Source: Gammaproteobacteria bacterium
GTDB lineage: Bacteria > Pseudomonadota > Gammaproteobacteria > Chromatiales > Chromatiaceae
Assembly: GCA_030065815.1 (NCBI GenBank)
Contig: JASJCU010000009.1
Location: 1-53,593 of the forward strand
Reading direction: 5' to 3'
Length of the DNA: 53,593 nt
Shown in pieces: positions 1 through 53,593 of the stretch. The notes under the pieces are model-generated. The model was not told the origin of the DNA. It saw only the letters and a program-made list of their open reading frames with translations, and did no database searches. Positions within the stretch are counted from its first letter, which is position 1. Every line of letters begins with the position of its first letter. A program made the translations under genes and the position numbers.

Positions 1-1
1 G

Positions 2-157
2 GCGTACTTCCTGAAGGGGGTCGTACCGGACTGGGATCTCAAGGACATCTATCTCGGCATGATCCAGTTCATGGGAATTCAGCTCGTCGGTCTGATCCTG
101 CTGTTGGTCTTCCCGCAACTGGTGCTTTGGCTACCCAGGGTAATGTCGGGTGGGTAA
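2..157 (+). CDS. TRAP transporter large permease (DctM-like), 3' end only
   Basis: The last 51 codons of a gene that begins outside the window. The visible peptide reads KGVVPDWDLKDIYLGM, then one hydrophobic helix (IQLVGLILLLVFPQLVLWLP) and a short tail. This layout is typical of the C-terminus of the 12-13 helix DctM subunit of TRAP transporters, which couple solute uptake through a periplasmic binding protein to the sodium or proton gradient. In known 2,3-dihydroxypropane-1-sulfonate (DHPS) loci a TRAP system (HpsKLM) imports DHPS. The suy/hps genes just downstream make that substrate likely here, but this is inference from context. The gene converges on the gntR gene, with about 200 bases between them that hold nothing I recognise. 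Confidence 0.75.
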   Translation, partial: AYFLKGVVPDWDLKDIYLGMIQFMGIQLVGLILLLVFPQLVLWLPRVMSGG

Positions 158-363
158 CTCACGATGCATCTCCTTCGATCCACCTTGTCATGGGTAAGCG
201 CCGGGCATGTCGATGATCGCTCGACGTTCCGCTCGCGTAACGCGGGCCTTCCGCCAAGTCCTGATCGCTTGGGCGTAGAGGCAGGCAGCAACGAGTAGCC
301 TTCCGTGCTCAACAACGACGTTATGTGCCGTTGATCGGTTCGTGCACCATGCGCACCCTCATC

Positions 364-1095
364 TCAAAAGATCGTCGTCCGGTAATGATGATTGCGGGTG
401 GTGCAGCGACTGACACGTAGCTCAACAGGGGTATTGTCCAGCGTCCTGGCGATACGCTCGATCTCGAGTAATGGTGCGCCCGCCGGCAGATCGAGCAGAG
501 ACGCTTCACGTTCGGAGGCGGATACTGCGCGCAACTGCTCTTCGGCGTTATGGATGGTAATCCCGAACTTCTGCTCATACATTTCGTAGAGCATGTTGGG
601 CAGGTCACAGGCCCCGACGTTGCCCAGTTCCCCGAAGGGTTCTGATGGCAGTGTGATTGTTTCCAGCAGGGTCGGTTGATCGTCCAGCTTTCTCATTCGC
701 TCGATGCAGACCACGGAACTGCCAGACGCCAGGCCCAGTTTCGACGATTCGGTCCGGGTTGCGCGCTTGCGACGGCACGACAGGGTTGTGCTCTCTGGCA
801 GTACCTTGTGGCCTTTGTTGTCCACGATGTGAAAGAAGTGAAACAAGGCCCGCTCGCTGTCATGGAACGCGACAAACGTGCCCCGGCCTTGCCTGCGGGT
901 CAGCACATTGTTCTCGACCAGTTCGGTAATGGCCTTGCGGACGGTGCCCTGGCTGACGCCCAGGTCCTGGGCGAGCTGAATCTCGCTCGGAATGACGTCA
1001 CCCGGCGACCAGCGTCCGTCACTGATGTTCGCGACAAAAAGCTCCTTGATCTGCATGTAAAGCGGGATCGATCCCTTCGCGTTGGATAGCACCAA
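364..1095 (-). CDS. GntR family (HutC/UTRA type) transcriptional regulator
   Basis: 243 residues, the normal length for a HutC-subfamily repressor. Residues about 10-75 form the winged helix-turn-helix (PLYMQIKELF, GDVIPSE, LGVSQGTVRKAI, RRQGRGTF). Residues about 95-235 form a UTRA effector domain ending in a beta-rich stretch (PLLEIERIARTLDNTPVELR). It is transcribed divergently from the sulfonate operon. Two inverted repeats (1161-1176 and 1232-1247) lie in the shared 235-base region, so it probably represses both its own gene and the operon until a sulfonate or pathway intermediate binds UTRA. The effector cannot be told from sequence. Studied suy loci mostly use other regulator families (suyR), so a GntR/UTRA regulator is a variation on the theme. 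Confidence 0.9.
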   Translation of the reverse strand: MVLSNAKGSIPLYMQIKELFVANISDGRWSPGDVIPSEIQLAQDLGVSQGTVRKAITELVENNVLTRRQGRGTFVAFHDSERALFHFFHIVDNKGHKVLPESTTLSCRRKRATRTESSKLGLASGSSVVCIERMRKLDDQPTLLETITLPSEPFGELGNVGACDLPNMLYEMYEQKFGITIHNAEEQLRAVSASEREASLLDLPAGAPLLEIERIARTLDNTPVELRVSRCTTRNHHYRTTIF

Positions 1096-1160
1096 AACTG
1101 CACTCCTCTAGACGCTCGAATACACGGATCAAAAGCGGTCTTTGCTCGTGCCCAAATTGT

Positions 1161-1176
1161 AGTCTTATACAAGACT
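1161..1176. promoter_or_regulatory. Inverted repeat, probable GntR operator 1
   Basis: AGTCTTATACAAGACT has arms AGTCTT and AAGACT around four central bases. It lies 66 bases upstream of the gntR start codon. On the minus strand it overlaps a TACAAT that could be the gntR -10 box (1161-1156), which would fit autorepression. It matches operator 2 in 15 of 16 positions. Confidence 0.7.
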
Positions 1177-1231
1177 CAATCCTAGGGGTCGGAGCTTGGC
1201 CGCCTGGCGTCGGGGGCTGTGTAGATGCCCA

Positions 1232-1247
1232 AGTCTTATATAAGACT
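1232..1247. promoter_or_regulatory. Perfect 16-bp palindrome, probable GntR operator 2
   Basis: AGTCTTATATAAGACT is its own reverse complement. It sits 2 bases upstream of the -35 box of the predicted operon promoter and 71 bases (about seven helical turns) from operator 1, so dimers on the two sites would face the same side of the DNA. Short T/A-centred palindromes are typical of HutC-type GntR proteins. Confidence 0.75.
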
Positions 1248-1249
1248 AC

Positions 1250-1277
1250 TTGACTAGCCTGGGCAGGGCGCTACACT
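1250..1277 (+). promoter_or_regulatory. Predicted sigma-70 promoter of the sulfonate operon
   Basis: TTGACT (1250-1255) and TACACT (1272-1277) with a 16-base spacer, directly after operator 2. It would start transcription near 1284, about 45 bases before the suyA start codon. Confidence 0.55.
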
Positions 1278-1330
1278 CCGGCGATACCGAGCTGATTCAG
1301 CCTTTTGCAGATCCAATTGGGGAGACACAA

Positions 1331-1612
1331 ATGATCGATTTTGTGGTTCATGACGAGGGAGACAGCGTCGGCGTTGTCGTCGTTGAAGGTGTGAAGGCCG
1401 GTGACGAGGTCACCGGCTGGATCATGGATCAGGACAAGGACATCAGGTTCACGGCGGCGAGCGATATCCCGATCGGGCACAAGCTGGCGATCAGGCCGCT
1501 CAAGGCAGGCGACACCGTGATCAAGTACGGCATCGACATCGGCAAGGTCGTTGCCGATATCGGCCCGGGCGAGCACGCCCACGTCCATAACATCAAGACC
1601 AAGCGCTGGTAG
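1331..1612 (+). CDS. suyA: (2R)-sulfolactate sulfo-lyase, small (alpha) subunit
   Basis: 93 residues from the ATG at 1331, which has GGGGAG 6 bases upstream. An upstream in-frame start at 1250 would run through the promoter and is rejected. The protein is a stand-alone SAF domain of the UxaA/altronate dehydratase N-terminal type: a [10 protein letters not shown] start, a KAGDEV turn, an IPIGHKLA segment and the C-terminal GEHAHVHN motif. With SuyB it forms the enzyme that splits (R)-sulfolactate to pyruvate and sulfite. The 44-base gap to suyB and the hpsN, slcC and comC neighbours favour SuyA over altronate or galactarate dehydratase subunits, which have the same fold. Confidence 0.85.
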
Positions 1613-1656
1613 GCGGCGACGCCGACAACTGCCGTCAACCCAACGGAGAGAGATCC

Positions 1657-2832
1657 ATGTCCCAAGAACTGAGCAAAGCCACATTCCTCGGCTACCGGCG
1701 CGAGAATGGACGCGTCGGTGTGCGTAACCACGTCATCATCCTGCCGGTCGACGACCTGTCCAACGCCGCCTGTGAAGCCGTGGCCAGCGCGATACCGGGG
1801 ACCATGGCGCTGCCGCACCCTTACGGGCGCCTGCAGTTCGGCGCCGACCTCGACCTGCATTTCCGCACCCTGATCGGCACTGGCGCCAACCCGAACGTGG
1901 CCGCCGTGGTCGTGATCGGTATCGAGAACCAGTGGGCGCAGAAGGTCGCCGACGGCATCGCCGCGACCGGCAAGCCGGTATCGGCTTTTGGTATCGAGCA
2001 GCACGGCGATCACGAGACCATCATGAACGCCTCGCGAGTGGCCAAAGAATACCTGCAGTGGGCGTCCGAGCTGCGCCGTGAAGAGGCGCCGCTGAACGAA
2101 CTGTGGGTGTCGACCAAGTGCGGCGAGTCCGACACCACGTCCGGCTGCGGTGCCAATCCGACGGTCGGCAACGCCTTCGACAAGATGTATCCGTACGGCA
2201 CGACGCTGCTGTTCGGCGAGACCTCGGAGATCACCGGTGGTGAGCATCTGGTCGCCGCGCGTTGCCGCAACGACGAGGTGCGTGAGCGTTTCATGTTCAT
2301 GTTCGACCGCTACCAGGAACTGATCGAACGCCACAAGACCTCGGACCTGTCCGACTCGCAGCCGACCAAGGGCAACATCGAGGGTGGCCTGACGACGATC
2401 GAGGAAAAGGCCCTGGGCAATATCCAGAAGATCGGCAAGGAATGCCTGGTCGACGGCGTGCTCGACAAGGCGGAAGAACCGTCCGGACCAGGCCTGTGGT
2501 TCATGGACTCGTCGTCGGCCGCGGCCGAGATGGTCACGCTGGCAGCAGCGGCCGGCTACGTCGTGCATTTCTTTCCGACCGGGCAGGGCAATATCATCGG
2601 CAACCCGATCCTGCCGGTCATCAAGCTGTGCGCCAACCCGCGCACCGTGCGCACGATGAGCGAACACATAGATGTCGACGTGTCGGCCCTGCTGCGCAGG
2701 GAGATGACACCCGACGAGGCCGGCGATGCGCTGCTCGACTGCATGTTCCGCACGGCGAACGGTCGGTTGACGTGCGCGGAGGCGCTGGGTCATCGCGAGT
2801 TCGTACTGACCCGCCTCTACGAGAGTGCATAA
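1657..2832 (+). CDS. suyB: (2R)-sulfolactate sulfo-lyase, large (beta) subunit
   Basis: 391 residues, UxaA/GarD-like catalytic subunit with GAGAG before the ATG. It opens with [19 protein letters not shown], the usual start of this family. Conserved cysteines that could hold an iron centre occur in [17 protein letters not shown] (about residues 150-166) and in KLCANPRTV near residue 330. It carries out the carbon-sulfur cleavage that yields pyruvate and sulfite. Sulfite is toxic, and no sulfite dehydrogenase or TauE-type exporter is visible in this window, so that step must be encoded elsewhere. Altronate dehydratase is the main alternative, made unlikely by the sulfonate dehydrogenases that surround it. 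Confidence 0.85.
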
Positions 2833-2861
2833 CCAGGGCCAACAGCTGCGAGGGCATACCC

Positions 2862-4169
2862 ATGTCGCGTGAATACCTGAAGAAAGCGCCGAAGACCTCC
2901 AGCACCGATGCCGGTGACGTACGTGCCACGGTGCAGGGCATCCTCGACGAGATCGAGGCGGGAGGCGAGGAGGCGGCGCGCAAGTATGCGAAGCAGTTTG
3001 ATCGCTACGACGGCAATATCGTGCTGACCGACGACGAGATCGCCGCCGCTGCTGACCAGGTCTCGCAGAAGCTCAAGGACGACATCCGCTTCGCGCACGA
3101 CAACGTGCGGCGCTTTGCCGAGGCGCAGATGGAGACCCTGATCAACGTCGAGACCGAGATCGTGCCGGGCCTCGTTGCGGGGCAGAAGAGCATCCCGGTG
3201 CGCGCCGCCGGGTGCTACGTGCCGGGTGGGCGCTACAGCCATGTCGCGTCGGCGATCATGACCGTGACCACCGCCAAGGTTGCCGGGTGCGAGCACATCT
3301 CCGTCTGTTCGCCGCCGCGTCCCGAGGTCGGCATCAATCCGGCCATTGTCTATACCGCGCACATCTGCGGTGCGGATTCGATCCTGGCGCTGGGCGGCGT
3401 GCAGGGCGTGGCGGCGATGGCCTTCGGTCTGTTCGGCCAGCCGGAATCCGACATCCTCGTCGGACCCGGCAACCAGTTCGTCGCCGAGGCCAAGCGCATC
3501 CTGTTCGGGCGCGTGGGCATCGATATGTTCGCCGGGCCGACCGATAGCCTGATCCTGGCCGACGCGACGGCCGACGCGGATATCGTCGCCGCCGATCTCG
3601 TGGGACAGGCCGAGCACGGCTACAACTCACCGGTATGGCTGGTCACCGACAATCGACCGCTGGCGGAAAAGGTGCTGGAACTGGTGCCTCAACACATTGA
3701 ATCGCTGCCCGACGTCAATCGCGACAACGCCACCGCCGCGTGGCGCGACTATGGTGAGGTGATACTGTGCGGCGACCGCGAGCAGATGGCCGCGACGTCG
3801 GACGAGTATGCGCCCGAACACCTGACCGTGCAGGCGCAGGACCTGGGCTGGTGGCTGGACCGGCTCAAGTGCTACGGCTCACTGTTCCTCGGCGAGGAGA
3901 CCACGGTGGCGTTCGGCGACAAGGCATCGGGTCCCAACCATGTGCTGCCGACGTCCGGTGCGGCGCGCTACACCGGCGGTCTGTCGGTGCACAAGTACAT
4001 GAAGATCGTGACCTGGCAACGCGCCACGCGCGAGGGGGCCAAACCGATTGCCGAGGCGACAGCCCGCATCTCCCGCCTGGAGGGTATGGAAGGCCATGCC
4101 CGCACGGCCGACATCCGGCTGAAAAAGTACTTCCCGAACGAAGCGTTCGATCTGACCGGGTCCGTGTGA
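2862..4169 (+). CDS. hpsN: 2,3-dihydroxypropane-1-sulfonate 3-dehydrogenase (HisD fold)
   Basis: 435 residues from the ATG at 2862 (GAGGGC upstream). The reading frame is open further upstream, but that part lies inside suyB in another frame. The protein belongs to the histidinol dehydrogenase family and keeps the key residues at a constant offset of seven from E. coli HisD: zinc ligands Q249, H252, D353 and H412, and catalytic pair E319-H320 (in APEHL). HpsN uses two NAD+ to oxidise (R)-DHPS through the aldehyde to (R)-sulfolactate. There are no his genes nearby, and it lies 29 bases after suyB, whose substrate it makes. True HisD is the alternative and is unlikely here. Confidence 0.85.
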   Translation: MSREYLKKAPKTSSTDAGDVRATVQGILDEIEAGGEEAARKYAKQFDRYDGNIVLTDDEIAAAADQVSQKLKDDIRFAHDNVRRFAEAQMETLINVETEIVPGLVAGQKSIPVRAAGCYVPGGRYSHVASAIMTVTTAKVAGCEHISVCSPPRPEVGINPAIVYTAHICGADSILALGGVQGVAAMAFGLFGQPESDILVGPGNQFVAEAKRILFGRVGIDMFAGPTDSLILADATADADIVAADLVGQAEHGYNSPVWLVTDNRPLAEKVLELVPQHIESLPDVNRDNATAAWRDYGEVILCGDREQMAATSDEYAPEHLTVQAQDLGWWLDRLKCYGSLFLGEETTVAFGDKASGPNHVLPTSGAARYTGGLSVHKYMKIVTWQRATREGAKPIAEATARISRLEGMEGHARTADIRLKKYFPNEAFDLTGSV

Positions 4170-4179
4170 ACGTGTCCGA

Positions 4180-4941
4180 ATGAACGCCCAGTTCACGCTA
4201 GCGGGTAAGGTCGCCTTGGTGACCGGTGCAACATCGGGCATCGGTCGTCGCCAGGCGTTGGCGCTGGCGGCAGCCGGGGCCGACGTGGTGCTGACCGGCC
4301 GTCGCGAGGCACAGCTGCAAGAGGCGATTTCCGAGATCGAGGCCGCGGGCGGCGCGGCGGCATCTGTCCCTGCGGATCTGGCTGACCGAGCGGTCCTGGC
4401 GCAGCTGGCCGAACGTGCCGCCGCCCCCTTTGGTGCGATCGACATACTGATAAACGCGGCCGGCGTGAACCTTCGTCAAGCGGTCGACGAGATCTCATTC
4501 GACAGCTGGGATGCGACGCTGAACCTGAATCTTGCCGTGCCGTTCTTCCTGGCGCGCGAGCTGGTGCCGGCGATGCAGGAGAGAGGCTGGGGGCGGATAC
4601 TGAACATCGCATCGCTGCAATCGAGCCGGGCCTTTCCCAACGGGCTGGCCTACGGCGCCTCCAAGGGGGCGATTACGCAGCTGACACGCGCGATGGCCGA
4701 GGCCTGGTCGCGTCATGGCATTACCTGCAATGCGATGGCGCCCGGTTTTTTTCCGACCGAACTGACCGCGCCGGTCTACGAAAACCCGGAGCTGCTGCAA
4801 AAGCTCGCCGCGCAGACCACGATTGGGCGGAACGGCGAATTGTCGGATCTGGACGGCCTGACCGTATTCCTCGCCTCGCCGGCCTCCAACTATCTCACGG
4901 GGCAGGTCATCTACCTCGACGGCGGCTTCACCGCGAAATAG
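4180..4941 (+). CDS. Short-chain dehydrogenase/reductase, probable DHPS 2-dehydrogenase
   Basis: 253 residues, classical SDR: TGATSGIG cofactor loop at residues 15-22, NAAG near residue 90, catalytic S145, Y158 and K162 (in AYGASK), and the C-terminal YLDGGFTAK. It begins 10 bases after hpsN and is 11 bases from the zinc dehydrogenase gene. In Cupriavidus, two dehydrogenases, HpsO and HpsP, convert DHPS enantiomers through sulfopropanone so that HpsN can use both. One of this SDR/ADH pair probably matches each; I am not sure which name belongs to which. Family is certain; substrate is inferred from context. Confidence 0.85.
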   Translation: MNAQFTLAGKVALVTGATSGIGRRQALALAAAGADVVLTGRREAQLQEAISEIEAAGGAAASVPADLADRAVLAQLAERAAAPFGAIDILINAAGVNLRQAVDEISFDSWDATLNLNLAVPFFLARELVPAMQERGWGRILNIASLQSSRAFPNGLAYGASKGAITQLTRAMAEAWSRHGITCNAMAPGFFPTELTAPVYENPELLQKLAAQTTIGRNGELSDLDGLTVFLASPASNYLTGQVIYLDGGFTAK

Positions 4942-4952
4942 GTGCACAGCGA

Positions 4953-5945
4953 ATGAAAGCGCTCGTATACACAGACACGCTCGAGTTGCAGTACCGCGAC
5001 GAACCGGATCCCGTCCCCGGGCCCGGCGAGGCCCTGATCAAGATAGAGGCAGTCGGTATCTGCGGTTCGGACATGCACGCCTACCACGGACACGACGAGC
5101 GCCGGGTCCCGCCGCTGATCCTCGGCCATGAGGCGGTGGGGGAGGTGCAGACCGGTCCCCTGAAGGGTCGGCGCGTCGTGCTCAATCCACTGATGACCTG
5201 TGGAGTCTGCGACCACTGCCAGGGCGGGCGGTCCAACCTGTGTGCGAAGCGCGAGCTTATCGGTATGCGGCTTGCCGGTGCCTTCGCGCAATACATTGCG
5301 ATTCCGGAACGGAACCTGCTCGACATGCCGCAGGAGATGGATCCGGTGGTTGCCAGCCTTACCGAGCCTGCCGCCACGTCGCTGCATGCGATCTATCTGG
5401 CAGAAAAGGTGCTGCACCGACCGATCTCGGAATGCCGTGCTCTGGTGATGGGCGGGGGTTCCATCGGGGCCTTCGCAGCACTGATGCTCAGCGACAAGGG
5501 TTGTCAGGACATCTGCCTCGGCGACACCAATCCACTGCGCAGGCAGACGGCAGAGAGTCTCGGATGCTGCGAAGTCTACGATCCTTTGGGGGCCGACCTG
5601 CCTGACGAAAACAGCTTCGATCTGGTCATCGATGCGGTCGGCAGCGGTCGCACGCGCGCCGCCTCCTGTCGTTTCGTCAAGGCGGGCGGCGTCATCTCGC
5701 ATGTTGGCCTGCAGGACAACGAACCGGGCCTGGACACCCGCAGGATGACCCTCGAGGAGATCACCTTCCTCGGCAACTATACCTACAGCCCCGTGGACCT
5801 GCGTGCTGCGATCCGGGCGCTTTACCTCGGTGCGCTGGGTCCGCTCGACTGGGTCGAGACACGGCAGCTGTCCGACGGTGCTGCCGCGTTTCGCGACATC
5901 CACGAAGGTGCGGCCGCGGCGCCGAAGATCGTATTGCGCCCATAG
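4953..5945 (+). CDS. Zinc-dependent alcohol dehydrogenase (MDR), probable DHPS 2-dehydrogenase
   Basis: 330 residues. Catalytic-zinc motifs are GICGSDMHAYHGHD (about residues 37-50) and LGHEAVGE. The structural-zinc lobe has cysteines in CGVCDHCQGGRSNLC. The Rossmann loop is MGGGSIGAFAAL. This arrangement is typical of sorbitol/threonine dehydrogenase-like MDR enzymes. It is translationally close to the SDR gene (11 bases), and the two together would interconvert (S)- and (R)-DHPS through the ketone, as proposed for HpsO and HpsP. The enzyme class is clear; the sulfonate substrate is inferred from position. Confidence 0.85.
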   Translation: MKALVYTDTLELQYRDEPDPVPGPGEALIKIEAVGICGSDMHAYHGHDERRVPPLILGHEAVGEVQTGPLKGRRVVLNPLMTCGVCDHCQGGRSNLCAKRELIGMRLAGAFAQYIAIPERNLLDMPQEMDPVVASLTEPAATSLHAIYLAEKVLHRPISECRALVMGGGSIGAFAALMLSDKGCQDICLGDTNPLRRQTAESLGCCEVYDPLGADLPDENSFDLVIDAVGSGRTRAASCRFVKAGGVISHVGLQDNEPGLDTRRMTLEEITFLGNYTYSPVDLRAAIRALYLGALGPLDWVETRQLSDGAAAFRDIHEGAAAAPKIVLRP

Positions 5946-6084
5946 ACCCATGGGCGAGCTGCCGGGCTCATCGGCGAACACCGGGTTCGCGATGCGGGCG
6001 CGGTGGAAGAAAGCCAGGTGCCGGTTGGCGCCGGCAGACTGTTTGGGTTTGATAACTACACAGACGAGATGACAGGAGATGACC

Positions 6085-7032
6085 ATGAAGACGAAGCAGT
6101 TGGCGATGATCGCACTGGCGACACTGATCCCGATCGGTTCGGCGGTCGCCGATTATCCGAGCAAACCCATCAACTACATCATTCCGTTCGGCCCAGGCGG
6201 CGAATCCGATATCACGGCGCGCCACCAGCAGCCGTTCTTCAAGGAAAAGTTCGGCCAGGACATGGTCATCTCGTACAAGCCGGGCGGCGGCGGCGCCGTC
6301 GGATGGTCGCAGCTCAACAGCGCCAAGGGCGACGGCTACACGATCATGGGTATCAATCTGCCGCACATCATCGTCAAGCCGATGCAGAAAGACGTCGGGT
6401 TCAAGACCGAGGACATCACCGGCGTCTACATGTTCCACTACACGCCGGATGCGCTGGTGGTACGCGATGACAGCGAGTTCAAGACGGTGCAGGACGTCAT
6501 CGATTACGCCAAGGCCAACCCGGGCAAGCTGACGCTGTCCGGGTCGGGCAAGGGCACGGCCAACCACCTGGCACAGATCCGTTTCGACGACATGGCCGGC
6601 ATCAAGACCACCTATGTCGCGTTCAAGGGGACCGGCAAGGCCGTGGCCGCGCTGCTCGGCAATCAGGTAAAGGCGCAGTGGGGCTACACCTCCGTCGGTG
6701 CCAAGCATGAGGGCAAGGTGCGCCTGCTCGCGGTCGCGATGGAGGAGCGCCATCGGAAGTTCCCCGATGTGCCGACCTTCAAAGAGCTCGGCTTCGACCT
6801 GGTCTCCGGTGCCTATCGCGGCATCGCGGTACCCAAATCGACGCCTAAAGAGGTTCGGGTGCAGCTGTCGAAGATGATCGGCGAGATCAATGCCGATCCG
6901 GAGTTCCGCAAGCGCATGGAGAACGACGGCATGGCGCTGCTCGACGTCGACTATGCCGGGTACCAGGCCTTTATGGACGACAAAATCGGGATCTATGGCA
7001 AGGCGGCGCGCGATGCCGGGGTCGTGAAGTAA
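6085..7032 (+). CDS. tctC: TTT transporter binding protein (TctC/Bug family; SlcH-like)
   Basis: 315 residues. Two ATGs lie in frame; the second (6085) is chosen because AGGAG ends directly before the first (6079) and is correctly spaced for the second. A signal peptide (residues 1-22, ending SAVA) is followed by the Bug-family start DYPSKPINYIIPFGPGGESD. Such proteins capture organic anions in the periplasm for a TctAB permease. Chromohalobacter imports sulfolactate with a TTT system called SlcHFG. The slcC/comC genes that follow make sulfolactate the likely ligand here. A 139-base gap upstream could hold a second promoter. Confidence 0.88.
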   Translation: MKTKQLAMIALATLIPIGSAVADYPSKPINYIIPFGPGGESDITARHQQPFFKEKFGQDMVISYKPGGGGAVGWSQLNSAKGDGYTIMGINLPHIIVKPMQKDVGFKTEDITGVYMFHYTPDALVVRDDSEFKTVQDVIDYAKANPGKLTLSGSGKGTANHLAQIRFDDMAGIKTTYVAFKGTGKAVAALLGNQVKAQWGYTSVGAKHEGKVRLLAVAMEERHRKFPDVPTFKELGFDLVSGAYRGIAVPKSTPKEVRVQLSKMIGEINADPEFRKRMENDGMALLDVDYAGYQAFMDDKIGIYGKAARDAGVVK

Positions 7033-7078
7033 CCCACGCCACCGCCGTCTGACGGATCGGACCGGGAGGGCAGCGACC

Positions 7079-8590
7079 ATGCCGGGTATCGAATACCTGC
7101 TCGACGCTCTGACCCCGATAAACGTCCTGCTCGCGCTGGGCGGGGTGATCGCGGGGACCATCATCGGGTCCCTGCCGGGGCTGACCGCGACGATGGCCGT
7201 TGCCGTCCTGGTGCCGATCACGTTCACGATGCCGCCGGCGTCGGCGCTGATCCTGATGGGCGCGATCTACACCGGCGCGATCTACGGCGGCGCCTACGCG
7301 GCGATCCTGCTCAACACGCCGGGGACGCCGTCGGCGATCGCGACGACGTTCGACGGCTTCCCGATGGCCAAACGCGGAGACGGCGATCTCGCCGTCACGC
7401 TGGCGTGTCTCGCGTCGGTGATCGGCGGCCTGGTCGGTGCCGCGTTCCTGTTGATGCTGGCGCCGCCGCTGGCCGATGTCGCGCTGGCCTTCGGGCCGGT
7501 CGAGTATTTCTGGCTCGCGGTATTCGGCCTGACGCTGATCTCGGCATTGTCGGAAGGCAACCTGCTCAAGGGCCTGATCGGCGCGTGCTTCGGCCTGCTG
7601 CTGGCCTGTGTCGGTGTCGCCGAGATCAGTGCCGACATCCGCTTCACGTTCGGCAGCCAGACGCTGCTCGGTGGCATCGAGACGGTCAGCGCGCTGATCG
7701 GGCTGTACTGCATACCGGTGCTGATCGATCTGGTCGCGACGCCGGACAAGCACCTGAAGGTCACGCACCAGCCGCGCGGGTTTCGCTTTCTCGAATCGGT
7801 CGCGATCTCGTGGAAGCACAAGCTGAACCTGTTGCGCAGTTCGGTGGTCGGCACCCTGGTCGGCATCCTGCCCGGTGCCGGCGGCTCGATCGCCGGCCTC
7901 GTCGCGTATTCCGAGGCGCGGCGCAGCTCGAAGCGTTCCGAGCACTTCGGCAAGGGAGAACCCGAGGGCATTCAGGCCACCGAGTCGGCCAACAACGCCA
8001 CCGTCGGCGGCGGCTTCATCCCGACGCTGGTGCTCGGCATCCCGGGCACGCCGCCCGACGCGGTCATCCTCGGTGCGCTGTTGATCCAGGGCGTACGCAC
8101 CGGGCCCAACCTGTTCACCAGCGAGGGCTCGATCGTCTTCACGTTCATCTACGGCCTGTTTCTCGCGACCATCCTGATGCTGCCGGTCGGCCTGATCATC
8201 GGCCGCTACGCCTACAAGACGATCATCACGGTGCCCAAGGCCATGCTGGTGCCGACGGTCGGGTTCATGACGATGATCGGCACCTACGCGATTCGCAACA
8301 GCATCTCCGATGTCGTGATCATGATCACGCTCGGCGTCGTCGGCTGGGTGCTGAACCGCTTCGGCTACAGCCCGTCGCCGATCGTGCTCGGGCTGATCCT
8401 CGGCAGCATCGCCGAACAGGGATTCGTCCAGGCCTGGACCATCGGTGCGGCGACCGAAGACCTGGTCGGCATGTTCTTCGGTCGACCGATCAGCCTCGCG
8501 ATCATCGCGCTGATCCTGTTGTCGCTGTTCTACCCGCTGATCCGCTCACGCTGGTTGGGCGGCACGAGGAGGAAGGTACGTGCAGACTGA
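7079..8590 (+). CDS. tctA: TTT transporter large permease (TctA family; SlcF-like)
   Basis: 503 residues, the usual TctA length, with about 11-12 hydrophobic segments. The family motifs are visible: GTIIGSLPGLTATM near residue 30, YGGAYAAILLNTPGTPSA near residue 70, then GILPGAGGSIAG and LGIPGTPPDAVIL in the second half. The two repeats show the internal duplication of this family. GGGAGGGCAGCGACC precedes the ATG. It forms the membrane pore with TctB and receives solute from the binding protein encoded upstream. It overlaps tctB by 11 bases, so translation is likely coupled. Confidence 0.92.
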   Translation: MPGIEYLLDALTPINVLLALGGVIAGTIIGSLPGLTATMAVAVLVPITFTMPPASALILMGAIYTGAIYGGAYAAILLNTPGTPSAIATTFDGFPMAKRGDGDLAVTLACLASVIGGLVGAAFLLMLAPPLADVALAFGPVEYFWLAVFGLTLISALSEGNLLKGLIGACFGLLLACVGVAEISADIRFTFGSQTLLGGIETVSALIGLYCIPVLIDLVATPDKHLKVTHQPRGFRFLESVAISWKHKLNLLRSSVVGTLVGILPGAGGSIAGLVAYSEARRSSKRSEHFGKGEPEGIQATESANNATVGGGFIPTLVLGIPGTPPDAVILGALLIQGVRTGPNLFTSEGSIVFTFIYGLFLATILMLPVGLIIGRYAYKTIITVPKAMLVPTVGFMTMIGTYAIRNSISDVVIMITLGVVGWVLNRFGYSPSPIVLGLILGSIAEQGFVQAWTIGAATEDLVGMFFGRPISLAIIALILLSLFYPLIRSRWLGGTRRKVRAD

Positions 8591-9065
8591 TAATCATTCG
8601 CCGCCGGCAGGCCGCGACGTCGGCGGCATGGTCATGGCCGTCGTGTTCATCCTGGTCGCGGCCGTGTCGCTGTGGGATACGACGACGATGGCCGATGCCG
8701 ATTCCTATGTGTTTCCGCGCGCGATCGCGATCGCGATGATCGCGTTCTCGATAGCGCTGATCGTCTGGAACCTGGTGCGCCCGTCGCCGGACGACGGCAG
8801 CCCAGTCGAAGGCGCCTCGACGCCGCGCCGCGTCGGCCTGGTCGCGGCGATGCTGATCGCCACGGCACTGATGCCGTACGTCGGTTTCGTGATCTCGGGC
8901 CTCGCGGTGTTCGCGGCGATCATGGGTTTCGCGATGTACGATCCATGGACGCGCTTCCGCGTCATCGTCTACCCGCTGGTCGGCGCCGGCATCGTCGTCG
9001 GTTTCTATGCCATCTTCGCCGAGCTGCTGCTGGTGCCGCTGCCGACCGGGCTGTTGTTCGACTGA
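8580..9065 (+). CDS. tctB: TTT transporter small permease (TctB family; SlcG-like)
   Basis: 161 residues, GTG start at 8580 with AGGAGGAAGG upstream, inside the end of tctA. Four predicted helices in the order expected for TctB: VMAVVFILVAAVSL, IAIAMIAFSIALIVW, then after a charged linker (PSPDDGSPVEGASTPRR) VAAMLIATALMPYVGF and a last double segment ending VPLPTGLLFD. Small subunit of the tricarboxylate-type transporter. Sequence conservation is low in this family, so the call rests mostly on length, topology and gene order. Confidence 0.88.
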   Translation: MQTDNHSPPAGRDVGGMVMAVVFILVAAVSLWDTTTMADADSYVFPRAIAIAMIAFSIALIVWNLVRPSPDDGSPVEGASTPRRVGLVAAMLIATALMPYVGFVISGLAVFAAIMGFAMYDPWTRFRVIVYPLVGAGIVVGFYAIFAELLLVPLPTGLLFD

Positions 9066-9103
9066 CGGGATTGGCGCAGCGTGTTTGACGGAGGGCCGCG
9101 CGC

Positions 9104-10033
9104 GTGACGGACATTGTGATCAGCGAGTTCATGGACCAGGCCGCGGTAGACGGCCTGGCCGCCGAGTTCGACGTGCTCTATGACCCCAGGCTGGTCGACG
9201 AGCCCGAGCGACTGGCCGCCGCCGGCGCCGACGCGAGGGCATTGATCGTACGCAACCGCACCCAGGTGCGCGGCGATCTGCTCGCAGCCGCCGCGCGGCT
9301 GCGGGTCGTCGGGCGTCTCGGTGTCGGCCTCGACAACATCGATGTCGCCGCGTGCGAGGTACGCGGCATCGAGGTCTGTCCGGCCACCGGCGCGAACGAT
9401 GTCGCGGTCGCCGAGTACGTCATCGCGACGGCCATGCTGCTGTTGCGCGACGCTTACCAGGCCGGCGCCGACGTGATCGCCGGTACCTGGCCGCGCCAGC
9501 GCTGCATGGGCCGCGAGATCGGCGGCAAGCTGCTGGGCCTGGTCGGTTACGGCGGCATCGCGCGCGAGACGGCGCGGCGCGCCCGTGCGCTGGGCATGCG
9601 CGTATTGGCCCACGATCCGTACCTGGCCGCGAGCGATCCGGCCTGGGACGACGTCGAGCGCTGCGAGCTCGATGCGCTGCTGGCCGCGGCCGACGTCGTC
9701 AGCCTGCACGTCCCACTGACCGATGCGACGCGCGGGCTGTTCGATGCGCGCCGGATCGCGTCGATGCAGCGCGGCGCGGTGCTGATCAACAGCGCGCGCG
9801 GCGGTACCGTCGACGAGGACGCGTTGATTGCCGCGCTGCGCTCGGGTCACCTCGGCGGCGCCGCGCTCGACGTGTTCGCGACCGAGGCGGTCACGGCGGA
9901 CAGCGGCGGCCGCTTCGCCGGTATTGCCAACCTGGTGTTGACGCCGCACATCGCCGGCGTCACGCAGGAGTCCAACGTGCGGGTCAGCGCGCTGACCGCC
10001 GACAACGTGCGCCGGGCACTGAGCGGCCGATGA
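9104..10033 (+). CDS. slcC: (S)-sulfolactate dehydrogenase (D-2-hydroxyacid dehydrogenase family)
   Basis: 309 residues, GTG start with GGAGGG 8 bases upstream. D-isomer-specific 2-hydroxyacid dehydrogenase with the dinucleotide motif GLVGYGGIARETA (about residues 144-156), the signature NSARGGTVDEDAL (catalytic Arg region) and LTPHIAGVTQESN carrying the catalytic His. This is the PGDH-like fold of SlcC, which oxidises (S)-sulfolactate to sulfopyruvate with NAD+. It overlaps comC by four bases (ATGA), and the SlcC/ComC pair is the known sulfolactate racemising system. SerA-type phosphoglycerate dehydrogenase is rejected because the regulatory domain is absent and the neighbours are sulfonate genes. 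Confidence 0.82.
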   Translation: MTDIVISEFMDQAAVDGLAAEFDVLYDPRLVDEPERLAAAGADARALIVRNRTQVRGDLLAAAARLRVVGRLGVGLDNIDVAACEVRGIEVCPATGANDVAVAEYVIATAMLLLRDAYQAGADVIAGTWPRQRCMGREIGGKLLGLVGYGGIARETARRARALGMRVLAHDPYLAASDPAWDDVERCELDALLAAADVVSLHVPLTDATRGLFDARRIASMQRGAVLINSARGGTVDEDALIAALRSGHLGGAALDVFATEAVTADSGGRFAGIANLVLTPHIAGVTQESNVRVSALTADNVRRALSGR

Positions 10034-11040
10034 CGGGGGTCACGCTATCGATCGAACAGGCCGAGGCATTGGCACGCGACGTGTTGCTGCAGCACGCGAC
10101 CGGCACCGCCAATGCCGTGTGTGTCGCGCGCGCGCTGATCGCCGCCGAGGTCGACGGTCAGAAGGGGCACGGCCTGTCGCGCGTGCCGTCGTATGCCGCG
10201 CAGGCCGCCAGCGGCAAGGTCGACGGCCACGCGCAGCCGTGCGTCGAGGCCGCCGTCACGGCCGCTGTACGCATCGATGCGGGCAACGGTTTCGCGTTCC
10301 CGGCGATGGCGCTCGCGGTCGACACGCTGGCCGAGCGCGTCGCCGTCACCGGCATTGCCGCGGCGGCGGTGTACCGGTCGCACCATTTCGGCCAGGCCGG
10401 CTATCACGTCGAGCGCCTCGCCGAGGCCGGCATGATCGGTCTCGTGTTCGGCAACAGCCCGAAGGCGATCGCGCCGTGGGGCGGCTCGGCCGGCGTATTC
10501 GGCACCAATCCGATCGCGTTCGCGGCGCCGCGCGCGGCCGGGCCGGCGCTGCTGATCGATCTCAGCCTGAGCAAGGTGGCGCGCGGCAAGGTCATGATAG
10601 CGGCCCGGCAGGGTGAGCCGATACCGGAAGGCTGGGCGCTCGACAGCGGCGGTCGGCCGACCACCGATGCCGCGGCCGCGCTGCAGGGCACGATGCTGCC
10701 GATGGGCGACGCCAAGGGCGCCGCGCTGGTCCTGATGGTCGAGATACTCGCCGCGGCACTGACCGGCGCACGCTTCGGTTTCGAGGCCTCGTCGTTCTTC
10801 AGTGCCGACGGCGAGCCGCCCGGGGTCGGCCAGTTCCTGATCGCGATCGATCCCGACGCGTTCTCCGCAGGGGGCTTCGCCGCGCGGCTGGAGACGCTGC
10901 TCGACGCGATCCTGCAGCAGGACGGTACGCGGCTCCCCGGCGAACGCCGACACGCGCTGCGCGAGCAGGCGGCACGCGCTGGCGTGACGATTCCGGCCGC
11001 GCTGTTCGACGAGCTCAACGGCCTGGCGGCCGGCGGCTGA
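10030..11040 (+). CDS. comC: (R)-sulfolactate dehydrogenase (LDH2/malate family)
   Basis: 336 residues from the ATG at 10030, which overlaps the slcC stop. The frame is open upstream but only as antiparallel coding shadow. LDH2/MDH2 fold: GHGLSRVPSY near residue 45, catalytic-His region YRSHHFGQAGYH (about 115-126), FGTNPIAFAAP near residue 157, and GDAKGAALVLMVEIL near 235. ComC reduces sulfopyruvate to (R)-sulfolactate with NAD(P)H. Together with SlcC it turns (S)-sulfolactate into the (R) form that SuyAB cleaves. Other members of this family act on malate, ureidoglycolate or methyl-proline; the coupling to slcC decides the call. Confidence 0.82.
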   Translation: MTGVTLSIEQAEALARDVLLQHATGTANAVCVARALIAAEVDGQKGHGLSRVPSYAAQAASGKVDGHAQPCVEAAVTAAVRIDAGNGFAFPAMALAVDTLAERVAVTGIAAAAVYRSHHFGQAGYHVERLAEAGMIGLVFGNSPKAIAPWGGSAGVFGTNPIAFAAPRAAGPALLIDLSLSKVARGKVMIAARQGEPIPEGWALDSGGRPTTDAAAALQGTMLPMGDAKGAALVLMVEILAAALTGARFGFEASSFFSADGEPPGVGQFLIAIDPDAFSAGGFAARLETLLDAILQQDGTRLPGERRHALREQAARAGVTIPAALFDELNGLAAGG

Positions 11041-11077
11041 ATTCGGACGTGCAGGGCGACCCGCGGGGGGTATCGCG

Positions 11078-12148
11078 ATGACGACGCGCTACAGGATCGC
11101 CGTGATTCCGGGCGACGGCATCGGCCGCGAGGTCGTGCCGGAAGGTATCAAGGTGCTCGAACGGACCGCCGAGCGCTGCGGCATCGGGTTCACGTGGGAC
11201 GAATTCGACTGGTCGTGCGAGCGCTTCGCCAGGCACGGCGCGATGATGCCCGAGGACGGCATCGCGCAGATCGCGAACCATGATGCAATCTACCTCGGCG
11301 CGGTCGGTTTCCCCGGCGTGCCCGACCATGTGTCGCTGTGGGGGCTGTTGATCCCGATCCGTCGCGAGTTCCGGCAGTACGTCAACCTGCGTCCGGTCCG
11401 CCTGTTCGACGGCGTACCGTGCCCGCTCGCCGGCCGTGCGCCCGGCGACATCGACTTCTACATCGTGCGCGAGAACAACGAGGGCGAGTACTCCGACGTC
11501 GGCGGACGCCTGTATGCCGGTACCGACGACGAGACCGTCGTGCAGCAGAGCATCTTCACCCGCCGCGGCGTCGACCGGGTCCTGCGCTACGCGTTCGAGC
11601 TCGCGCAGCGCCGCCCGGCGCGGCACCTGACCAGCGCGACCAAGTCGAACGGCATCATCCACACGATGCCGTTCTGGGACGAGCGCGTCGACGCGATGGC
11701 CGCGGGCTTCCCGGACGTCGCGGTCGACAGGTTCCACGTCGATATCCTGACCGCGCAGTTCGTGCGCAATCCAAACTGGTTCGATGTCGTCGTTGGCTCC
11801 AACCTGTTCGGCGACATCCTGTCCGACCTCGGTCCGGCCTGCACCGGCACGATCGGCATCGCGCCATCGGCGAACCTGAACCCGGAGCGCGATTTCCCGT
11901 CGTGCTTCGAGCCGGTACACGGTTCGGCCCCGGATATCACCGGCAAGGGCATCGCCAATCCGATCGGGCAGATCTGGTCGGGCGCGATGATGCTCGACCA
12001 TCTCGGACATCGCGACGCGCACGACATGATCATGCACGCGATCGAACGCGTGCTCGCCGACCCGGCCGCGCCGCGTACGCCGGACATGGGCGGCGTGGCG
12101 GCGACTGCCGAACTCGGCGACGCGATCGCGGCGGCCGTCGGATCCTGA
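11078..12148 (+). CDS. Tartrate/isopropylmalate dehydrogenase-family NAD-dependent beta-decarboxylating enzyme
   Basis: 356 residues, isocitrate/isopropylmalate dehydrogenase superfamily, closest by eye to the TtuC/DmlA group. It shows IPGDGIGREVVPEG at the start, the substrate segment RENNEGEYSDVGGRLYAG, TSATKSNGI with the catalytic Lys, VVGSNLFGDILSDLGP with the metal-binding Asp residues, and the NAD-binding EPVHGSAPDITGKGIANP. Family enzymes oxidise and often decarboxylate malate-like 2-hydroxyacids. It lies 37 bases after comC and looks like the last gene of the sulfonate operon. I know of no defined role for such an enzyme in sulfolactate catabolism. D-malate or tartrate is the family's usual substrate, and a sulfo-analogue is a possibility only. 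Confidence 0.85.
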   Translation: MTTRYRIAVIPGDGIGREVVPEGIKVLERTAERCGIGFTWDEFDWSCERFARHGAMMPEDGIAQIANHDAIYLGAVGFPGVPDHVSLWGLLIPIRREFRQYVNLRPVRLFDGVPCPLAGRAPGDIDFYIVRENNEGEYSDVGGRLYAGTDDETVVQQSIFTRRGVDRVLRYAFELAQRRPARHLTSATKSNGIIHTMPFWDERVDAMAAGFPDVAVDRFHVDILTAQFVRNPNWFDVVVGSNLFGDILSDLGPACTGTIGIAPSANLNPERDFPSCFEPVHGSAPDITGKGIANPIGQIWSGAMMLDHLGHRDAHDMIMHAIERVLADPAAPRTPDMGGVAATAELGDAIAAAVGS

Positions 12149-12792
12149 GCCATGCTCGTGCCCGGTACGCATTTCGGGCATCGTGAGTATCTGGTTGCGC
12201 ACCAGTCGCCGGCGCCCGCAGTGGCGGTACCGACGGCGGCCGGCGGCATCGCCGTGTCGCATTGGGGAGGCTGCGGCGACATCGGTGGACCCGACGGCCT
12301 GGCTGGGACGGGCAGCAGGGGCGACGCGGCGCACGGGGTTGTGCGTTGACCGGAACGTCTTCGCGCATCTTGCCACCGCGTCGCCGGATACCCATGGGCC
12401 GGTGACCGGGGTCGACCTGTCATCGGGTGTATGTTTCGCGGGCGCCGGCCGTCCGCACCGTGGCGGCGTCGGTCGCTTCGCGCTTCGCGCCAGCCTGACG
12501 GGCTCATGAGCCGAACGACGTCAACTCTGCGGGTGTCGGGAATGCGTTTGCTTTCGGCCGTTGTTGCGAAGATCCGGAATCGGCGGCTTGTGCCCGGTGC
12601 TGTGCTCCGCGGACGGCTGCGCTTTGCCGCTCGCGCTGACTTGGCTTCCACGTACGCCACGGCAGCGGCTACGGCTTTCGCTCCAGGCCGGCACCACGAC
12701 GGCTGCGAGCGCCTCGGGCCGTGCGAAGTCGCACGCAGTATGCGGGCTGGTCGACAATCGCGGCGTAGTGGCCGAAACACTGGGGGTCGCGG
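12149..12792. other. Gene-free stretch after the sulfonate operon
   Basis: About 640 bases with no reading frame that has a ribosome site, recognisable motif or gene-like start. It may hold the end of the operon transcript and the lysE promoter, but no clear hairpin-plus-T terminator or -35/-10 pair stands out. Confidence 0.5.
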
Positions 12793-13422
12793 ATGAACGA
12801 TGTCGTGGCAGTCCTGCTCGGGGTCGCGGCGATCTGGGGGGTCGCCGTCGTGACCCCGGGTCCGAATTTCTTTCTCGTCGCGCACCAGGGCGCGTCGCAG
12901 TCGCGGCGCGCAGCCGCGATGGCCGTGCTCGGCATCGTACTCGGCACGGTGCTGTGGGGCCTCGCGTACTTCTTCGGCATAACGCTGCTGTTCGCCGTGG
13001 CGCCGTGGGCCTTCGGTCTGCTCAAGCTGCTGGGTGCCGCCTACCTGTGTTACCTGGGTGTCCGGCTGCTGTGGCGTGCCGGCCAGCGGTCGTCCCCCAT
13101 TCGCCACTCGTCGGCGCCCCGGCGCGTGTTCTGGACCGGTCTGCTGACCAACCTGACCAACCCGAAGACCGCGCTGTTCGTCATGAGCCTGTTCGCGACG
13201 GTGTTGCCCGAGCGGCCGGGCTGGGTGCTCGGCGTCTCGAGCGTCATCGTGATGGCCGGGATCTCGCTGCTCTGGTACGGCGCGGTCGCGCTGCTGCTGT
13301 CGAGCCATCGCGTCATGCATGCCTATCGAAACGCGCGGCTCGCGATCGAGCGCGTCGCCGGTGCCGTGTTCATCGGTTTCGGTGTGCACCTGGCGCTGGG
13401 CCGGCACGGGGCGGGCGACTGA
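12793..13422 (+). CDS. LysE/RhtB family exporter
   Basis: 209 residues with six hydrophobic segments. The family signature is present: VTPGPNFFLVAHQGASQSRR in the first loop (PGPN), GAAYLCYLGVRLL in the third helix and TGLLTNLTNPKTALF in the fourth. LysE/RhtB proteins export amino acids and related small metabolites across the inner membrane. A GGGGGT run lies just upstream of the ATG. The gene is separated from the sulfonate operon by more than 600 bases, so a shared role is not supported. Confidence 0.88.
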   Translation: MNDVVAVLLGVAAIWGVAVVTPGPNFFLVAHQGASQSRRAAAMAVLGIVLGTVLWGLAYFFGITLLFAVAPWAFGLLKLLGAAYLCYLGVRLLWRAGQRSSPIRHSSAPRRVFWTGLLTNLTNPKTALFVMSLFATVLPERPGWVLGVSSVIVMAGISLLWYGAVALLLSSHRVMHAYRNARLAIERVAGAVFIGFGVHLALGRHGAGD

Positions 13423-13571
13423 GCGGCCGGGTCGGGGCGCGATGGCGCGCTACCGTTATCTGCGCGCGATCGCGATTTGCGCCAGGTGCCGCGTGCGGCG
13501 CCGGGTTGCAGCCGGCCGATCCGACCGCGTGACCGCCCGCCGTTCGTCGGGTGGCGCCGCGGACGCGGCGA

Positions 13572-14354
13572 TCAGCCGGCGGGTGCTGCCGGCGATCGCC
13601 GTCGCGACATGCCCAACGCCAGTAGACCGGCGCCGAGCAACGCGGTCGGCATGGGCAGTGCGACGGCGCCGACGTTGACGGCGAAACCCTCGGCGTCGGC
13701 GAGCAGCAGCAGGCTCTCGCCACCGCCCGGGGCGACGGTCACGGTGAAGTTGATACTGTCGACGACCAGCCCGCCCGGCAGGCCGAGGTCCGTGTCGGCC
13801 TCGAGCAGCAGGTCGACGATCGGATCGATCTCGGTCGTGCTGAGCAGCGACAGAACTGCGAGGGCGAATGCAAACTCGCTGACGGCATCGTCGACCAATG
13901 CCGTGGCTGCCGCCGCGTAGTCGAACACGAACGCGACCTCGTAGGTGTCGGTGGCGGAGGTGTTGTCGAGCGTCACCGCGCCATCGGTAAAGAAGAAGGA
14001 ATCGGCGGTGCCGGCCGCGGCCGCGGCGCCGGCGTCACCGAACGCGACGGCCAGCAGGTCGACGTCATCGCCGACAGCGAGCGTCGTCGCGGCCGCCGGC
14101 GTGGCCGAGCCGTCGGCATCGGCCGTTGCATCCCCGATCGCGAGTATGCCGCTGTCGAACACCGTCGCCTCGCCTTCGATCAGCAGGTCGCCGGTCGTGC
14201 CGGGGCTGGTCAGGTTGGTGACCGATGCGACGCTGAGCCGCGACGACACGATTGCATCGTAGATCGCGGTCGCGCTCGCCGGCCCGGTCGCCAGCAGTGC
14301 GCTCACGAATGCTCCGGCGACGAGCCGGGTGCGGACTATGGGGAGTGAGTACAT
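13572..14354 (-). CDS. Secreted VPLPA/PEP-CTERM-like protein
   Basis: 260 residues from the ATG at 14354 (AGGAAG upstream on the minus strand). The frame extends further upstream but without gene character. An N-terminal signal peptide (residues 1-28, ending ATGPASA) is followed by a low-complexity, Ala/Asp/Thr-rich, beta-type region with almost no Lys or Cys. The C-terminus reads VALPMPTALLGAGLLALGMSRRR: a Pro-rich motif, a hydrophobic helix and an arginine cluster. This is the layout of exosortase-sorted VPLPA-CTERM proteins, which are exported and probably processed into extracellular matrix. No exosortase gene is in the window. The specific function is unknown. Confidence 0.8.
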   Translation of the reverse strand: MYSLPIVRTRLVAGAFVSALLATGPASATAIYDAIVSSRLSVASVTNLTSPGTTGDLLIEGEATVFDSGILAIGDATADADGSATPAAATTLAVGDDVDLLAVAFGDAGAAAAAGTADSFFFTDGAVTLDNTSATDTYEVAFVFDYAAAATALVDDAVSEFAFALAVLSLLSTTEIDPIVDLLLEADTDLGLPGGLVVDSINFTVTVAPGGGESLLLLADAEGFAVNVGAVALPMPTALLGAGLLALGMSRRRSPAAPAG

Positions 14355-14587
14355 GGCCGTTCTTCCTTTGGCTGTCGATCCCTGTTCTCGGTTAACGCTA
14401 CCCGATCGGTGGCCGCGGTCGCAACCCCGGCGCGCGGCGTTCGCGGTCGTTGCCGGTCGTCGAGGCCTGGCAGTGCCGGCGCCTGGTGGTTGGCCGCGGC
14501 GGCGCCTGCCGGCCGCGGCTGTCGAAACCGGCCACGCGCCACCACGCCGGCGCGGCACCGGCGGCGAGCGAACTGCCGCGCGATGAC

Positions 14588-14950
14588 TCAACCGTCGGGA
14601 AAGAACGGGCTGATCGACAGGTACAGGATCAGGCCGATGATCAGGCTGTAGAGGATCACCTGCAGCGGGTTCTCGATCAGGTTCTGCACGAAGGTGCGGT
14701 GCTGGCCGGCGCTGCGCAGCCGCTCGTAGGCGGCGCGCTGCTCGCGAAAGCGCCTGGCCTGGTAGTCGTCCATCAGCGCCTTGGCGCGCGCGAACTGGTC
14801 GTCGTCCTCGACCCAGATGCCCGGCGCCGAGATGCCCCACGGCCCGGCCTGCGTCTCGTAGAACGCGATCTGGTTGTCGTGCAACAGCTCGCGGATCTCG
14901 GCGATCTCGTCGTCGGGTGCATGGCGCAGTTTGATCAGCAGTCGGGACAT
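14588..14950 (-). CDS. DUF6164-like small membrane protein
   Basis: 120 residues. The N-terminal soluble part (residues 1-85: LLIKLRHAPDDEIAEIRELL, then WGISAPGIWVEDDDQFARAKALM) resembles small ferredoxin-like signal-transducing domains. The C-terminus has one long hydrophobic stretch (ENPLQVILYSLIIGLILYLSI) ending in SPFFPDG. I associate this pattern with DUF6164 proteins of gammaproteobacteria, whose function is unknown. It lies upstream of the VPLPA-CTERM gene in the same orientation, 233 bases away, so co-transcription is uncertain. Confidence 0.75.
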   Translation of the reverse strand: MSRLLIKLRHAPDDEIAEIRELLHDNQIAFYETQAGPWGISAPGIWVEDDDQFARAKALMDDYQARRFREQRAAYERLRSAGQHRTFVQNLIENPLQVILYSLIIGLILYLSISPFFPDG

Positions 14951-15260
14951 GTCTCGGCGGCGTGGTGTTGGAAGTGGCCGCGGCCCGCGGCTGGCGCGCC
15001 CGGTCGGCGCATTGTAGCGGCTGGCGCGTCGCGACGGCGCAGGTGCGGCAGCGGCCTACACCGAACTGGAGTTGGCCGGGGTGGAGTTGGCCGGGGTGGA
15101 CGGGGCCGGGCAGGGCGCGGTCGGGACGTGCACCGGATCGACTCGCGCGACCGCCGCGCGATGACGCCATCCGGCGCGCAGGCAAGACCGGTCGCGTCGG
15201 TGCGGCAGGCAGCTGCCGCCGGCGGCGCCCCCGCCCGCCATCCGCCGCATCCGCTCGGCG
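14951..15260. other. Intergenic stretch with a short tandem repeat
   Basis: About 310 bases between two minus-strand genes. The only structure seen is the 15-base tandem repeat at 15068-15097. It should contain the promoter of the downstream DUF6164-like gene, but no convincing boxes were found. Confidence 0.4.
15068..15097. repeat. 15-bp tandem repeat, two full copies
   Basis: GGAGTTGGCCGGGGT occurs twice head to tail, followed by a degenerate third start (GGACGGGGCCGGG). It is intergenic and too short to call a functional element. Confidence 0.6.
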
Positions 15261-15908
15261 TCAGGCCTGCGACGGCAGCAGCGTCACGATCAGCGCGTCG
15301 GCGACCGCGTCGAGTTGGGCGCGCGGTCTGCCCTGGCGCGCCAGTACGGACAGGCCGTAGATCGTCGCAATCACGAGGCCGGCGATGTGCCGTGGGTCCG
15401 CGTGTCCCTGCAGTCGGCCGTGTCGACGTTCGCTGGCCAGCACATCGGTCAGCGCCTTTTCGTTGGCCAGGTCCATGTCGTGCAGCGCCGCCGCGGCCTG
15501 CTCGGGCATCGCGCTGCCGCCGAGCTCGCAGCTGCTCTTGACGAACAGGCAGCCGCGCGGCGACCCGGTGTCCGCGATCAGGTCGAGGACGCCGTCGAGA
15601 TAGTTGCGCAGGCGTTGCGCCAGCGGTGCATCCGCGGGTTCGCGCAGGCGCCGCTGCAGCGGCGCGCCGTACTGCGCCATGTAGTGCTCGAGCGCCGCGG
15701 CGTACAGGTCTTCCTTGTTGCCGAACGCTGCATACAGGCTCGGCTTGGCGATCCCCAGCGCCTGGGTCAGGTCGTTCATCGACGTGCCCGCGTAGCCATT
15801 GCGCCAGAACACGCGCATCGCCTTGTCGAGCGCGTCGGTGGTATCGAATGTGCGTTTTCTGCCTGCACGCATTGTGTGGTTGATCGTTGCCGTCACTTGC
15901 CTTGACAT
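15261..15908 (-). CDS. TetR family transcriptional regulator
   Basis: 215 residues from the ATG at 15908; a start at 15872 (203 residues, MRAGRKRTFDTT) is equally possible because neither has a clear ribosome site. The helix-turn-helix covers about residues 20-70: KAMRVFWRNGYAGTSMNDLT, GIAKPSLYAAFGNKEDLY. The C-terminal ligand domain contains GCLFVKSSCELG, common in the AcrR-like group that often controls oxidoreductases. It is transcribed away from the SDR gene at 15982, with two operator-like 15-mers in the shared region. This is the classic arrangement of a repressor with its target. The ligand is unknown. Confidence 0.9.
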   Translation of the reverse strand: MSRQVTATINHTMRAGRKRTFDTTDALDKAMRVFWRNGYAGTSMNDLTQALGIAKPSLYAAFGNKEDLYAAALEHYMAQYGAPLQRRLREPADAPLAQRLRNYLDGVLDLIADTGSPRGCLFVKSSCELGGSAMPEQAAAALHDMDLANEKALTDVLASERRHGRLQGHADPRHIAGLVIATIYGLSVLARQGRPRAQLDAVADALIVTLLPSQA

Positions 15909-15911
15909 TAT

Positions 15912-15953
15912 GTACCGATAGGTAAACAATTGCAATTATTTACCAAACGGTAC
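15912..15953. promoter_or_regulatory. Paired TetR operator, two TACC-N4-GGTA sites in inverted orientation
   Basis: GTACCGATAGGTAAA (15912-15926) and TTTACCAAACGGTAC (15939-15953) are near reverse complements (13 of 15) separated by 12 bases. Each contains its own TACC/GGTA dyad. They lie between the tetR and SDR genes and are the only AT-rich DNA in the vicinity, so they probably cover both promoters. Confidence 0.75.
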
Positions 15954-15981
15954 ACAACCCCAAGCGGGTAAGGAGCCTGTC

Positions 15982-16722
15982 ATGGATTCAGTCAAAGATC
16001 GCGTCGTTCTCGTCACCGGCGCCAACCGCGGCATCGGCAAGAGCATCGTCGAGACGTTTCTCGACGCCGGCGCGGGCCGGGTCTACGCGGCCGCGCGCCG
16101 CCCCGAATCTCTCGATGCCCTGACCGCGACCTACGGTGACCGCATCGTTCCGCTGCATATCGACCTCAACGACCCCGCCAGCATCACGGCCGCGGCCGGG
16201 GTCGCCACCGACGTCGATATCGTCGTCAACAACGCCGGCATGCTGAACGTCGCCAACCCGTTGGCCGACGACGCCGTGAATGCGCTACAGCAGGAGGTCG
16301 AGGTAAACGTCTACGGCCTGATGCGCATGGCGCAGGCCTTCGCGCCGGTGCTGGCCGGCAACGGCGGCGGCGCGCTGGTGCAGCTCAACTCGGTCGCGTC
16401 GATGAAGAGTTTCGCCGACTTCGCGACCTATTCGGCGTCGAAGGCGGCGTCGTATTCGATCACCCAGGGCCTGCGCGACGTATTGCATGAGCAGGGCACA
16501 CGAGTGATCAGCGTCCACCCCGGACCAATCGAGACCGACATGGCGCACAGCGCCGGCCTCGGCGACATCGCGGAACCGGCCGAACGGGTCGCCGAGGCGA
16601 TCATCGACGCGCTCGCGTCCGGCGACTTTCACGTCTTCCCCGACACGATGGCGCGGCAGGTCGGCACGGCGTATCGCGATTTCGCCAGCCAGGTCGTCGA
16701 AGCGAACCTGATGGCCGGGTGA
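15982..16722 (+). CDS. Short-chain dehydrogenase/reductase controlled by the divergent TetR
   Basis: 246 residues with AAGGAG before the ATG. Classical SDR motifs: [12 protein letters not shown] near residue 15, VVNNAGML near residue 84, LNSVAS with the catalytic Ser and [11 protein letters not shown] with Tyr and Lys (about residues 152-158), and HPGPIETDM. It lacks the C-terminal GG of fatty-acid-type reductases and resembles generic NAD(P)-dependent oxidoreductases acting on alcohols, aldehydes or xenobiotics. A 14-base-pair perfect hairpin follows 7 bases after the stop codon. The substrate is unknown; control by TetR suggests an inducible detoxification role. Confidence 0.9.
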
Positions 16723-16729
16723 TCGCGGC

Positions 16730-16761
16730 GGTCGCTGCCGGCGCCGCCGCCGGCAGCGACC
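16730..16761 (+). terminator. Long GC hairpin after the SDR gene, without T-run
   Basis: A perfect 14-bp stem (left arm GGTCGCTGCCGGCG, 16730-16743; right arm 16748-16761) around the loop CCGC. No T-run follows, so it may work as a Rho-aided terminator or as a barrier to exonucleases rather than as a standard intrinsic terminator. Confidence 0.55.
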
Positions 16762-19263
<2,502 letters not shown>

Positions 19264-19287
19264 CCGACCCGGCTGTCGCCGACGGCC

Positions 19288-19315
19288 CGCCGGCGGCCGC
19301 TACGGGCCGCCGGCG
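19288..19315 (+). terminator. GC hairpin after katG, without T-run
   Basis: An 11-bp perfect stem (CGCCGGCGGCC, 19288-19298, with 19305-19315) and a 6-base loop GCTACG, 24 bases after the katG stop codon. No T-run follows. Same style as the hairpin at 16730. Confidence 0.5.
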
Positions 19316-19390
19316 ACCACGGCAACCGCGGTCGACGTCGGCTATGCTGGGCGGCAGCGGAATCCGTCCGCTGCAATCCGGAGACCTTCG

Positions 19391-20266
19391 ATGGCGAATC
19401 CCGACCGCCGTTGCCGCGATGCCGGCGGCTCGCTCTGGCTGCGGTTACCGCTAGCGCTCGCGACGCTGGCCGTGCTCGCGCTGCCGCTGCGTGCCCAGGC
19501 CGGTGCCTACGATGGTCCGCTGTTCGACGGTCACATCCACTACAACGCGGATGTCTGGGACGCGATCGAACCGGCGGACGCGATCGCGCGCCTGCGCGCG
19601 GTGGGCATCCGACACGCGCTGGTGTCGAGTACACCGACCGCCGGGACCGAGCGCCTGCACACCACAGACCAGGCGCTGGTGGTCCCGCTGCTGCGCCCGT
19701 ACCGCAGCACGGCCGACCGTCGCAGCTGGTATGCGGACAGTGGGCTGGTCGCGCGCCTGCGCGAGCGGCTCGACGCCTTCCCGTACCGCGGGATCGGTGA
19801 GTTCCACGTGTTCGGCGCCGACGCCGCGACCCCGGTCGTCGACGCCATGATCGCGCTGGCCAGCGAGCGCCGCCTGTTCCTGCAGGCGCATGCCGATGAA
19901 CAGGCAATCGTGCACCTCGTCGAACGCGCGCCCGACGTCACGGTCATCTGGGCACACGCCGGCTTCGACGTGCCGGTCGCGCGTCTCGGCGAGATGCTGG
20001 CGCGCTACCCGAATCTGCTGATCGAGCTGTCGTATCGCAGCGACATCGCGCCGCTCGGGACGCTGGCCGACGACTGGCGCGAGCTGTTTCTCGCCTGGCC
20101 GCGGCGCTTCATGGTCGGTATGGACACGCATGTCGGCGGGCGCTGGGCGGAGCTGCCGGAGCTCGCCGGCGAGGCGCGGGGCTGGCTCGCCCAGCTGCCG
20201 CCCGAGGTCGCCGCACGGATCGCGTTCGACAACGCGATGGCGCTGATCGACGACCGACGGCGCTGA
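19391..20266 (+). CDS. Exported amidohydrolase-like protein (TIM barrel)
   Basis: 291 residues. A signal peptide with hydrophobic core LPLALATLAVLALPL ends near residue 38 (AQAGA). The mature part begins LFDGHIHYN, the HxH metal motif at the end of strand 1 of the amidohydrolase barrel. Further candidate ligands are QAHADEQAI (strand 5), WAHAGFD (strand 6) and MVGMDTH (strand 8, Asp). The protein fits the amidohydrolase_2 group, which contains hydrolases and decarboxylases. Substrate unknown. It converges on the ion-channel gene, with 43 bases between stop codons. Confidence 0.8.
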   Translation: MANPDRRCRDAGGSLWLRLPLALATLAVLALPLRAQAGAYDGPLFDGHIHYNADVWDAIEPADAIARLRAVGIRHALVSSTPTAGTERLHTTDQALVVPLLRPYRSTADRRSWYADSGLVARLRERLDAFPYRGIGEFHVFGADAATPVVDAMIALASERRLFLQAHADEQAIVHLVERAPDVTVIWAHAGFDVPVARLGEMLARYPNLLIELSYRSDIAPLGTLADDWRELFLAWPRRFMVGMDTHVGGRWAELPELAGEARGWLAQLPPEVAARIAFDNAMALIDDRRR

Positions 20267-20309
20267 CCGGCCGCGGCACGCCGGCGAACGCCGCGCGGTG
20301 GCCGCGGCG

Positions 20310-21152
20310 TCAGGCCTTGCGATGGCGCTCGTGCAGCGCCTCGAGCATCGCCTCCATGCGCGCCAGCCGCTGGTCCATCTGCTGCGTGCGCTGCTCGATG
20401 TTGTCGACCTCGACCGCCATGCCCTCTCCCTGCTCGCGGGCATAGTCGTCGTGCTCGCGCTGCAACGTCTCGAGCACGATGCCGATCATCATGTTCAGGA
20501 ACACGAAGGCGACGATGAAGATGAACGACAGGTAGTAGGCCCAGCTCAACGGGTAGACCGCCATCGTCTCGTACATCACGTCCGTCCAGTCTTCGAACGT
20601 CGCGACGCGGAACAGCGTCAGCATCGCCACCGTGATGTTCGACCACAGCGTCGCGTTGATGTCGGCGAAGAACATGCTGCCCACCGCGGCATAGATGTAG
20701 AAGATCACGAACATCAACAACGACACGTAACCCATGCGCGGGATCGCCTGCAGGAACGCGTTCAACAGCACACGCAGCTCGGGCACGATCGACACCAGGC
20801 GCAGGACGCGGAATACGCGCAGCAGGCGGCCGAGCAGCGCCGCCTCGCTGTCTTCGATCGGCACCAGGCTGACCGCGACGATGATGAAATCGAACACGTT
20901 CCAGCCCTTGCGGAAGAAATTGCGCAGGCTGCCCTCGGCGATCATCCGCACCAGGATCTCGACGAGGAAGAACAGGGTCACGAGCCAGTCGAGGGCGTGC
21001 ATGACGGCCAAGGTGCCGGGCGGGATGGCGTAGGTCTTGGCGCCGATCAGCAGCGCCGAGAAGATGATCACGGCGATGACGAAGGTCTCGAACAGCCGGT
21101 TCTCGCGCAGCGAAATGAACCGCTGCTGCAACGCGGTGGCATTGAAGCGCAT
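20310..21152 (-). CDS. One-domain voltage-gated cation channel (NaChBac/Nav superfamily)
   Basis: 280 residues, six transmembrane helices. S4 carries arginines every third residue (R109, R112, R115, R118 in RLLRVFRVLRLV). The pore loop is TLFRVATFEDWTDVM; residues 185-191 (TFEDWTD) align with the NavAb filter TLESWSM. The C-terminus (about residues 240-278) is a heptad coiled coil (VDNIEQRTQQMDQRLARMEAMLEAL) that would hold a tetramer. Three acidic residues (E187, D188, D191) stand where the engineered calcium-selective CavAb has DD..D, so calcium permeation is more likely than sodium selectivity. This is an inference from filter chemistry. Confidence 0.9.
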   Translation of the reverse strand: MRFNATALQQRFISLRENRLFETFVIAVIIFSALLIGAKTYAIPPGTLAVMHALDWLVTLFFLVEILVRMIAEGSLRNFFRKGWNVFDFIIVAVSLVPIEDSEAALLGRLLRVFRVLRLVSIVPELRVLLNAFLQAIPRMGYVSLLMFVIFYIYAAVGSMFFADINATLWSNITVAMLTLFRVATFEDWTDVMYETMAVYPLSWAYYLSFIFIVAFVFLNMMIGIVLETLQREHDDYAREQGEGMAVEVDNIEQRTQQMDQRLARMEAMLEALHERHRKA

Positions 21153-21274
21153 ACAAGCGACTCCCCGGTCACGGGTAACGGACTGTCGCCGGGCGATGCC
21201 GGGACCGCGAGATTATACCCAACGGCCAGGTCGCGGCGGCCTGGCCGCGTGCCTGCGGTCGCGGCCGGCCGCCG

Positions 21275-23362
21275 CTATCGGGCCCCGGCGAAGGTGCTCT
21301 GCAGCGCGCGCAGCGCGGTTTCCTTGTCCGAATAGAACGCGTCCCGGCCGAGCTCGTCGCAGACGCCGCCCTTCTGCAGGATGCGGCGTACCTGGTGCTT
21401 GAGGCCGCTGAACATCAGCCGGACGCCGACCTTGCGCAAGCGCTCGGCGACCTCGCGGATCTTCTCCTCGCCGGACGCGTCGATGTCGTTGATACCGCTG
21501 CCGATCACGAGAATCGCCTTGGCCTTCGGAAAGTCGGCGTTCGCCTCGAGGATGATGTCCTCGAAGTAGGCGACGTTGATGAAGGTCAGCGAACCGTCGA
21601 AGCGCACCGGGACGAAGTGTTCGCTGAGCGGCTGCAGGCGATTGGCGCGGATGCCGCCGAGCGTACCGTCGGGCTTGCGCGCGACGATATCGGCGCGCGG
21701 CCGCATCGTGCGGATCAGGAAGTGCAGCACGGTCAACGCGATCCCGAGCAGGATGCCGTTGGCGATCGCCGGTGCCATGACCAGGGTCGCGATGAAGGTG
21801 ACGATGCCGATGATCGCGCCGACGCGGTCGGTGCGCCAGGCCTGTACCAGCGGTCGTACGCGGATCAGCCCGAACACCGCCATCATGACGATCACGGCGA
21901 GCACCGCCTGCGGCAGGTGGTAGAGGTAGCGGGTGAAGAACAGCAGCACCAGCACGACCGCGAGCGCGCTGATGATCGCGAACAGGCCGGTCTGCGCGCC
22001 CATGCGCGCCGCGACGGCCGAGCGCGAGAACGAGCCGCTGACCGTGAACGCGTTGAAGAAGCTGCCGGCGATGTTGGCCAGGCCCTGGCCGATCAGTTCA
22101 CGGTTGGTGTCGACGCGGTCGCCGGTCTTGGTCGCGATTGCCTTGGAGATCGACGTCGCCTCCATGAAGCCGATCAGCGCCATGACGATCGCCGCCGGCA
22201 GCAGCGCCCAGACCAGGTCCCAGTGCAGCACCGGGACCTGCAGGCTGGGCAGGCCCTGCGGGATCTCGCCGACCACGCTGCCGCCGGCCGACAGCGTCAC
22301 GCGACCGTCGTCGACGGAAACGAAATGCCAGCGTGGCGCGTCGCTGTCCCTGCCCCCGGGGACATTGTCCGCCAGGTAGTAACCCATGTCGCCGTCGGCA
22401 TCGGCGGCCGCGTACAGCGCCAGCGCGTGCAGTTCGATCTGCAGGCGCGTCAGGCTGCGCTTGGCGCGGTCGAGTTCGTACTCGAGCGGTACCGCCGGCG
22501 CGCGCAGTGCCGCCGCGGTCGCGATCGCGTCGAGCCCGCCCTCGCTCTCGGTCGCCTTGGCCTGCTGGGAGATCGTCGCCAGCTCGGACGTGATCAGCTT
22601 GATCCGATCCCGCGATTCCTGGAACGCGCGCAGGCTCTCGACCTTCTCGCCGTCCCTGATCTGTTCGACGTCGACGGTCACGGTCTTCTCGAAGCCGATC
22701 AGCGCACTCAGCGCCGTCGCCGCGACGACCGCGATCAGTACGCCCGGCAGGTTGGGGCGGACGCGGCGCAGGCCGGCGATCAGCAGCCAGGCGCCGACCG
22801 CGAACAGCACGGTCAGCAGGTGTGCCTGCGGGACCTGCATGACGACGCGCCACAGGTCGGCGAGGTAGGACTCGGTGCGCGGAAACGGTACGCCGATGAC
22901 CTTGCTGAGTTGCGACAGCCCGATGATCAGTGCGGCAGCGTTCGTGAAACCGACGATCACCGGGCTCGACAGCAGGTTGACGATGGCGCCGAGACTGAGC
23001 GCGCCGAGCAGCAGTCGCAGGATGCCGACCATCAGCGCCAGCATCACCGAGAGTTCGATGAAGGTCGCCGATCCGGGCGTTGCGAACGGGATCAGCGCGG
23101 CCGCCGACATCAGCGACAGCATCGCGACCGGACCGGTGTGCAGCTGGCTCGACGAGCCCCACAGCGACGCGATGATCACCGGCACGAACGACGCGTACAG
23201 CCCGTAGACCACGGGCAGTCCGGCGAGCTGCGCATAGGCCATGCTCTGCGGCACGAGTACCAGCGCCACCGTGACGCCGGCGACGACGTCGGTCCGGATG
23301 CCGGTGCGTGACATCGGAAACCAGCGCAGGAAGGGGAGGAGGCGAACGACGAGTGGCGACAT
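21275..23362 (-). CDS. SulP family anion transporter with STAS domain
   Basis: 695 residues from the ATG at 23362 (MSPLVVRLLPFLRWFP, the usual start); the frame continues upstream without coding character. SulP core motifs: AGVTVALVLVPQSMAYAQLAGLP (about residues 28-50) and SSQLHTGPVAMLSLM. The C-terminal STAS domain covers about 560-690 (VRFDGSLTFINVAYFEDII). Between about residues 226 and 370 lies an unusual insertion with a helical, coiled-coil-like part and a beta-rich part (WHFVSVDDGRVTLSAGG). SulP proteins move sulfate, bicarbonate or other anions. Sulfate is attractive given the sulfur metabolism nearby, but not proven. Confidence 0.92.
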   Translation of the reverse strand: MSPLVVRLLPFLRWFPMSRTGIRTDVVAGVTVALVLVPQSMAYAQLAGLPVVYGLYASFVPVIIASLWGSSSQLHTGPVAMLSLMSAAALIPFATPGSATFIELSVMLALMVGILRLLLGALSLGAIVNLLSSPVIVGFTNAAALIIGLSQLSKVIGVPFPRTESYLADLWRVVMQVPQAHLLTVLFAVGAWLLIAGLRRVRPNLPGVLIAVVAATALSALIGFEKTVTVDVEQIRDGEKVESLRAFQESRDRIKLITSELATISQQAKATESEGGLDAIATAAALRAPAVPLEYELDRAKRSLTRLQIELHALALYAAADADGDMGYYLADNVPGGRDSDAPRWHFVSVDDGRVTLSAGGSVVGEIPQGLPSLQVPVLHWDLVWALLPAAIVMALIGFMEATSISKAIATKTGDRVDTNRELIGQGLANIAGSFFNAFTVSGSFSRSAVAARMGAQTGLFAIISALAVVLVLLFFTRYLYHLPQAVLAVIVMMAVFGLIRVRPLVQAWRTDRVGAIIGIVTFIATLVMAPAIANGILLGIALTVLHFLIRTMRPRADIVARKPDGTLGGIRANRLQPLSEHFVPVRFDGSLTFINVAYFEDIILEANADFPKAKAILVIGSGINDIDASGEEKIREVAERLRKVGVRLMFSGLKHQVRRILQKGGVCDELGRDAFYSDKETALRALQSTFAGAR

Positions 23363-24006
23363 GATCCCGTCTCGAGACTGCTCAGGGTCAGCCAGTGTCG
23401 CCGCAATCGTCGGCCGGGACAAATCGATATGACTGACCTTATCCATTGACGATAAAGAATGCATAGCGGCGGCCGGGCAGTGCGGGACGCCGCCCGGCGG
23501 CGCGGCGACGACGCCCCAGCCGGCGGGTACCGGCGTTCGGTCCACGCGCCGCAGCCCGGCCGCAGACCGCCTGGCGACCGGCGGCATCGCCGGGTCGTTG
23601 GCGGCCGCGGACCGCTGGGCGTTGTGGTGCCGACGATGGCGACTCGGCGACACGTTGGAGTCGGAGCGACGCCGCGGATGCCGTCCGTCGCAGGCCCCGG
23701 CCTGCCCGGGACGCCCGGTCGTCGCGCGGCAGCGACGATGCCCGCCGTGTGCGGACGAAATCGGGGGAAAGCGTCCCGGTCCGGATCGCAACGAGCCTCG
23801 GCGCCGTGCCCGGCGTGCGCGGCAAGCGGCGCCGCGGCGAGCGTCGACGGTAGTTGCGTTATCGCAGGCGGACATCGCCGGCCGGCCAACGGGTCGCCTG
23901 CCAGCGCAATCCGGGTGACGGGCGGCGCGGGCGCCCGGACCCGCTGGTCCAGGACCCGTGCGCCGCCGGCGCAGGTCAGTGCGCCGCGCGATCGCCGGGC
24001 GCGGCG
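23363..24006. other. Gene-free GC-rich stretch upstream of the SulP gene
   Basis: About 640 bases. Frames are open on both strands because of base composition, but none has a ribosome site or recognisable motif. A short AT-richer patch around 23430-23465 may be the SulP promoter. Confidence 0.45.
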
Positions 24007-24717
24007 TCAGCGGCTGAAGGTTGCGTCCTCGGCCAGCACGTCGTAGCGGTAGCCGAAGCCGAAGTCCTTGTCGGTCTCGACGCGCCCCTCGGCGGTGACG
24101 ATGTCGCCGACGCGGGCCAGCTGGTTCGGGGATCGGAAGATGATCTTGTTGGCGCCGGGTTCGCCGGAGCCGTCTTCGACATGGACCCAGTTCAGCCGCA
24201 TGATCCCCTGCGAGACCTTGACGACGCGGCCGCGTACCTTGATCCGCTGGCCGGCCAGGTCCGCGCGGCGGGCGAAGACCTCGGCCACCGTGTAGCCGCC
24301 CGGGGCCTTCTCGATCGCGCCGTCACCGACGCTGGCTTCGGCTACCGTTTGCGCCTTGGGCTGGGACTGGGACTGGGGCTGGGTCGCCGCCGGCGCGCGC
24401 GCGCCCTGTAGCCCGCCGAACACGATCTCGTCGAACGACCGGTTCAGCGACTTGCTCGTGAAGTTCGGCAGTCGCATGTTCTCGATGTATTCGACCCGGT
24501 CACCGACCGCGACGTCGGCACGCTGCACGGCCACCCATACGGTCTCACCGCCCTGGTCGACCTTCATATAGGTGTAGCCGCCGCCCTCCATGGTTTCGAC
24601 GACGGTCCCGGCCCGGGCCGGTTGTTGTGCCGCCGCGGCGGCGTCCGCTGCCGCGGTCGTGCCGGCCGCGGTTGACAGGAAGAACAGGGCGAGGAGGCGT
24701 ATCGGTGATGTCGGCAT
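24007..24717 (-). CDS. Periplasmic protein with two small beta domains, the second OB-fold-like
   Basis: 236 residues. Signal peptide at residues 1-24 (LLALFFLSTAAGTTAAADA). Residues about 35-90 form a small beta domain (GTVVETMEGGGYTYMKVDQGGETVWVAV), then a Gln/Pro-rich linker, then a second domain (about 140-235) with GQRIKVRGRVVKVSQGIMRLNWVHVEDGSG and GDIVTAEGRVETDKDFGFGY, typical of OB-fold nucleic-acid-binding-like modules in periplasmic proteins. GAGAG lies upstream of the start. Function unknown; proteins of this layout are often found in sulfur and metal-redox bacteria. Confidence 0.75.
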   Translation of the reverse strand: MPTSPIRLLALFFLSTAAGTTAAADAAAAAQQPARAGTVVETMEGGGYTYMKVDQGGETVWVAVQRADVAVGDRVEYIENMRLPNFTSKSLNRSFDEIVFGGLQGARAPAATQPQSQSQPKAQTVAEASVGDGAIEKAPGGYTVAEVFARRADLAGQRIKVRGRVVKVSQGIMRLNWVHVEDGSGEPGANKIIFRSPNQLARVGDIVTAEGRVETDKDFGFGYRYDVLAEDATFSR

Positions 24718-24962
24718 GGCGGCTCTCGGCGAAACGTGACGGCTGGACGGTCACAGTGGCATCAATGCTAACAACAGTCGGCCGGTCGCGGGGGAAAAGT
24801 CGCCGTCGGCGTCCCGGTCATGTGACGCGTGTGCCGGAATGCCGATGCGCTGCCGCGCCGGCCCACGCGGCGCCCCGCCAGCGCGTCGCTCGCGGCCTGC
24901 GCACGCCGGGGCGGCAACGAATCGCGGCGCCGGGCCGGCGCATGACCGCGATTGGCCGGCTG

Positions 24963-25547
24963 TCAGGCCAGCGACGCCCGGATATGCGCGATGGCCGCTG
25001 CCGTGTCCAGGCCGAAGCCATTGAACACGACGTCGCCCGCGGGATCGATCAGGATGTGCCACGGCGTCCCGCCGGTGCGGAAATCGCGCATCGTCCGCGG
25101 GCGGCCGTCGGCGGCGTCGGCGCCCGGATCGTGGCCGAACACGATCGGCAGTTGATAGCGCAGCTGGGTCTCGCGCACGCGCTCGGCCGTGTTGATGTCG
25201 TGTCCTTCGAACACCGTCTGCAACGCCACGTTGACGACGCGCGGCTCGTCGGCGAAGGCCTCGACCAGGCGTTGCAGTGCGGGGAAGCCGTGCGCATGGC
25301 AGCCGGGGCACCAGCTCTGCCAGCACTTGACGTGCACCCAGCGGCCGCGCTGGGCGGCCAGGCGGAAGCGGGTCGGTTGGCCGTCGGCATCGATCCAGAA
25401 CGCGGCGTGGAGTTCCGGTGCCGGCTCACCGGCGATGCCACGCTTCGCGGCGAGCGCGGTGATCGCCAGCGGCGCGAAAGGCAGAGCCATCAGGCCGCCG
25501 AGGGCGCGTCGGCGGCCACGGTCGACACGATCACGGCTGATTGACAT
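24963..25547 (-). CDS. Exported TlpA/peroxiredoxin-like thioredoxin-fold protein
   Basis: 194 residues from the ATG at 25547, preceded by GGGAGGA. The N-terminus GRRRALGGLMALPFAPLAITALAA looks like a twin-arginine signal. The thioredoxin fold carries the active site SWCPGCHAHG (CPGC) near residue 65 and the cis-proline region TGGTPWHILIDPAG near residue 155. Such proteins perform disulfide exchange in the periplasm, for example in cytochrome c maturation or thiol repair. It is transcribed away from the selenate-type ABC operon, with 299 bases between them, so a functional link is possible but unsupported. Confidence 0.82.
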   Translation of the reverse strand: MSISRDRVDRGRRRALGGLMALPFAPLAITALAAKRGIAGEPAPELHAAFWIDADGQPTRFRLAAQRGRWVHVKCWQSWCPGCHAHGFPALQRLVEAFADEPRVVNVALQTVFEGHDINTAERVRETQLRYQLPIVFGHDPGADAADGRPRTMRDFRTGGTPWHILIDPAGDVVFNGFGLDTAAAIAHIRASLA

Positions 25548-25766
25548 GGGTCCTCCCGTCGCCGCACGACGACGCTTTGCCGGGGCTTCTGCACCGCGCC
25601 GGCGACATCGTGACGCCGCGTCGGTCGTCGGGCCAGCATTATGAGACCCGCGGGCGGCACGAGTTATTTCAGGCGGTCGCGGTCGTCGGCCGTCGCGTCG
25701 AACGACGCTGCGCGGTGACCTTAGTGATTGCAGGGTGGCATCGCCCGATCTTTGAGATCGAAGCGG

Positions 25767-25796
25767 TTGCAACGGGCGCGTGCTGTCCACTATGTT
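25767..25796 (+). promoter_or_regulatory. Possible promoter of the selenate-type ABC operon
   Basis: TTGCAA (25767-25772) and TATGTT (25791-25796) with an 18-base spacer, 50 bases before the start codon of the binding-protein gene. Moderate match to sigma-70 boxes only. Confidence 0.3.
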
Positions 25797-25846
25797 GCCG
25801 ACTCCATCCACTACGCACACAAGCTCTGCGAAGGACAGTACCGATC

Positions 25847-26716
25847 ATGATGACAAGAATCCTGCGCCGATTGACGACACTTCTCGCGGCCGCGCTGGTC
25901 GCCGCCCCGGTGGTCGCCGCCGACACTTTCGTGTTCACCGCGATCCCCGACCAGGACGAGGCGCGCCTGATGGAACGCTTCAGCAAGGTCGCGACCTACC
26001 TGAGCGATCAGCTCGGCATCGAGGTCAAGTACGTGCCGGTCAAGTCGTACGCGGCCGCGGTCACCGCGTTCCGCAACGACCAGGTCCAGCTGGCCTGGTT
26101 CGGTGGCCTGTCCGGCGTACGCGCGCGCCTGCTGGTCGACGGCTCCGAGGCGATCGCCCAGGGCGTCGAGGATCCGAACTTCCAGACCTATTTCATCGCC
26201 CACTCGAGCACCGGTCTCAAGGAGTCCAAGGACTTCCCTAAAGAGATCGCCGGCATGACCTTCACGTTCGGCTCGAAGGGCTCGACCTCGGGTCGCCTGA
26301 TGCCCGAGTACCACATCCGCGAGCAGTTCGGTAAGAAGCCGGACGAGGTGTTCAGCAAGGTCGGTTTCAGCGGCAACCATTCGAAGACCGTCGCGCTGGT
26401 GCAGTCCGGTGCGTACCAGGTCGGCGCGACCAACTTCAAGGTCTGGAAGCGTGAACTGGCCGAGGGCAAGATCGACCCGAGCAAGCTGTCGATCATCTGG
26501 AAGACGCCGGGCTATCCCGACTACCAGTGGACGATCCGCGGCGACGTCGATGCGCGCTTCGGTGCCGGTTTCAAGGACAAGGTCCAGGCCGCGCTGCTGG
26601 ACATGAAGGATCCGGACCTGCTGGCGTCGTTCCCGCGCAAGGGTTTCATCGCCGCGACGAACTCGGACTTCCAGCCGATCCTCGACACCGCACGCGAGCT
26701 CAAGCTGGTCGATTGA
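25847..26716 (+). CDS. PhnD-like periplasmic binding protein, putative selenate/selenium-oxyanion ABC transporter
   Basis: 289 residues with AAGGAC upstream. Signal peptide at residues 1-24 (LLAAALVAAPVVAA). The mature protein begins FVFTAIPDQDEARLMERF and contains VKYVPVKSYAAAVTAFRN, LAWFGGLSGVRARL, FTFGSKGSTSGRLMP and HSKTVALVQSGAYQVGA, the phosphonate-binding (PhnD) fold. These variants match my memory of the family annotated as putative selenate ABC transporter binding protein, which occurs with selD-type genes. There are no C-P lyase genes here, and the sen-like genes lie about 9 kb downstream. Phosphonate or phosphate remain alternatives. Confidence 0.85.
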   Translation: MMTRILRRLTTLLAAALVAAPVVAADTFVFTAIPDQDEARLMERFSKVATYLSDQLGIEVKYVPVKSYAAAVTAFRNDQVQLAWFGGLSGVRARLLVDGSEAIAQGVEDPNFQTYFIAHSSTGLKESKDFPKEIAGMTFTFGSKGSTSGRLMPEYHIREQFGKKPDEVFSKVGFSGNHSKTVALVQSGAYQVGATNFKVWKRELAEGKIDPSKLSIIWKTPGYPDYQWTIRGDVDARFGAGFKDKVQAALLDMKDPDLLASFPRKGFIAATNSDFQPILDTARELKLVD

Positions 26717-26722
26717 TCGACG

Positions 26723-27394
26723 GTGCTGCTGCAACTCGTCAACCAGGACTTCGGTTACGACCGGGGCCTGGTGCTGCGCGATATCTCGATCAGCATCCAC
26801 GCGGGTGACCGGATCGCGCTGGTCGGCGAGAGCGGCGCCGGCAAGTCCACGCTGCTTACGGCAATCCAGGCGCGCCTGCTCGAGCAGGCCGCCCTGGTGC
26901 CGCAGAACCCCGGACTGGTCGGCACACTGAGCGTCTTTCACAACATCTACATGGGTCGACTGAACCGTCACTCGACCTGGTACAACCTGCTCAACCTGGC
27001 CTGGCCGCAACGCCGCGAGATCGACGCGATCAGGCCGTTGGTCGAGCGAATCGGCCTCGGCGAGAAGCTGTTCGAGCGCGCCGGCGAGTTGTCCGGTGGG
27101 CAACAGCAGCGCGTCGGCGTCTGTCGCGCCATCCACCAGGGCGGCGACCTGGTGCTCGGCGACGAACCGGTGTCGGCCGTGGACAGTCACCAGGCACGCA
27201 CCGTGCTCGACGTGCTGCACGAGCATTTCGAGACGGTCGTGCTGGCGATGCACGACGTCGACCTCGCGTTGAGCTACGCGACACGCATCGTCGGCCTGCA
27301 GAACGGTGGCATCGCGCTCGACAGCCCGAGCGCCGGGCTGACCGCGGCCGACCTCGACTTCCTGTACAAGCGAGGCGATGAAGACCATCGCTGA
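26723..27394 (+). CDS. ABC transporter ATPase (PhnC-like) of the selenate-type system
   Basis: 223 residues, GTG start 6 bases after the binding-protein stop. Walker A is GESGAGKST (about residues 35-43), the Q-loop is VPQNPGLVG, the ABC signature LSGGQQQRVGVCRAI, Walker B DLVLGDEPVSAVD, and the switch His is in LAMHDVDL. It is shorter than the PhnC norm of about 250-270 residues because the region between Walker A and the Q-loop is compact (LLTAIQARLLEQAAL). It energises import through the fused permease, whose gene it overlaps by 17 bases. Confidence 0.92.
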   Translation: MLLQLVNQDFGYDRGLVLRDISISIHAGDRIALVGESGAGKSTLLTAIQARLLEQAALVPQNPGLVGTLSVFHNIYMGRLNRHSTWYNLLNLAWPQRREIDAIRPLVERIGLGEKLFERAGELSGGQQQRVGVCRAIHQGGDLVLGDEPVSAVDSHQARTVLDVLHEHFETVVLAMHDVDLALSYATRIVGLQNGGIALDSPSAGLTAADLDFLYKRGDEDHR

Positions 27395-28904
27395 CGCGGC
27401 CGGCGTCGGCCGCCCACGTTACTCGGCCGCGGTTCGGGTCAGCACGCTGTTCGTCGCGATCGCGGTCTTTTGCCTCGCGTTCGCCGATATCGCGATCACG
27501 ACGCTCGATCCGTGGTCGGAGATGCAGCGCATGCTGCTCGGTGTCGTCACGCCCGACTTCTTCGCCGTCGAGGCGATCGGCACCGCGGTCGTGCAGACCA
27601 TCTCGTTCGCGCTGGTCGGCGTCGCGCTGGCGGCTTTCTTCGGCATCATCCTGGCACAGTTCTTCCACATCGGGCCGGTGCGCTGGGCCTGCGCCATCGC
27701 ACGCTCGATCCACGAGCTGTTCTGGGCGCTGATCTTCCTGCAGATGTTCGGCCTGTCGCCGCTGACCGGCGTGCTCGCGATCGCGATCCCGTATGCCGGC
27801 ATCTGCGCCAAGGTCTACGCCGAGACGCTCGACGAGACCCCGGCCGCGGCATTGAACGCGCTGCCGGCCGGCGTATCGACGATCTCGGCATTCTTCTTCG
27901 TACGCCTGCCCGACGCCTGGGCGCACATCAAGAACTACACGCTGTACCGCTTCGAATGCGGTCTGCGCTCGAGCGCCGTGCTCGGCTTCGTCGGCCTGCC
28001 GACCCTCGGCTATTACCTGCAGACCGCGTTCAGCGAGGGCAACTACTCCGAGGCCGCGGCGCAGCTGATCATGTTCTATGTAATCATCGCGTCGCTGCGG
28101 TTGTGGATGAAGCCGAAGCTGGTCGGGCTGTACCTGCTGGTCGCGCCGTTCCTGCTCGGCGGCGCGTCGCAGATCCGCTGGGACAACGTGGTCCGCTTCG
28201 TGACCGAAGACATCGTGCCGGCGCCGCTGCGCAACGCCGACCTGCTCGACCCGCAGGCCTGGTCGGCGTTCGGTGACTGGCTGATGATGATGCTCGGCGA
28301 CCAGGCGCTGCCGGGGATCGTCGCGACCGTCGTGCTGACGCAGATCGCGCTGGTCGCGACGGCCTTCCTGACGCTGGCCTTCTTCCCGCTGATCTCGACC
28401 AAGTTCTTCGGCCGCTTCGGTCGCGGTGTCGGCCACCTGTTCCTCGTCGTCATGCGCTCGACGCCGGAGTTCATCCTGGTCTACATCTTCCTGCAGCTGT
28501 GGGGGCCGTCGATGCTGCCGGCGATCGTCGCGCTGGCGCTGCACAACGGCGCGATCATCGGCCACCTGCTCGGCCGCTACAGCGACGAGATCCGGCTGCG
28601 TCCCGACAGCGCATCGGGCTTCAACCTGTATGCCTTCGAGGTCGTGCCGCGGATGTACGGCCAGTTTCTGGCCTACCTGTTCTACCGCTGGGAGATCATC
28701 ATGCGCGAGACCGCGATCCTCGGCGTGCTCGGCATCGCGACGCTGGGTTTCTACATCGACAGCGCGCTCGCCGACATCCGCCTCGACCGGGTCATGCTGC
28801 TGTTGCTGGTCACGGCGCTGCTGAACCTCGGCATCGACAGCCTGTCGCGGCGGATCCGTGCCGGCCTGCGGCTGAGCACGCGCATCGACAGCTGTCGCGA
28901 CTGA
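27378..28904 (+). CDS. Fused double ABC permease (PhnE-PhnE) of the selenate-type system
   Basis: 508 residues, about twice a normal PhnE. Each half carries a BPD_transp_1 domain: the first coupling region is around ELFWALIFLQMFGLSPLTG...YAETLDE (residues about 110-155), the second around MRSTPEFILVYIFLQLWGPS (about 355-375) followed by GRYSDEIRL. The two halves are not identical, so this is an old duplication and fusion that gives a complete pore in one chain. It overlaps the ATPase gene and ends the operon. The next gene is convergent 38 bases away. Confidence 0.9.
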   Translation: MKTIADAAGVGRPRYSAAVRVSTLFVAIAVFCLAFADIAITTLDPWSEMQRMLLGVVTPDFFAVEAIGTAVVQTISFALVGVALAAFFGIILAQFFHIGPVRWACAIARSIHELFWALIFLQMFGLSPLTGVLAIAIPYAGICAKVYAETLDETPAAALNALPAGVSTISAFFFVRLPDAWAHIKNYTLYRFECGLRSSAVLGFVGLPTLGYYLQTAFSEGNYSEAAAQLIMFYVIIASLRLWMKPKLVGLYLLVAPFLLGGASQIRWDNVVRFVTEDIVPAPLRNADLLDPQAWSAFGDWLMMMLGDQALPGIVATVVLTQIALVATAFLTLAFFPLISTKFFGRFGRGVGHLFLVVMRSTPEFILVYIFLQLWGPSMLPAIVALALHNGAIIGHLLGRYSDEIRLRPDSASGFNLYAFEVVPRMYGQFLAYLFYRWEIIMRETAILGVLGIATLGFYIDSALADIRLDRVMLLLLVTALLNLGIDSLSRRIRAGLRLSTRIDSCRD

Positions 28905-28942
28905 TCCGCTGCGACCGTTCGATCCGCGTGGCGGCGACGCCT

Positions 28943-31555
28943 TCAGGCCGACGGCTGGGTGACCGAGCCCGGCCCGCGCACGACCAGGCGTCCCGGCAGG
29001 CCCGGTGCCGCGCTGATCATCGACACGATCACGGTCGCGGCGTACGGGACCGCCTGGACCAGCAGCATCGCCGACCACAGGCGCACGTCGAGCAACGAGC
29101 CGTCTTCGCGCCACAACACGGCCATCGCACCCAGGCACAGCGCGACCAGGAACAGCAATTCCTCGCGTGCATCGTGCAGCGCACGGCGCAGTCCCCGCGT
29201 GCTCGCGAGCTTGGGGGTGCGGAAGAAGTCGACGCCGCGGTCGACGCAGCCGGTCAGCATCGCGCGTGCGATGACGTGCGACAGCGCCAGGCCGGCGAGC
29301 CCGGCGGCGACGCTCTCGCTGAGGCTGGCGCGGACCCGCCAGCGATACAGCACCAGCAGCTTCGACAGCTTGAATGCGAACAGCGTCAGCGGCAGGGCGA
29401 CGAACACCGGGTGCGGCGGGGCGATGCGTTCGGGTGCGAGCACCATGGCCGTCGTCCACGCGATCGCCGCGAGGTTGAACGCCAGGTTGAGCCCGTCGGC
29501 CAGCCACGGCAGCCAGCCGGCGACGAAGTGGTAGCGTTGGCCCGGCGTCAGCGCACTGCGTCGCAGCCCGAACAGCTTGGCGAAGTGCGCGCGCAGGATA
29601 CGCATCGCGCCGTATGCCCAACGGAAGCGCTGTTTCTTGAAATCGACGAAGGTGTCCGGTATCAGCCCGCGGCCGTAGCTCTTCGGGATGTACAGTGCCG
29701 AATGCCCCTGTTCGAACAGCTTCAGGCCGAGCTCGGCGTCTTCGGTGATGCACCATTCGCTCCAGCCGTCGACCGACGCCAGCGATGAGCGGCGCACCAG
29801 CGTCATCGTACCGTGTTGGATGATCGCGTCGCGCTCGTTGCGCGTGACCATGCCGATATGGAAGAAGCCGCGGTACTCGGCCTCGCACATCGCCTTGAAC
29901 AGGCTCTCGTGGCCGTCGCGGTAGTCCTGCGGGGCCTGCACGATCGTGATTTCCGGGTCGTCGAACAGCGGCGCGAGTTCGCGCAGCCACGACGGCTCGA
30001 CCTGGTAGTCGCTGTCGATGACGCCGATCACGGTGGCGCCGGGATCGGTATGGGCCAGGGCGAAGTTCAACGCGCCGGCCTTGAAGCCGTCGAGCGGTGC
30101 GACGTGGAAGAAGCGGAAACGGCCACCGAGTTCGCGGCAGTGTGCCTCGACCGGCCGCCACACGGCCGGATCCGGCGTGTTGTTGTCGACGACCAGCACC
30201 TCGAAGTCCGGGTAGTCGAGGTTGGCCAGCGCGTCGAGGGATGCGATCACCATGTCGGCCGGTTCGTTGTAGATCGGCACATGGATAGCGACCCTGGGCA
30301 GCGTGTCGACCGTGGCGCGCTCGCGCAGCGGCAGCGGCGCTTGCCGGTCGCGGCGTCGCCACAACGACTCGGCCCACTCGTGCGCCTCGGCGAGTAGCAG
30401 GACGATGATCGCCGCGGCGCTGAGCAGCAGCGCGCCGGTGACGATCAACAGGCCGAGGTTCATGTACTGCTGCGTGAAATCGTAGAGCAGCCAGACGACG
30501 AAGGTCGTCAGGCCGTATGCGATCAGCGCAAGAAAGCCGCTGCCGCCGGCCGACAGGCCCCGGCTGTCGCGCAGCAGCAACGCCAGCAGCACGATCGCCA
30601 GGCCGATGCTGATCGCGGCGAGGCTGGTCCAGTTCGGTACCGGGACGATCGGCGACACGAACGCGAACTTGGCTTCGCGTGCCGCGTCGTAGATGCCCCA
30701 GTGAGCGCCCGCCTGGCCCTCGAGCCTGCTCTTCCAGGGCTGGTCGAACGCCTCCATGACGTAGTAGACGAGTTCCTCGCGCTCGGCGGCGGCGAGGAAG
30801 CGGCGCAGGAAGCGTGCCTGGTTGGCCGGCGTCGCGACGGCGCCGTGCAGCGTGCGCCCGTGGCTCGGCCAACCGACCTCGCTGATCACGATCGGCTTGT
30901 CCGGGTAGGCCGCCTGCAGCCGTCGGTACTGCGAGAACACGTGCTCGATCGCCTGCTCGAGCGCGATGCCCTCCCAGTAGGGCAACAGGTGCACGGCGAT
31001 GAAATCGACGGCATCGACCAGTTCCGGGTGACGCAGCCACAGGTACCAGGGCTCGGCGGTACTGACCGGCACCGCGACCGCCTGCTTGACGGTATGGACA
31101 TGGCCGATCACGTCGACGACGGTCTGCTCTTCGCGGTGAATCGATTCGTTGCCGACGATCACGCGCACGACCGGGTCGGGGTTGGCCCGGTAGGTCTGTA
31201 TCAGGCGGTCCAGCTCGGCGTTGTTGAATGCCGCCTGGTCGTTGAGCCAGGCGCCCAGTGTCACGTTCAGGTCGTGGTCCGCGGCCAGCCGCGGCACCTG
31301 TGCCATCGTCGCCTGTACGGTATAGGTACGCACGCCGGCGACGTCGCCGGCGAGCAGCGCCAGATCGGCGTCGATGTCGGCGGCCGACGGGAACTCGCCG
31401 AGGCTTGGATTCATCCCGGCGCGGATCGGCGAGAACGACACCCCGTCGATCTGCGCCGGCCACGGCGGCTCCATACCCGGACGGTTGACCAGCCACCACA
31501 GCAGCAGCGTCAGCGCGCCCATCGACAGCACGATTGCCAGGCCGACGCGGTTCAT
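28943..31555 (-). CDS. NdvB-like beta-(1,3)-glucan synthase: GH17-like domain plus membrane GT2
   Basis: 870 residues from the ATG at 31555; the frame runs on upstream without gene character. One N-terminal helix (VGLAIVLSMGALTLLLWWLV) is followed by a glycoside-hydrolase-17-like domain (about residues 35-300) with the two expected acids in VIVGNESIHREEQ and VISEVGWPSHGR. More helices lead to a family-2 glycosyltransferase domain with VLVVDNNTPDP, VIDSDYQVEPSW, CITEDAELGLKLFEQG and KQRFRWAYG, then C-terminal helices. Length and layout match P. aeruginosa NdvB, which makes periplasmic cyclic beta-1,3-glucans involved in osmoadaptation and biofilm tolerance. Confidence 0.88.
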   Translation of the reverse strand: MNRVGLAIVLSMGALTLLLWWLVNRPGMEPPWPAQIDGVSFSPIRAGMNPSLGEFPSAADIDADLALLAGDVAGVRTYTVQATMAQVPRLAADHDLNVTLGAWLNDQAAFNNAELDRLIQTYRANPDPVVRVIVGNESIHREEQTVVDVIGHVHTVKQAVAVPVSTAEPWYLWLRHPELVDAVDFIAVHLLPYWEGIALEQAIEHVFSQYRRLQAAYPDKPIVISEVGWPSHGRTLHGAVATPANQARFLRRFLAAAEREELVYYVMEAFDQPWKSRLEGQAGAHWGIYDAAREAKFAFVSPIVPVPNWTSLAAISIGLAIVLLALLLRDSRGLSAGGSGFLALIAYGLTTFVVWLLYDFTQQYMNLGLLIVTGALLLSAAAIIVLLLAEAHEWAESLWRRRDRQAPLPLRERATVDTLPRVAIHVPIYNEPADMVIASLDALANLDYPDFEVLVVDNNTPDPAVWRPVEAHCRELGGRFRFFHVAPLDGFKAGALNFALAHTDPGATVIGVIDSDYQVEPSWLRELAPLFDDPEITIVQAPQDYRDGHESLFKAMCEAEYRGFFHIGMVTRNERDAIIQHGTMTLVRRSSLASVDGWSEWCITEDAELGLKLFEQGHSALYIPKSYGRGLIPDTFVDFKKQRFRWAYGAMRILRAHFAKLFGLRRSALTPGQRYHFVAGWLPWLADGLNLAFNLAAIAWTTAMVLAPERIAPPHPVFVALPLTLFAFKLSKLLVLYRWRVRASLSESVAAGLAGLALSHVIARAMLTGCVDRGVDFFRTPKLASTRGLRRALHDAREELLFLVALCLGAMAVLWREDGSLLDVRLWSAMLLVQAVPYAATVIVSMISAAPGLPGRLVVRGPGSVTQPSA

Positions 31556-32040
31556 CGGTCGGCGCCCGCGGGTGTTGACGCGGGCGCGAGCGCGTGGGAG
31601 TCGAGGCGGTCCAAGCGCGGCCCCCCCTGTTGAGCGATGCGGCCGCCGACGGCCGGCGACCGGCCTTCGCGTGCGCGACGATCGCCGCGCTGCGGCGTGG
31701 GTGCGGACCTCGGCCGGGCCCGACCAGGCGTGCACCGGCAGTCTGCGCACACTATGGCCGGCGCTGTTGCCGAACACAACAACGCCGGATGCCGCCGGGC
31801 GATTTCACGCGTCGTCTGTAGGGGAAAGCGGTCGCGGCGCCGACCCCGGGCGCCGCCGACCTGCGCCCGCGGGCCGCTGTGCTGCCGGCAGGCGCGGCTA
31901 CTGGCCGGTCGCCCGCCCGTTGCGCTATGGTCTGCAATGCACCGCCGCCCTTCGACAGTGACGCGGGCGCGCGGGTAACGGCGATGCAACGCCACGACGC
32001 GCTGCCGGGTGCGCGGCATCCGGTCGCCGGGGGTGACGCC
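31556..32040. other. Divergent intergenic region between the glucan synthase and methyltransferase 1
   Basis: About 485 bases, GC-rich, that must hold both promoters. No convincing -35/-10 pair, operator or small gene was found. An alternative start of the methyltransferase lies at 31984. Confidence 0.4.
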
Positions 32041-32676
32041 ATGTTCCAGCTCGACAACCAGTTGGCGAGGGACCGCTACCGCCGGCTGTCGCCGGGTTAC
32101 GATTCGGCGACGCGGCGCATCGAACCGGTGCGCCGGCAGGCGATCGATGCGCTGTGCCTCGAGCCGGGTCAGCGGGTCCTCGATGTCGCCTGCGGTACCG
32201 GCAAGAGTCTCGCGATGCTGCGCAACGCGGTCGGCGCCGACGGTGCCGTCGTTGGCGTGGAACAGTCGTCGGAGATGCTGAGGCTGGCGCGCCGGCGCGT
32301 TGCCGACGCGGGCTGGGACAACGTGCAACTGGTCGAGTCCAGTGTCGAGTCGGCACCGCTCGCGGGGCCGTTCGATGCCGTGCTGTTCGTCTACACGCAG
32401 GATGTCCTGCAGTCGGAGGCCGCGCTGGCGCGCATCTTCGCTGCCGTCAGGCCGGGTGCACGCGTCGCGTCCACGGGCCTGAAGCTGTTCCCGTGGTATC
32501 TCGGCATCGCCAACATCTGGTTGTTGACGGTCTCGTACTCGTATTTCACGACCTTCAGGGGACTGCGCAGACCGTGGCTGCCGCTGGCGTCCTATGTCGA
32601 GCTGCACGGCGTGCGTCCGACCTACTTCGGCAGCGGTTACGTCGTCAGCGGCGTGCGCCGCCGACCGGCGACGTAG
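32041..32676 (+). CDS. SAM-dependent methyltransferase 1 (class I), paralogue of the gene at 34627
   Basis: 211 residues from the ATG at 32041, which has GGGGGTGA upstream; an in-frame ATG at 31984 would add 19 residues with a poorer site. Class I Rossmann methyltransferase: motif I VLDVACGTGKSL (about residues 42-53), then GVEQSSEMLRLAR, and FDAVLFVYTQDVLQSEAAL. It is a clear paralogue of the enzyme at 34627: the series RVLDVA-GTG-S, LR-AVG-DG, AGW-NV, DAVLF, TTF-GL and PW is shared. Resemblance to UbiE-type enzymes is general. Substrate unknown. Convergent with the ATP-grasp gene, 36 bases apart. Confidence 0.82.
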   Translation: MFQLDNQLARDRYRRLSPGYDSATRRIEPVRRQAIDALCLEPGQRVLDVACGTGKSLAMLRNAVGADGAVVGVEQSSEMLRLARRRVADAGWDNVQLVESSVESAPLAGPFDAVLFVYTQDVLQSEAALARIFAAVRPGARVASTGLKLFPWYLGIANIWLLTVSYSYFTTFRGLRRPWLPLASYVELHGVRPTYFGSGYVVSGVRRRPAT

Positions 32677-32712
32677 ACCGCCGCGAACACCGTCGATCCG
32701 CGCGCTGCGCGC

Positions 32713-34071
32713 TCAGCGTGTGGCATTCTCGCTGCCCACGGCGGCGGGCCACGGCTCGCCGCTGTCCGCAAAGCCCGGGATCTCCGCGGCCGGTTCGACG
32801 CTCGGGGCCGACCAGCCGAGCAGGGTGCTGGCATGCTCGCAGCGCCGTTCCAGGTCCGCGGCATCCCGCCCGCCGAGGTGGACGATGCCGAAGCGATAGC
32901 TGCCCAGCCACTTGAAGTCGCGCTGGACCTGGCTGGCGAGCTTGGGGAACTGCAGCAGCAGGCCGTCGGGGTAGGCGCGATGAAAGGCGCGCTGCTGCGC
33001 CGCCGACGGCATCGCCACAATGGCAGCCGGATCGAAGCTTCGATAGACGAAGCTGGCCGCGCACGCGGCCGTCGGCGCCGCCGTCGCCACGCTGGCCGGG
33101 TCGATGCCGTGGCTCAGTGCCAGCGCCATCTCGTGCAGGTGCTTGCCGTCGACTCGTGCGTACAGGTCGGAGAACTGGGCGGCCATGCGCGGGTTGAACT
33201 CGATGACCTTGAGCCGCCCGGAATGCTCGTCGACGACGAACTCCATGTTGAAGAAGCCGTGCGTGAAGCCGATCGCGTCGAGAAAGCGTGCGGCAATCGC
33301 CTCGGCCTCGCGCTGCAGGTGCTCGGGCAGGCGGCTCGGATAGTTCCAGCGCATGAACGCATCGGTGCCGGGGTACATGATGGCATCGACGATTCCGAGG
33401 CGGCGCACATCGCCTTCGAAACAGTAGCCATCGAGGCAGTACTGGTTGCCACGCAGGTGCTCCTCGAGCATCAGGCTGTGCGCCGTGCCGGCCGCCGGCA
33501 GGCGCTTGCGGACGACCCTCTCGAACGGTTCGACCAGATGCCGGATGATCCACAGTTCGGGGCGGCTGAAGCGCGTGTGATCGTACAGCGCCTGCTTGCT
33601 GTGCATGGTTCGGGCGAGCACCGAGAACGCGGCCTTGACGGGTTTGACGAAGGTCGGATACGAAATGCCGTCGGGGATGTCGGCGTCGTAGGCCGCGTCG
33701 AGCCGGCGAAACGGGATATTGGCCTCTGGCGCGACCCGTTCGAGGACCTCGCGCGCATGCAGTTTGTGCTGACAGGCGAGCACGGCCTCGACCGGGGTTC
33801 CGGGCCAGCCCATCTGCTCCGCCACGAGCGCCGCGCACAGTGCGCCGAACTGTTCGTGATTGCTGACCACGGCGCGCGCGCCGAGCAGTCGCGCACGCCG
33901 CGCGGCGAGGCTGCTGAAGCGTTCCATGTCGAACCACGCGAGACGCGCATTGCTCGGAAAGCTGAACAAGTCGAAGCCGGCATTCAATTGCGGCCACGAA
34001 CGCGCCAGTTTGCGCAATTCGATGCGATCCCAGTCGTAACCGAACAGCACCAGGGTCTTGTCGTGCTTCAT
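32713..34071 (-). CDS. ATP-grasp ligase of unknown substrate
   Basis: 452 residues from the ATG at 34071 (GGACAGG upstream). The central ATP-grasp region covers about residues 110-340: YPTFVKPVKAAFSV (ATP-binding Lys), LMLEEHLRGNQYCLDGYC, HGFFNMEFVV and RLKVIEFNPRMAAQFSDLY with the metal-binding Glu and Asn. An N-terminal pre-ATP-grasp domain (KTLVLFGYDWDRIELR) and a C-terminal tail complete the D-Ala-D-Ala ligase/BacD-like layout. Such enzymes join a carboxylate to an amine or thiol. It lies between two paralogous methyltransferase genes. That suggests a small tailoring pathway, but the product cannot be predicted. Confidence 0.85.
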   Translation of the reverse strand: MKHDKTLVLFGYDWDRIELRKLARSWPQLNAGFDLFSFPSNARLAWFDMERFSSLAARRARLLGARAVVSNHEQFGALCAALVAEQMGWPGTPVEAVLACQHKLHAREVLERVAPEANIPFRRLDAAYDADIPDGISYPTFVKPVKAAFSVLARTMHSKQALYDHTRFSRPELWIIRHLVEPFERVVRKRLPAAGTAHSLMLEEHLRGNQYCLDGYCFEGDVRRLGIVDAIMYPGTDAFMRWNYPSRLPEHLQREAEAIAARFLDAIGFTHGFFNMEFVVDEHSGRLKVIEFNPRMAAQFSDLYARVDGKHLHEMALALSHGIDPASVATAAPTAACAASFVYRSFDPAAIVAMPSAAQQRAFHRAYPDGLLLQFPKLASQVQRDFKWLGSYRFGIVHLGGRDAADLERRCEHASTLLGWSAPSVEPAAEIPGFADSGEPWPAAVGSENATR

Positions 34072-34626
34072 GGCCTGTCCATGACAAAGGGATTGCCCGC
34101 GTTGCCTTCGCGGCGTGGCGCCGGCGCGCCGCGCCCGACGGCCGGCAGTGCCGCCCGGCGGCATACGATGCGCTTGCGTCCAGGGGTCGTGGCGCTGATC
34201 ACTGTCGGTGCGGGCTCCTGTTATTCTTGTCTGCGATGACTGGCGTGCGGGGCCAGACGCAGCCGGCAGCCTTCCCTACAGATTACCAGATCGGGGATGC
34301 AGTTCCCGGCAGACGCCTGGATCTGTAGACCGGGTCGCGACCGGTTTCTATTGCACGTGCCATGCTTTGCTCGATGCGACGGGTATCGCATGCGTCGCGG
34401 GCGATGCCGCTGCCGGCGCCGATGCGGCGCATGCCGCGCGCTGTTCGGGCACGCTGCGGCCGGCCACGGCCGGGCCCGGCGCGGCCGCCGCGAATCGCCG
34501 GCGCCGGCGCGTCCGTGCGGTTATTGTGCGCTGCCGGCGTTTACCGCAAACTCGATGTACCGGTGCAGCGGTGAGCCGGGCGACGACGGGCCCGCCGGTC
34601 GCGCCGCGTACCGTCCCGGTGAACTG
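34072..34626. other. Intergenic region between the ATP-grasp gene and methyltransferase 2
   Basis: About 555 bases between divergent genes. Open frames here have no ribosome sites and no recognisable content. A somewhat AT-richer patch lies at 34218-34235, but I cannot define promoter boxes. Confidence 0.4.
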
Positions 34627-35304
34627 ATGATGCAGAGATTCGATGCACCAAACATGCTGGATGCGCCAGACGCGGCAAGGGCCGTCGCCAAATATCGGGG
34701 TCATGCCGACGGCTACGACGCGTCGGCGCGGCGCACGATGCGGCTGCGCCGGCGCGCCATCGCCAAGCTCGCGCTGCGGCCCGGCGATCGCGTCCTCGAT
34801 GTCGCTTCCGGCACCGGTCTGAGCTTTCCGCTGCTGCGCGACGCGGTTGGCAGCGATGGCGAGGTCATCGGCATCGACATCAGCCCGGAGATGACCAGCC
34901 AGGCGCGCGAGCGTGTCAGCGCGGCTGGATGGCGTAACGTCACGGTCCTCGAATCGCCGATCGACACGGCGCCGATCCCCGCGCCGCTCGATGCCGTGCT
35001 GTTTCACTTCACGCACGATGTCGTGCGATCGCAGCGCGCGCTCCAGCGCATCTTCTCGGCGACGGCACCGAACGCCAGGATCGCGATCGCCGGCATGAAG
35101 TACGCACCGTGGTGGATGTCGCCGGTCAACGTCATCGTGCGTGCCAAGGCGCGTCCCTACATGACCACGTTCGAAGGCCTGGACAAGCCGTGGGATCGCA
35201 TGCTCCCGCACCTCTCGGAGTACGCCTGGACCACGGCACTGTTCGGCACCTGCTACCTCGGCTGGGGTCGGGTGCGCGACAGCGCGTCTGTCGGCCGCCG
35301 CTAG
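34627..35304 (+). CDS. SAM-dependent methyltransferase 2 (class I), paralogue of the gene at 32041
   Basis: 225 residues; ATGs at 34627 and 34630 are both possible. Motif I is VLDVASGTGLSFPLL (about residues 57-71), followed by GIDISPEMTSQAR and LDAVLFHFTHDVVRSQRAL. It shares most conserved positions with methyltransferase 1. It differs in the substrate-side C-terminus (KYAPWWMSPVNVIVRAKARPYMTTFEGLDKPWDR), which suggests related but distinct acceptors. It is not EgtD: the length and motifs differ from the histidine trimethyltransferase. A hairpin (35293-35320) overlaps the stop codon. Confidence 0.82.
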   Translation: MMQRFDAPNMLDAPDAARAVAKYRGHADGYDASARRTMRLRRRAIAKLALRPGDRVLDVASGTGLSFPLLRDAVGSDGEVIGIDISPEMTSQARERVSAAGWRNVTVLESPIDTAPIPAPLDAVLFHFTHDVVRSQRALQRIFSATAPNARIAIAGMKYAPWWMSPVNVIVRAKARPYMTTFEGLDKPWDRMLPHLSEYAWTTALFGTCYLGWGRVRDSASVGRR

Positions 35305-35320
35305 CGGCGCGCCGGCGGCC
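35293..35320 (+). terminator. GC hairpin at the end of methyltransferase 2
   Basis: An 8-bp perfect stem (GGCCGCCG, 35293-35300, with CGGCGGCC, 35313-35320) and a 12-base loop that includes the stop codon. No T-run follows. Confidence 0.35.
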
Positions 35321-35467
35321 GGCGGACCTAATTCAGCGTTCAACACGTGGTTTTATTCCGCTGTCGGCACGGACTCAGATCAGCGAGTCGGCGGTCTTAC
35401 GAGGACCGGGCCGCGGCTGCTTTTCTGCTAGGCTCGCGGGGCCGAGCCTGCAAACAGACCGAAAACA

Positions 35468-37147
35468 GTGGACGCGCAGAAGACACGATACGACAGCCGC
35501 TGGCTGGTGATCGCCAAGGTCGCCGCTGCACTGCTAGTACTGAATTTCCTGACCAGCTTCGACAACGTCTGGTCGACGCCGTGGATCCAGGCGGATTCGC
35601 GCATCGGCGCCGACGCGGTCGCGCTGTGGCTGCTAGTGCTGACGCTGGTGCTGCTGTTCGGGTCTGTCGGCCGGCGTACGATCACGCTGCTGACCGTGCT
35701 GTTCGTCGCCGCCGTCGTCGGCCGCTACGTCGACGTCACGGTGCCATCGTGGTTCGGGCGCAAGGTCAACCTGTACTGGGACGCCCAGCACCTGCCCCGT
35801 TTTCTCGACGTCGCCAGCCAGGAATACAGCTGGTGGCAGTTGGTCGGCATGGTGGCCGCGTTCGTCGTTGCGCTGTGGCTGCTGCTGCGGCTGATCCGTG
35901 CCTGCATCTCGGTGCTCGCCGTGCATGCCGCGCCGTATACGCTGCGCTCACCGGCCGCACTCGCGGTCAGCGTGCTGGCCGCAGGCCTGGTCGTGGCCAG
36001 CCTGCTGCAGGTCGCGCCGGCGACGGCCTACGTATCGGCCCCCGCCTACCCGGTGTACGAACGCCAGGCGCACCTGCTGGCGGCGGCGTTCTTCCCCGAG
36101 AGTTTCCGCTCCGATCTGCCGGCGTCGCCGCCGCTGCGGTCCGACCTCGGGGTGCTGAACGGTGCCGAGGTAAAGGTCGTGTTCCTCGAGTCGTACGGCG
36201 CGACGACGTACGAGCGCGACGACTTGTTCGCGGCGATTCACCCGGGGCGGGAAAGGCTCGAGCAGGCGGCCAGGGCCGAGGGTCGGGTGGTGCTGTCGGC
36301 GTTCGTCAAGGCGGCGGCATTTGGCGGTGCCTCCGATCTGTCGCACCTGAGCTTCCTGTCGGGTATCGATCTGACCGACCCGATCCGCCATGATCTGCTG
36401 ATCACGACCGACCGTCCGACGATCCTCGATACCTTCGAACAGGCCGGCTATCGCACCATCGGCCTGTATCCGGCGATGAGCTGGGACTGGCCCGAGGTCG
36501 CGTTCTACAGCTTCGACCACTACCACGACGCGCCGAGCCTCGACTACCGCGGGCCGAAGTTCGGGCTGTGGTGGCTGCCCGACCAGTGGTCGATGGCGCG
36601 GATCGATGAGATGTACCCGCCCGATCCGGACGGCAAGCCGCGCTTCGTCTTCTACCCTACGATCACGACCCATATCCCGTTCCGGCCGACGCCGCCGTAC
36701 CAGCCGGACTGGACCGTAGTCACGACCGACAAGCCGTACTCGGATGAGGCCACCAAGAAGGCGATGGACGACGCCATCGACTGGCACGGCCTGTTCCAGG
36801 GCTACATCAACACGGTGCAGTACACGTTCGAGTGGCTGGCCGGCTACCAGGCGTTGCCGCAGCCGCGCGACTCGGTGCTGGTCCTGGTCGGCGACCACCA
36901 GCCGGCCGGCGGCATCACCGGGCCGAACGCGACGTGGAACGTACCGGTACACATCATCACCAGCAACGACACCATCGCCGAACGCCTGCGCGTGCTCGGG
37001 TTCAGCGACGGCGTGAACCCGCCGCAGCAGTCGCTGGGCCACATCAGTGAGCTGTCGCTGATGCTGTTGTCGGTGTTCGACAGTGGCGGCGAGACCATCG
37101 CCAGCAGCGCGCCGGTCGCCGACGATCCGCAACAGGCGGCCAACTGA
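35468..37147 (+). CDS. Membrane-anchored sulfatase-fold protein (LTA synthase/PEtN transferase-like)
   Basis: 559 residues, GTG start. Five hydrophobic segments occupy about residues 13-185. The periplasmic catalytic domain begins near 230 with VKVVFLESYGATTYER (metal-binding Glu). It contains FGGASDLSHLSFLSGID (probable nucleophile Ser), PTITTHIPFRP (His) and VLVLVGDHQPAGG (Asp-His pair). This is the alkaline-phosphatase superfamily layout of lipoteichoic acid synthase and phosphoethanolamine transferases. In Gram-negatives, relatives transfer phospho-alcohol groups to glycans. With the NdvB-like gene nearby, phosphoglycerol or similar substitution of periplasmic glucan is a plausible inference. 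Confidence 0.8.
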   Translation: MDAQKTRYDSRWLVIAKVAAALLVLNFLTSFDNVWSTPWIQADSRIGADAVALWLLVLTLVLLFGSVGRRTITLLTVLFVAAVVGRYVDVTVPSWFGRKVNLYWDAQHLPRFLDVASQEYSWWQLVGMVAAFVVALWLLLRLIRACISVLAVHAAPYTLRSPAALAVSVLAAGLVVASLLQVAPATAYVSAPAYPVYERQAHLLAAAFFPESFRSDLPASPPLRSDLGVLNGAEVKVVFLESYGATTYERDDLFAAIHPGRERLEQAARAEGRVVLSAFVKAAAFGGASDLSHLSFLSGIDLTDPIRHDLLITTDRPTILDTFEQAGYRTIGLYPAMSWDWPEVAFYSFDHYHDAPSLDYRGPKFGLWWLPDQWSMARIDEMYPPDPDGKPRFVFYPTITTHIPFRPTPPYQPDWTVVTTDKPYSDEATKKAMDDAIDWHGLFQGYINTVQYTFEWLAGYQALPQPRDSVLVLVGDHQPAGGITGPNATWNVPVHIITSNDTIAERLRVLGFSDGVNPPQQSLGHISELSLMLLSVFDSGGETIASSAPVADDPQQAAN

Positions 37148-37344
37148 GGCTCGGTCGACGCGTCCCGGCTTGCGCCCCGTGGTCACGGCAGGCGTGCCGC
37201 GCAACCTGTCCGGCGATGCCGCCGTTGCCAGTTACCGACGCGCCCAGGGTGTCGCAGAGACCTTCGGTCGCGGCCGAGCGGCAGCGGACTGACGTCACCG
37301 CCGCGCGCGGCGCACCACGGCCGGGAGCCCGCGGTGCGCGGCGA

Positions 37345-39603
37345 TCAGACGACGACCTCCACCGGCGCGTCGGCGTCCGAGCGCGCCGCGACGCGACCGA
37401 TGATGACCGCGCTGGCGTAGCCGAGTTCGTGGAGCGCGTGCAGACACGGCGTGGCTGCGCTGTTCGGCACCGACGCCAACAGGCCGCCGGCGGTCTGCGG
37501 ATCGAACAGCAGCGGGTAGCGCGCGTGGCGGCTCAGTGCGTCGGCGTTGCGCACGGCGCGGCGCAGGCGCACGTTCTGCGGCTGCAGCGACGACAGGATG
37601 CCGGCGGCGACGGTCTGTTCGGCACCGTCGAGCAACGGCACGGTCGCCAGTTCGAGCGTGACGTCGGTATCCGACGCGCGGGTCATCTCGACCAGGTGCC
37701 CGAGCAGGCCGAAGCCGGTGACGTCGGTACACGCCGTCGCGCCGTGGTCGTGCAGACAGGTCGCGGCGGCCTGGTTGGACACCAGCATCGACTGGATCGC
37801 CGCGTCGACCCAGCGCCCCTTGGCCTTGCCGCGCATGTCGGCGGCGAACAGCGTGCCGGTGCCGATCGGCTTGGTCAGGATCAGGGCGTCACCCGGCTGC
37901 ATGCCGCCCTTGCGCAGCAGCGCGTCCCTGGCGATCAGGCCATTCACGGTCAGGCCGAAGGCGAGCTCGGCGCCCTCACTGGAATGGCCACCGGCGAGCA
38001 CGGCGCCGGTCGGCGCCAGCGTATCCAGCGCGCCGCTCATGACGTCAGACAGTGTCTGTTCGACGATCGCCTCGCGACCGTAGGGCACCGTCGCGATCGC
38101 CAGCGCCGACTGCGCCTCGGCGCCCATCGCGAAGATGTCGCCGAGCGCGTGGTTGGCCGCGATACGGCCGAACGTGTACGGGTCGTCGATGAACGCGCGG
38201 AAGTAGTCGACGCTCTGCACCATGACCTTGCCCGGCGGCACCTCGAAGGCCGCGGCGTCGTCGGGCGAGTCCAGGCCGATCAGCACGTCGTCGCGGCGCT
38301 GTGCCGGCAGCCGGTTGATGACCCGGCTCAGCACCGTACTGCCGACCTTGGCGCCGCAGCCGCCGCAGCGCATCGCCAGCGTCGACAGTTCGCGGATCGC
38401 GTCGGCATCGGCGATGCCGCCGAGCTGCGGTGCGCTGTCCTGTTCCATGTCCGGCAGTTCGTTGAACTTGCGCATGAAGCGGCGGTCGATCCAGTCCTTC
38501 CATTGCCACAGCAGCCGGCCCTCCCATGACCAGTCGCCGCGCGACGCCACTGCGTAGGGGTCGCCGGTGCTGATCAGGCCGAGGAAGTTCTTTTGCGGCC
38601 GGTATTGCTTGAGCGGCCGTCCGGCCGCGGCGCGGCGCAGGTTCTCGGCCAGCACCGGTCCCTGACGGACCGCGAACACGCCGGACTTGGGTCGCGGGTC
38701 CGGCATCGCGGCGACGTCGCCGGCGACGAAGACATTGGGGTGGGACACCGAGCGCAGGTCGCGGTCGACGGTGATGAAGCCGTCGTCGTCGACGGCCAAC
38801 CCCGACTCGGCCGGCCACCCCGGCGCCGCCGCGTAGGTGACCCAGAGCACGGCATCGGCGGCATGGAAATCGCCGCCGTCGACGTGGACGCCGTCCGCTG
38901 CGACACGCACCGCCCGGCTGTTCAGGTACACCGTGATGTCACGCTCGCCGAGCACGCGCGTGAAGCGGCGCCGCACGCCGGCGTTGTGCGTCGGCAGGAT
39001 CTCTGGCCCGTCGGTGAGCAGTGCGTAGTGCAGCCGGGCGCTGTCGTCGCCGCGTCCCGACAGCAGGCGGCGCAGGCGGTGCTGTGTCGACAGTGCCAGT
39101 TCGACGCCGCCGGCGCCGCCACCGACGACGACGATGCGAAACTCGCCGTGGCTGTCGGCGACGCGGGCCTGCAGCGCCTCCCAGTCGCGCAGCCAGCGAT
39201 CGATCGGCTTGACCGGGAAGGCGTGATCCAGCGCGCCCGGCACGTCGATCGTGCGCGGCCGCGAGCCGGTATTGATCGACAGCAGGTCGTAGTGCACCGG
39301 CGGACGGCCGGGCACGTTGACGGTCTTCGCGACCGGATCGATGCCGTCGACCTCGCCATGGTACAGGCGCGCGCCGGCAAACCGCGCCAGCGGGCCGAGA
39401 TCGATGTGCACCTCGTCGTGGTCGTAATGACCGGCGACATAGCCGGGCAGCATGCCCGAGTACGGTGTGTGGATGTCGCGCGTGATCAGCGTCAGGCGCA
39501 CACCGGGCATCGGTTTCATGCCGAACTTGCGCAGCACCGAGACATGCGCGTGTCCGCCGCCGACCAGGACGATGTCTTTGAGTACCGGCGTGTCAGTGTT
39601 CAT
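37345..39603 (-). CDS. senC: Flavoprotein-selenophosphate synthetase fusion (SelD domain; senC role)
   Basis: 752 residues. Residues about 8-350 are an NDH-2-like pyridine-nucleotide/FAD oxidoreductase: IVLVGGGHAHVSVLRKFG at the start, VVVGGGAGGVELAL near residue 157 and VFVAGDVAAMPD near residue 290. Residues about 400-750 are SelD, with RCGGCGAKVG placing C416 and K419 where E. coli SelD has Cys17 and Lys20, then GLDSPDDAAAF, DIFAMGAEA and GGHSSEGAE. Cysteine, not selenocysteine, is at the active site. SelD makes selenophosphate from selenide and ATP. This fusion is known from other bacteria. Its position beside senA and senB makes it the SenC of a selenoneine pathway. Confidence 0.85.
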   Translation of the reverse strand: MNTDTPVLKDIVLVGGGHAHVSVLRKFGMKPMPGVRLTLITRDIHTPYSGMLPGYVAGHYDHDEVHIDLGPLARFAGARLYHGEVDGIDPVAKTVNVPGRPPVHYDLLSINTGSRPRTIDVPGALDHAFPVKPIDRWLRDWEALQARVADSHGEFRIVVVGGGAGGVELALSTQHRLRRLLSGRGDDSARLHYALLTDGPEILPTHNAGVRRRFTRVLGERDITVYLNSRAVRVAADGVHVDGGDFHAADAVLWVTYAAAPGWPAESGLAVDDDGFITVDRDLRSVSHPNVFVAGDVAAMPDPRPKSGVFAVRQGPVLAENLRRAAAGRPLKQYRPQKNFLGLISTGDPYAVASRGDWSWEGRLLWQWKDWIDRRFMRKFNELPDMEQDSAPQLGGIADADAIRELSTLAMRCGGCGAKVGSTVLSRVINRLPAQRRDDVLIGLDSPDDAAAFEVPPGKVMVQSVDYFRAFIDDPYTFGRIAANHALGDIFAMGAEAQSALAIATVPYGREAIVEQTLSDVMSGALDTLAPTGAVLAGGHSSEGAELAFGLTVNGLIARDALLRKGGMQPGDALILTKPIGTGTLFAADMRGKAKGRWVDAAIQSMLVSNQAAATCLHDHGATACTDVTGFGLLGHLVEMTRASDTDVTLELATVPLLDGAEQTVAAGILSSLQPQNVRLRRAVRNADALSRHARYPLLFDPQTAGGLLASVPNSAATPCLHALHELGYASAVIIGRVAARSDADAPVEVVV

Positions 39604-39820
39604 GCGTCTTCCAGGTTTGCAGCAGTCATCGATCGGGCCACAGTCGATTCACGCGGCGCGCTGGTGCGGCCGGCGGCGCCCATGCTTCGATCGCTGTCGT
39701 CGCGAAAGGTTGCGTGCGCCCGGTCACCGCGGTCGGCGGCGTGACGTCGCGGGCCGCTTGCCGGCGTCGCGTTGGCTGTCGCTGTTGTCGACCCGGGCAG
39801 CATCGTGCGGCACGCGGCAA

Positions 39821-41101
39821 TCAGGTCGCGCAGGTGCGGAACCCCGCGAAGACGTCGTTGCGCTCCGGGCCGTAGTAGGTCCGCCAAGTGTTGCGGATCA
39901 TGCGGCCACGCGTGGTCCAGGCGCCGCCGCGCAGCACCTTGGTGATGCCGAACAACGGCTGCGAATAATCCTGGTACATGTCCGGCGTGAACCCGGGGTA
40001 AGGACCGAACGTGTCGGCGGTCCATTCCCAGGCGTTGCCGATCATCTGGCGGCAGCCGAACGCACTGTCGCTGTCCGGCAACGCGCCGACGGCGATCGTG
40101 CCGAGGGCGCGGCCGTCTAGATTGGCGTGCTCGGCGGTCGGCTGGGCATCGCCCCACGGATAGCGCCGCTTGCTGCGCGACAGCCCGCCATTGGCATCCG
40201 CCTGGCCGGCGGCCGCGACCTCCCACTCGGCCTCGGTCGGCAGCCGGCGGCCGGCCCAGCGGCAGTAGGCGCGCGCCTCGTGCCAGCAGACGTGGATCAC
40301 CGCGGCGTCCGCCGGCAGCGGCGTCCAGCGGTCGAATCGCCGGACCTGCCAGCCGTCCGGCGAGCGACGCCAGTAACACGGGCAGTCGAGGCCGGACGCC
40401 TGCAGCCAGGCCCGGCCGTCGTCGTCCCAGTACTGCGGGTCCTGGTAGCCGCCGGCGTCGACGAAGGCCGCGAACTCGGCGTTGCTGACCGCGGCGCGCG
40501 CTATCGCGAACGGTTCGACGTCGACCGCGTGGGCCCATTTCTCGTTGTCGAAGACGAAGCCGTCGTCCTTGCCTGCGCCGAGCAGGAAGGTGCCGCCCGG
40601 AATCTCCACGTCGCCGGGCAGGCGGCCGGTCATCAGCGCTTGCGGGACCGCGCCGATCGCCGGCGTCGGGTATTCGAGCGTCTGGCGCGTGTACGTGAAG
40701 GCCTCGGTGTGCATGTCCTCGTGATAGATCGCGTATTCGAGCAGGTAGTCGCGGCGCGCGTCCGGCCCGTCCTGTTCGACGTGCCGGCGCACCCGGTCGT
40801 GGACCTCGCGCATGTAGGCCAGGGTGTCGTCGAGGCTGCGCAGCGGAAGGTCCCAGCGGTCGTCGTGGGCGATGGTGATCGAGTCGTAGAGACTGTCGAC
40901 GCTGTCGAACACCGGGTCCATCCCGAGGTGCTGGCGCAAGATCCAGTACTCGTAGAAGTACGCGGTGTGCCCGATCTCCCAGCGCAGCGGGTTGACCGTC
41001 GGCAGCCGCGGTCCAATCAGCTGCGCGCCGTCCAGGCCGTCGATCAGCGTCAGCGTACGCCGCCGCGCGTCTTCCATGCTGTCGATGAGGAACCGGGACA
41101 T
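39821..41101 (-). CDS. senA: Selenoneine synthase-like non-haem iron enzyme (EgtB homologue)
   Basis: 426 residues. An N-terminal DinB-like domain supplies the three-histidine iron site: H45 (in EIGHTAYFYEYW), H127 and H131 (in YHEDMHTE, the HxxxHxE motif). A C-terminal formylglycine-generating-enzyme-like (SUMF1) domain runs from about 160 to the end: IPGGTFLLGAG, GRRLPTEAEWE, NAWEWTAD, LRGGAWTTR and AGFRTCAT. EgtB joins gamma-glutamylcysteine or cysteine to hercynine for ergothioneine. SenA joins a selenosugar to hercynine for selenoneine. The adjacent senB and senC homologues, and the absence of egtC, egtD and egtE here, favour SenA. Sequence alone cannot fully exclude EgtB. Confidence 0.82.
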   Translation of the reverse strand: MSRFLIDSMEDARRRTLTLIDGLDGAQLIGPRLPTVNPLRWEIGHTAYFYEYWILRQHLGMDPVFDSVDSLYDSITIAHDDRWDLPLRSLDDTLAYMREVHDRVRRHVEQDGPDARRDYLLEYAIYHEDMHTEAFTYTRQTLEYPTPAIGAVPQALMTGRLPGDVEIPGGTFLLGAGKDDGFVFDNEKWAHAVDVEPFAIARAAVSNAEFAAFVDAGGYQDPQYWDDDGRAWLQASGLDCPCYWRRSPDGWQVRRFDRWTPLPADAAVIHVCWHEARAYCRWAGRRLPTEAEWEVAAAGQADANGGLSRSKRRYPWGDAQPTAEHANLDGRALGTIAVGALPDSDSAFGCRQMIGNAWEWTADTFGPYPGFTPDMYQDYSQPLFGITKVLRGGAWTTRGRMIRNTWRTYYGPERNDVFAGFRTCAT

Positions 41102-41162
41102 GCGAACGTGACCGAGGAATTCACTTCGGTGCTATGGTCGCAGGGATGCGGCGCAATGTCAC

Positions 41163-42140
41163 ATGAACATCAGACTGGTCACGCCGGCACCGCGCGGATC
41201 GCGCGCCGGCAACCGCGCCTCGGCAAACCGCTGGGCGGCGATCCTGCGTCGCCTCGGTCATCGCGTGACCGTGTCGACCGCGTACGCCGGCGAACCGGCC
41301 GACCTGATGGTCGCGCTGCACGCCTGGCGCAGCGCCGCTGCGATCGCCGCGTTCGCCGCGGCGTATCCGCAGCGTCCACTGGTCGTCGTGCTGACCGGGA
41401 CCGACGCCTACCGCTTCATCCACAGCGACCGCGACACGACGCTGGCGTCGCTCGACGCCGCCGACCATATCGTCGGCCTGCACCCGCTGGTCGGCAACGT
41501 GCTGCCGGCGCGACTGCGCCCGAGGCTGCGCGCGATCATCCAGTCGGCGAGGCCACTGGCGACGCGGCGACCGGCGCGCCGCCACTTCCGGGTCTGCTTC
41601 GCCGGCCACCTGCGCGACGAGAAGGACCCGCTGCGCCCGGCGTACGCGGTGCGCGATCTGCCGGCGCACAGCCGGATCCGCGTCGATGCCTACGGTGGCG
41701 CGCATACCGAGGACTGGGCCGCGGCGGCGCGCGACGAGATGGCGATCAACCCGCGCTACCGCTGGCACGGCGAGATCGCGCATGCCGAGCTGCGGCGCGT
41801 GTACACGCGCTCGCACGTCCTGGTCCTGCCATCGGTAATGGAGGGTGGCGCCAACGTGATCTCCGAGGCGGTGATGGCCGGACTGCCGGTGATCGCGTCC
41901 GACATCGAGGGCTCGGTCGGGCTGCTCGGCGACGATTACCCGGGTTACTACCCGGTACAGGATACGGCCGCGCTGCGCGACCGGCTGCTGAGGGCCGAGG
42001 CCGACCCGCGCTACTACGCCGCGCTCGACGCCGCCTGCAACGCGCGCCGCCATCTGTTCACGCCGCAGCAGGAACACGCCGGCTGGCAACGTCTGCTCGC
42101 CGACATCGAGGCGGCGAATCCGGGGCCTGGCAGCCCGTGA
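41163..42140 (+). CDS. senB: Selenosugar synthase-like glycosyltransferase (TIGR04348 family)
   Basis: 325 residues, divergent from senA with 61 bases between start codons. GT-B fold of the GT4 type: MNIRLVTPAPRGSRAGNRASA at the N-terminus (typical of the TIGR04348 family), HAWRSAAAI, LTGTDAYRFI, then CFAGHLRDEKDPLRPAYA in the nucleotide-sugar domain and the EX7E-like segment MEGGANVISEAVMAGLPVIAS near residue 225. In the known pathway SenB uses UDP-N-acetylglucosamine and selenophosphate to make a 1-seleno-sugar, forming the carbon-selenium bond. Selenophosphate would come from the SelD fusion. The assignment rests on family recall plus gene order. Confidence 0.82.
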   Translation: MNIRLVTPAPRGSRAGNRASANRWAAILRRLGHRVTVSTAYAGEPADLMVALHAWRSAAAIAAFAAAYPQRPLVVVLTGTDAYRFIHSDRDTTLASLDAADHIVGLHPLVGNVLPARLRPRLRAIIQSARPLATRRPARRHFRVCFAGHLRDEKDPLRPAYAVRDLPAHSRIRVDAYGGAHTEDWAAAARDEMAINPRYRWHGEIAHAELRRVYTRSHVLVLPSVMEGGANVISEAVMAGLPVIASDIEGSVGLLGDDYPGYYPVQDTAALRDRLLRAEADPRYYAALDAACNARRHLFTPQQEHAGWQRLLADIEAANPGPGSP

Positions 42141-42238
42141 ACCAGCATCGACGGCGGTCGCGCCGTACCGGCTGGCGCGCGTGCGGCGACGCGGGTTTGC
42201 GGCGTGCGCGTTGGCCGGGTTGTCGTGCGCTGCCGGCG

Positions 42239-42255
42239 GGCACGGTGGCCGTGCC
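42239..42255 (+). terminator. Small hairpin between senB and the convergent unknown gene
   Basis: GGCACGG (42239-42245) and CCGTGCC (42249-42255) around a TGG loop, in the 155-base convergent region. No T-run. Weak. Confidence 0.25.
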
Positions 42256-42295
42256 GTAGCTGGGTGCGGTCTTTGTCGACCGGGTGGGTCGCCGC

Positions 42296-43072
42296 TCAGG
42301 CGGTGTAGAGGCCGCGGATATCCAACAGGCGCTGCGCGTAGCGCGTATCCACCTCGCGCGCGGCGCGCCGGAAATGGCCCCGCAAGGCCGGCTTCAGGTG
42401 GGCGAGCACGGCCTTGCCGGGCAGCGTCTTGAGCGCCGCGAAGATCGCCAGCGCGTAGGTGATGTCGTGTTGCGAGACGAACGCCTGACGGCGGACCACC
42501 GGGCCGCCGCAGCAGCCGCCGCGCGGCAGCACCAGCGCGGTGTTGGCGAACATCAGCCCGAAGCCGAGGAATACCGCGAGGATCTCGGTGGCCTGCGGCC
42601 AGTTGTCGACACCGCCCGGCGGCGGCTCGTCGGCCGACGTGCCGAGGTAATGGGCGAGGGTATGGGCGAACACCGCGATCATCGCCTCGGGGTTGTTGAC
42701 GGACTGGGGGTCGTAGCCGACCGTCAGTGACGCCGGTGCGGTTTCGGCGGCCGCGGCGCGCGACCCGCGCCGCCCGCCGGCGACGCGCACCTCGGCCGCG
42801 GTCTCCAGCGTGCAGCTGTCGGCAGGCAGCAGGCGCAGCGGCCAGTGCTGCATGCCCGCGTAGGCGACCACGCGATCGAAGATCAGCTGCGCCATGTCCT
42901 GGGCGCTGTCTGCGCGGCCCGGAAAGTGGTCGTTGGACGGCGTCACCAGCACGGTCTCGTCGCGGAACATCTGCGCATCGAAGTTGCGCGCGGCCCACGC
43001 GAACACGTCGAACATCCAGCCGGCATAGGCGGCATCGAGCAGTGGGCGGCGATCCAGCAGGCGAAGCAGCAT
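42296..43072 (-). CDS. Conserved-looking protein of unknown function
   Basis: 258 residues from the ATG at 43072, which has AGAGGA 8 bases upstream; 11 further codons upstream are open but have no site. I do not recognise the family. It begins LLRLLDRRPLLDAAYAGWM, has PSNDHFPGRADSAQDMAQL, a basic turn (VAGGRRGSRAA), VFAHTLAHYLG near residue 155 (two His four apart), and a Cys pair in LPRGGCCGGPVV near 200. Mostly hydrophilic, no signal peptide or clear transmembrane span. Its convergent position 155 bases from senB does not prove a link to selenium. Confidence 0.7.
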   Translation of the reverse strand: MLLRLLDRRPLLDAAYAGWMFDVFAWAARNFDAQMFRDETVLVTPSNDHFPGRADSAQDMAQLIFDRVVAYAGMQHWPLRLLPADSCTLETAAEVRVAGGRRGSRAAAAETAPASLTVGYDPQSVNNPEAMIAVFAHTLAHYLGTSADEPPPGGVDNWPQATEILAVFLGFGLMFANTALVLPRGGCCGGPVVRRQAFVSQHDITYALAIFAALKTLPGKAVLAHLKPALRGHFRRAAREVDTRYAQRLLDIRGLYTA

Positions 43073-43610
43073 CGGGCAATCCTCTTTGGTATCCGCCCGC
43101 TGCATCGCGGGCGGGCAGCGGTTGCTGACCGTGTCCCGGGCCGGGGCACACGCGCTGCGGAATTATGCAGCGAAAGGCGGCGTCGCGCATGGTGCGTCGA
43201 GCGGCGCATGGGCGGCCCCACTCGGCCGCAGTGTGATGCGGGAGGGTTTCGCTCGGACGGAGCGGCGTACGCGCGCCGCGCTGTTGCGTCGTTCGAATCG
43301 TGCGACTTTCTATTGGCGTCGGGTGCATCCTCAGCCCTGTCGCTGGCATCGACGACGGCTTGTTCACGGCCGGCCGCGGCGCGGCGCCGGCGCAGCCAGG
43401 TCGGGCAGACGACGCCGCTGGCTTGCATCGTCGGCCGCTGGTTTCCTGCTGCATCGGCGACATAAGTTCCTTTTACCCAAAAATCTACAGGGTTTTTGAC
43501 TTCCTCGTCGTACGTCTTGATACTCAGCGGAAACGCACGCGGTCCAGCGACCCGGCGCCCTTGCCGGGATCTGCGGAGACCGTATCGACACACAGCAACA
43601 GGAGGAGTCC
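43073..43610. other. soxA upstream region
   Basis: About 540 bases without a gene. The 5' half is GC-rich and featureless. The 3' part turns AT-rich near 43465 and contains the predicted promoter at 43496-43524. Confidence 0.5.
43496..43524 (+). promoter_or_regulatory. Predicted sigma-70 promoter of soxAX
   Basis: TTGACT (43496-43501) and GATACT (43519-43524) with a 17-base spacer. Transcription would start near 43531, leaving a leader of about 80 bases. Confidence 0.5.
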
Positions 43611-44459
43611 ATGCTTTACAAAGCCGCATTCGCCGTGCCTCTGGCATTGGCGATCGGAGCGTCTTACGCCGCCGATCGCTTTGCCGACCAGGCGCCCGAA
43701 GAGATCCTGCAGACCCTGATCGACGAGTCCGGGTCCGCGTACCTCAACCAGAGCCCGCAGAACCGCCAGATGATGCCGGACAACCCGGCGTACTGGGTCG
43801 CGGAGGAAGGCGAGGAGCTGTTCAAGACACCGCGCGGTCCAAAGAACGCGTCGCTCGAGGGCTGCGATTTCGGTAAAGGGCCGGGCGTCGTCGAGGGCGC
43901 CTACGTCGAGATGCCGCGCTACTTCGCCGATACCGGCAAGGTCATGGACCTCGAGACCCGCCTGGTCCACTGCATGACGACGCTACAGGGCTTCGCCAAG
44001 GACGATCCGGCGGTCAAGAAACGCCACGGGTCGGGTTCCGACATGATGAAACTGCAGACCTACATCGCAATGCAGTCGAACGGCCTGCCGTGGAATCCGT
44101 CGCTCGACCATCCTATGGAGAAGGCCATGCGCGACGCCGGCGAGGTGCTGTTCTATCGCCGCGCCGGACCGATGGACTTCAGCTGCAATACCTGCCACGG
44201 CGTGACCGGTCAGCGCATCCGCGCGTCGGTACTGCCGAATATCAACGAGCCGCACGAGTGGAGCAAGGCCATTTCCTGGCCGGCCGAGCGCGCCGGACAC
44301 CAGAACGTACGCAGTACGCAGCACCGCCTCCGCGGTTGCCTGTGGCAGATGCGCCACCCGGGGATCAACGCCGGATCCGACGCATCGATTGCGCTGCTGT
44401 CGTACTGGACCGATGCCGCGCGGGGACAGCCCGCAATCCTGCCTGATCTGAAGCGCTGA
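43611..44459 (+). CDS. soxA: SoxA, haem c-containing subunit of the SoxAX thiosulfate-oxidising cytochrome
   Basis: 282 residues with AGGAGGAG upstream. Signal peptide at residues 1-20 (AAFAVPLALAIGASYAA). Only one haem motif is present, CNTCH (in DFSCNTCHGV, near residue 195). The N-terminal domain keeps two lone cysteines (EGCDFG and VHCMTTL) in place of a second CxxCH, as in single-haem SoxA proteins. RGCLWQMRHP near residue 245 carries the cysteine that becomes the active-site haem ligand. SoxAX attaches thiosulfate to SoxYZ in the periplasm. soxYZ and soxB are not in the window, as in purple sulfur bacteria where soxAX stands apart. Confidence 0.93.
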   Translation: MLYKAAFAVPLALAIGASYAADRFADQAPEEILQTLIDESGSAYLNQSPQNRQMMPDNPAYWVAEEGEELFKTPRGPKNASLEGCDFGKGPGVVEGAYVEMPRYFADTGKVMDLETRLVHCMTTLQGFAKDDPAVKKRHGSGSDMMKLQTYIAMQSNGLPWNPSLDHPMEKAMRDAGEVLFYRRAGPMDFSCNTCHGVTGQRIRASVLPNINEPHEWSKAISWPAERAGHQNVRSTQHRLRGCLWQMRHPGINAGSDASIALLSYWTDAARGQPAILPDLKR

Positions 44460-44485
44460 TTGCCGAGCCGAAGGGGAAGAAAACC

Positions 44486-45187
44486 ATGTTGAAAAGAACC
44501 ACGATTGCTGCCGCCGGCGCAATCACTGCGATGGCCCTGCTGACTGCGGGCTGCACGACCAACGCCGCGGAACAGACCGCAAAAGGCGGTGGCGATTACG
44601 CGAAGATGTCGCCGGACGCATTGGCCGAGCACCTGATCTTCGAGACCAAGAGCTTCAAGCTCGACATGCCCGTCCAGGAGGGCGGTACCGCCGAAGCACG
44701 CCTGAAGCAGGACGAGGTGCAAGTACTCTGCTCGAAGCTGCGCGGTAAACCGGTCGACAGCGAGACCGCCGCCAAGGTCACGGCGATGTCGCGCGAGACC
44801 ATCAAGTATCCGGCAGGGGGCATCAAGCTCGGTGACTGGAAGATCGGACGCCAACTGGCGTGGTCTGGCTTCGGCTACCGTGTCGGGCACCGCAATGACG
44901 ACCACAGCAAAGCGAAGAACGGCCCCGGTGGCAACTGCTACAACTGTCACCAGCTGGCCACCGACCGCACCGGCGGGACCATCGGCCCGCCGCTGACCGG
45001 CTACGGCAAGCTGCGCGGCAGCAGTGACGCGATCCTCAAGTACACATACGACGTCATCTACAACCCGCACGCGTACTTCGCGTGTACCCACATGCCGCGT
45101 ATCGGTGCGAAGGGTCTGCTGACCGAAGAACAGATCAGCCACGTCATGGCCTACCTGTTCGATCCGGAGTCGCCGGTCAACAAGTAA
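44486..45187 (+). CDS. soxX: SoxX, monohaem cytochrome c subunit with lipoprotein-type N-terminus
   Basis: 233 residues, 26 bases after soxA, AGGGGAAG upstream. The N-terminus TAMALLTAGCTTN is a lipobox, so the mature protein may begin with a lipid-anchored Cys; many SoxX proteins are soluble. A long N-terminal part (about residues 30-145) precedes the cytochrome domain with GGNCYNCHQ (CxxCH), TIGPPLTGYGKL and the Met-ligand region ACTHMPRIG. It forms the heterodimer with SoxA and passes electrons onward. Longer than minimal SoxX but in the range of large forms. Confidence 0.92.
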   Translation: MLKRTTIAAAGAITAMALLTAGCTTNAAEQTAKGGGDYAKMSPDALAEHLIFETKSFKLDMPVQEGGTAEARLKQDEVQVLCSKLRGKPVDSETAAKVTAMSRETIKYPAGGIKLGDWKIGRQLAWSGFGYRVGHRNDDHSKAKNGPGGNCYNCHQLATDRTGGTIGPPLTGYGKLRGSSDAILKYTYDVIYNPHAYFACTHMPRIGAKGLLTEEQISHVMAYLFDPESPVNK

Positions 45188-45589
45188 GCCGCAGCGCCCC
45201 TGGGGCGCATCCGCGGCACGGCGGTCTGCCGATCGCCGTCGCTCGGCCCGGGCTGGGTTGCTACCCGCCCGGGCTTTTTGTTGCCGGCTGCCACACGTCG
45301 TCGTGCGACCCGCGGCGATGCGCCGGGCGCGCAGCGACGCCGCGAATCTGTTTGCCGCACCGTCGGCACGGCGCCGGGTGCCGGACGCTGCGACCTGTCA
45401 GCGTGTATGGCTCGGGTTGCCGTGTGAGGCCATGGTCGCTCCGCGACGCCTTGCGCGATCGTCACGGTGACCGGTGAGACGGCGGTGATCCACGGTGCCG
45501 CGGCGCCCGCGCAAGAACACCGTGTCAGCGACGCGCCGGGTTCGCCGAGCGGTTCGTCGGATGCGTGGCGGGTCTGCTGCCGTGCGCGG
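45188..45589. other. soxX downstream region
   Basis: About 400 bases between convergent soxX and the EF-G-like gene. Apart from the terminator at 45246-45279 I see nothing. Confidence 0.6.
45246..45279 (+). terminator. Intrinsic terminator of soxAX
   Basis: GCCCGGGC (45246-45253) pairs with GCCCGGGC (45267-45274). Inside it GGGT pairs with ACCC around a TGCT loop with one bulged T. A run of five T follows directly (45275-45279). The only textbook intrinsic terminator found in the window. Confidence 0.85.
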
Positions 45590-47635
45590 CTAGGCGTCGT
45601 CGCCGCGGCGCTTGTACGCGGCACACAGCTGCCGCTGCAGCGTGTCCGGTACCGGCTCGTAGCCGGCCATCTCCAGCGTGTAGCTGGCGCTGCCGCCGGT
45701 CATCGCCTTGAGCCGCTCGGGGTAGTCGTCGAGTTCGGCGAGCGGTGCCTGGGCAGCGACGATGATCCTACCCTGAGGCAGTGCCCGCGTACCGAGCACC
45801 CGGCCGCGCCGGCCGGCGAGATCGCCGGTGATGCTGCCAACGGCATCCTGCGTCGTCTGCACGTCGAGATTGACCAGCGGTTCCATGACCACCGGGCGGG
45901 CGGCGTCGACGGCCTCGAGCAGTGCCTTGCGTCCCGCCGTGACGAACGCGACCTCCTTCGAATCGACCGGGTGGTGCTTGCCGTCGGTGACCGTGACCTT
46001 GATGTCGACGATCGGGTAGCCGGCCGCGGCGCCCAACTGCATGGCCTCGCGGACGCCTTTCTCGACGGCCGGTATCAGGGTCCCGGGGATCGCGCCGCCG
46101 ACCACGCTCGACGCGAACTGGAACCCGGTGCCGCGCGGTAGCGGTTCGACCTTGAGCTCGACCTCGCCGAACTGGCCGGCGCCGCCGGTCTGTTTCTTGT
46201 GCCGATAACGGCTCGTCGCCGGCATGCTGATGGTCTCGCGATAGGCGACGCTGGGCTTGCTGGTATCCAGCTCGATGCGGTAGCGCGCCTGCAGTTGTTC
46301 GAGCATGGTCCGCAGGTGCAGCTCCGACAGGCCGCGCAATACCGTCTCCCGGGTCGTCTGGTTGGCCTCGAGCGCGAGGCACGGGTCCTCCTCGAGCAGC
46401 TTGTGCAGCGCCTCGGCCAGGCGCTGTTCGTCCTGGGTGCGGCGCACCGTGATCGCCAGCCCGGCCACCGGCAGCGGGAAACGCGACGGCTGCAGGTGGA
46501 GAAAGTCCTCGTCGTGCGAATCGTGCAGGATCGCGTCCGGATGGATCTCGTCGATCTTCGCGACCGCGCGGATGTCGCCCGGTATACCGTCGTCGACCTG
46601 CGGGTGCTCCTTGCCGAACAGCGAGAACAGCTGGCCGACCTTGAACGGCTTGCGGCCGTCGCCGATGTACAGCTGGCTGCCGGTCGTGACCCGGCCCTGG
46701 TGAATGCGGAACATCGCGAGTTTGCCGACGAAGGGATCGAACAGGACCTTGAATACGTGGCCGACGACGTGGCTGTCCGGGTCCGGCTTGACCGCGTACG
46801 GCTCGGCGTCGTCGCCTTCGCCGATCAGGCACTGCGGCGGGTTGCCCTCGGTCGGGTTTGGCGCCAGCCGGCTGATGACGTCGAGCAGCTCGGCGACGCC
46901 GGCGCCGCTGGTCGCGGATGCGAAACAGACCGGGATCAGGTGGCCCTCGCGCAGCGCCTGCTCGAACGGGGCATGCAGCTGCTCCGGGGCCAGTTCCTCG
47001 CCCTGTTCCAGGTACAGCGACATCAGCTCCTCGTCGACCTCGACGACCTGGTCGATCAGCGCCTGGTGGGCATCGGCGACGCTCGAGAAATCGCTGTCGC
47101 CGGATGGATTAAAGAAACAGTCGACGACGCGTGTCGCGTTGTCCGCGGGCAGGTTCAACGGCAGGCACTCCCTGCCGAAGGTCTGCTGCAGCTCGTCGAG
47201 CAGCGCCGGCAGGTCGATGTCCTCGGCGTCGATTCGATTGACGACGATCAGCCGGCACAGGCCGCGTTCGGCGGCGCGCTGCATCATTCGGGTCGTCACC
47301 GACTCGACGCCGGCGCGCGCGTTGACGACGACCGCGGCGGTCTCGACCGCGGGCAGGGTTGCGACCGCCTTGCCGAGAAAATCCGGCGCCCCGGGGGTGT
47401 CGAGCAGGTTGATATGGCAGCCGTCCCAGTCGAACGACACCAGCGCGGCATCCAGCGAGTGACCCTTCGACTTCTCCAGCGGATCGAAGTCGCAGACCGT
47501 GTTGCCACGACTGACATCGCCTGCCGTACCCAGCTGCCCGGCGGCGACCAGCAGGGCCTCGACCAGCGATGTCTTGCCGGAGGCGGTGTGGCCGACCAGG
47601 GTGATATTGCGGATGTCTGTCGTCTGATAGGGCAT
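45590..47635 (-). CDS. Elongation factor G-like translational GTPase
   Basis: 681 residues from the ATG at 47635 (GAGGA upstream); 20 further codons upstream are open but unlikely. EF-G domain order: G domain with GHTASGKTSLVEALL (P-loop), LLDTPGAPDFLG and NRIDAED (NRxD in place of NKxD); domain II near VVGHVFKVLFDPFVGKLAMFR; domains III-V with GLSELHLRTMLEQL and YRHKKQTGGAGQFGEV. This is the EF-G-like paralogue (often named FusA2 or FusB) found next to no ribosomal genes, and its exact role is not established. Canonical EF-G is longer (about 700 residues) and lies in the str operon. Confidence 0.92.
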   Translation of the reverse strand: MPYQTTDIRNITLVGHTASGKTSLVEALLVAAGQLGTAGDVSRGNTVCDFDPLEKSKGHSLDAALVSFDWDGCHINLLDTPGAPDFLGKAVATLPAVETAAVVVNARAGVESVTTRMMQRAAERGLCRLIVVNRIDAEDIDLPALLDELQQTFGRECLPLNLPADNATRVVDCFFNPSGDSDFSSVADAHQALIDQVVEVDEELMSLYLEQGEELAPEQLHAPFEQALREGHLIPVCFASATSGAGVAELLDVISRLAPNPTEGNPPQCLIGEGDDAEPYAVKPDPDSHVVGHVFKVLFDPFVGKLAMFRIHQGRVTTGSQLYIGDGRKPFKVGQLFSLFGKEHPQVDDGIPGDIRAVAKIDEIHPDAILHDSHDEDFLHLQPSRFPLPVAGLAITVRRTQDEQRLAEALHKLLEEDPCLALEANQTTRETVLRGLSELHLRTMLEQLQARYRIELDTSKPSVAYRETISMPATSRYRHKKQTGGAGQFGEVELKVEPLPRGTGFQFASSVVGGAIPGTLIPAVEKGVREAMQLGAAAGYPIVDIKVTVTDGKHHPVDSKEVAFVTAGRKALLEAVDAARPVVMEPLVNLDVQTTQDAVGSITGDLAGRRGRVLGTRALPQGRIIVAAQAPLAELDDYPERLKAMTGGSASYTLEMAGYEPVPDTLQRQLCAAYKRRGDDA

Positions 47636-48476
47636 TGCGCGGCGTCCTCGGGGCTGGGGCAACGGCTCGGTAGTGATGGTGGTGCGGTCCAGCATAATGG
47701 CATCGACCAGGCCGTACTCTGTTCCGAATCAAGGTTTGCTTGCAAGTCGGGTGCCGTGCGGGCGCAAGCGGGAAGGCCGGGCCGTGCGGCGTGCGGCCTG
47801 GCGGGGTCGTGGCGTGACCGGGGGCTTGCGCCATTATGTCCGGCGCGGCCACAACGCGGTGCCGCGACGGCATGCTACCGGCGTCCGTCGACTCGCGCGG
47901 GTGCCGGCGGTAGCTCGCGCGGGTCGGCCGCTACTGCAAGCGGCTGGTGCCGGCCGTGATCGGCGCGGTCGAACCCGACAGGCTGCCCGACGCGATCGGC
48001 GAGATCCAGCTGCTGCCGCGCCGCGGCGTATTCGATGTGCGCAGCCGCGACGACAGGCGCACGCTCAGCGAGACCAGGCAGCGCGATCGCGCCCGGCTGA
48101 AGGGGCCCACCCGCGTCGCCGAGTGCGCACGGCATTGGGAACGCGACCGGCGCGGACCGGACCGGCTGCTGCGCGGCAGCGAACGGGTCGCCGCCGAGCA
48201 GTGGCGCGACGCGGCACCACGGCACGCGCCGCCGCCCGATGCGGCCGCGCTCGACCTGATGCACGCCAGCTGCCAGGCCGAATCCGCGCCCGTGCCCGGG
48301 CAGGCCGACGGCCGGGCGGCCGCTTGGGATGTCGCCGCTGGTGTCGCAAGTGCCGTCGCCGGCATGTCGTGACAGCGCCACGGGCGGGCCAGCTGCGGGA
48401 CCACCGACATCCCTCGGGTACGGGCCATTACCGGCGGCCGCGCCGTTGCCAGCGCGGCCGCCGGTAGCGGACCCGA
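47636..48476. other. Long stretch with at most one doubtful gene
   Basis: About 840 bases. The only candidate is the doubtful coding stretch at 47947-48372. The first 280 bases contain the promoter side of the EF-G-like gene but no clear boxes. Confidence 0.4.
47947..48372 (+). CDS. Doubtful hypothetical protein or gene remnant
   Basis: 141 codons from a GTG; the frame is open from 47914, after a TAG at 47911. The codons use G or C in the third position as in real genes nearby, and the peptide begins with a protein-like segment (VEPDRLPDAIGEIQLLPRRG). The rest is Arg-rich (RSRDDRRTLSETRQRDRARL). No ribosome site, no recognised domain, no partner gene. It could be a 5'-truncated remnant or chance. 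Confidence 0.25.
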   Translation: MPAVIGAVEPDRLPDAIGEIQLLPRRGVFDVRSRDDRRTLSETRQRDRARLKGPTRVAECARHWERDRRGPDRLLRGSERVAAEQWRDAAPRHAPPPDAAALDLMHASCQAESAPVPGQADGRAAAWDVAAGVASAVAGMS

Positions 48477-48722
48477 TCAGGCGTCGAGTTCACCGGCCGC
48501 CGGGCCGATGAACGGCTCGCTGCCCAGCGGTACCCATTTGCCGAACAGCTTGGCATACAGTGCCGGGGCGGCACCGTTGCTGGGCACGATCGTGTAGCCG
48601 CCGGGCGTGGCCGGGTCGTGTTGCGGGCGGCCGAACACGATGCCGCCGGCGCCGGCCACGCGGTCGATCTCGGCCGTGCTCAGGGCGGTCAGTTCACTGC
48701 TTTGTTGCGGGGTGCGTTTCAT
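48477..48722 (-). CDS. Small peptide with double-glycine-leader-like N-terminus
   Basis: 81 residues with GGAGAAG 6 bases before the ATG, so translation is likely. The N-terminal part SSELTALSTAEIDRVAGAGG resembles the leader of secreted bacteriocins and other ribosomal peptides: alternating hydrophobic positions, an acidic residue, then V-A-G-A-G-G at residues 22-27. The remainder (IVFGRPQHDPATPGGY...GAAPALYAKLFGKWVPLG) has no cysteine and is Gly/Pro/Ala-rich with aromatic residues. No peptidase-containing ABC exporter or modification enzyme is adjacent. The resemblance is suggestive only. Confidence 0.65.
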   Translation of the reverse strand: MKRTPQQSSELTALSTAEIDRVAGAGGIVFGRPQHDPATPGGYTIVPSNGAAPALYAKLFGKWVPLGSEPFIGPAAGELDA

Positions 48723-48900
48723 GGGTCTTCTCCGTTGTGTATTCAGGGTGAGGAATATTCCGACACGGCATCGCCGTGGCGCACGGGAACAAGGCTAGGG
48801 GCCGCCGCGGCGACAGGGACACGAGGTATTCACGGCGGTGGGCGGTAATAGGCACGTCTTGGCGCGCCCGGCGTGACGCGTGCGCCGCACTGCGGACGTG

Positions 48901-50202
48901 CTAGCGGCGTGTGCGGCCGGCCGGCAGTGGTGCGTCCAGCAGGCGTTCCACGGTGTCGACGACGTCCGGCCCGTCCCAGCGCAGCGCGCCGCGAAAGCCG
49001 TAGCGAACGTGTTGCCCGGTATCGAGCAGGTAACTCGACGGTACCGCGTAGACGCGCCAGTCGCGGGCCGCGCTGCCGTCGGCATCGAACGCGAGCGTGA
49101 AATTGGGTGTGATATCGAGGTCGTCGAAGAAGGTCGCGACGGTGGCTGGGTCTTCGCTGATGTTGACCGCGAGGACCCGGAAGCGCCGGCCGTCGAAGTG
49201 CTCGACCAAGCGCATCAGCGACGCGATCTCCTTGACGCAGGGGCCGCACCAGGTCGCCCAGAAGTTGACCAGTACGACGTCGCCGGCGTAGTCGGCCAGG
49301 TCGATGGCCGCACCCGTGGCGCCGACCAGCCGCAGTGGCGGGGTCGCGACATCGTCGAGGCGCTGCAGCACCGCTGCGCGTTCGGTGGCACCCGTCGCCG
49401 GTGCCGGCGGCACCGCCGGCGCCGGCGCGGCAGGGCCCGGCGCGTCGCCGAGCATGCCGATCGCGGCGCGGATCCGGCGTCCCAGGGCCGCGCGTGCCTC
49501 GGCCTCGCGCGCGGTCAGCAACTCGGCGTCACGCAGATGAAAGCCGCCGCGCACGCCGTCGAGAAAATGAAAGAACACGCGTGCGCCGCCGCGCTCGAGC
49601 TGCCCGATCAGCTGGTCGCTGTGCAGGTACTTGCTGTTGTACTCGGGTTGGAAGATGTAGACAGGCAGGTTGCTCTGCCTTGCGATCGGGTGGAAGGTCG
49701 CCGCGTCGCCGATCGCGGTGTGGCCGTCGATCAGGTAGGGGTGGAAGACCAGCAGCCCCTTGAGCGCCGTGCCGCCGGCGTTGCGCAGCTGCCACGCGCG
49801 CGCGGCGCGCAGCGCCAGTGCCGCGCCGCGGCTCTCGCCGCCGAGAACGATATGCTCCCAGCCCTGTCGAACGGCATGGTCGACGAGTTCGGCGACGTGC
49901 AGCGGGTCGAACTCGGCGTAGGCCTGCCGCCCGGTGGGCGCGAGATAGGATTCGTGCAGGTCGACCAGCCAGTAGTCGATGCCGGCATCCTGGACCGACC
50001 TGGCGAACGGGAAGTTGCCGGGGCGGATGCCGTACTTCGACGGCAACCAGATCAGCAGCCGGCGTCCGGCGGCCGGGTAGCGATGGACATGCATGCCGAA
50101 CCCCGATGCCAGATCGATCGTCTCGGCTGCGGCCGCCGGCGCCGGTCCGGGCCAGCACATCGCCAGCAGCAGGCCGGTCAGCAGGGTCCGCAACGGCAGC
50201 AT
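48901..50202 (-). CDS. Exported fusion of an alpha/beta-hydrolase-like domain with a TlpA-type thioredoxin
   Basis: 433 residues from the ATG at 50202. Signal peptide at residues 1-26 (TLLTGLLLAMCWPGPAPAAAA). Residues about 30-250 are an alpha/beta-hydrolase-like domain with HIVLGGESRGAALALRAA (GxSxG-type elbow, G-E-S-R-G) and a possible acid/His end (FLDGVRGGFHLRD). A Pro/Ala linker (PAAPAPAVPPAPATG) leads to a thioredoxin domain (about 290-425) with NFWATWCGPCVKEIASLMR (CGPC) and the cis-Pro region VYAVPSSYLLD. The periplasmic redox domain probably reduces a thiol substrate or partner. Substrates of both halves are unknown. Confidence 0.82.
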   Translation of the reverse strand: MLPLRTLLTGLLLAMCWPGPAPAAAAETIDLASGFGMHVHRYPAAGRRLLIWLPSKYGIRPGNFPFARSVQDAGIDYWLVDLHESYLAPTGRQAYAEFDPLHVAELVDHAVRQGWEHIVLGGESRGAALALRAARAWQLRNAGGTALKGLLVFHPYLIDGHTAIGDAATFHPIARQSNLPVYIFQPEYNSKYLHSDQLIGQLERGGARVFFHFLDGVRGGFHLRDAELLTAREAEARAALGRRIRAAIGMLGDAPGPAAPAPAVPPAPATGATERAAVLQRLDDVATPPLRLVGATGAAIDLADYAGDVVLVNFWATWCGPCVKEIASLMRLVEHFDGRRFRVLAVNISEDPATVATFFDDLDITPNFTLAFDADGSAARDWRVYAVPSSYLLDTGQHVRYGFRGALRWDGPDVVDTVERLLDAPLPAGRTRR

Positions 50203-50379
50203 TGTCGGGGAGTGTCTGAACGCGGTGGACAAGGCGATGCCGGGTCTGTGTCGAAAGCGGCAGCCCTGCCGGCGCAGCGGCGGGGCCGTCTGCGAGTATA
50301 CGCAATGCGCGCCGGTGCGGGCGCGCCGGAGCGTCACGCGGCGACGGGCCGCTGACTCGGAGGGGGTGGCAATCGGACA

Positions 50380-51024
50380 ATGACCGACTTCATCGACAAG
50401 CTGCGACAACGCCTGGCCGCGGACCTGCCCGGTGAGGCGGCGCAGTACCGGATGGCACCGGACGCGCGCGCGCGCCCGGCGCAACTGCGCGCTGCGCGGA
50501 TCCCGATGCAACAGAGCGCCGTGCTGCTCTACCTGTACCCGCGCGACGCCGCGTGGCGTATCGCGCTGATGCGGCGTACGGCCTACGATGGGCCGCACAG
50601 CGGTCAGGTCGCGATCCCCGGCGGGCGGCTCGAGCCCGGTGAAACGCACGAACAGGCGGCGTTGCGCGAGTTCGCCGAAGAGACCGGCGTCGCCGTTGCC
50701 CGCGGGCAGGTCCTCGGCGGGCTCAGCGAGTTGTTCATCCCGGTCACCGGCTTTCAGGTCAGGCCGTTCGTCGCCCACGGTGACGAGGGTACGACGTTTG
50801 CGCCCGATCCGGTCGAGGTCGCGGCGATCATCGAGATGCCGCTGCAGCTGTTGCTGCAGGACACGACCGTCGGCCATCGCGACGTCGAGCTGAGCAGCGG
50901 CGTGCGCGTGCGCGCCCCGTACTACGACGTCGAGGGTCACGTGGTCTGGGGGGCCACGGCGATGATCCTCAGCGAGTTCCGCCAGGTCGTCGCCGAGACC
51001 GAGGGCGTGCCCGGCGTGGACTAG
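50380..51024 (+). CDS. Nudix hydrolase, probable CoA pyrophosphatase type
   Basis: 214 residues. The Nudix box GGRLEPGETHEQAALREFAEETGV (about residues 80-103) has all metal-binding Glu residues. Upstream QQSAVLLYLYP and ALMRRTAYDGPHSGQVAIPGG match the CoA-diphosphatase (UPF0035/YeaB) signature, in which the SGQVAFPGG segment is diagnostic. It would split CoA or a related nucleotide diphosphate to 4'-phosphopantetheine and 3',5'-ADP. GGAGGGGG lies upstream of the start. Divergent from the hydrolase-thioredoxin fusion. Confidence 0.92.
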   Translation: MTDFIDKLRQRLAADLPGEAAQYRMAPDARARPAQLRAARIPMQQSAVLLYLYPRDAAWRIALMRRTAYDGPHSGQVAIPGGRLEPGETHEQAALREFAEETGVAVARGQVLGGLSELFIPVTGFQVRPFVAHGDEGTTFAPDPVEVAAIIEMPLQLLLQDTTVGHRDVELSSGVRVRAPYYDVEGHVVWGATAMILSEFRQVVAETEGVPGVD

Positions 51025-51256
51025 GCCCCGGTCTAGAAAACAGCCTGTCGCGCAGAATGTCGCCGATGCGCCGACGCACGATCGATTCGCGCACCAGCGG
51101 TGGCGCTGGCGGGGCAGGACATGCTGCCGCCGTGACGCGCCGCGGTGTTACGCTCGTCGGTAGCGGCGCGCGCCGGCCCTGACCGGCGTGCCTTGCGTCA
51201 AGCCATCGAGGCAGACGCCGAGTGCTGCGTCATTCGCCGAACAGGACACCAGAGGT

Positions 51257-52414
51257 ATGCAGCTCCCGGACTATCAAGGCCGCAGCATCGTCAATCTGAT
51301 GGCCTCGTTGCAGGTCGGACTGCGCGGCGGCGCGCATGCCTATCCGCCGCTCGCCGCGTTGCCGCCCGACCGCGTCGCTGCACATCAACGGGTGCTGTTG
51401 TGGGTCATCGACGGCCTCGGGCTCAACTACCTGCGCGCGCATGCCGAGGCGGCGGCGCTCAACGCCCACCTGTGTGCCGGCATCACGTCGGTCTTTCCGC
51501 CGACGACGGCGAGCGCGATCACGACCTTCGTGACCGGCGATGCGCCGCAGCAGCACGGCCTGACCGGTTGGCACATGTACTTCCGCGAGCTCGGCAGCGT
51601 GCTCGCCGTGCTGCCGGCGCGCCCGCGCCTCGGTGGTGCGACGCTGTCCGCGGCCGGCGTCGATCTCGACGCGCTGCTCGGGCACCGCGCGTTTGCCGAC
51701 CGCATCGGTGTCGCGAGCCACACGGTGGCACCGCAGGCGATTGCCGATTCGGACTTCAGCGTCGCGCACCGCGGACGCGCCGCGCTGGCCGCGTTCGCCG
51801 ACCTCGACGGCCTGGTCGCCGCGTGCATCGAATGCCTGCGCGCCGACGGCGAGCGGTTCGTCTATGCCTACTGGTCCGAGCTCGACGCGCTCGGACACCG
51901 GGTCGGCATGCACAGCGAGGCGGCGCACGACCACCTGCTCGAACTCGACCGCGCGTTCGCCGAGCTGCTCGACGGGCTGCGCGGCACCGGCGCGCTGGTG
52001 ATCGTCTGTGCCGACCACGGCCAGATCGACGCGCCCCTGCAGCGGCGCATCGACCTCGATGACCACGCCGAGCTGCGCGACTGCCTGGTGTTGCCGCTGT
52101 GTGGTGAGTTGCGCGCCGCGTACTGCTACCTGCGCCCCGGCAGCGAGGAGCGGTTCGACGGCTACGTCGCCGACGTGTTCGGCGACGCGCTGTACAACAT
52201 GCCGGCCGCGCGGGCGATCGCAGACGGCTGGTTCGGACTCGGCGATCCGCATCCCCGCCTCGCCGAGCGCATCGGCGACCGTATCCTGCTGCTGCGCGAC
52301 GACTACACGATCAAGGACTGGCTGCCGCACGAGCGGCGCTTCGACATGGTCGGCGTGCACGGCGGTCTCAGCGACGACGAACGGCTGGTCCCGTTGGTGG
52401 TCGCGGCATGCTGA
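51257..52414 (+). CDS. Alkaline phosphatase superfamily phosphodiesterase/nucleotide pyrophosphatase-like protein
   Basis: 385 residues from the ATG at 51257 (MQLPDYQGRSIVNLMASL); a GTG at 51188 in the same frame is the alternative. Metal and nucleophile motifs of the type I phosphodiesterase family: VLLWVIDGLGLNYL (first Asp, about residue 58), FPPTTASAITTFVTGDAPQQHGLTGW (nucleophile Thr in PPTTAS), YWSELDALGHRVG (Asp and His) and VIVCADHGQID (Asp-His). No signal peptide, so it is probably cytoplasmic. Substrate unknown: phosphodiester or phosphomonoester. A glycosyltransferase gene follows 70 bases later. Confidence 0.87.
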   Translation: MQLPDYQGRSIVNLMASLQVGLRGGAHAYPPLAALPPDRVAAHQRVLLWVIDGLGLNYLRAHAEAAALNAHLCAGITSVFPPTTASAITTFVTGDAPQQHGLTGWHMYFRELGSVLAVLPARPRLGGATLSAAGVDLDALLGHRAFADRIGVASHTVAPQAIADSDFSVAHRGRAALAAFADLDGLVAACIECLRADGERFVYAYWSELDALGHRVGMHSEAAHDHLLELDRAFAELLDGLRGTGALVIVCADHGQIDAPLQRRIDLDDHAELRDCLVLPLCGELRAAYCYLRPGSEERFDGYVADVFGDALYNMPAARAIADGWFGLGDPHPRLAERIGDRILLLRDDYTIKDWLPHERRFDMVGVHGGLSDDERLVPLVVAAC

Positions 52415-52484
52415 GGCGCGGCGCCCGCGTCGGCAAACGGCGGTTCGGCCGCGCTTCCGGAGCACGGCCATCGACGCCGGCCCG

Positions 52485-53534
52485 TTGATCTGGCTGTTGT
52501 CGGCCTACCGCGCCGACAGCCATGCGGCGTGGGCGGATTGGCTGCAGCGCCGCGTGCAGCCGGCCAGCTGGCGCGTGCTGGAACTACCGGGCCGGCATTT
52601 CCGCTGGCGCATCCGCGGTAACCCGCTGTCGTGGTGGAACGGTCTGCCCGACGAGGTGCCGGCGCTGATCGTCGCGACGTCGATGGTCGATCTGGCGACA
52701 CTGCGCGGCCTGAATCCCCGCGTCGGTAGGGTCCCGGCGCTGTGTTACTTCCACGAAAACCAGTTCGCCTACCCGCCCAGTGCGCAGCAAGTCAACTGCA
52801 TCGAACCGCAGATGGTGCAGCTGTATGCGGCACTCGCGGCCGATCGCAGCCTGTTCAACTCGGCCTACAACCGCGACAGTTTCCTGCATGGTGTCGGCGA
52901 GCTGCTGGCACGGATGCCCGACGCCGTCCCGCCGGGGGTCGTCGCCGCGCTCGCGGACAGGGCCGAGGTACTGCCGGTGCCGGTCGAACCGCTGGCCGCC
53001 GCTGGCGCACGCGATCCGCGCCTGATCGTCTGGAACCATCGCTGGGACTACGACAAGGCGCCTGACCTGTTCGCCGACGCGATACTCGAACTCGCGGCCT
53101 GCGGCGTCGAGTTTCGCCTCGCGCTGCTCGGTCCGCGGCCGCCGCGGCCACCGGCCGCGCTGCAGCGGCTGCGCGCGACGCTGGCGGCACGGATCGTCGC
53201 CGACGGCCGCCTCGAGCGCGACGCCTACGCCCGGCTGCTCGGCCGCGCCGGCATCGTCGTCAGCACCGCGCGGCACGAGTTCCAGGGGCTGGCTGTCATG
53301 GAGGCGGTCAGTGCCGGTTGCCGACCGCTCGTCCCCGATGCGCTGTGCTATCCCGAGCAGTATCCGGCCGCGTTCCGCTACCCGGCCGGCGATCTCGATG
53401 CGCTGTGCGCGCGGCTGCGCGACTGGCTGCAGACCGCACCACCGGCGCCGCCCGAGATCGGCGACTGGTCCGCGGAACGGCTGCTGCCACGCTGGCGCGA
53501 CCTGTTGCTCGGCAGCGCGTCGGCCGGCACCTAG
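52485..53534 (+). CDS. DUF3524 glycosyltransferase, tRNA-queuosine mannosyltransferase-like
   Basis: 349 residues from a TTG at 52485, chosen because IWLLSAYRADSHAAWADWL is the usual start of this family; no strong ribosome site supports it. The N-terminal DUF3524 domain has SMVDLATLRGLNP and the diagnostic PALCYFHENQFAYPPS (about residues 84-99). The C-terminal GT4 domain has LIVWNHRWDYDKAPDLF and VVSTARHEFQGLAVMEAVSAG. The eukaryotic relative mannosylates queuosine in tRNA-Asp. Bacterial homologues are widespread, with the activity less well defined. Confidence 0.85.
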   Translation: MIWLLSAYRADSHAAWADWLQRRVQPASWRVLELPGRHFRWRIRGNPLSWWNGLPDEVPALIVATSMVDLATLRGLNPRVGRVPALCYFHENQFAYPPSAQQVNCIEPQMVQLYAALAADRSLFNSAYNRDSFLHGVGELLARMPDAVPPGVVAALADRAEVLPVPVEPLAAAGARDPRLIVWNHRWDYDKAPDLFADAILELAACGVEFRLALLGPRPPRPPAALQRLRATLAARIVADGRLERDAYARLLGRAGIVVSTARHEFQGLAVMEAVSAGCRPLVPDALCYPEQYPAAFRYPAGDLDALCARLRDWLQTAPPAPPEIGDWSAERLLPRWRDLLLGSASAGT

Positions 53535-53593
53535 TCGCCGACACGCTCCAGGCCGAGCAGGCGATTGTCGGCGTCGACGACGATCTCGAACAG
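53531..53593 (-). CDS. 3' end of a minus-strand gene
   Basis: The last 20 codons and a TAG stop, read from the right edge: LFEIVVDADNRLLGLERVGD. It converges on the glycosyltransferase gene and overlaps its end by three bases. Too little is visible to identify the protein. Confidence 0.5.
   Translation of the reverse strand: MFEIVVDADNRLLGLERVGD

Follow-up and report, generated by a model that had tools for sequence, protein, structure and literature searches.

The 53,593-nucleotide stretch of a chromatiacean gammaproteobacterial genome analysed here (the window) carries three genes with intact open frames at 37345-42140. Together they probably form a cluster for the biosynthesis of selenoneine (sen), with reactions and product assigned from characterised homologues. 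We put the probability of this reading at roughly 86%. We hold to it because the family cut-offs are passed, EgtB identity is excluded, SenA has Met at EgtB position 137 and Tyr/Thr/Tyr at three pocket sites, the SenB residues are kept and EgtD co-occurs with SenA-type enzymes. Counting against selenoneine are the failure to find EgtD, the short senA-senC gap (217 bp), OvsA as top match in the PDB, Thr at EgtB position 414, an Asn in V. paradoxus SenA, and a p-AU of 0.064 for a grouping with OvsA. The features are as follows.

37345-39603, minus strand: senC, a 752-aa oxidoreductase-SelD fusion (TIGR03169, TIGR00476), with a pyridine-nucleotide-disulfide oxidoreductase domain at residues 10-380 and a selenide, water dikinase (SelD) domain at residues 411-716
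39604-39820, minus strand: senA-senC gap of 217 bp, the position of egtD in loci L031, L033 and L112/L152
39821-41101, minus strand: senA, a predicted 426-aa selenoneine synthase with DinB_2 and FGE-sulfatase domains by Pfam (NF041186, TIGR04373)
41102-41162, between divergent genes: senA-senB intergenic region of 61 bp, candidate two-way promoter
41163-42140, plus strand: senB, a predicted 325-aa Se-glycosyltransferase (selenosugar synthase; TIGR04348)

The three sen proteins and their neighbourhood

All three proteins were scored against NCBIfam models. SenC reached 489 bits with TIGR03169 (cut-off 310) and 307 bits with the SelD model TIGR00476 (cut-off 125), as expected of the SelD-type selenophosphate synthase of a sen cluster. 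It also matched PF07992, PF00586 and PF02769, and it contains the motif CGGCGAK, presumably the Cys/Lys pair of SelD. Its product is likely to be selenophosphate, as for the characterised homologues. SenA reached 510 bits with NF041186 (cut-off 420) and 83.8 with the TIGR04373 signature (cut-off 71). SenB, which falls in the Pfam glycosyltransferase group 1, reached 416 bits with TIGR04348 (cut-off 300). The SenA histidines H45, H127 and H131, which we take to be the iron ligands by EgtB numbering, are kept. These results confirm what the earlier note, made from the sequence alone, had seen here: a SelD enzyme, an EgtB-like enzyme with a three-His site and a TIGR04348 glycosyltransferase lying together.

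The sen cluster of Variovorax paradoxus consists of the same three protein families. When the window SenB was aligned with its V. paradoxus counterpart and the residues were numbered by hand, N17, K154 and E227 corresponded to N20, K158 and E231, whereas S20 stood in place of T23 and the motif EGGANV in place of EGGAHV. PMC10891094 describes Lys158 as catalytic and N20, T23 and E231 as donor-site residues. The SenB catalytic residues, the SenA iron site and Met-130, Tyr-376 and Tyr-379 (window numbers) are thus common to both systems.

For senA, senB and senC, comparison with three relatives gave dN values of 0.11-0.15 and dS values of 0.58-1.13, and all three genes are therefore under purifying selection. 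Chance adjacency of senA and senB can be excluded, since their homologues were found together in 67 loci.

Beside the cluster lie soxA and soxX (43611-45187), in line with a host that is a probable sulfur oxidiser, as had been supposed before. A class I methyltransferase gene is located at 34702-35304, and a second may lie at about 31.9-32.7 kb (from a reading of the frame only). A nearby ATP-grasp gene (32713-34164) was considered as a sen partner and rejected: one genus mate (L028/L061) is the sole case in which its homologue adjoins senB, and shared genus synteny is sufficient to account for that.

SenA is set apart from EgtB

In a phmmer search of the PDB, the window SenA matched OvsA chains first (319.5 and 313.1 bits), followed by EgtB of M. 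thermoresistibile (261.4 bits) and V. paradoxus SenA (247 bits). The alignment with the latter was in two pieces; a stretch of the window protein between them, missing from V. paradoxus SenA in this alignment, remained unmatched. This order raises the question whether the enzyme is simply an EgtB that makes ergothioneine from a sulfur donor, with SelD and SenB as accidental neighbours. The fold family and iron ligands are indeed shared with EgtB (M. thermoresistibile 4x8b; 8qf6), and the EgtB model TIGR03440 gave as much as 328.6 bits. This score is, however, under the cut-off of 360, so that the window protein failed as an EgtB.

In a tree built from 97 rows, of which 89 are different and 14 are EgtB, a branch with 98% SH-aLRT parted the EgtB rows from the SenA and OvsA rows, and the window lay on the SenA/OvsA side. 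The EgtB label of L134-L140 is our own, given to rows that are below the SenA-model cut-off and placed with EgtB in the tree. The row set was compiled without L001, L009-L016, L025-L028 and L035 (repeats or partial views) and without fragments of L096 (two) and L108; the tree further omitted L105 (C-terminus missing), L119 (a copy of the window) and the 8ux5 row, which L083 replaced. A clade of the window with EgtB was rejected by the AU test (p-AU 0.0123). Thus, the phylogeny against EgtB that the earlier note had proposed came out on the SenA side, with OvsA included there.

Single residues point the same way. Positions are given in EgtB numbering, which we assume to mark iron ligands and substrate pocket alike. 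At position 137, Met was found in 83/83 SenA/OvsA rows (75 distinct, window included) and in 0/14 EgtB rows, all 14 of which have Gln. Homologues of the enzyme are also linked to senB in many genomes, which does not fit accidental neighbours. The EgtB score under the cut-off, the 98% split, the rejected clade and Met at 137 led us to reject EgtB identity, and the ergothioneine explanation is extremely improbable.

Pocket residues separate SenA from OvsA

OvsA joins a selenosugar to histidine, and a methyltransferase then completes ovoselenol. Were the window enzyme an OvsA, the locus would yield ovoselenol and hercynine would not be needed. Ovoselenol, treated in PMC13188914 and PMC12631010, had not been considered in the earlier note. 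OvsA is the best PDB match of the window protein, EgtD was not found in its genome, and the methyltransferase gene at 34702-35304, possibly with the second candidate, could supply the last step. Moreover, the genome-encoded OvsA of Vreelandella utahensis (L083) passes the SenA model NF041186 as well (427.6; cut-off 420), so this model alone does not discriminate between the two enzymes. As in the window, genes of the SenB and SenC types accompany that of the homologous iron enzyme in the V. utahensis ovs locus, and EgtD was not found in that genome. The best tree parts the window from OvsA; a tree with the two forced together was 26 lnL units lower and thus disfavoured, without being rejected at 0.05 (p-AU 0.064). 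SenA without OvsA as a single clade had a p-AU of 0.506.

The pocket letters speak against OvsA. The window SenA has M130, Y376, Y379, T408 and Y409. At positions 380, 414 and 415 it reads Y/T/Y (Y379/T408/Y409) and V. paradoxus SenA Y/N/F, whereas OvsA reads M/Q/A, a comparison drawn from two OvsA-type rows. Y379 and Y409 are as in SenA rows, and Thr at 414, where V. paradoxus SenA has Asn, occurs in 17/83 rows. The top OvsA chain of the PDB search, 8ux5, itself carries Y/N/F, while 8u41 and L083 carry M/Q/A. The L083 protein equals the printed stretch of 8ux5 at 430/441 residues (97.5% identity). Because its pocket differs from that of the genome-encoded L083 and of 8u41, 8ux5 is suggested to be an engineered form, which weakens the argument from the best PDB match. 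In addition, both OvsA-type rows fail the TIGR04373 signature (44.4 and 51; cut-off 71), which the window passes. In sister loci whose SenA carries these letters too, egtD adjoins senA. At a threshold of E 1e-10, the other loci fetched at that stage contained no homologue of either window methyltransferase.

On sequence grounds, the pocket letters decide for a SenA-type over an OvsA-type enzyme, and we regard ovoselenol as a very unlikely product. The proposal that the locus holds the gene set of the selenoneine pathway is therefore supported by SenA-type pocket letters and by the position of SenA outside EgtB. The SenA identity given in the earlier note stood with respect to EgtB; with respect to OvsA it needs qualification, as the SenA model accepts an OvsA and the joint clade was not rejected at 0.05.

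Layout and distribution of the cluster

The earlier note had described senA and senB as divergent rather than in one operon. This layout, with senC adjoining senA, is correct but no oddity: the two genes are divergent in 66/67 fetched loci with both, which rules out the idea that it is unusual. The exception is V. utahensis ovsA. In two of the divergent loci, L051 and L057, senA and senB lie 0.7 and 3 kb apart. The 67 loci include the window and three second copies (L026, L027 and L028, of L056, L041 and L061), and most come from the best 80 of 334 relatives of the window SenB, so that the sample leans to the window's kind.

The closest loci, L031, L032, L033 and L112/L152, belong to other Gammaproteobacteria and encode proteins 78-84% identical to those of the window. 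Here too senA and senB diverge and senC lies downstream of senA. The senA-senB region measures 61 bp in the window, L031, L032 and L033 and 62 bp in L152. By eye, the nearest relatives have in common a TATGGTCGCAGG-like block and TGTCAC, and the 61-bp region would serve as a two-way promoter.

SenA scored above the cut-off in 23/369 genomes drawn from the class, and SenB was found at E 1e-30 in 7/56 genomes, the own genome being included in both counts. At E 1e-90, the window SenA was the single match of the SenA model in the own genome. SenB of L031, L032, L033 and L152 is 78-82% identical to that of the window, whereas genus mates reach 59-68%, and L152 belongs to another family than the window genome. 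This suggests that the sen cluster was transferred between lineages; losses could explain the pattern, too.

The supply of hercynine

Searches of the own genome, an assembly of 172 contigs that is 98.87% complete, with TIGR03438 and PF10017 gave no EgtD; as a control, PF10017 also matches in E. coli above Pfam's low cut-off. A tblastn search of the window with EgtD of the L031 genome revealed no egtD remnant, the best hit (E 2.8) lying outside the senA-senC gap. In three of the four nearest loci (L031, L033, there as two overlapping frames, and L112/L152) egtD is located between senA and senC, unlike in the window and L032. The genome of L032 had no EgtD match. By eye, the first ~20 codons of the L032 senA-senC gap resemble an EgtD start. 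The egtD gene between senA and senC in L031, L033 and L112/L152 ties the SenA subclade of the window to hercynine.

EgtD was then counted in 83 SenB-bearing genomes (7 of 11, 49 and 27; completeness is not given for the 49 and 27). It was present in 49/58 genomes with a complete SenA-type row and in 10/23 without a complete row. The two genomes with an OvsA-type row were both counted as lacking it, including the Cocleimonas genome G079, whose PF10017 match is partial and weak (E 5.3e-6); every EgtD-positive genome had a match at E 6.2e-43 or better.

The genus mates indicate where the missing gene may be. In G002, G003, G005, G006 and G008 egtD lies close to rnf genes, and in 4/5 of these, namely those with metG on the stretch, it follows metG. 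G004 and G007 are EgtD-positive as well. Own contig C74 ends 2.5 kb past metG, and own contig C43 breaks off within an rnfC sharing 76% identity with its G003 counterpart; C74 carries another rnfC (49%) at a different place. The 2.5 kb after metG match G008 (46% over 586 and 75% over 132 residues), where egtD-egtB is encoded ~1.8 kb beyond the point that corresponds to the end of the own contig. Since C74 and C43 both end at the genus-typical egtD site and the flank matches G008, we infer that an assembly gap at metG-rnf is the best explanation for the failure to find EgtD. The absence of EgtD is thus unproven, and so is the objection that, lacking EgtD, the cluster cannot serve selenoneine.

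A true loss of egtD does happen, since genus mate G001 has metG and rnf on one contig but egtD neither in that interval nor in the rest of the genome. A SenA-type enzyme now without its own egtD, working on scavenged hercynine or another histidine derivative, would also agree with the egtD-free senA-senC gap of the window and L032 and with the L032 genome. Against this stand the own flank after metG, which matches G008, and the rnf side of the gap, which is a contig end as well. Furthermore, at just one SenA site (EgtB position 323) do the window and L032 agree with each other while L031, L033 and L112 share another residue, so nothing hints at a newly formed acceptor pocket. In the tree, the window and L032 enzymes group with these three (100%) within a larger SenA set. 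We consider an egtD-free SenA in this genome distinctly unlikely. It is similarly unlikely that this SenA, of the Thr-414 subclade, became uncoupled from its own egtD through loss of that gene from the senA-senC gap, so that the cluster would now form a selenium compound on scavenged hercynine or another histidine derivative.

Proposed pathway and other selenium genes

In the selenoneine pathway that we favour, SenC would convert selenium to selenophosphate, and SenB would replace the UDP of a UDP-sugar by selenium to give a selenosugar. SenA, by means of its predicted three-His iron centre and oxygen, would couple the selenium of this sugar to hercynine, and subsequent loss of the sugar would yield selenoneine. 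Hercynine would most likely be provided via an egtD hidden in the assembly gap, otherwise by uptake. The order SenC-SenB-SenA, acting on hercynine, is that described in PMC9814287.

The own genome also has mnmH (347 bits; cut-off 219.75), while a search of it for selA gave no match. On the 40-kb contig carrying mnmH, a search of the first 20 kb revealed no second SelD. Since mnmH was found and selA was not, SenC may have a second role in supplying tRNA selenation.

Significance of the locus

The locus is new but of an ordinary kind: it represents a pathway described only recently, and closely related clusters are present in many other bacteria. With it, the bacteria predicted to produce selenoneine come to include a probable sulfur oxidiser. 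For the enzyme family, Met for Gln at position 137 sets SenA and OvsA apart from the EgtB rows examined, and three pocket residues separate SenA from OvsA where the NCBI SenA model lets an OvsA pass. Because egtD is found between senA and senC in some loci and not in others, the supply of hercynine can easily be approached by comparison.

SenB and SenC loci without a SenA match

SenB and SenC were found together in 15 loci of other genomes (L087, L089, L090, L091, L093, L094, L098, L100, L101, L102, L104, L106, L107, L109 and L110). In the fetched flanks of these 15 loci, ∼6-8 kb per side (4-5 kb for L094), no match to SenA or to the related OvsA was detected. EgtD, the enzyme that makes the SenA substrate hercynine, was not found in 10 of the 15 genomes. 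All 15 loci contain genes homologous to those for a putative selenate ABC transporter, for which TIGR04553 scored 431.6 bits in L102, the one locus scanned. These loci may make an additional selenium metabolite or use the selenosugar in some other way.

In six of them (L087, L089, L091, L093, L094, L098) senB is adjoined by genes for a molybdenum-hydroxylase-like large subunit and an amidohydrolase. This arrangement could reflect a molybdenum enzyme that uses selenium. In L098, the one large subunit scanned, every NCBIfam match stayed below its cut-off; the L098 amidohydrolase reached 405 with NF006689 (cut-off 371).

Halochromatium glycolicum carries a divergent senC/senB pair:

5614-6894 and 3495-5906 of locus L038, senC/senB divergent pair

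No senA match was observed within this locus, and EgtD is present in the genome.

Neighbours of the sen cluster in the window

42296-43105, minus strand, 269-aa protein, convergent with senB
32713-34164, minus strand, ATP-grasp protein, ∼3 kb from senC

The 269-aa protein had no NCBIfam or Pfam match at E 0.001, and homologues at E 1e-10 were absent from the other loci fetched by then. A 70% homologue of the ATP-grasp protein directly adjoins senB in the genus mate G005 (L028/L061).

The SenA model and OvsA

OvsA of V. utahensis passes the NCBIfam SenA model NF041186 (427.6, cut-off 420). Since the model accepts this protein, annotation pipelines could label an OvsA as SenA.
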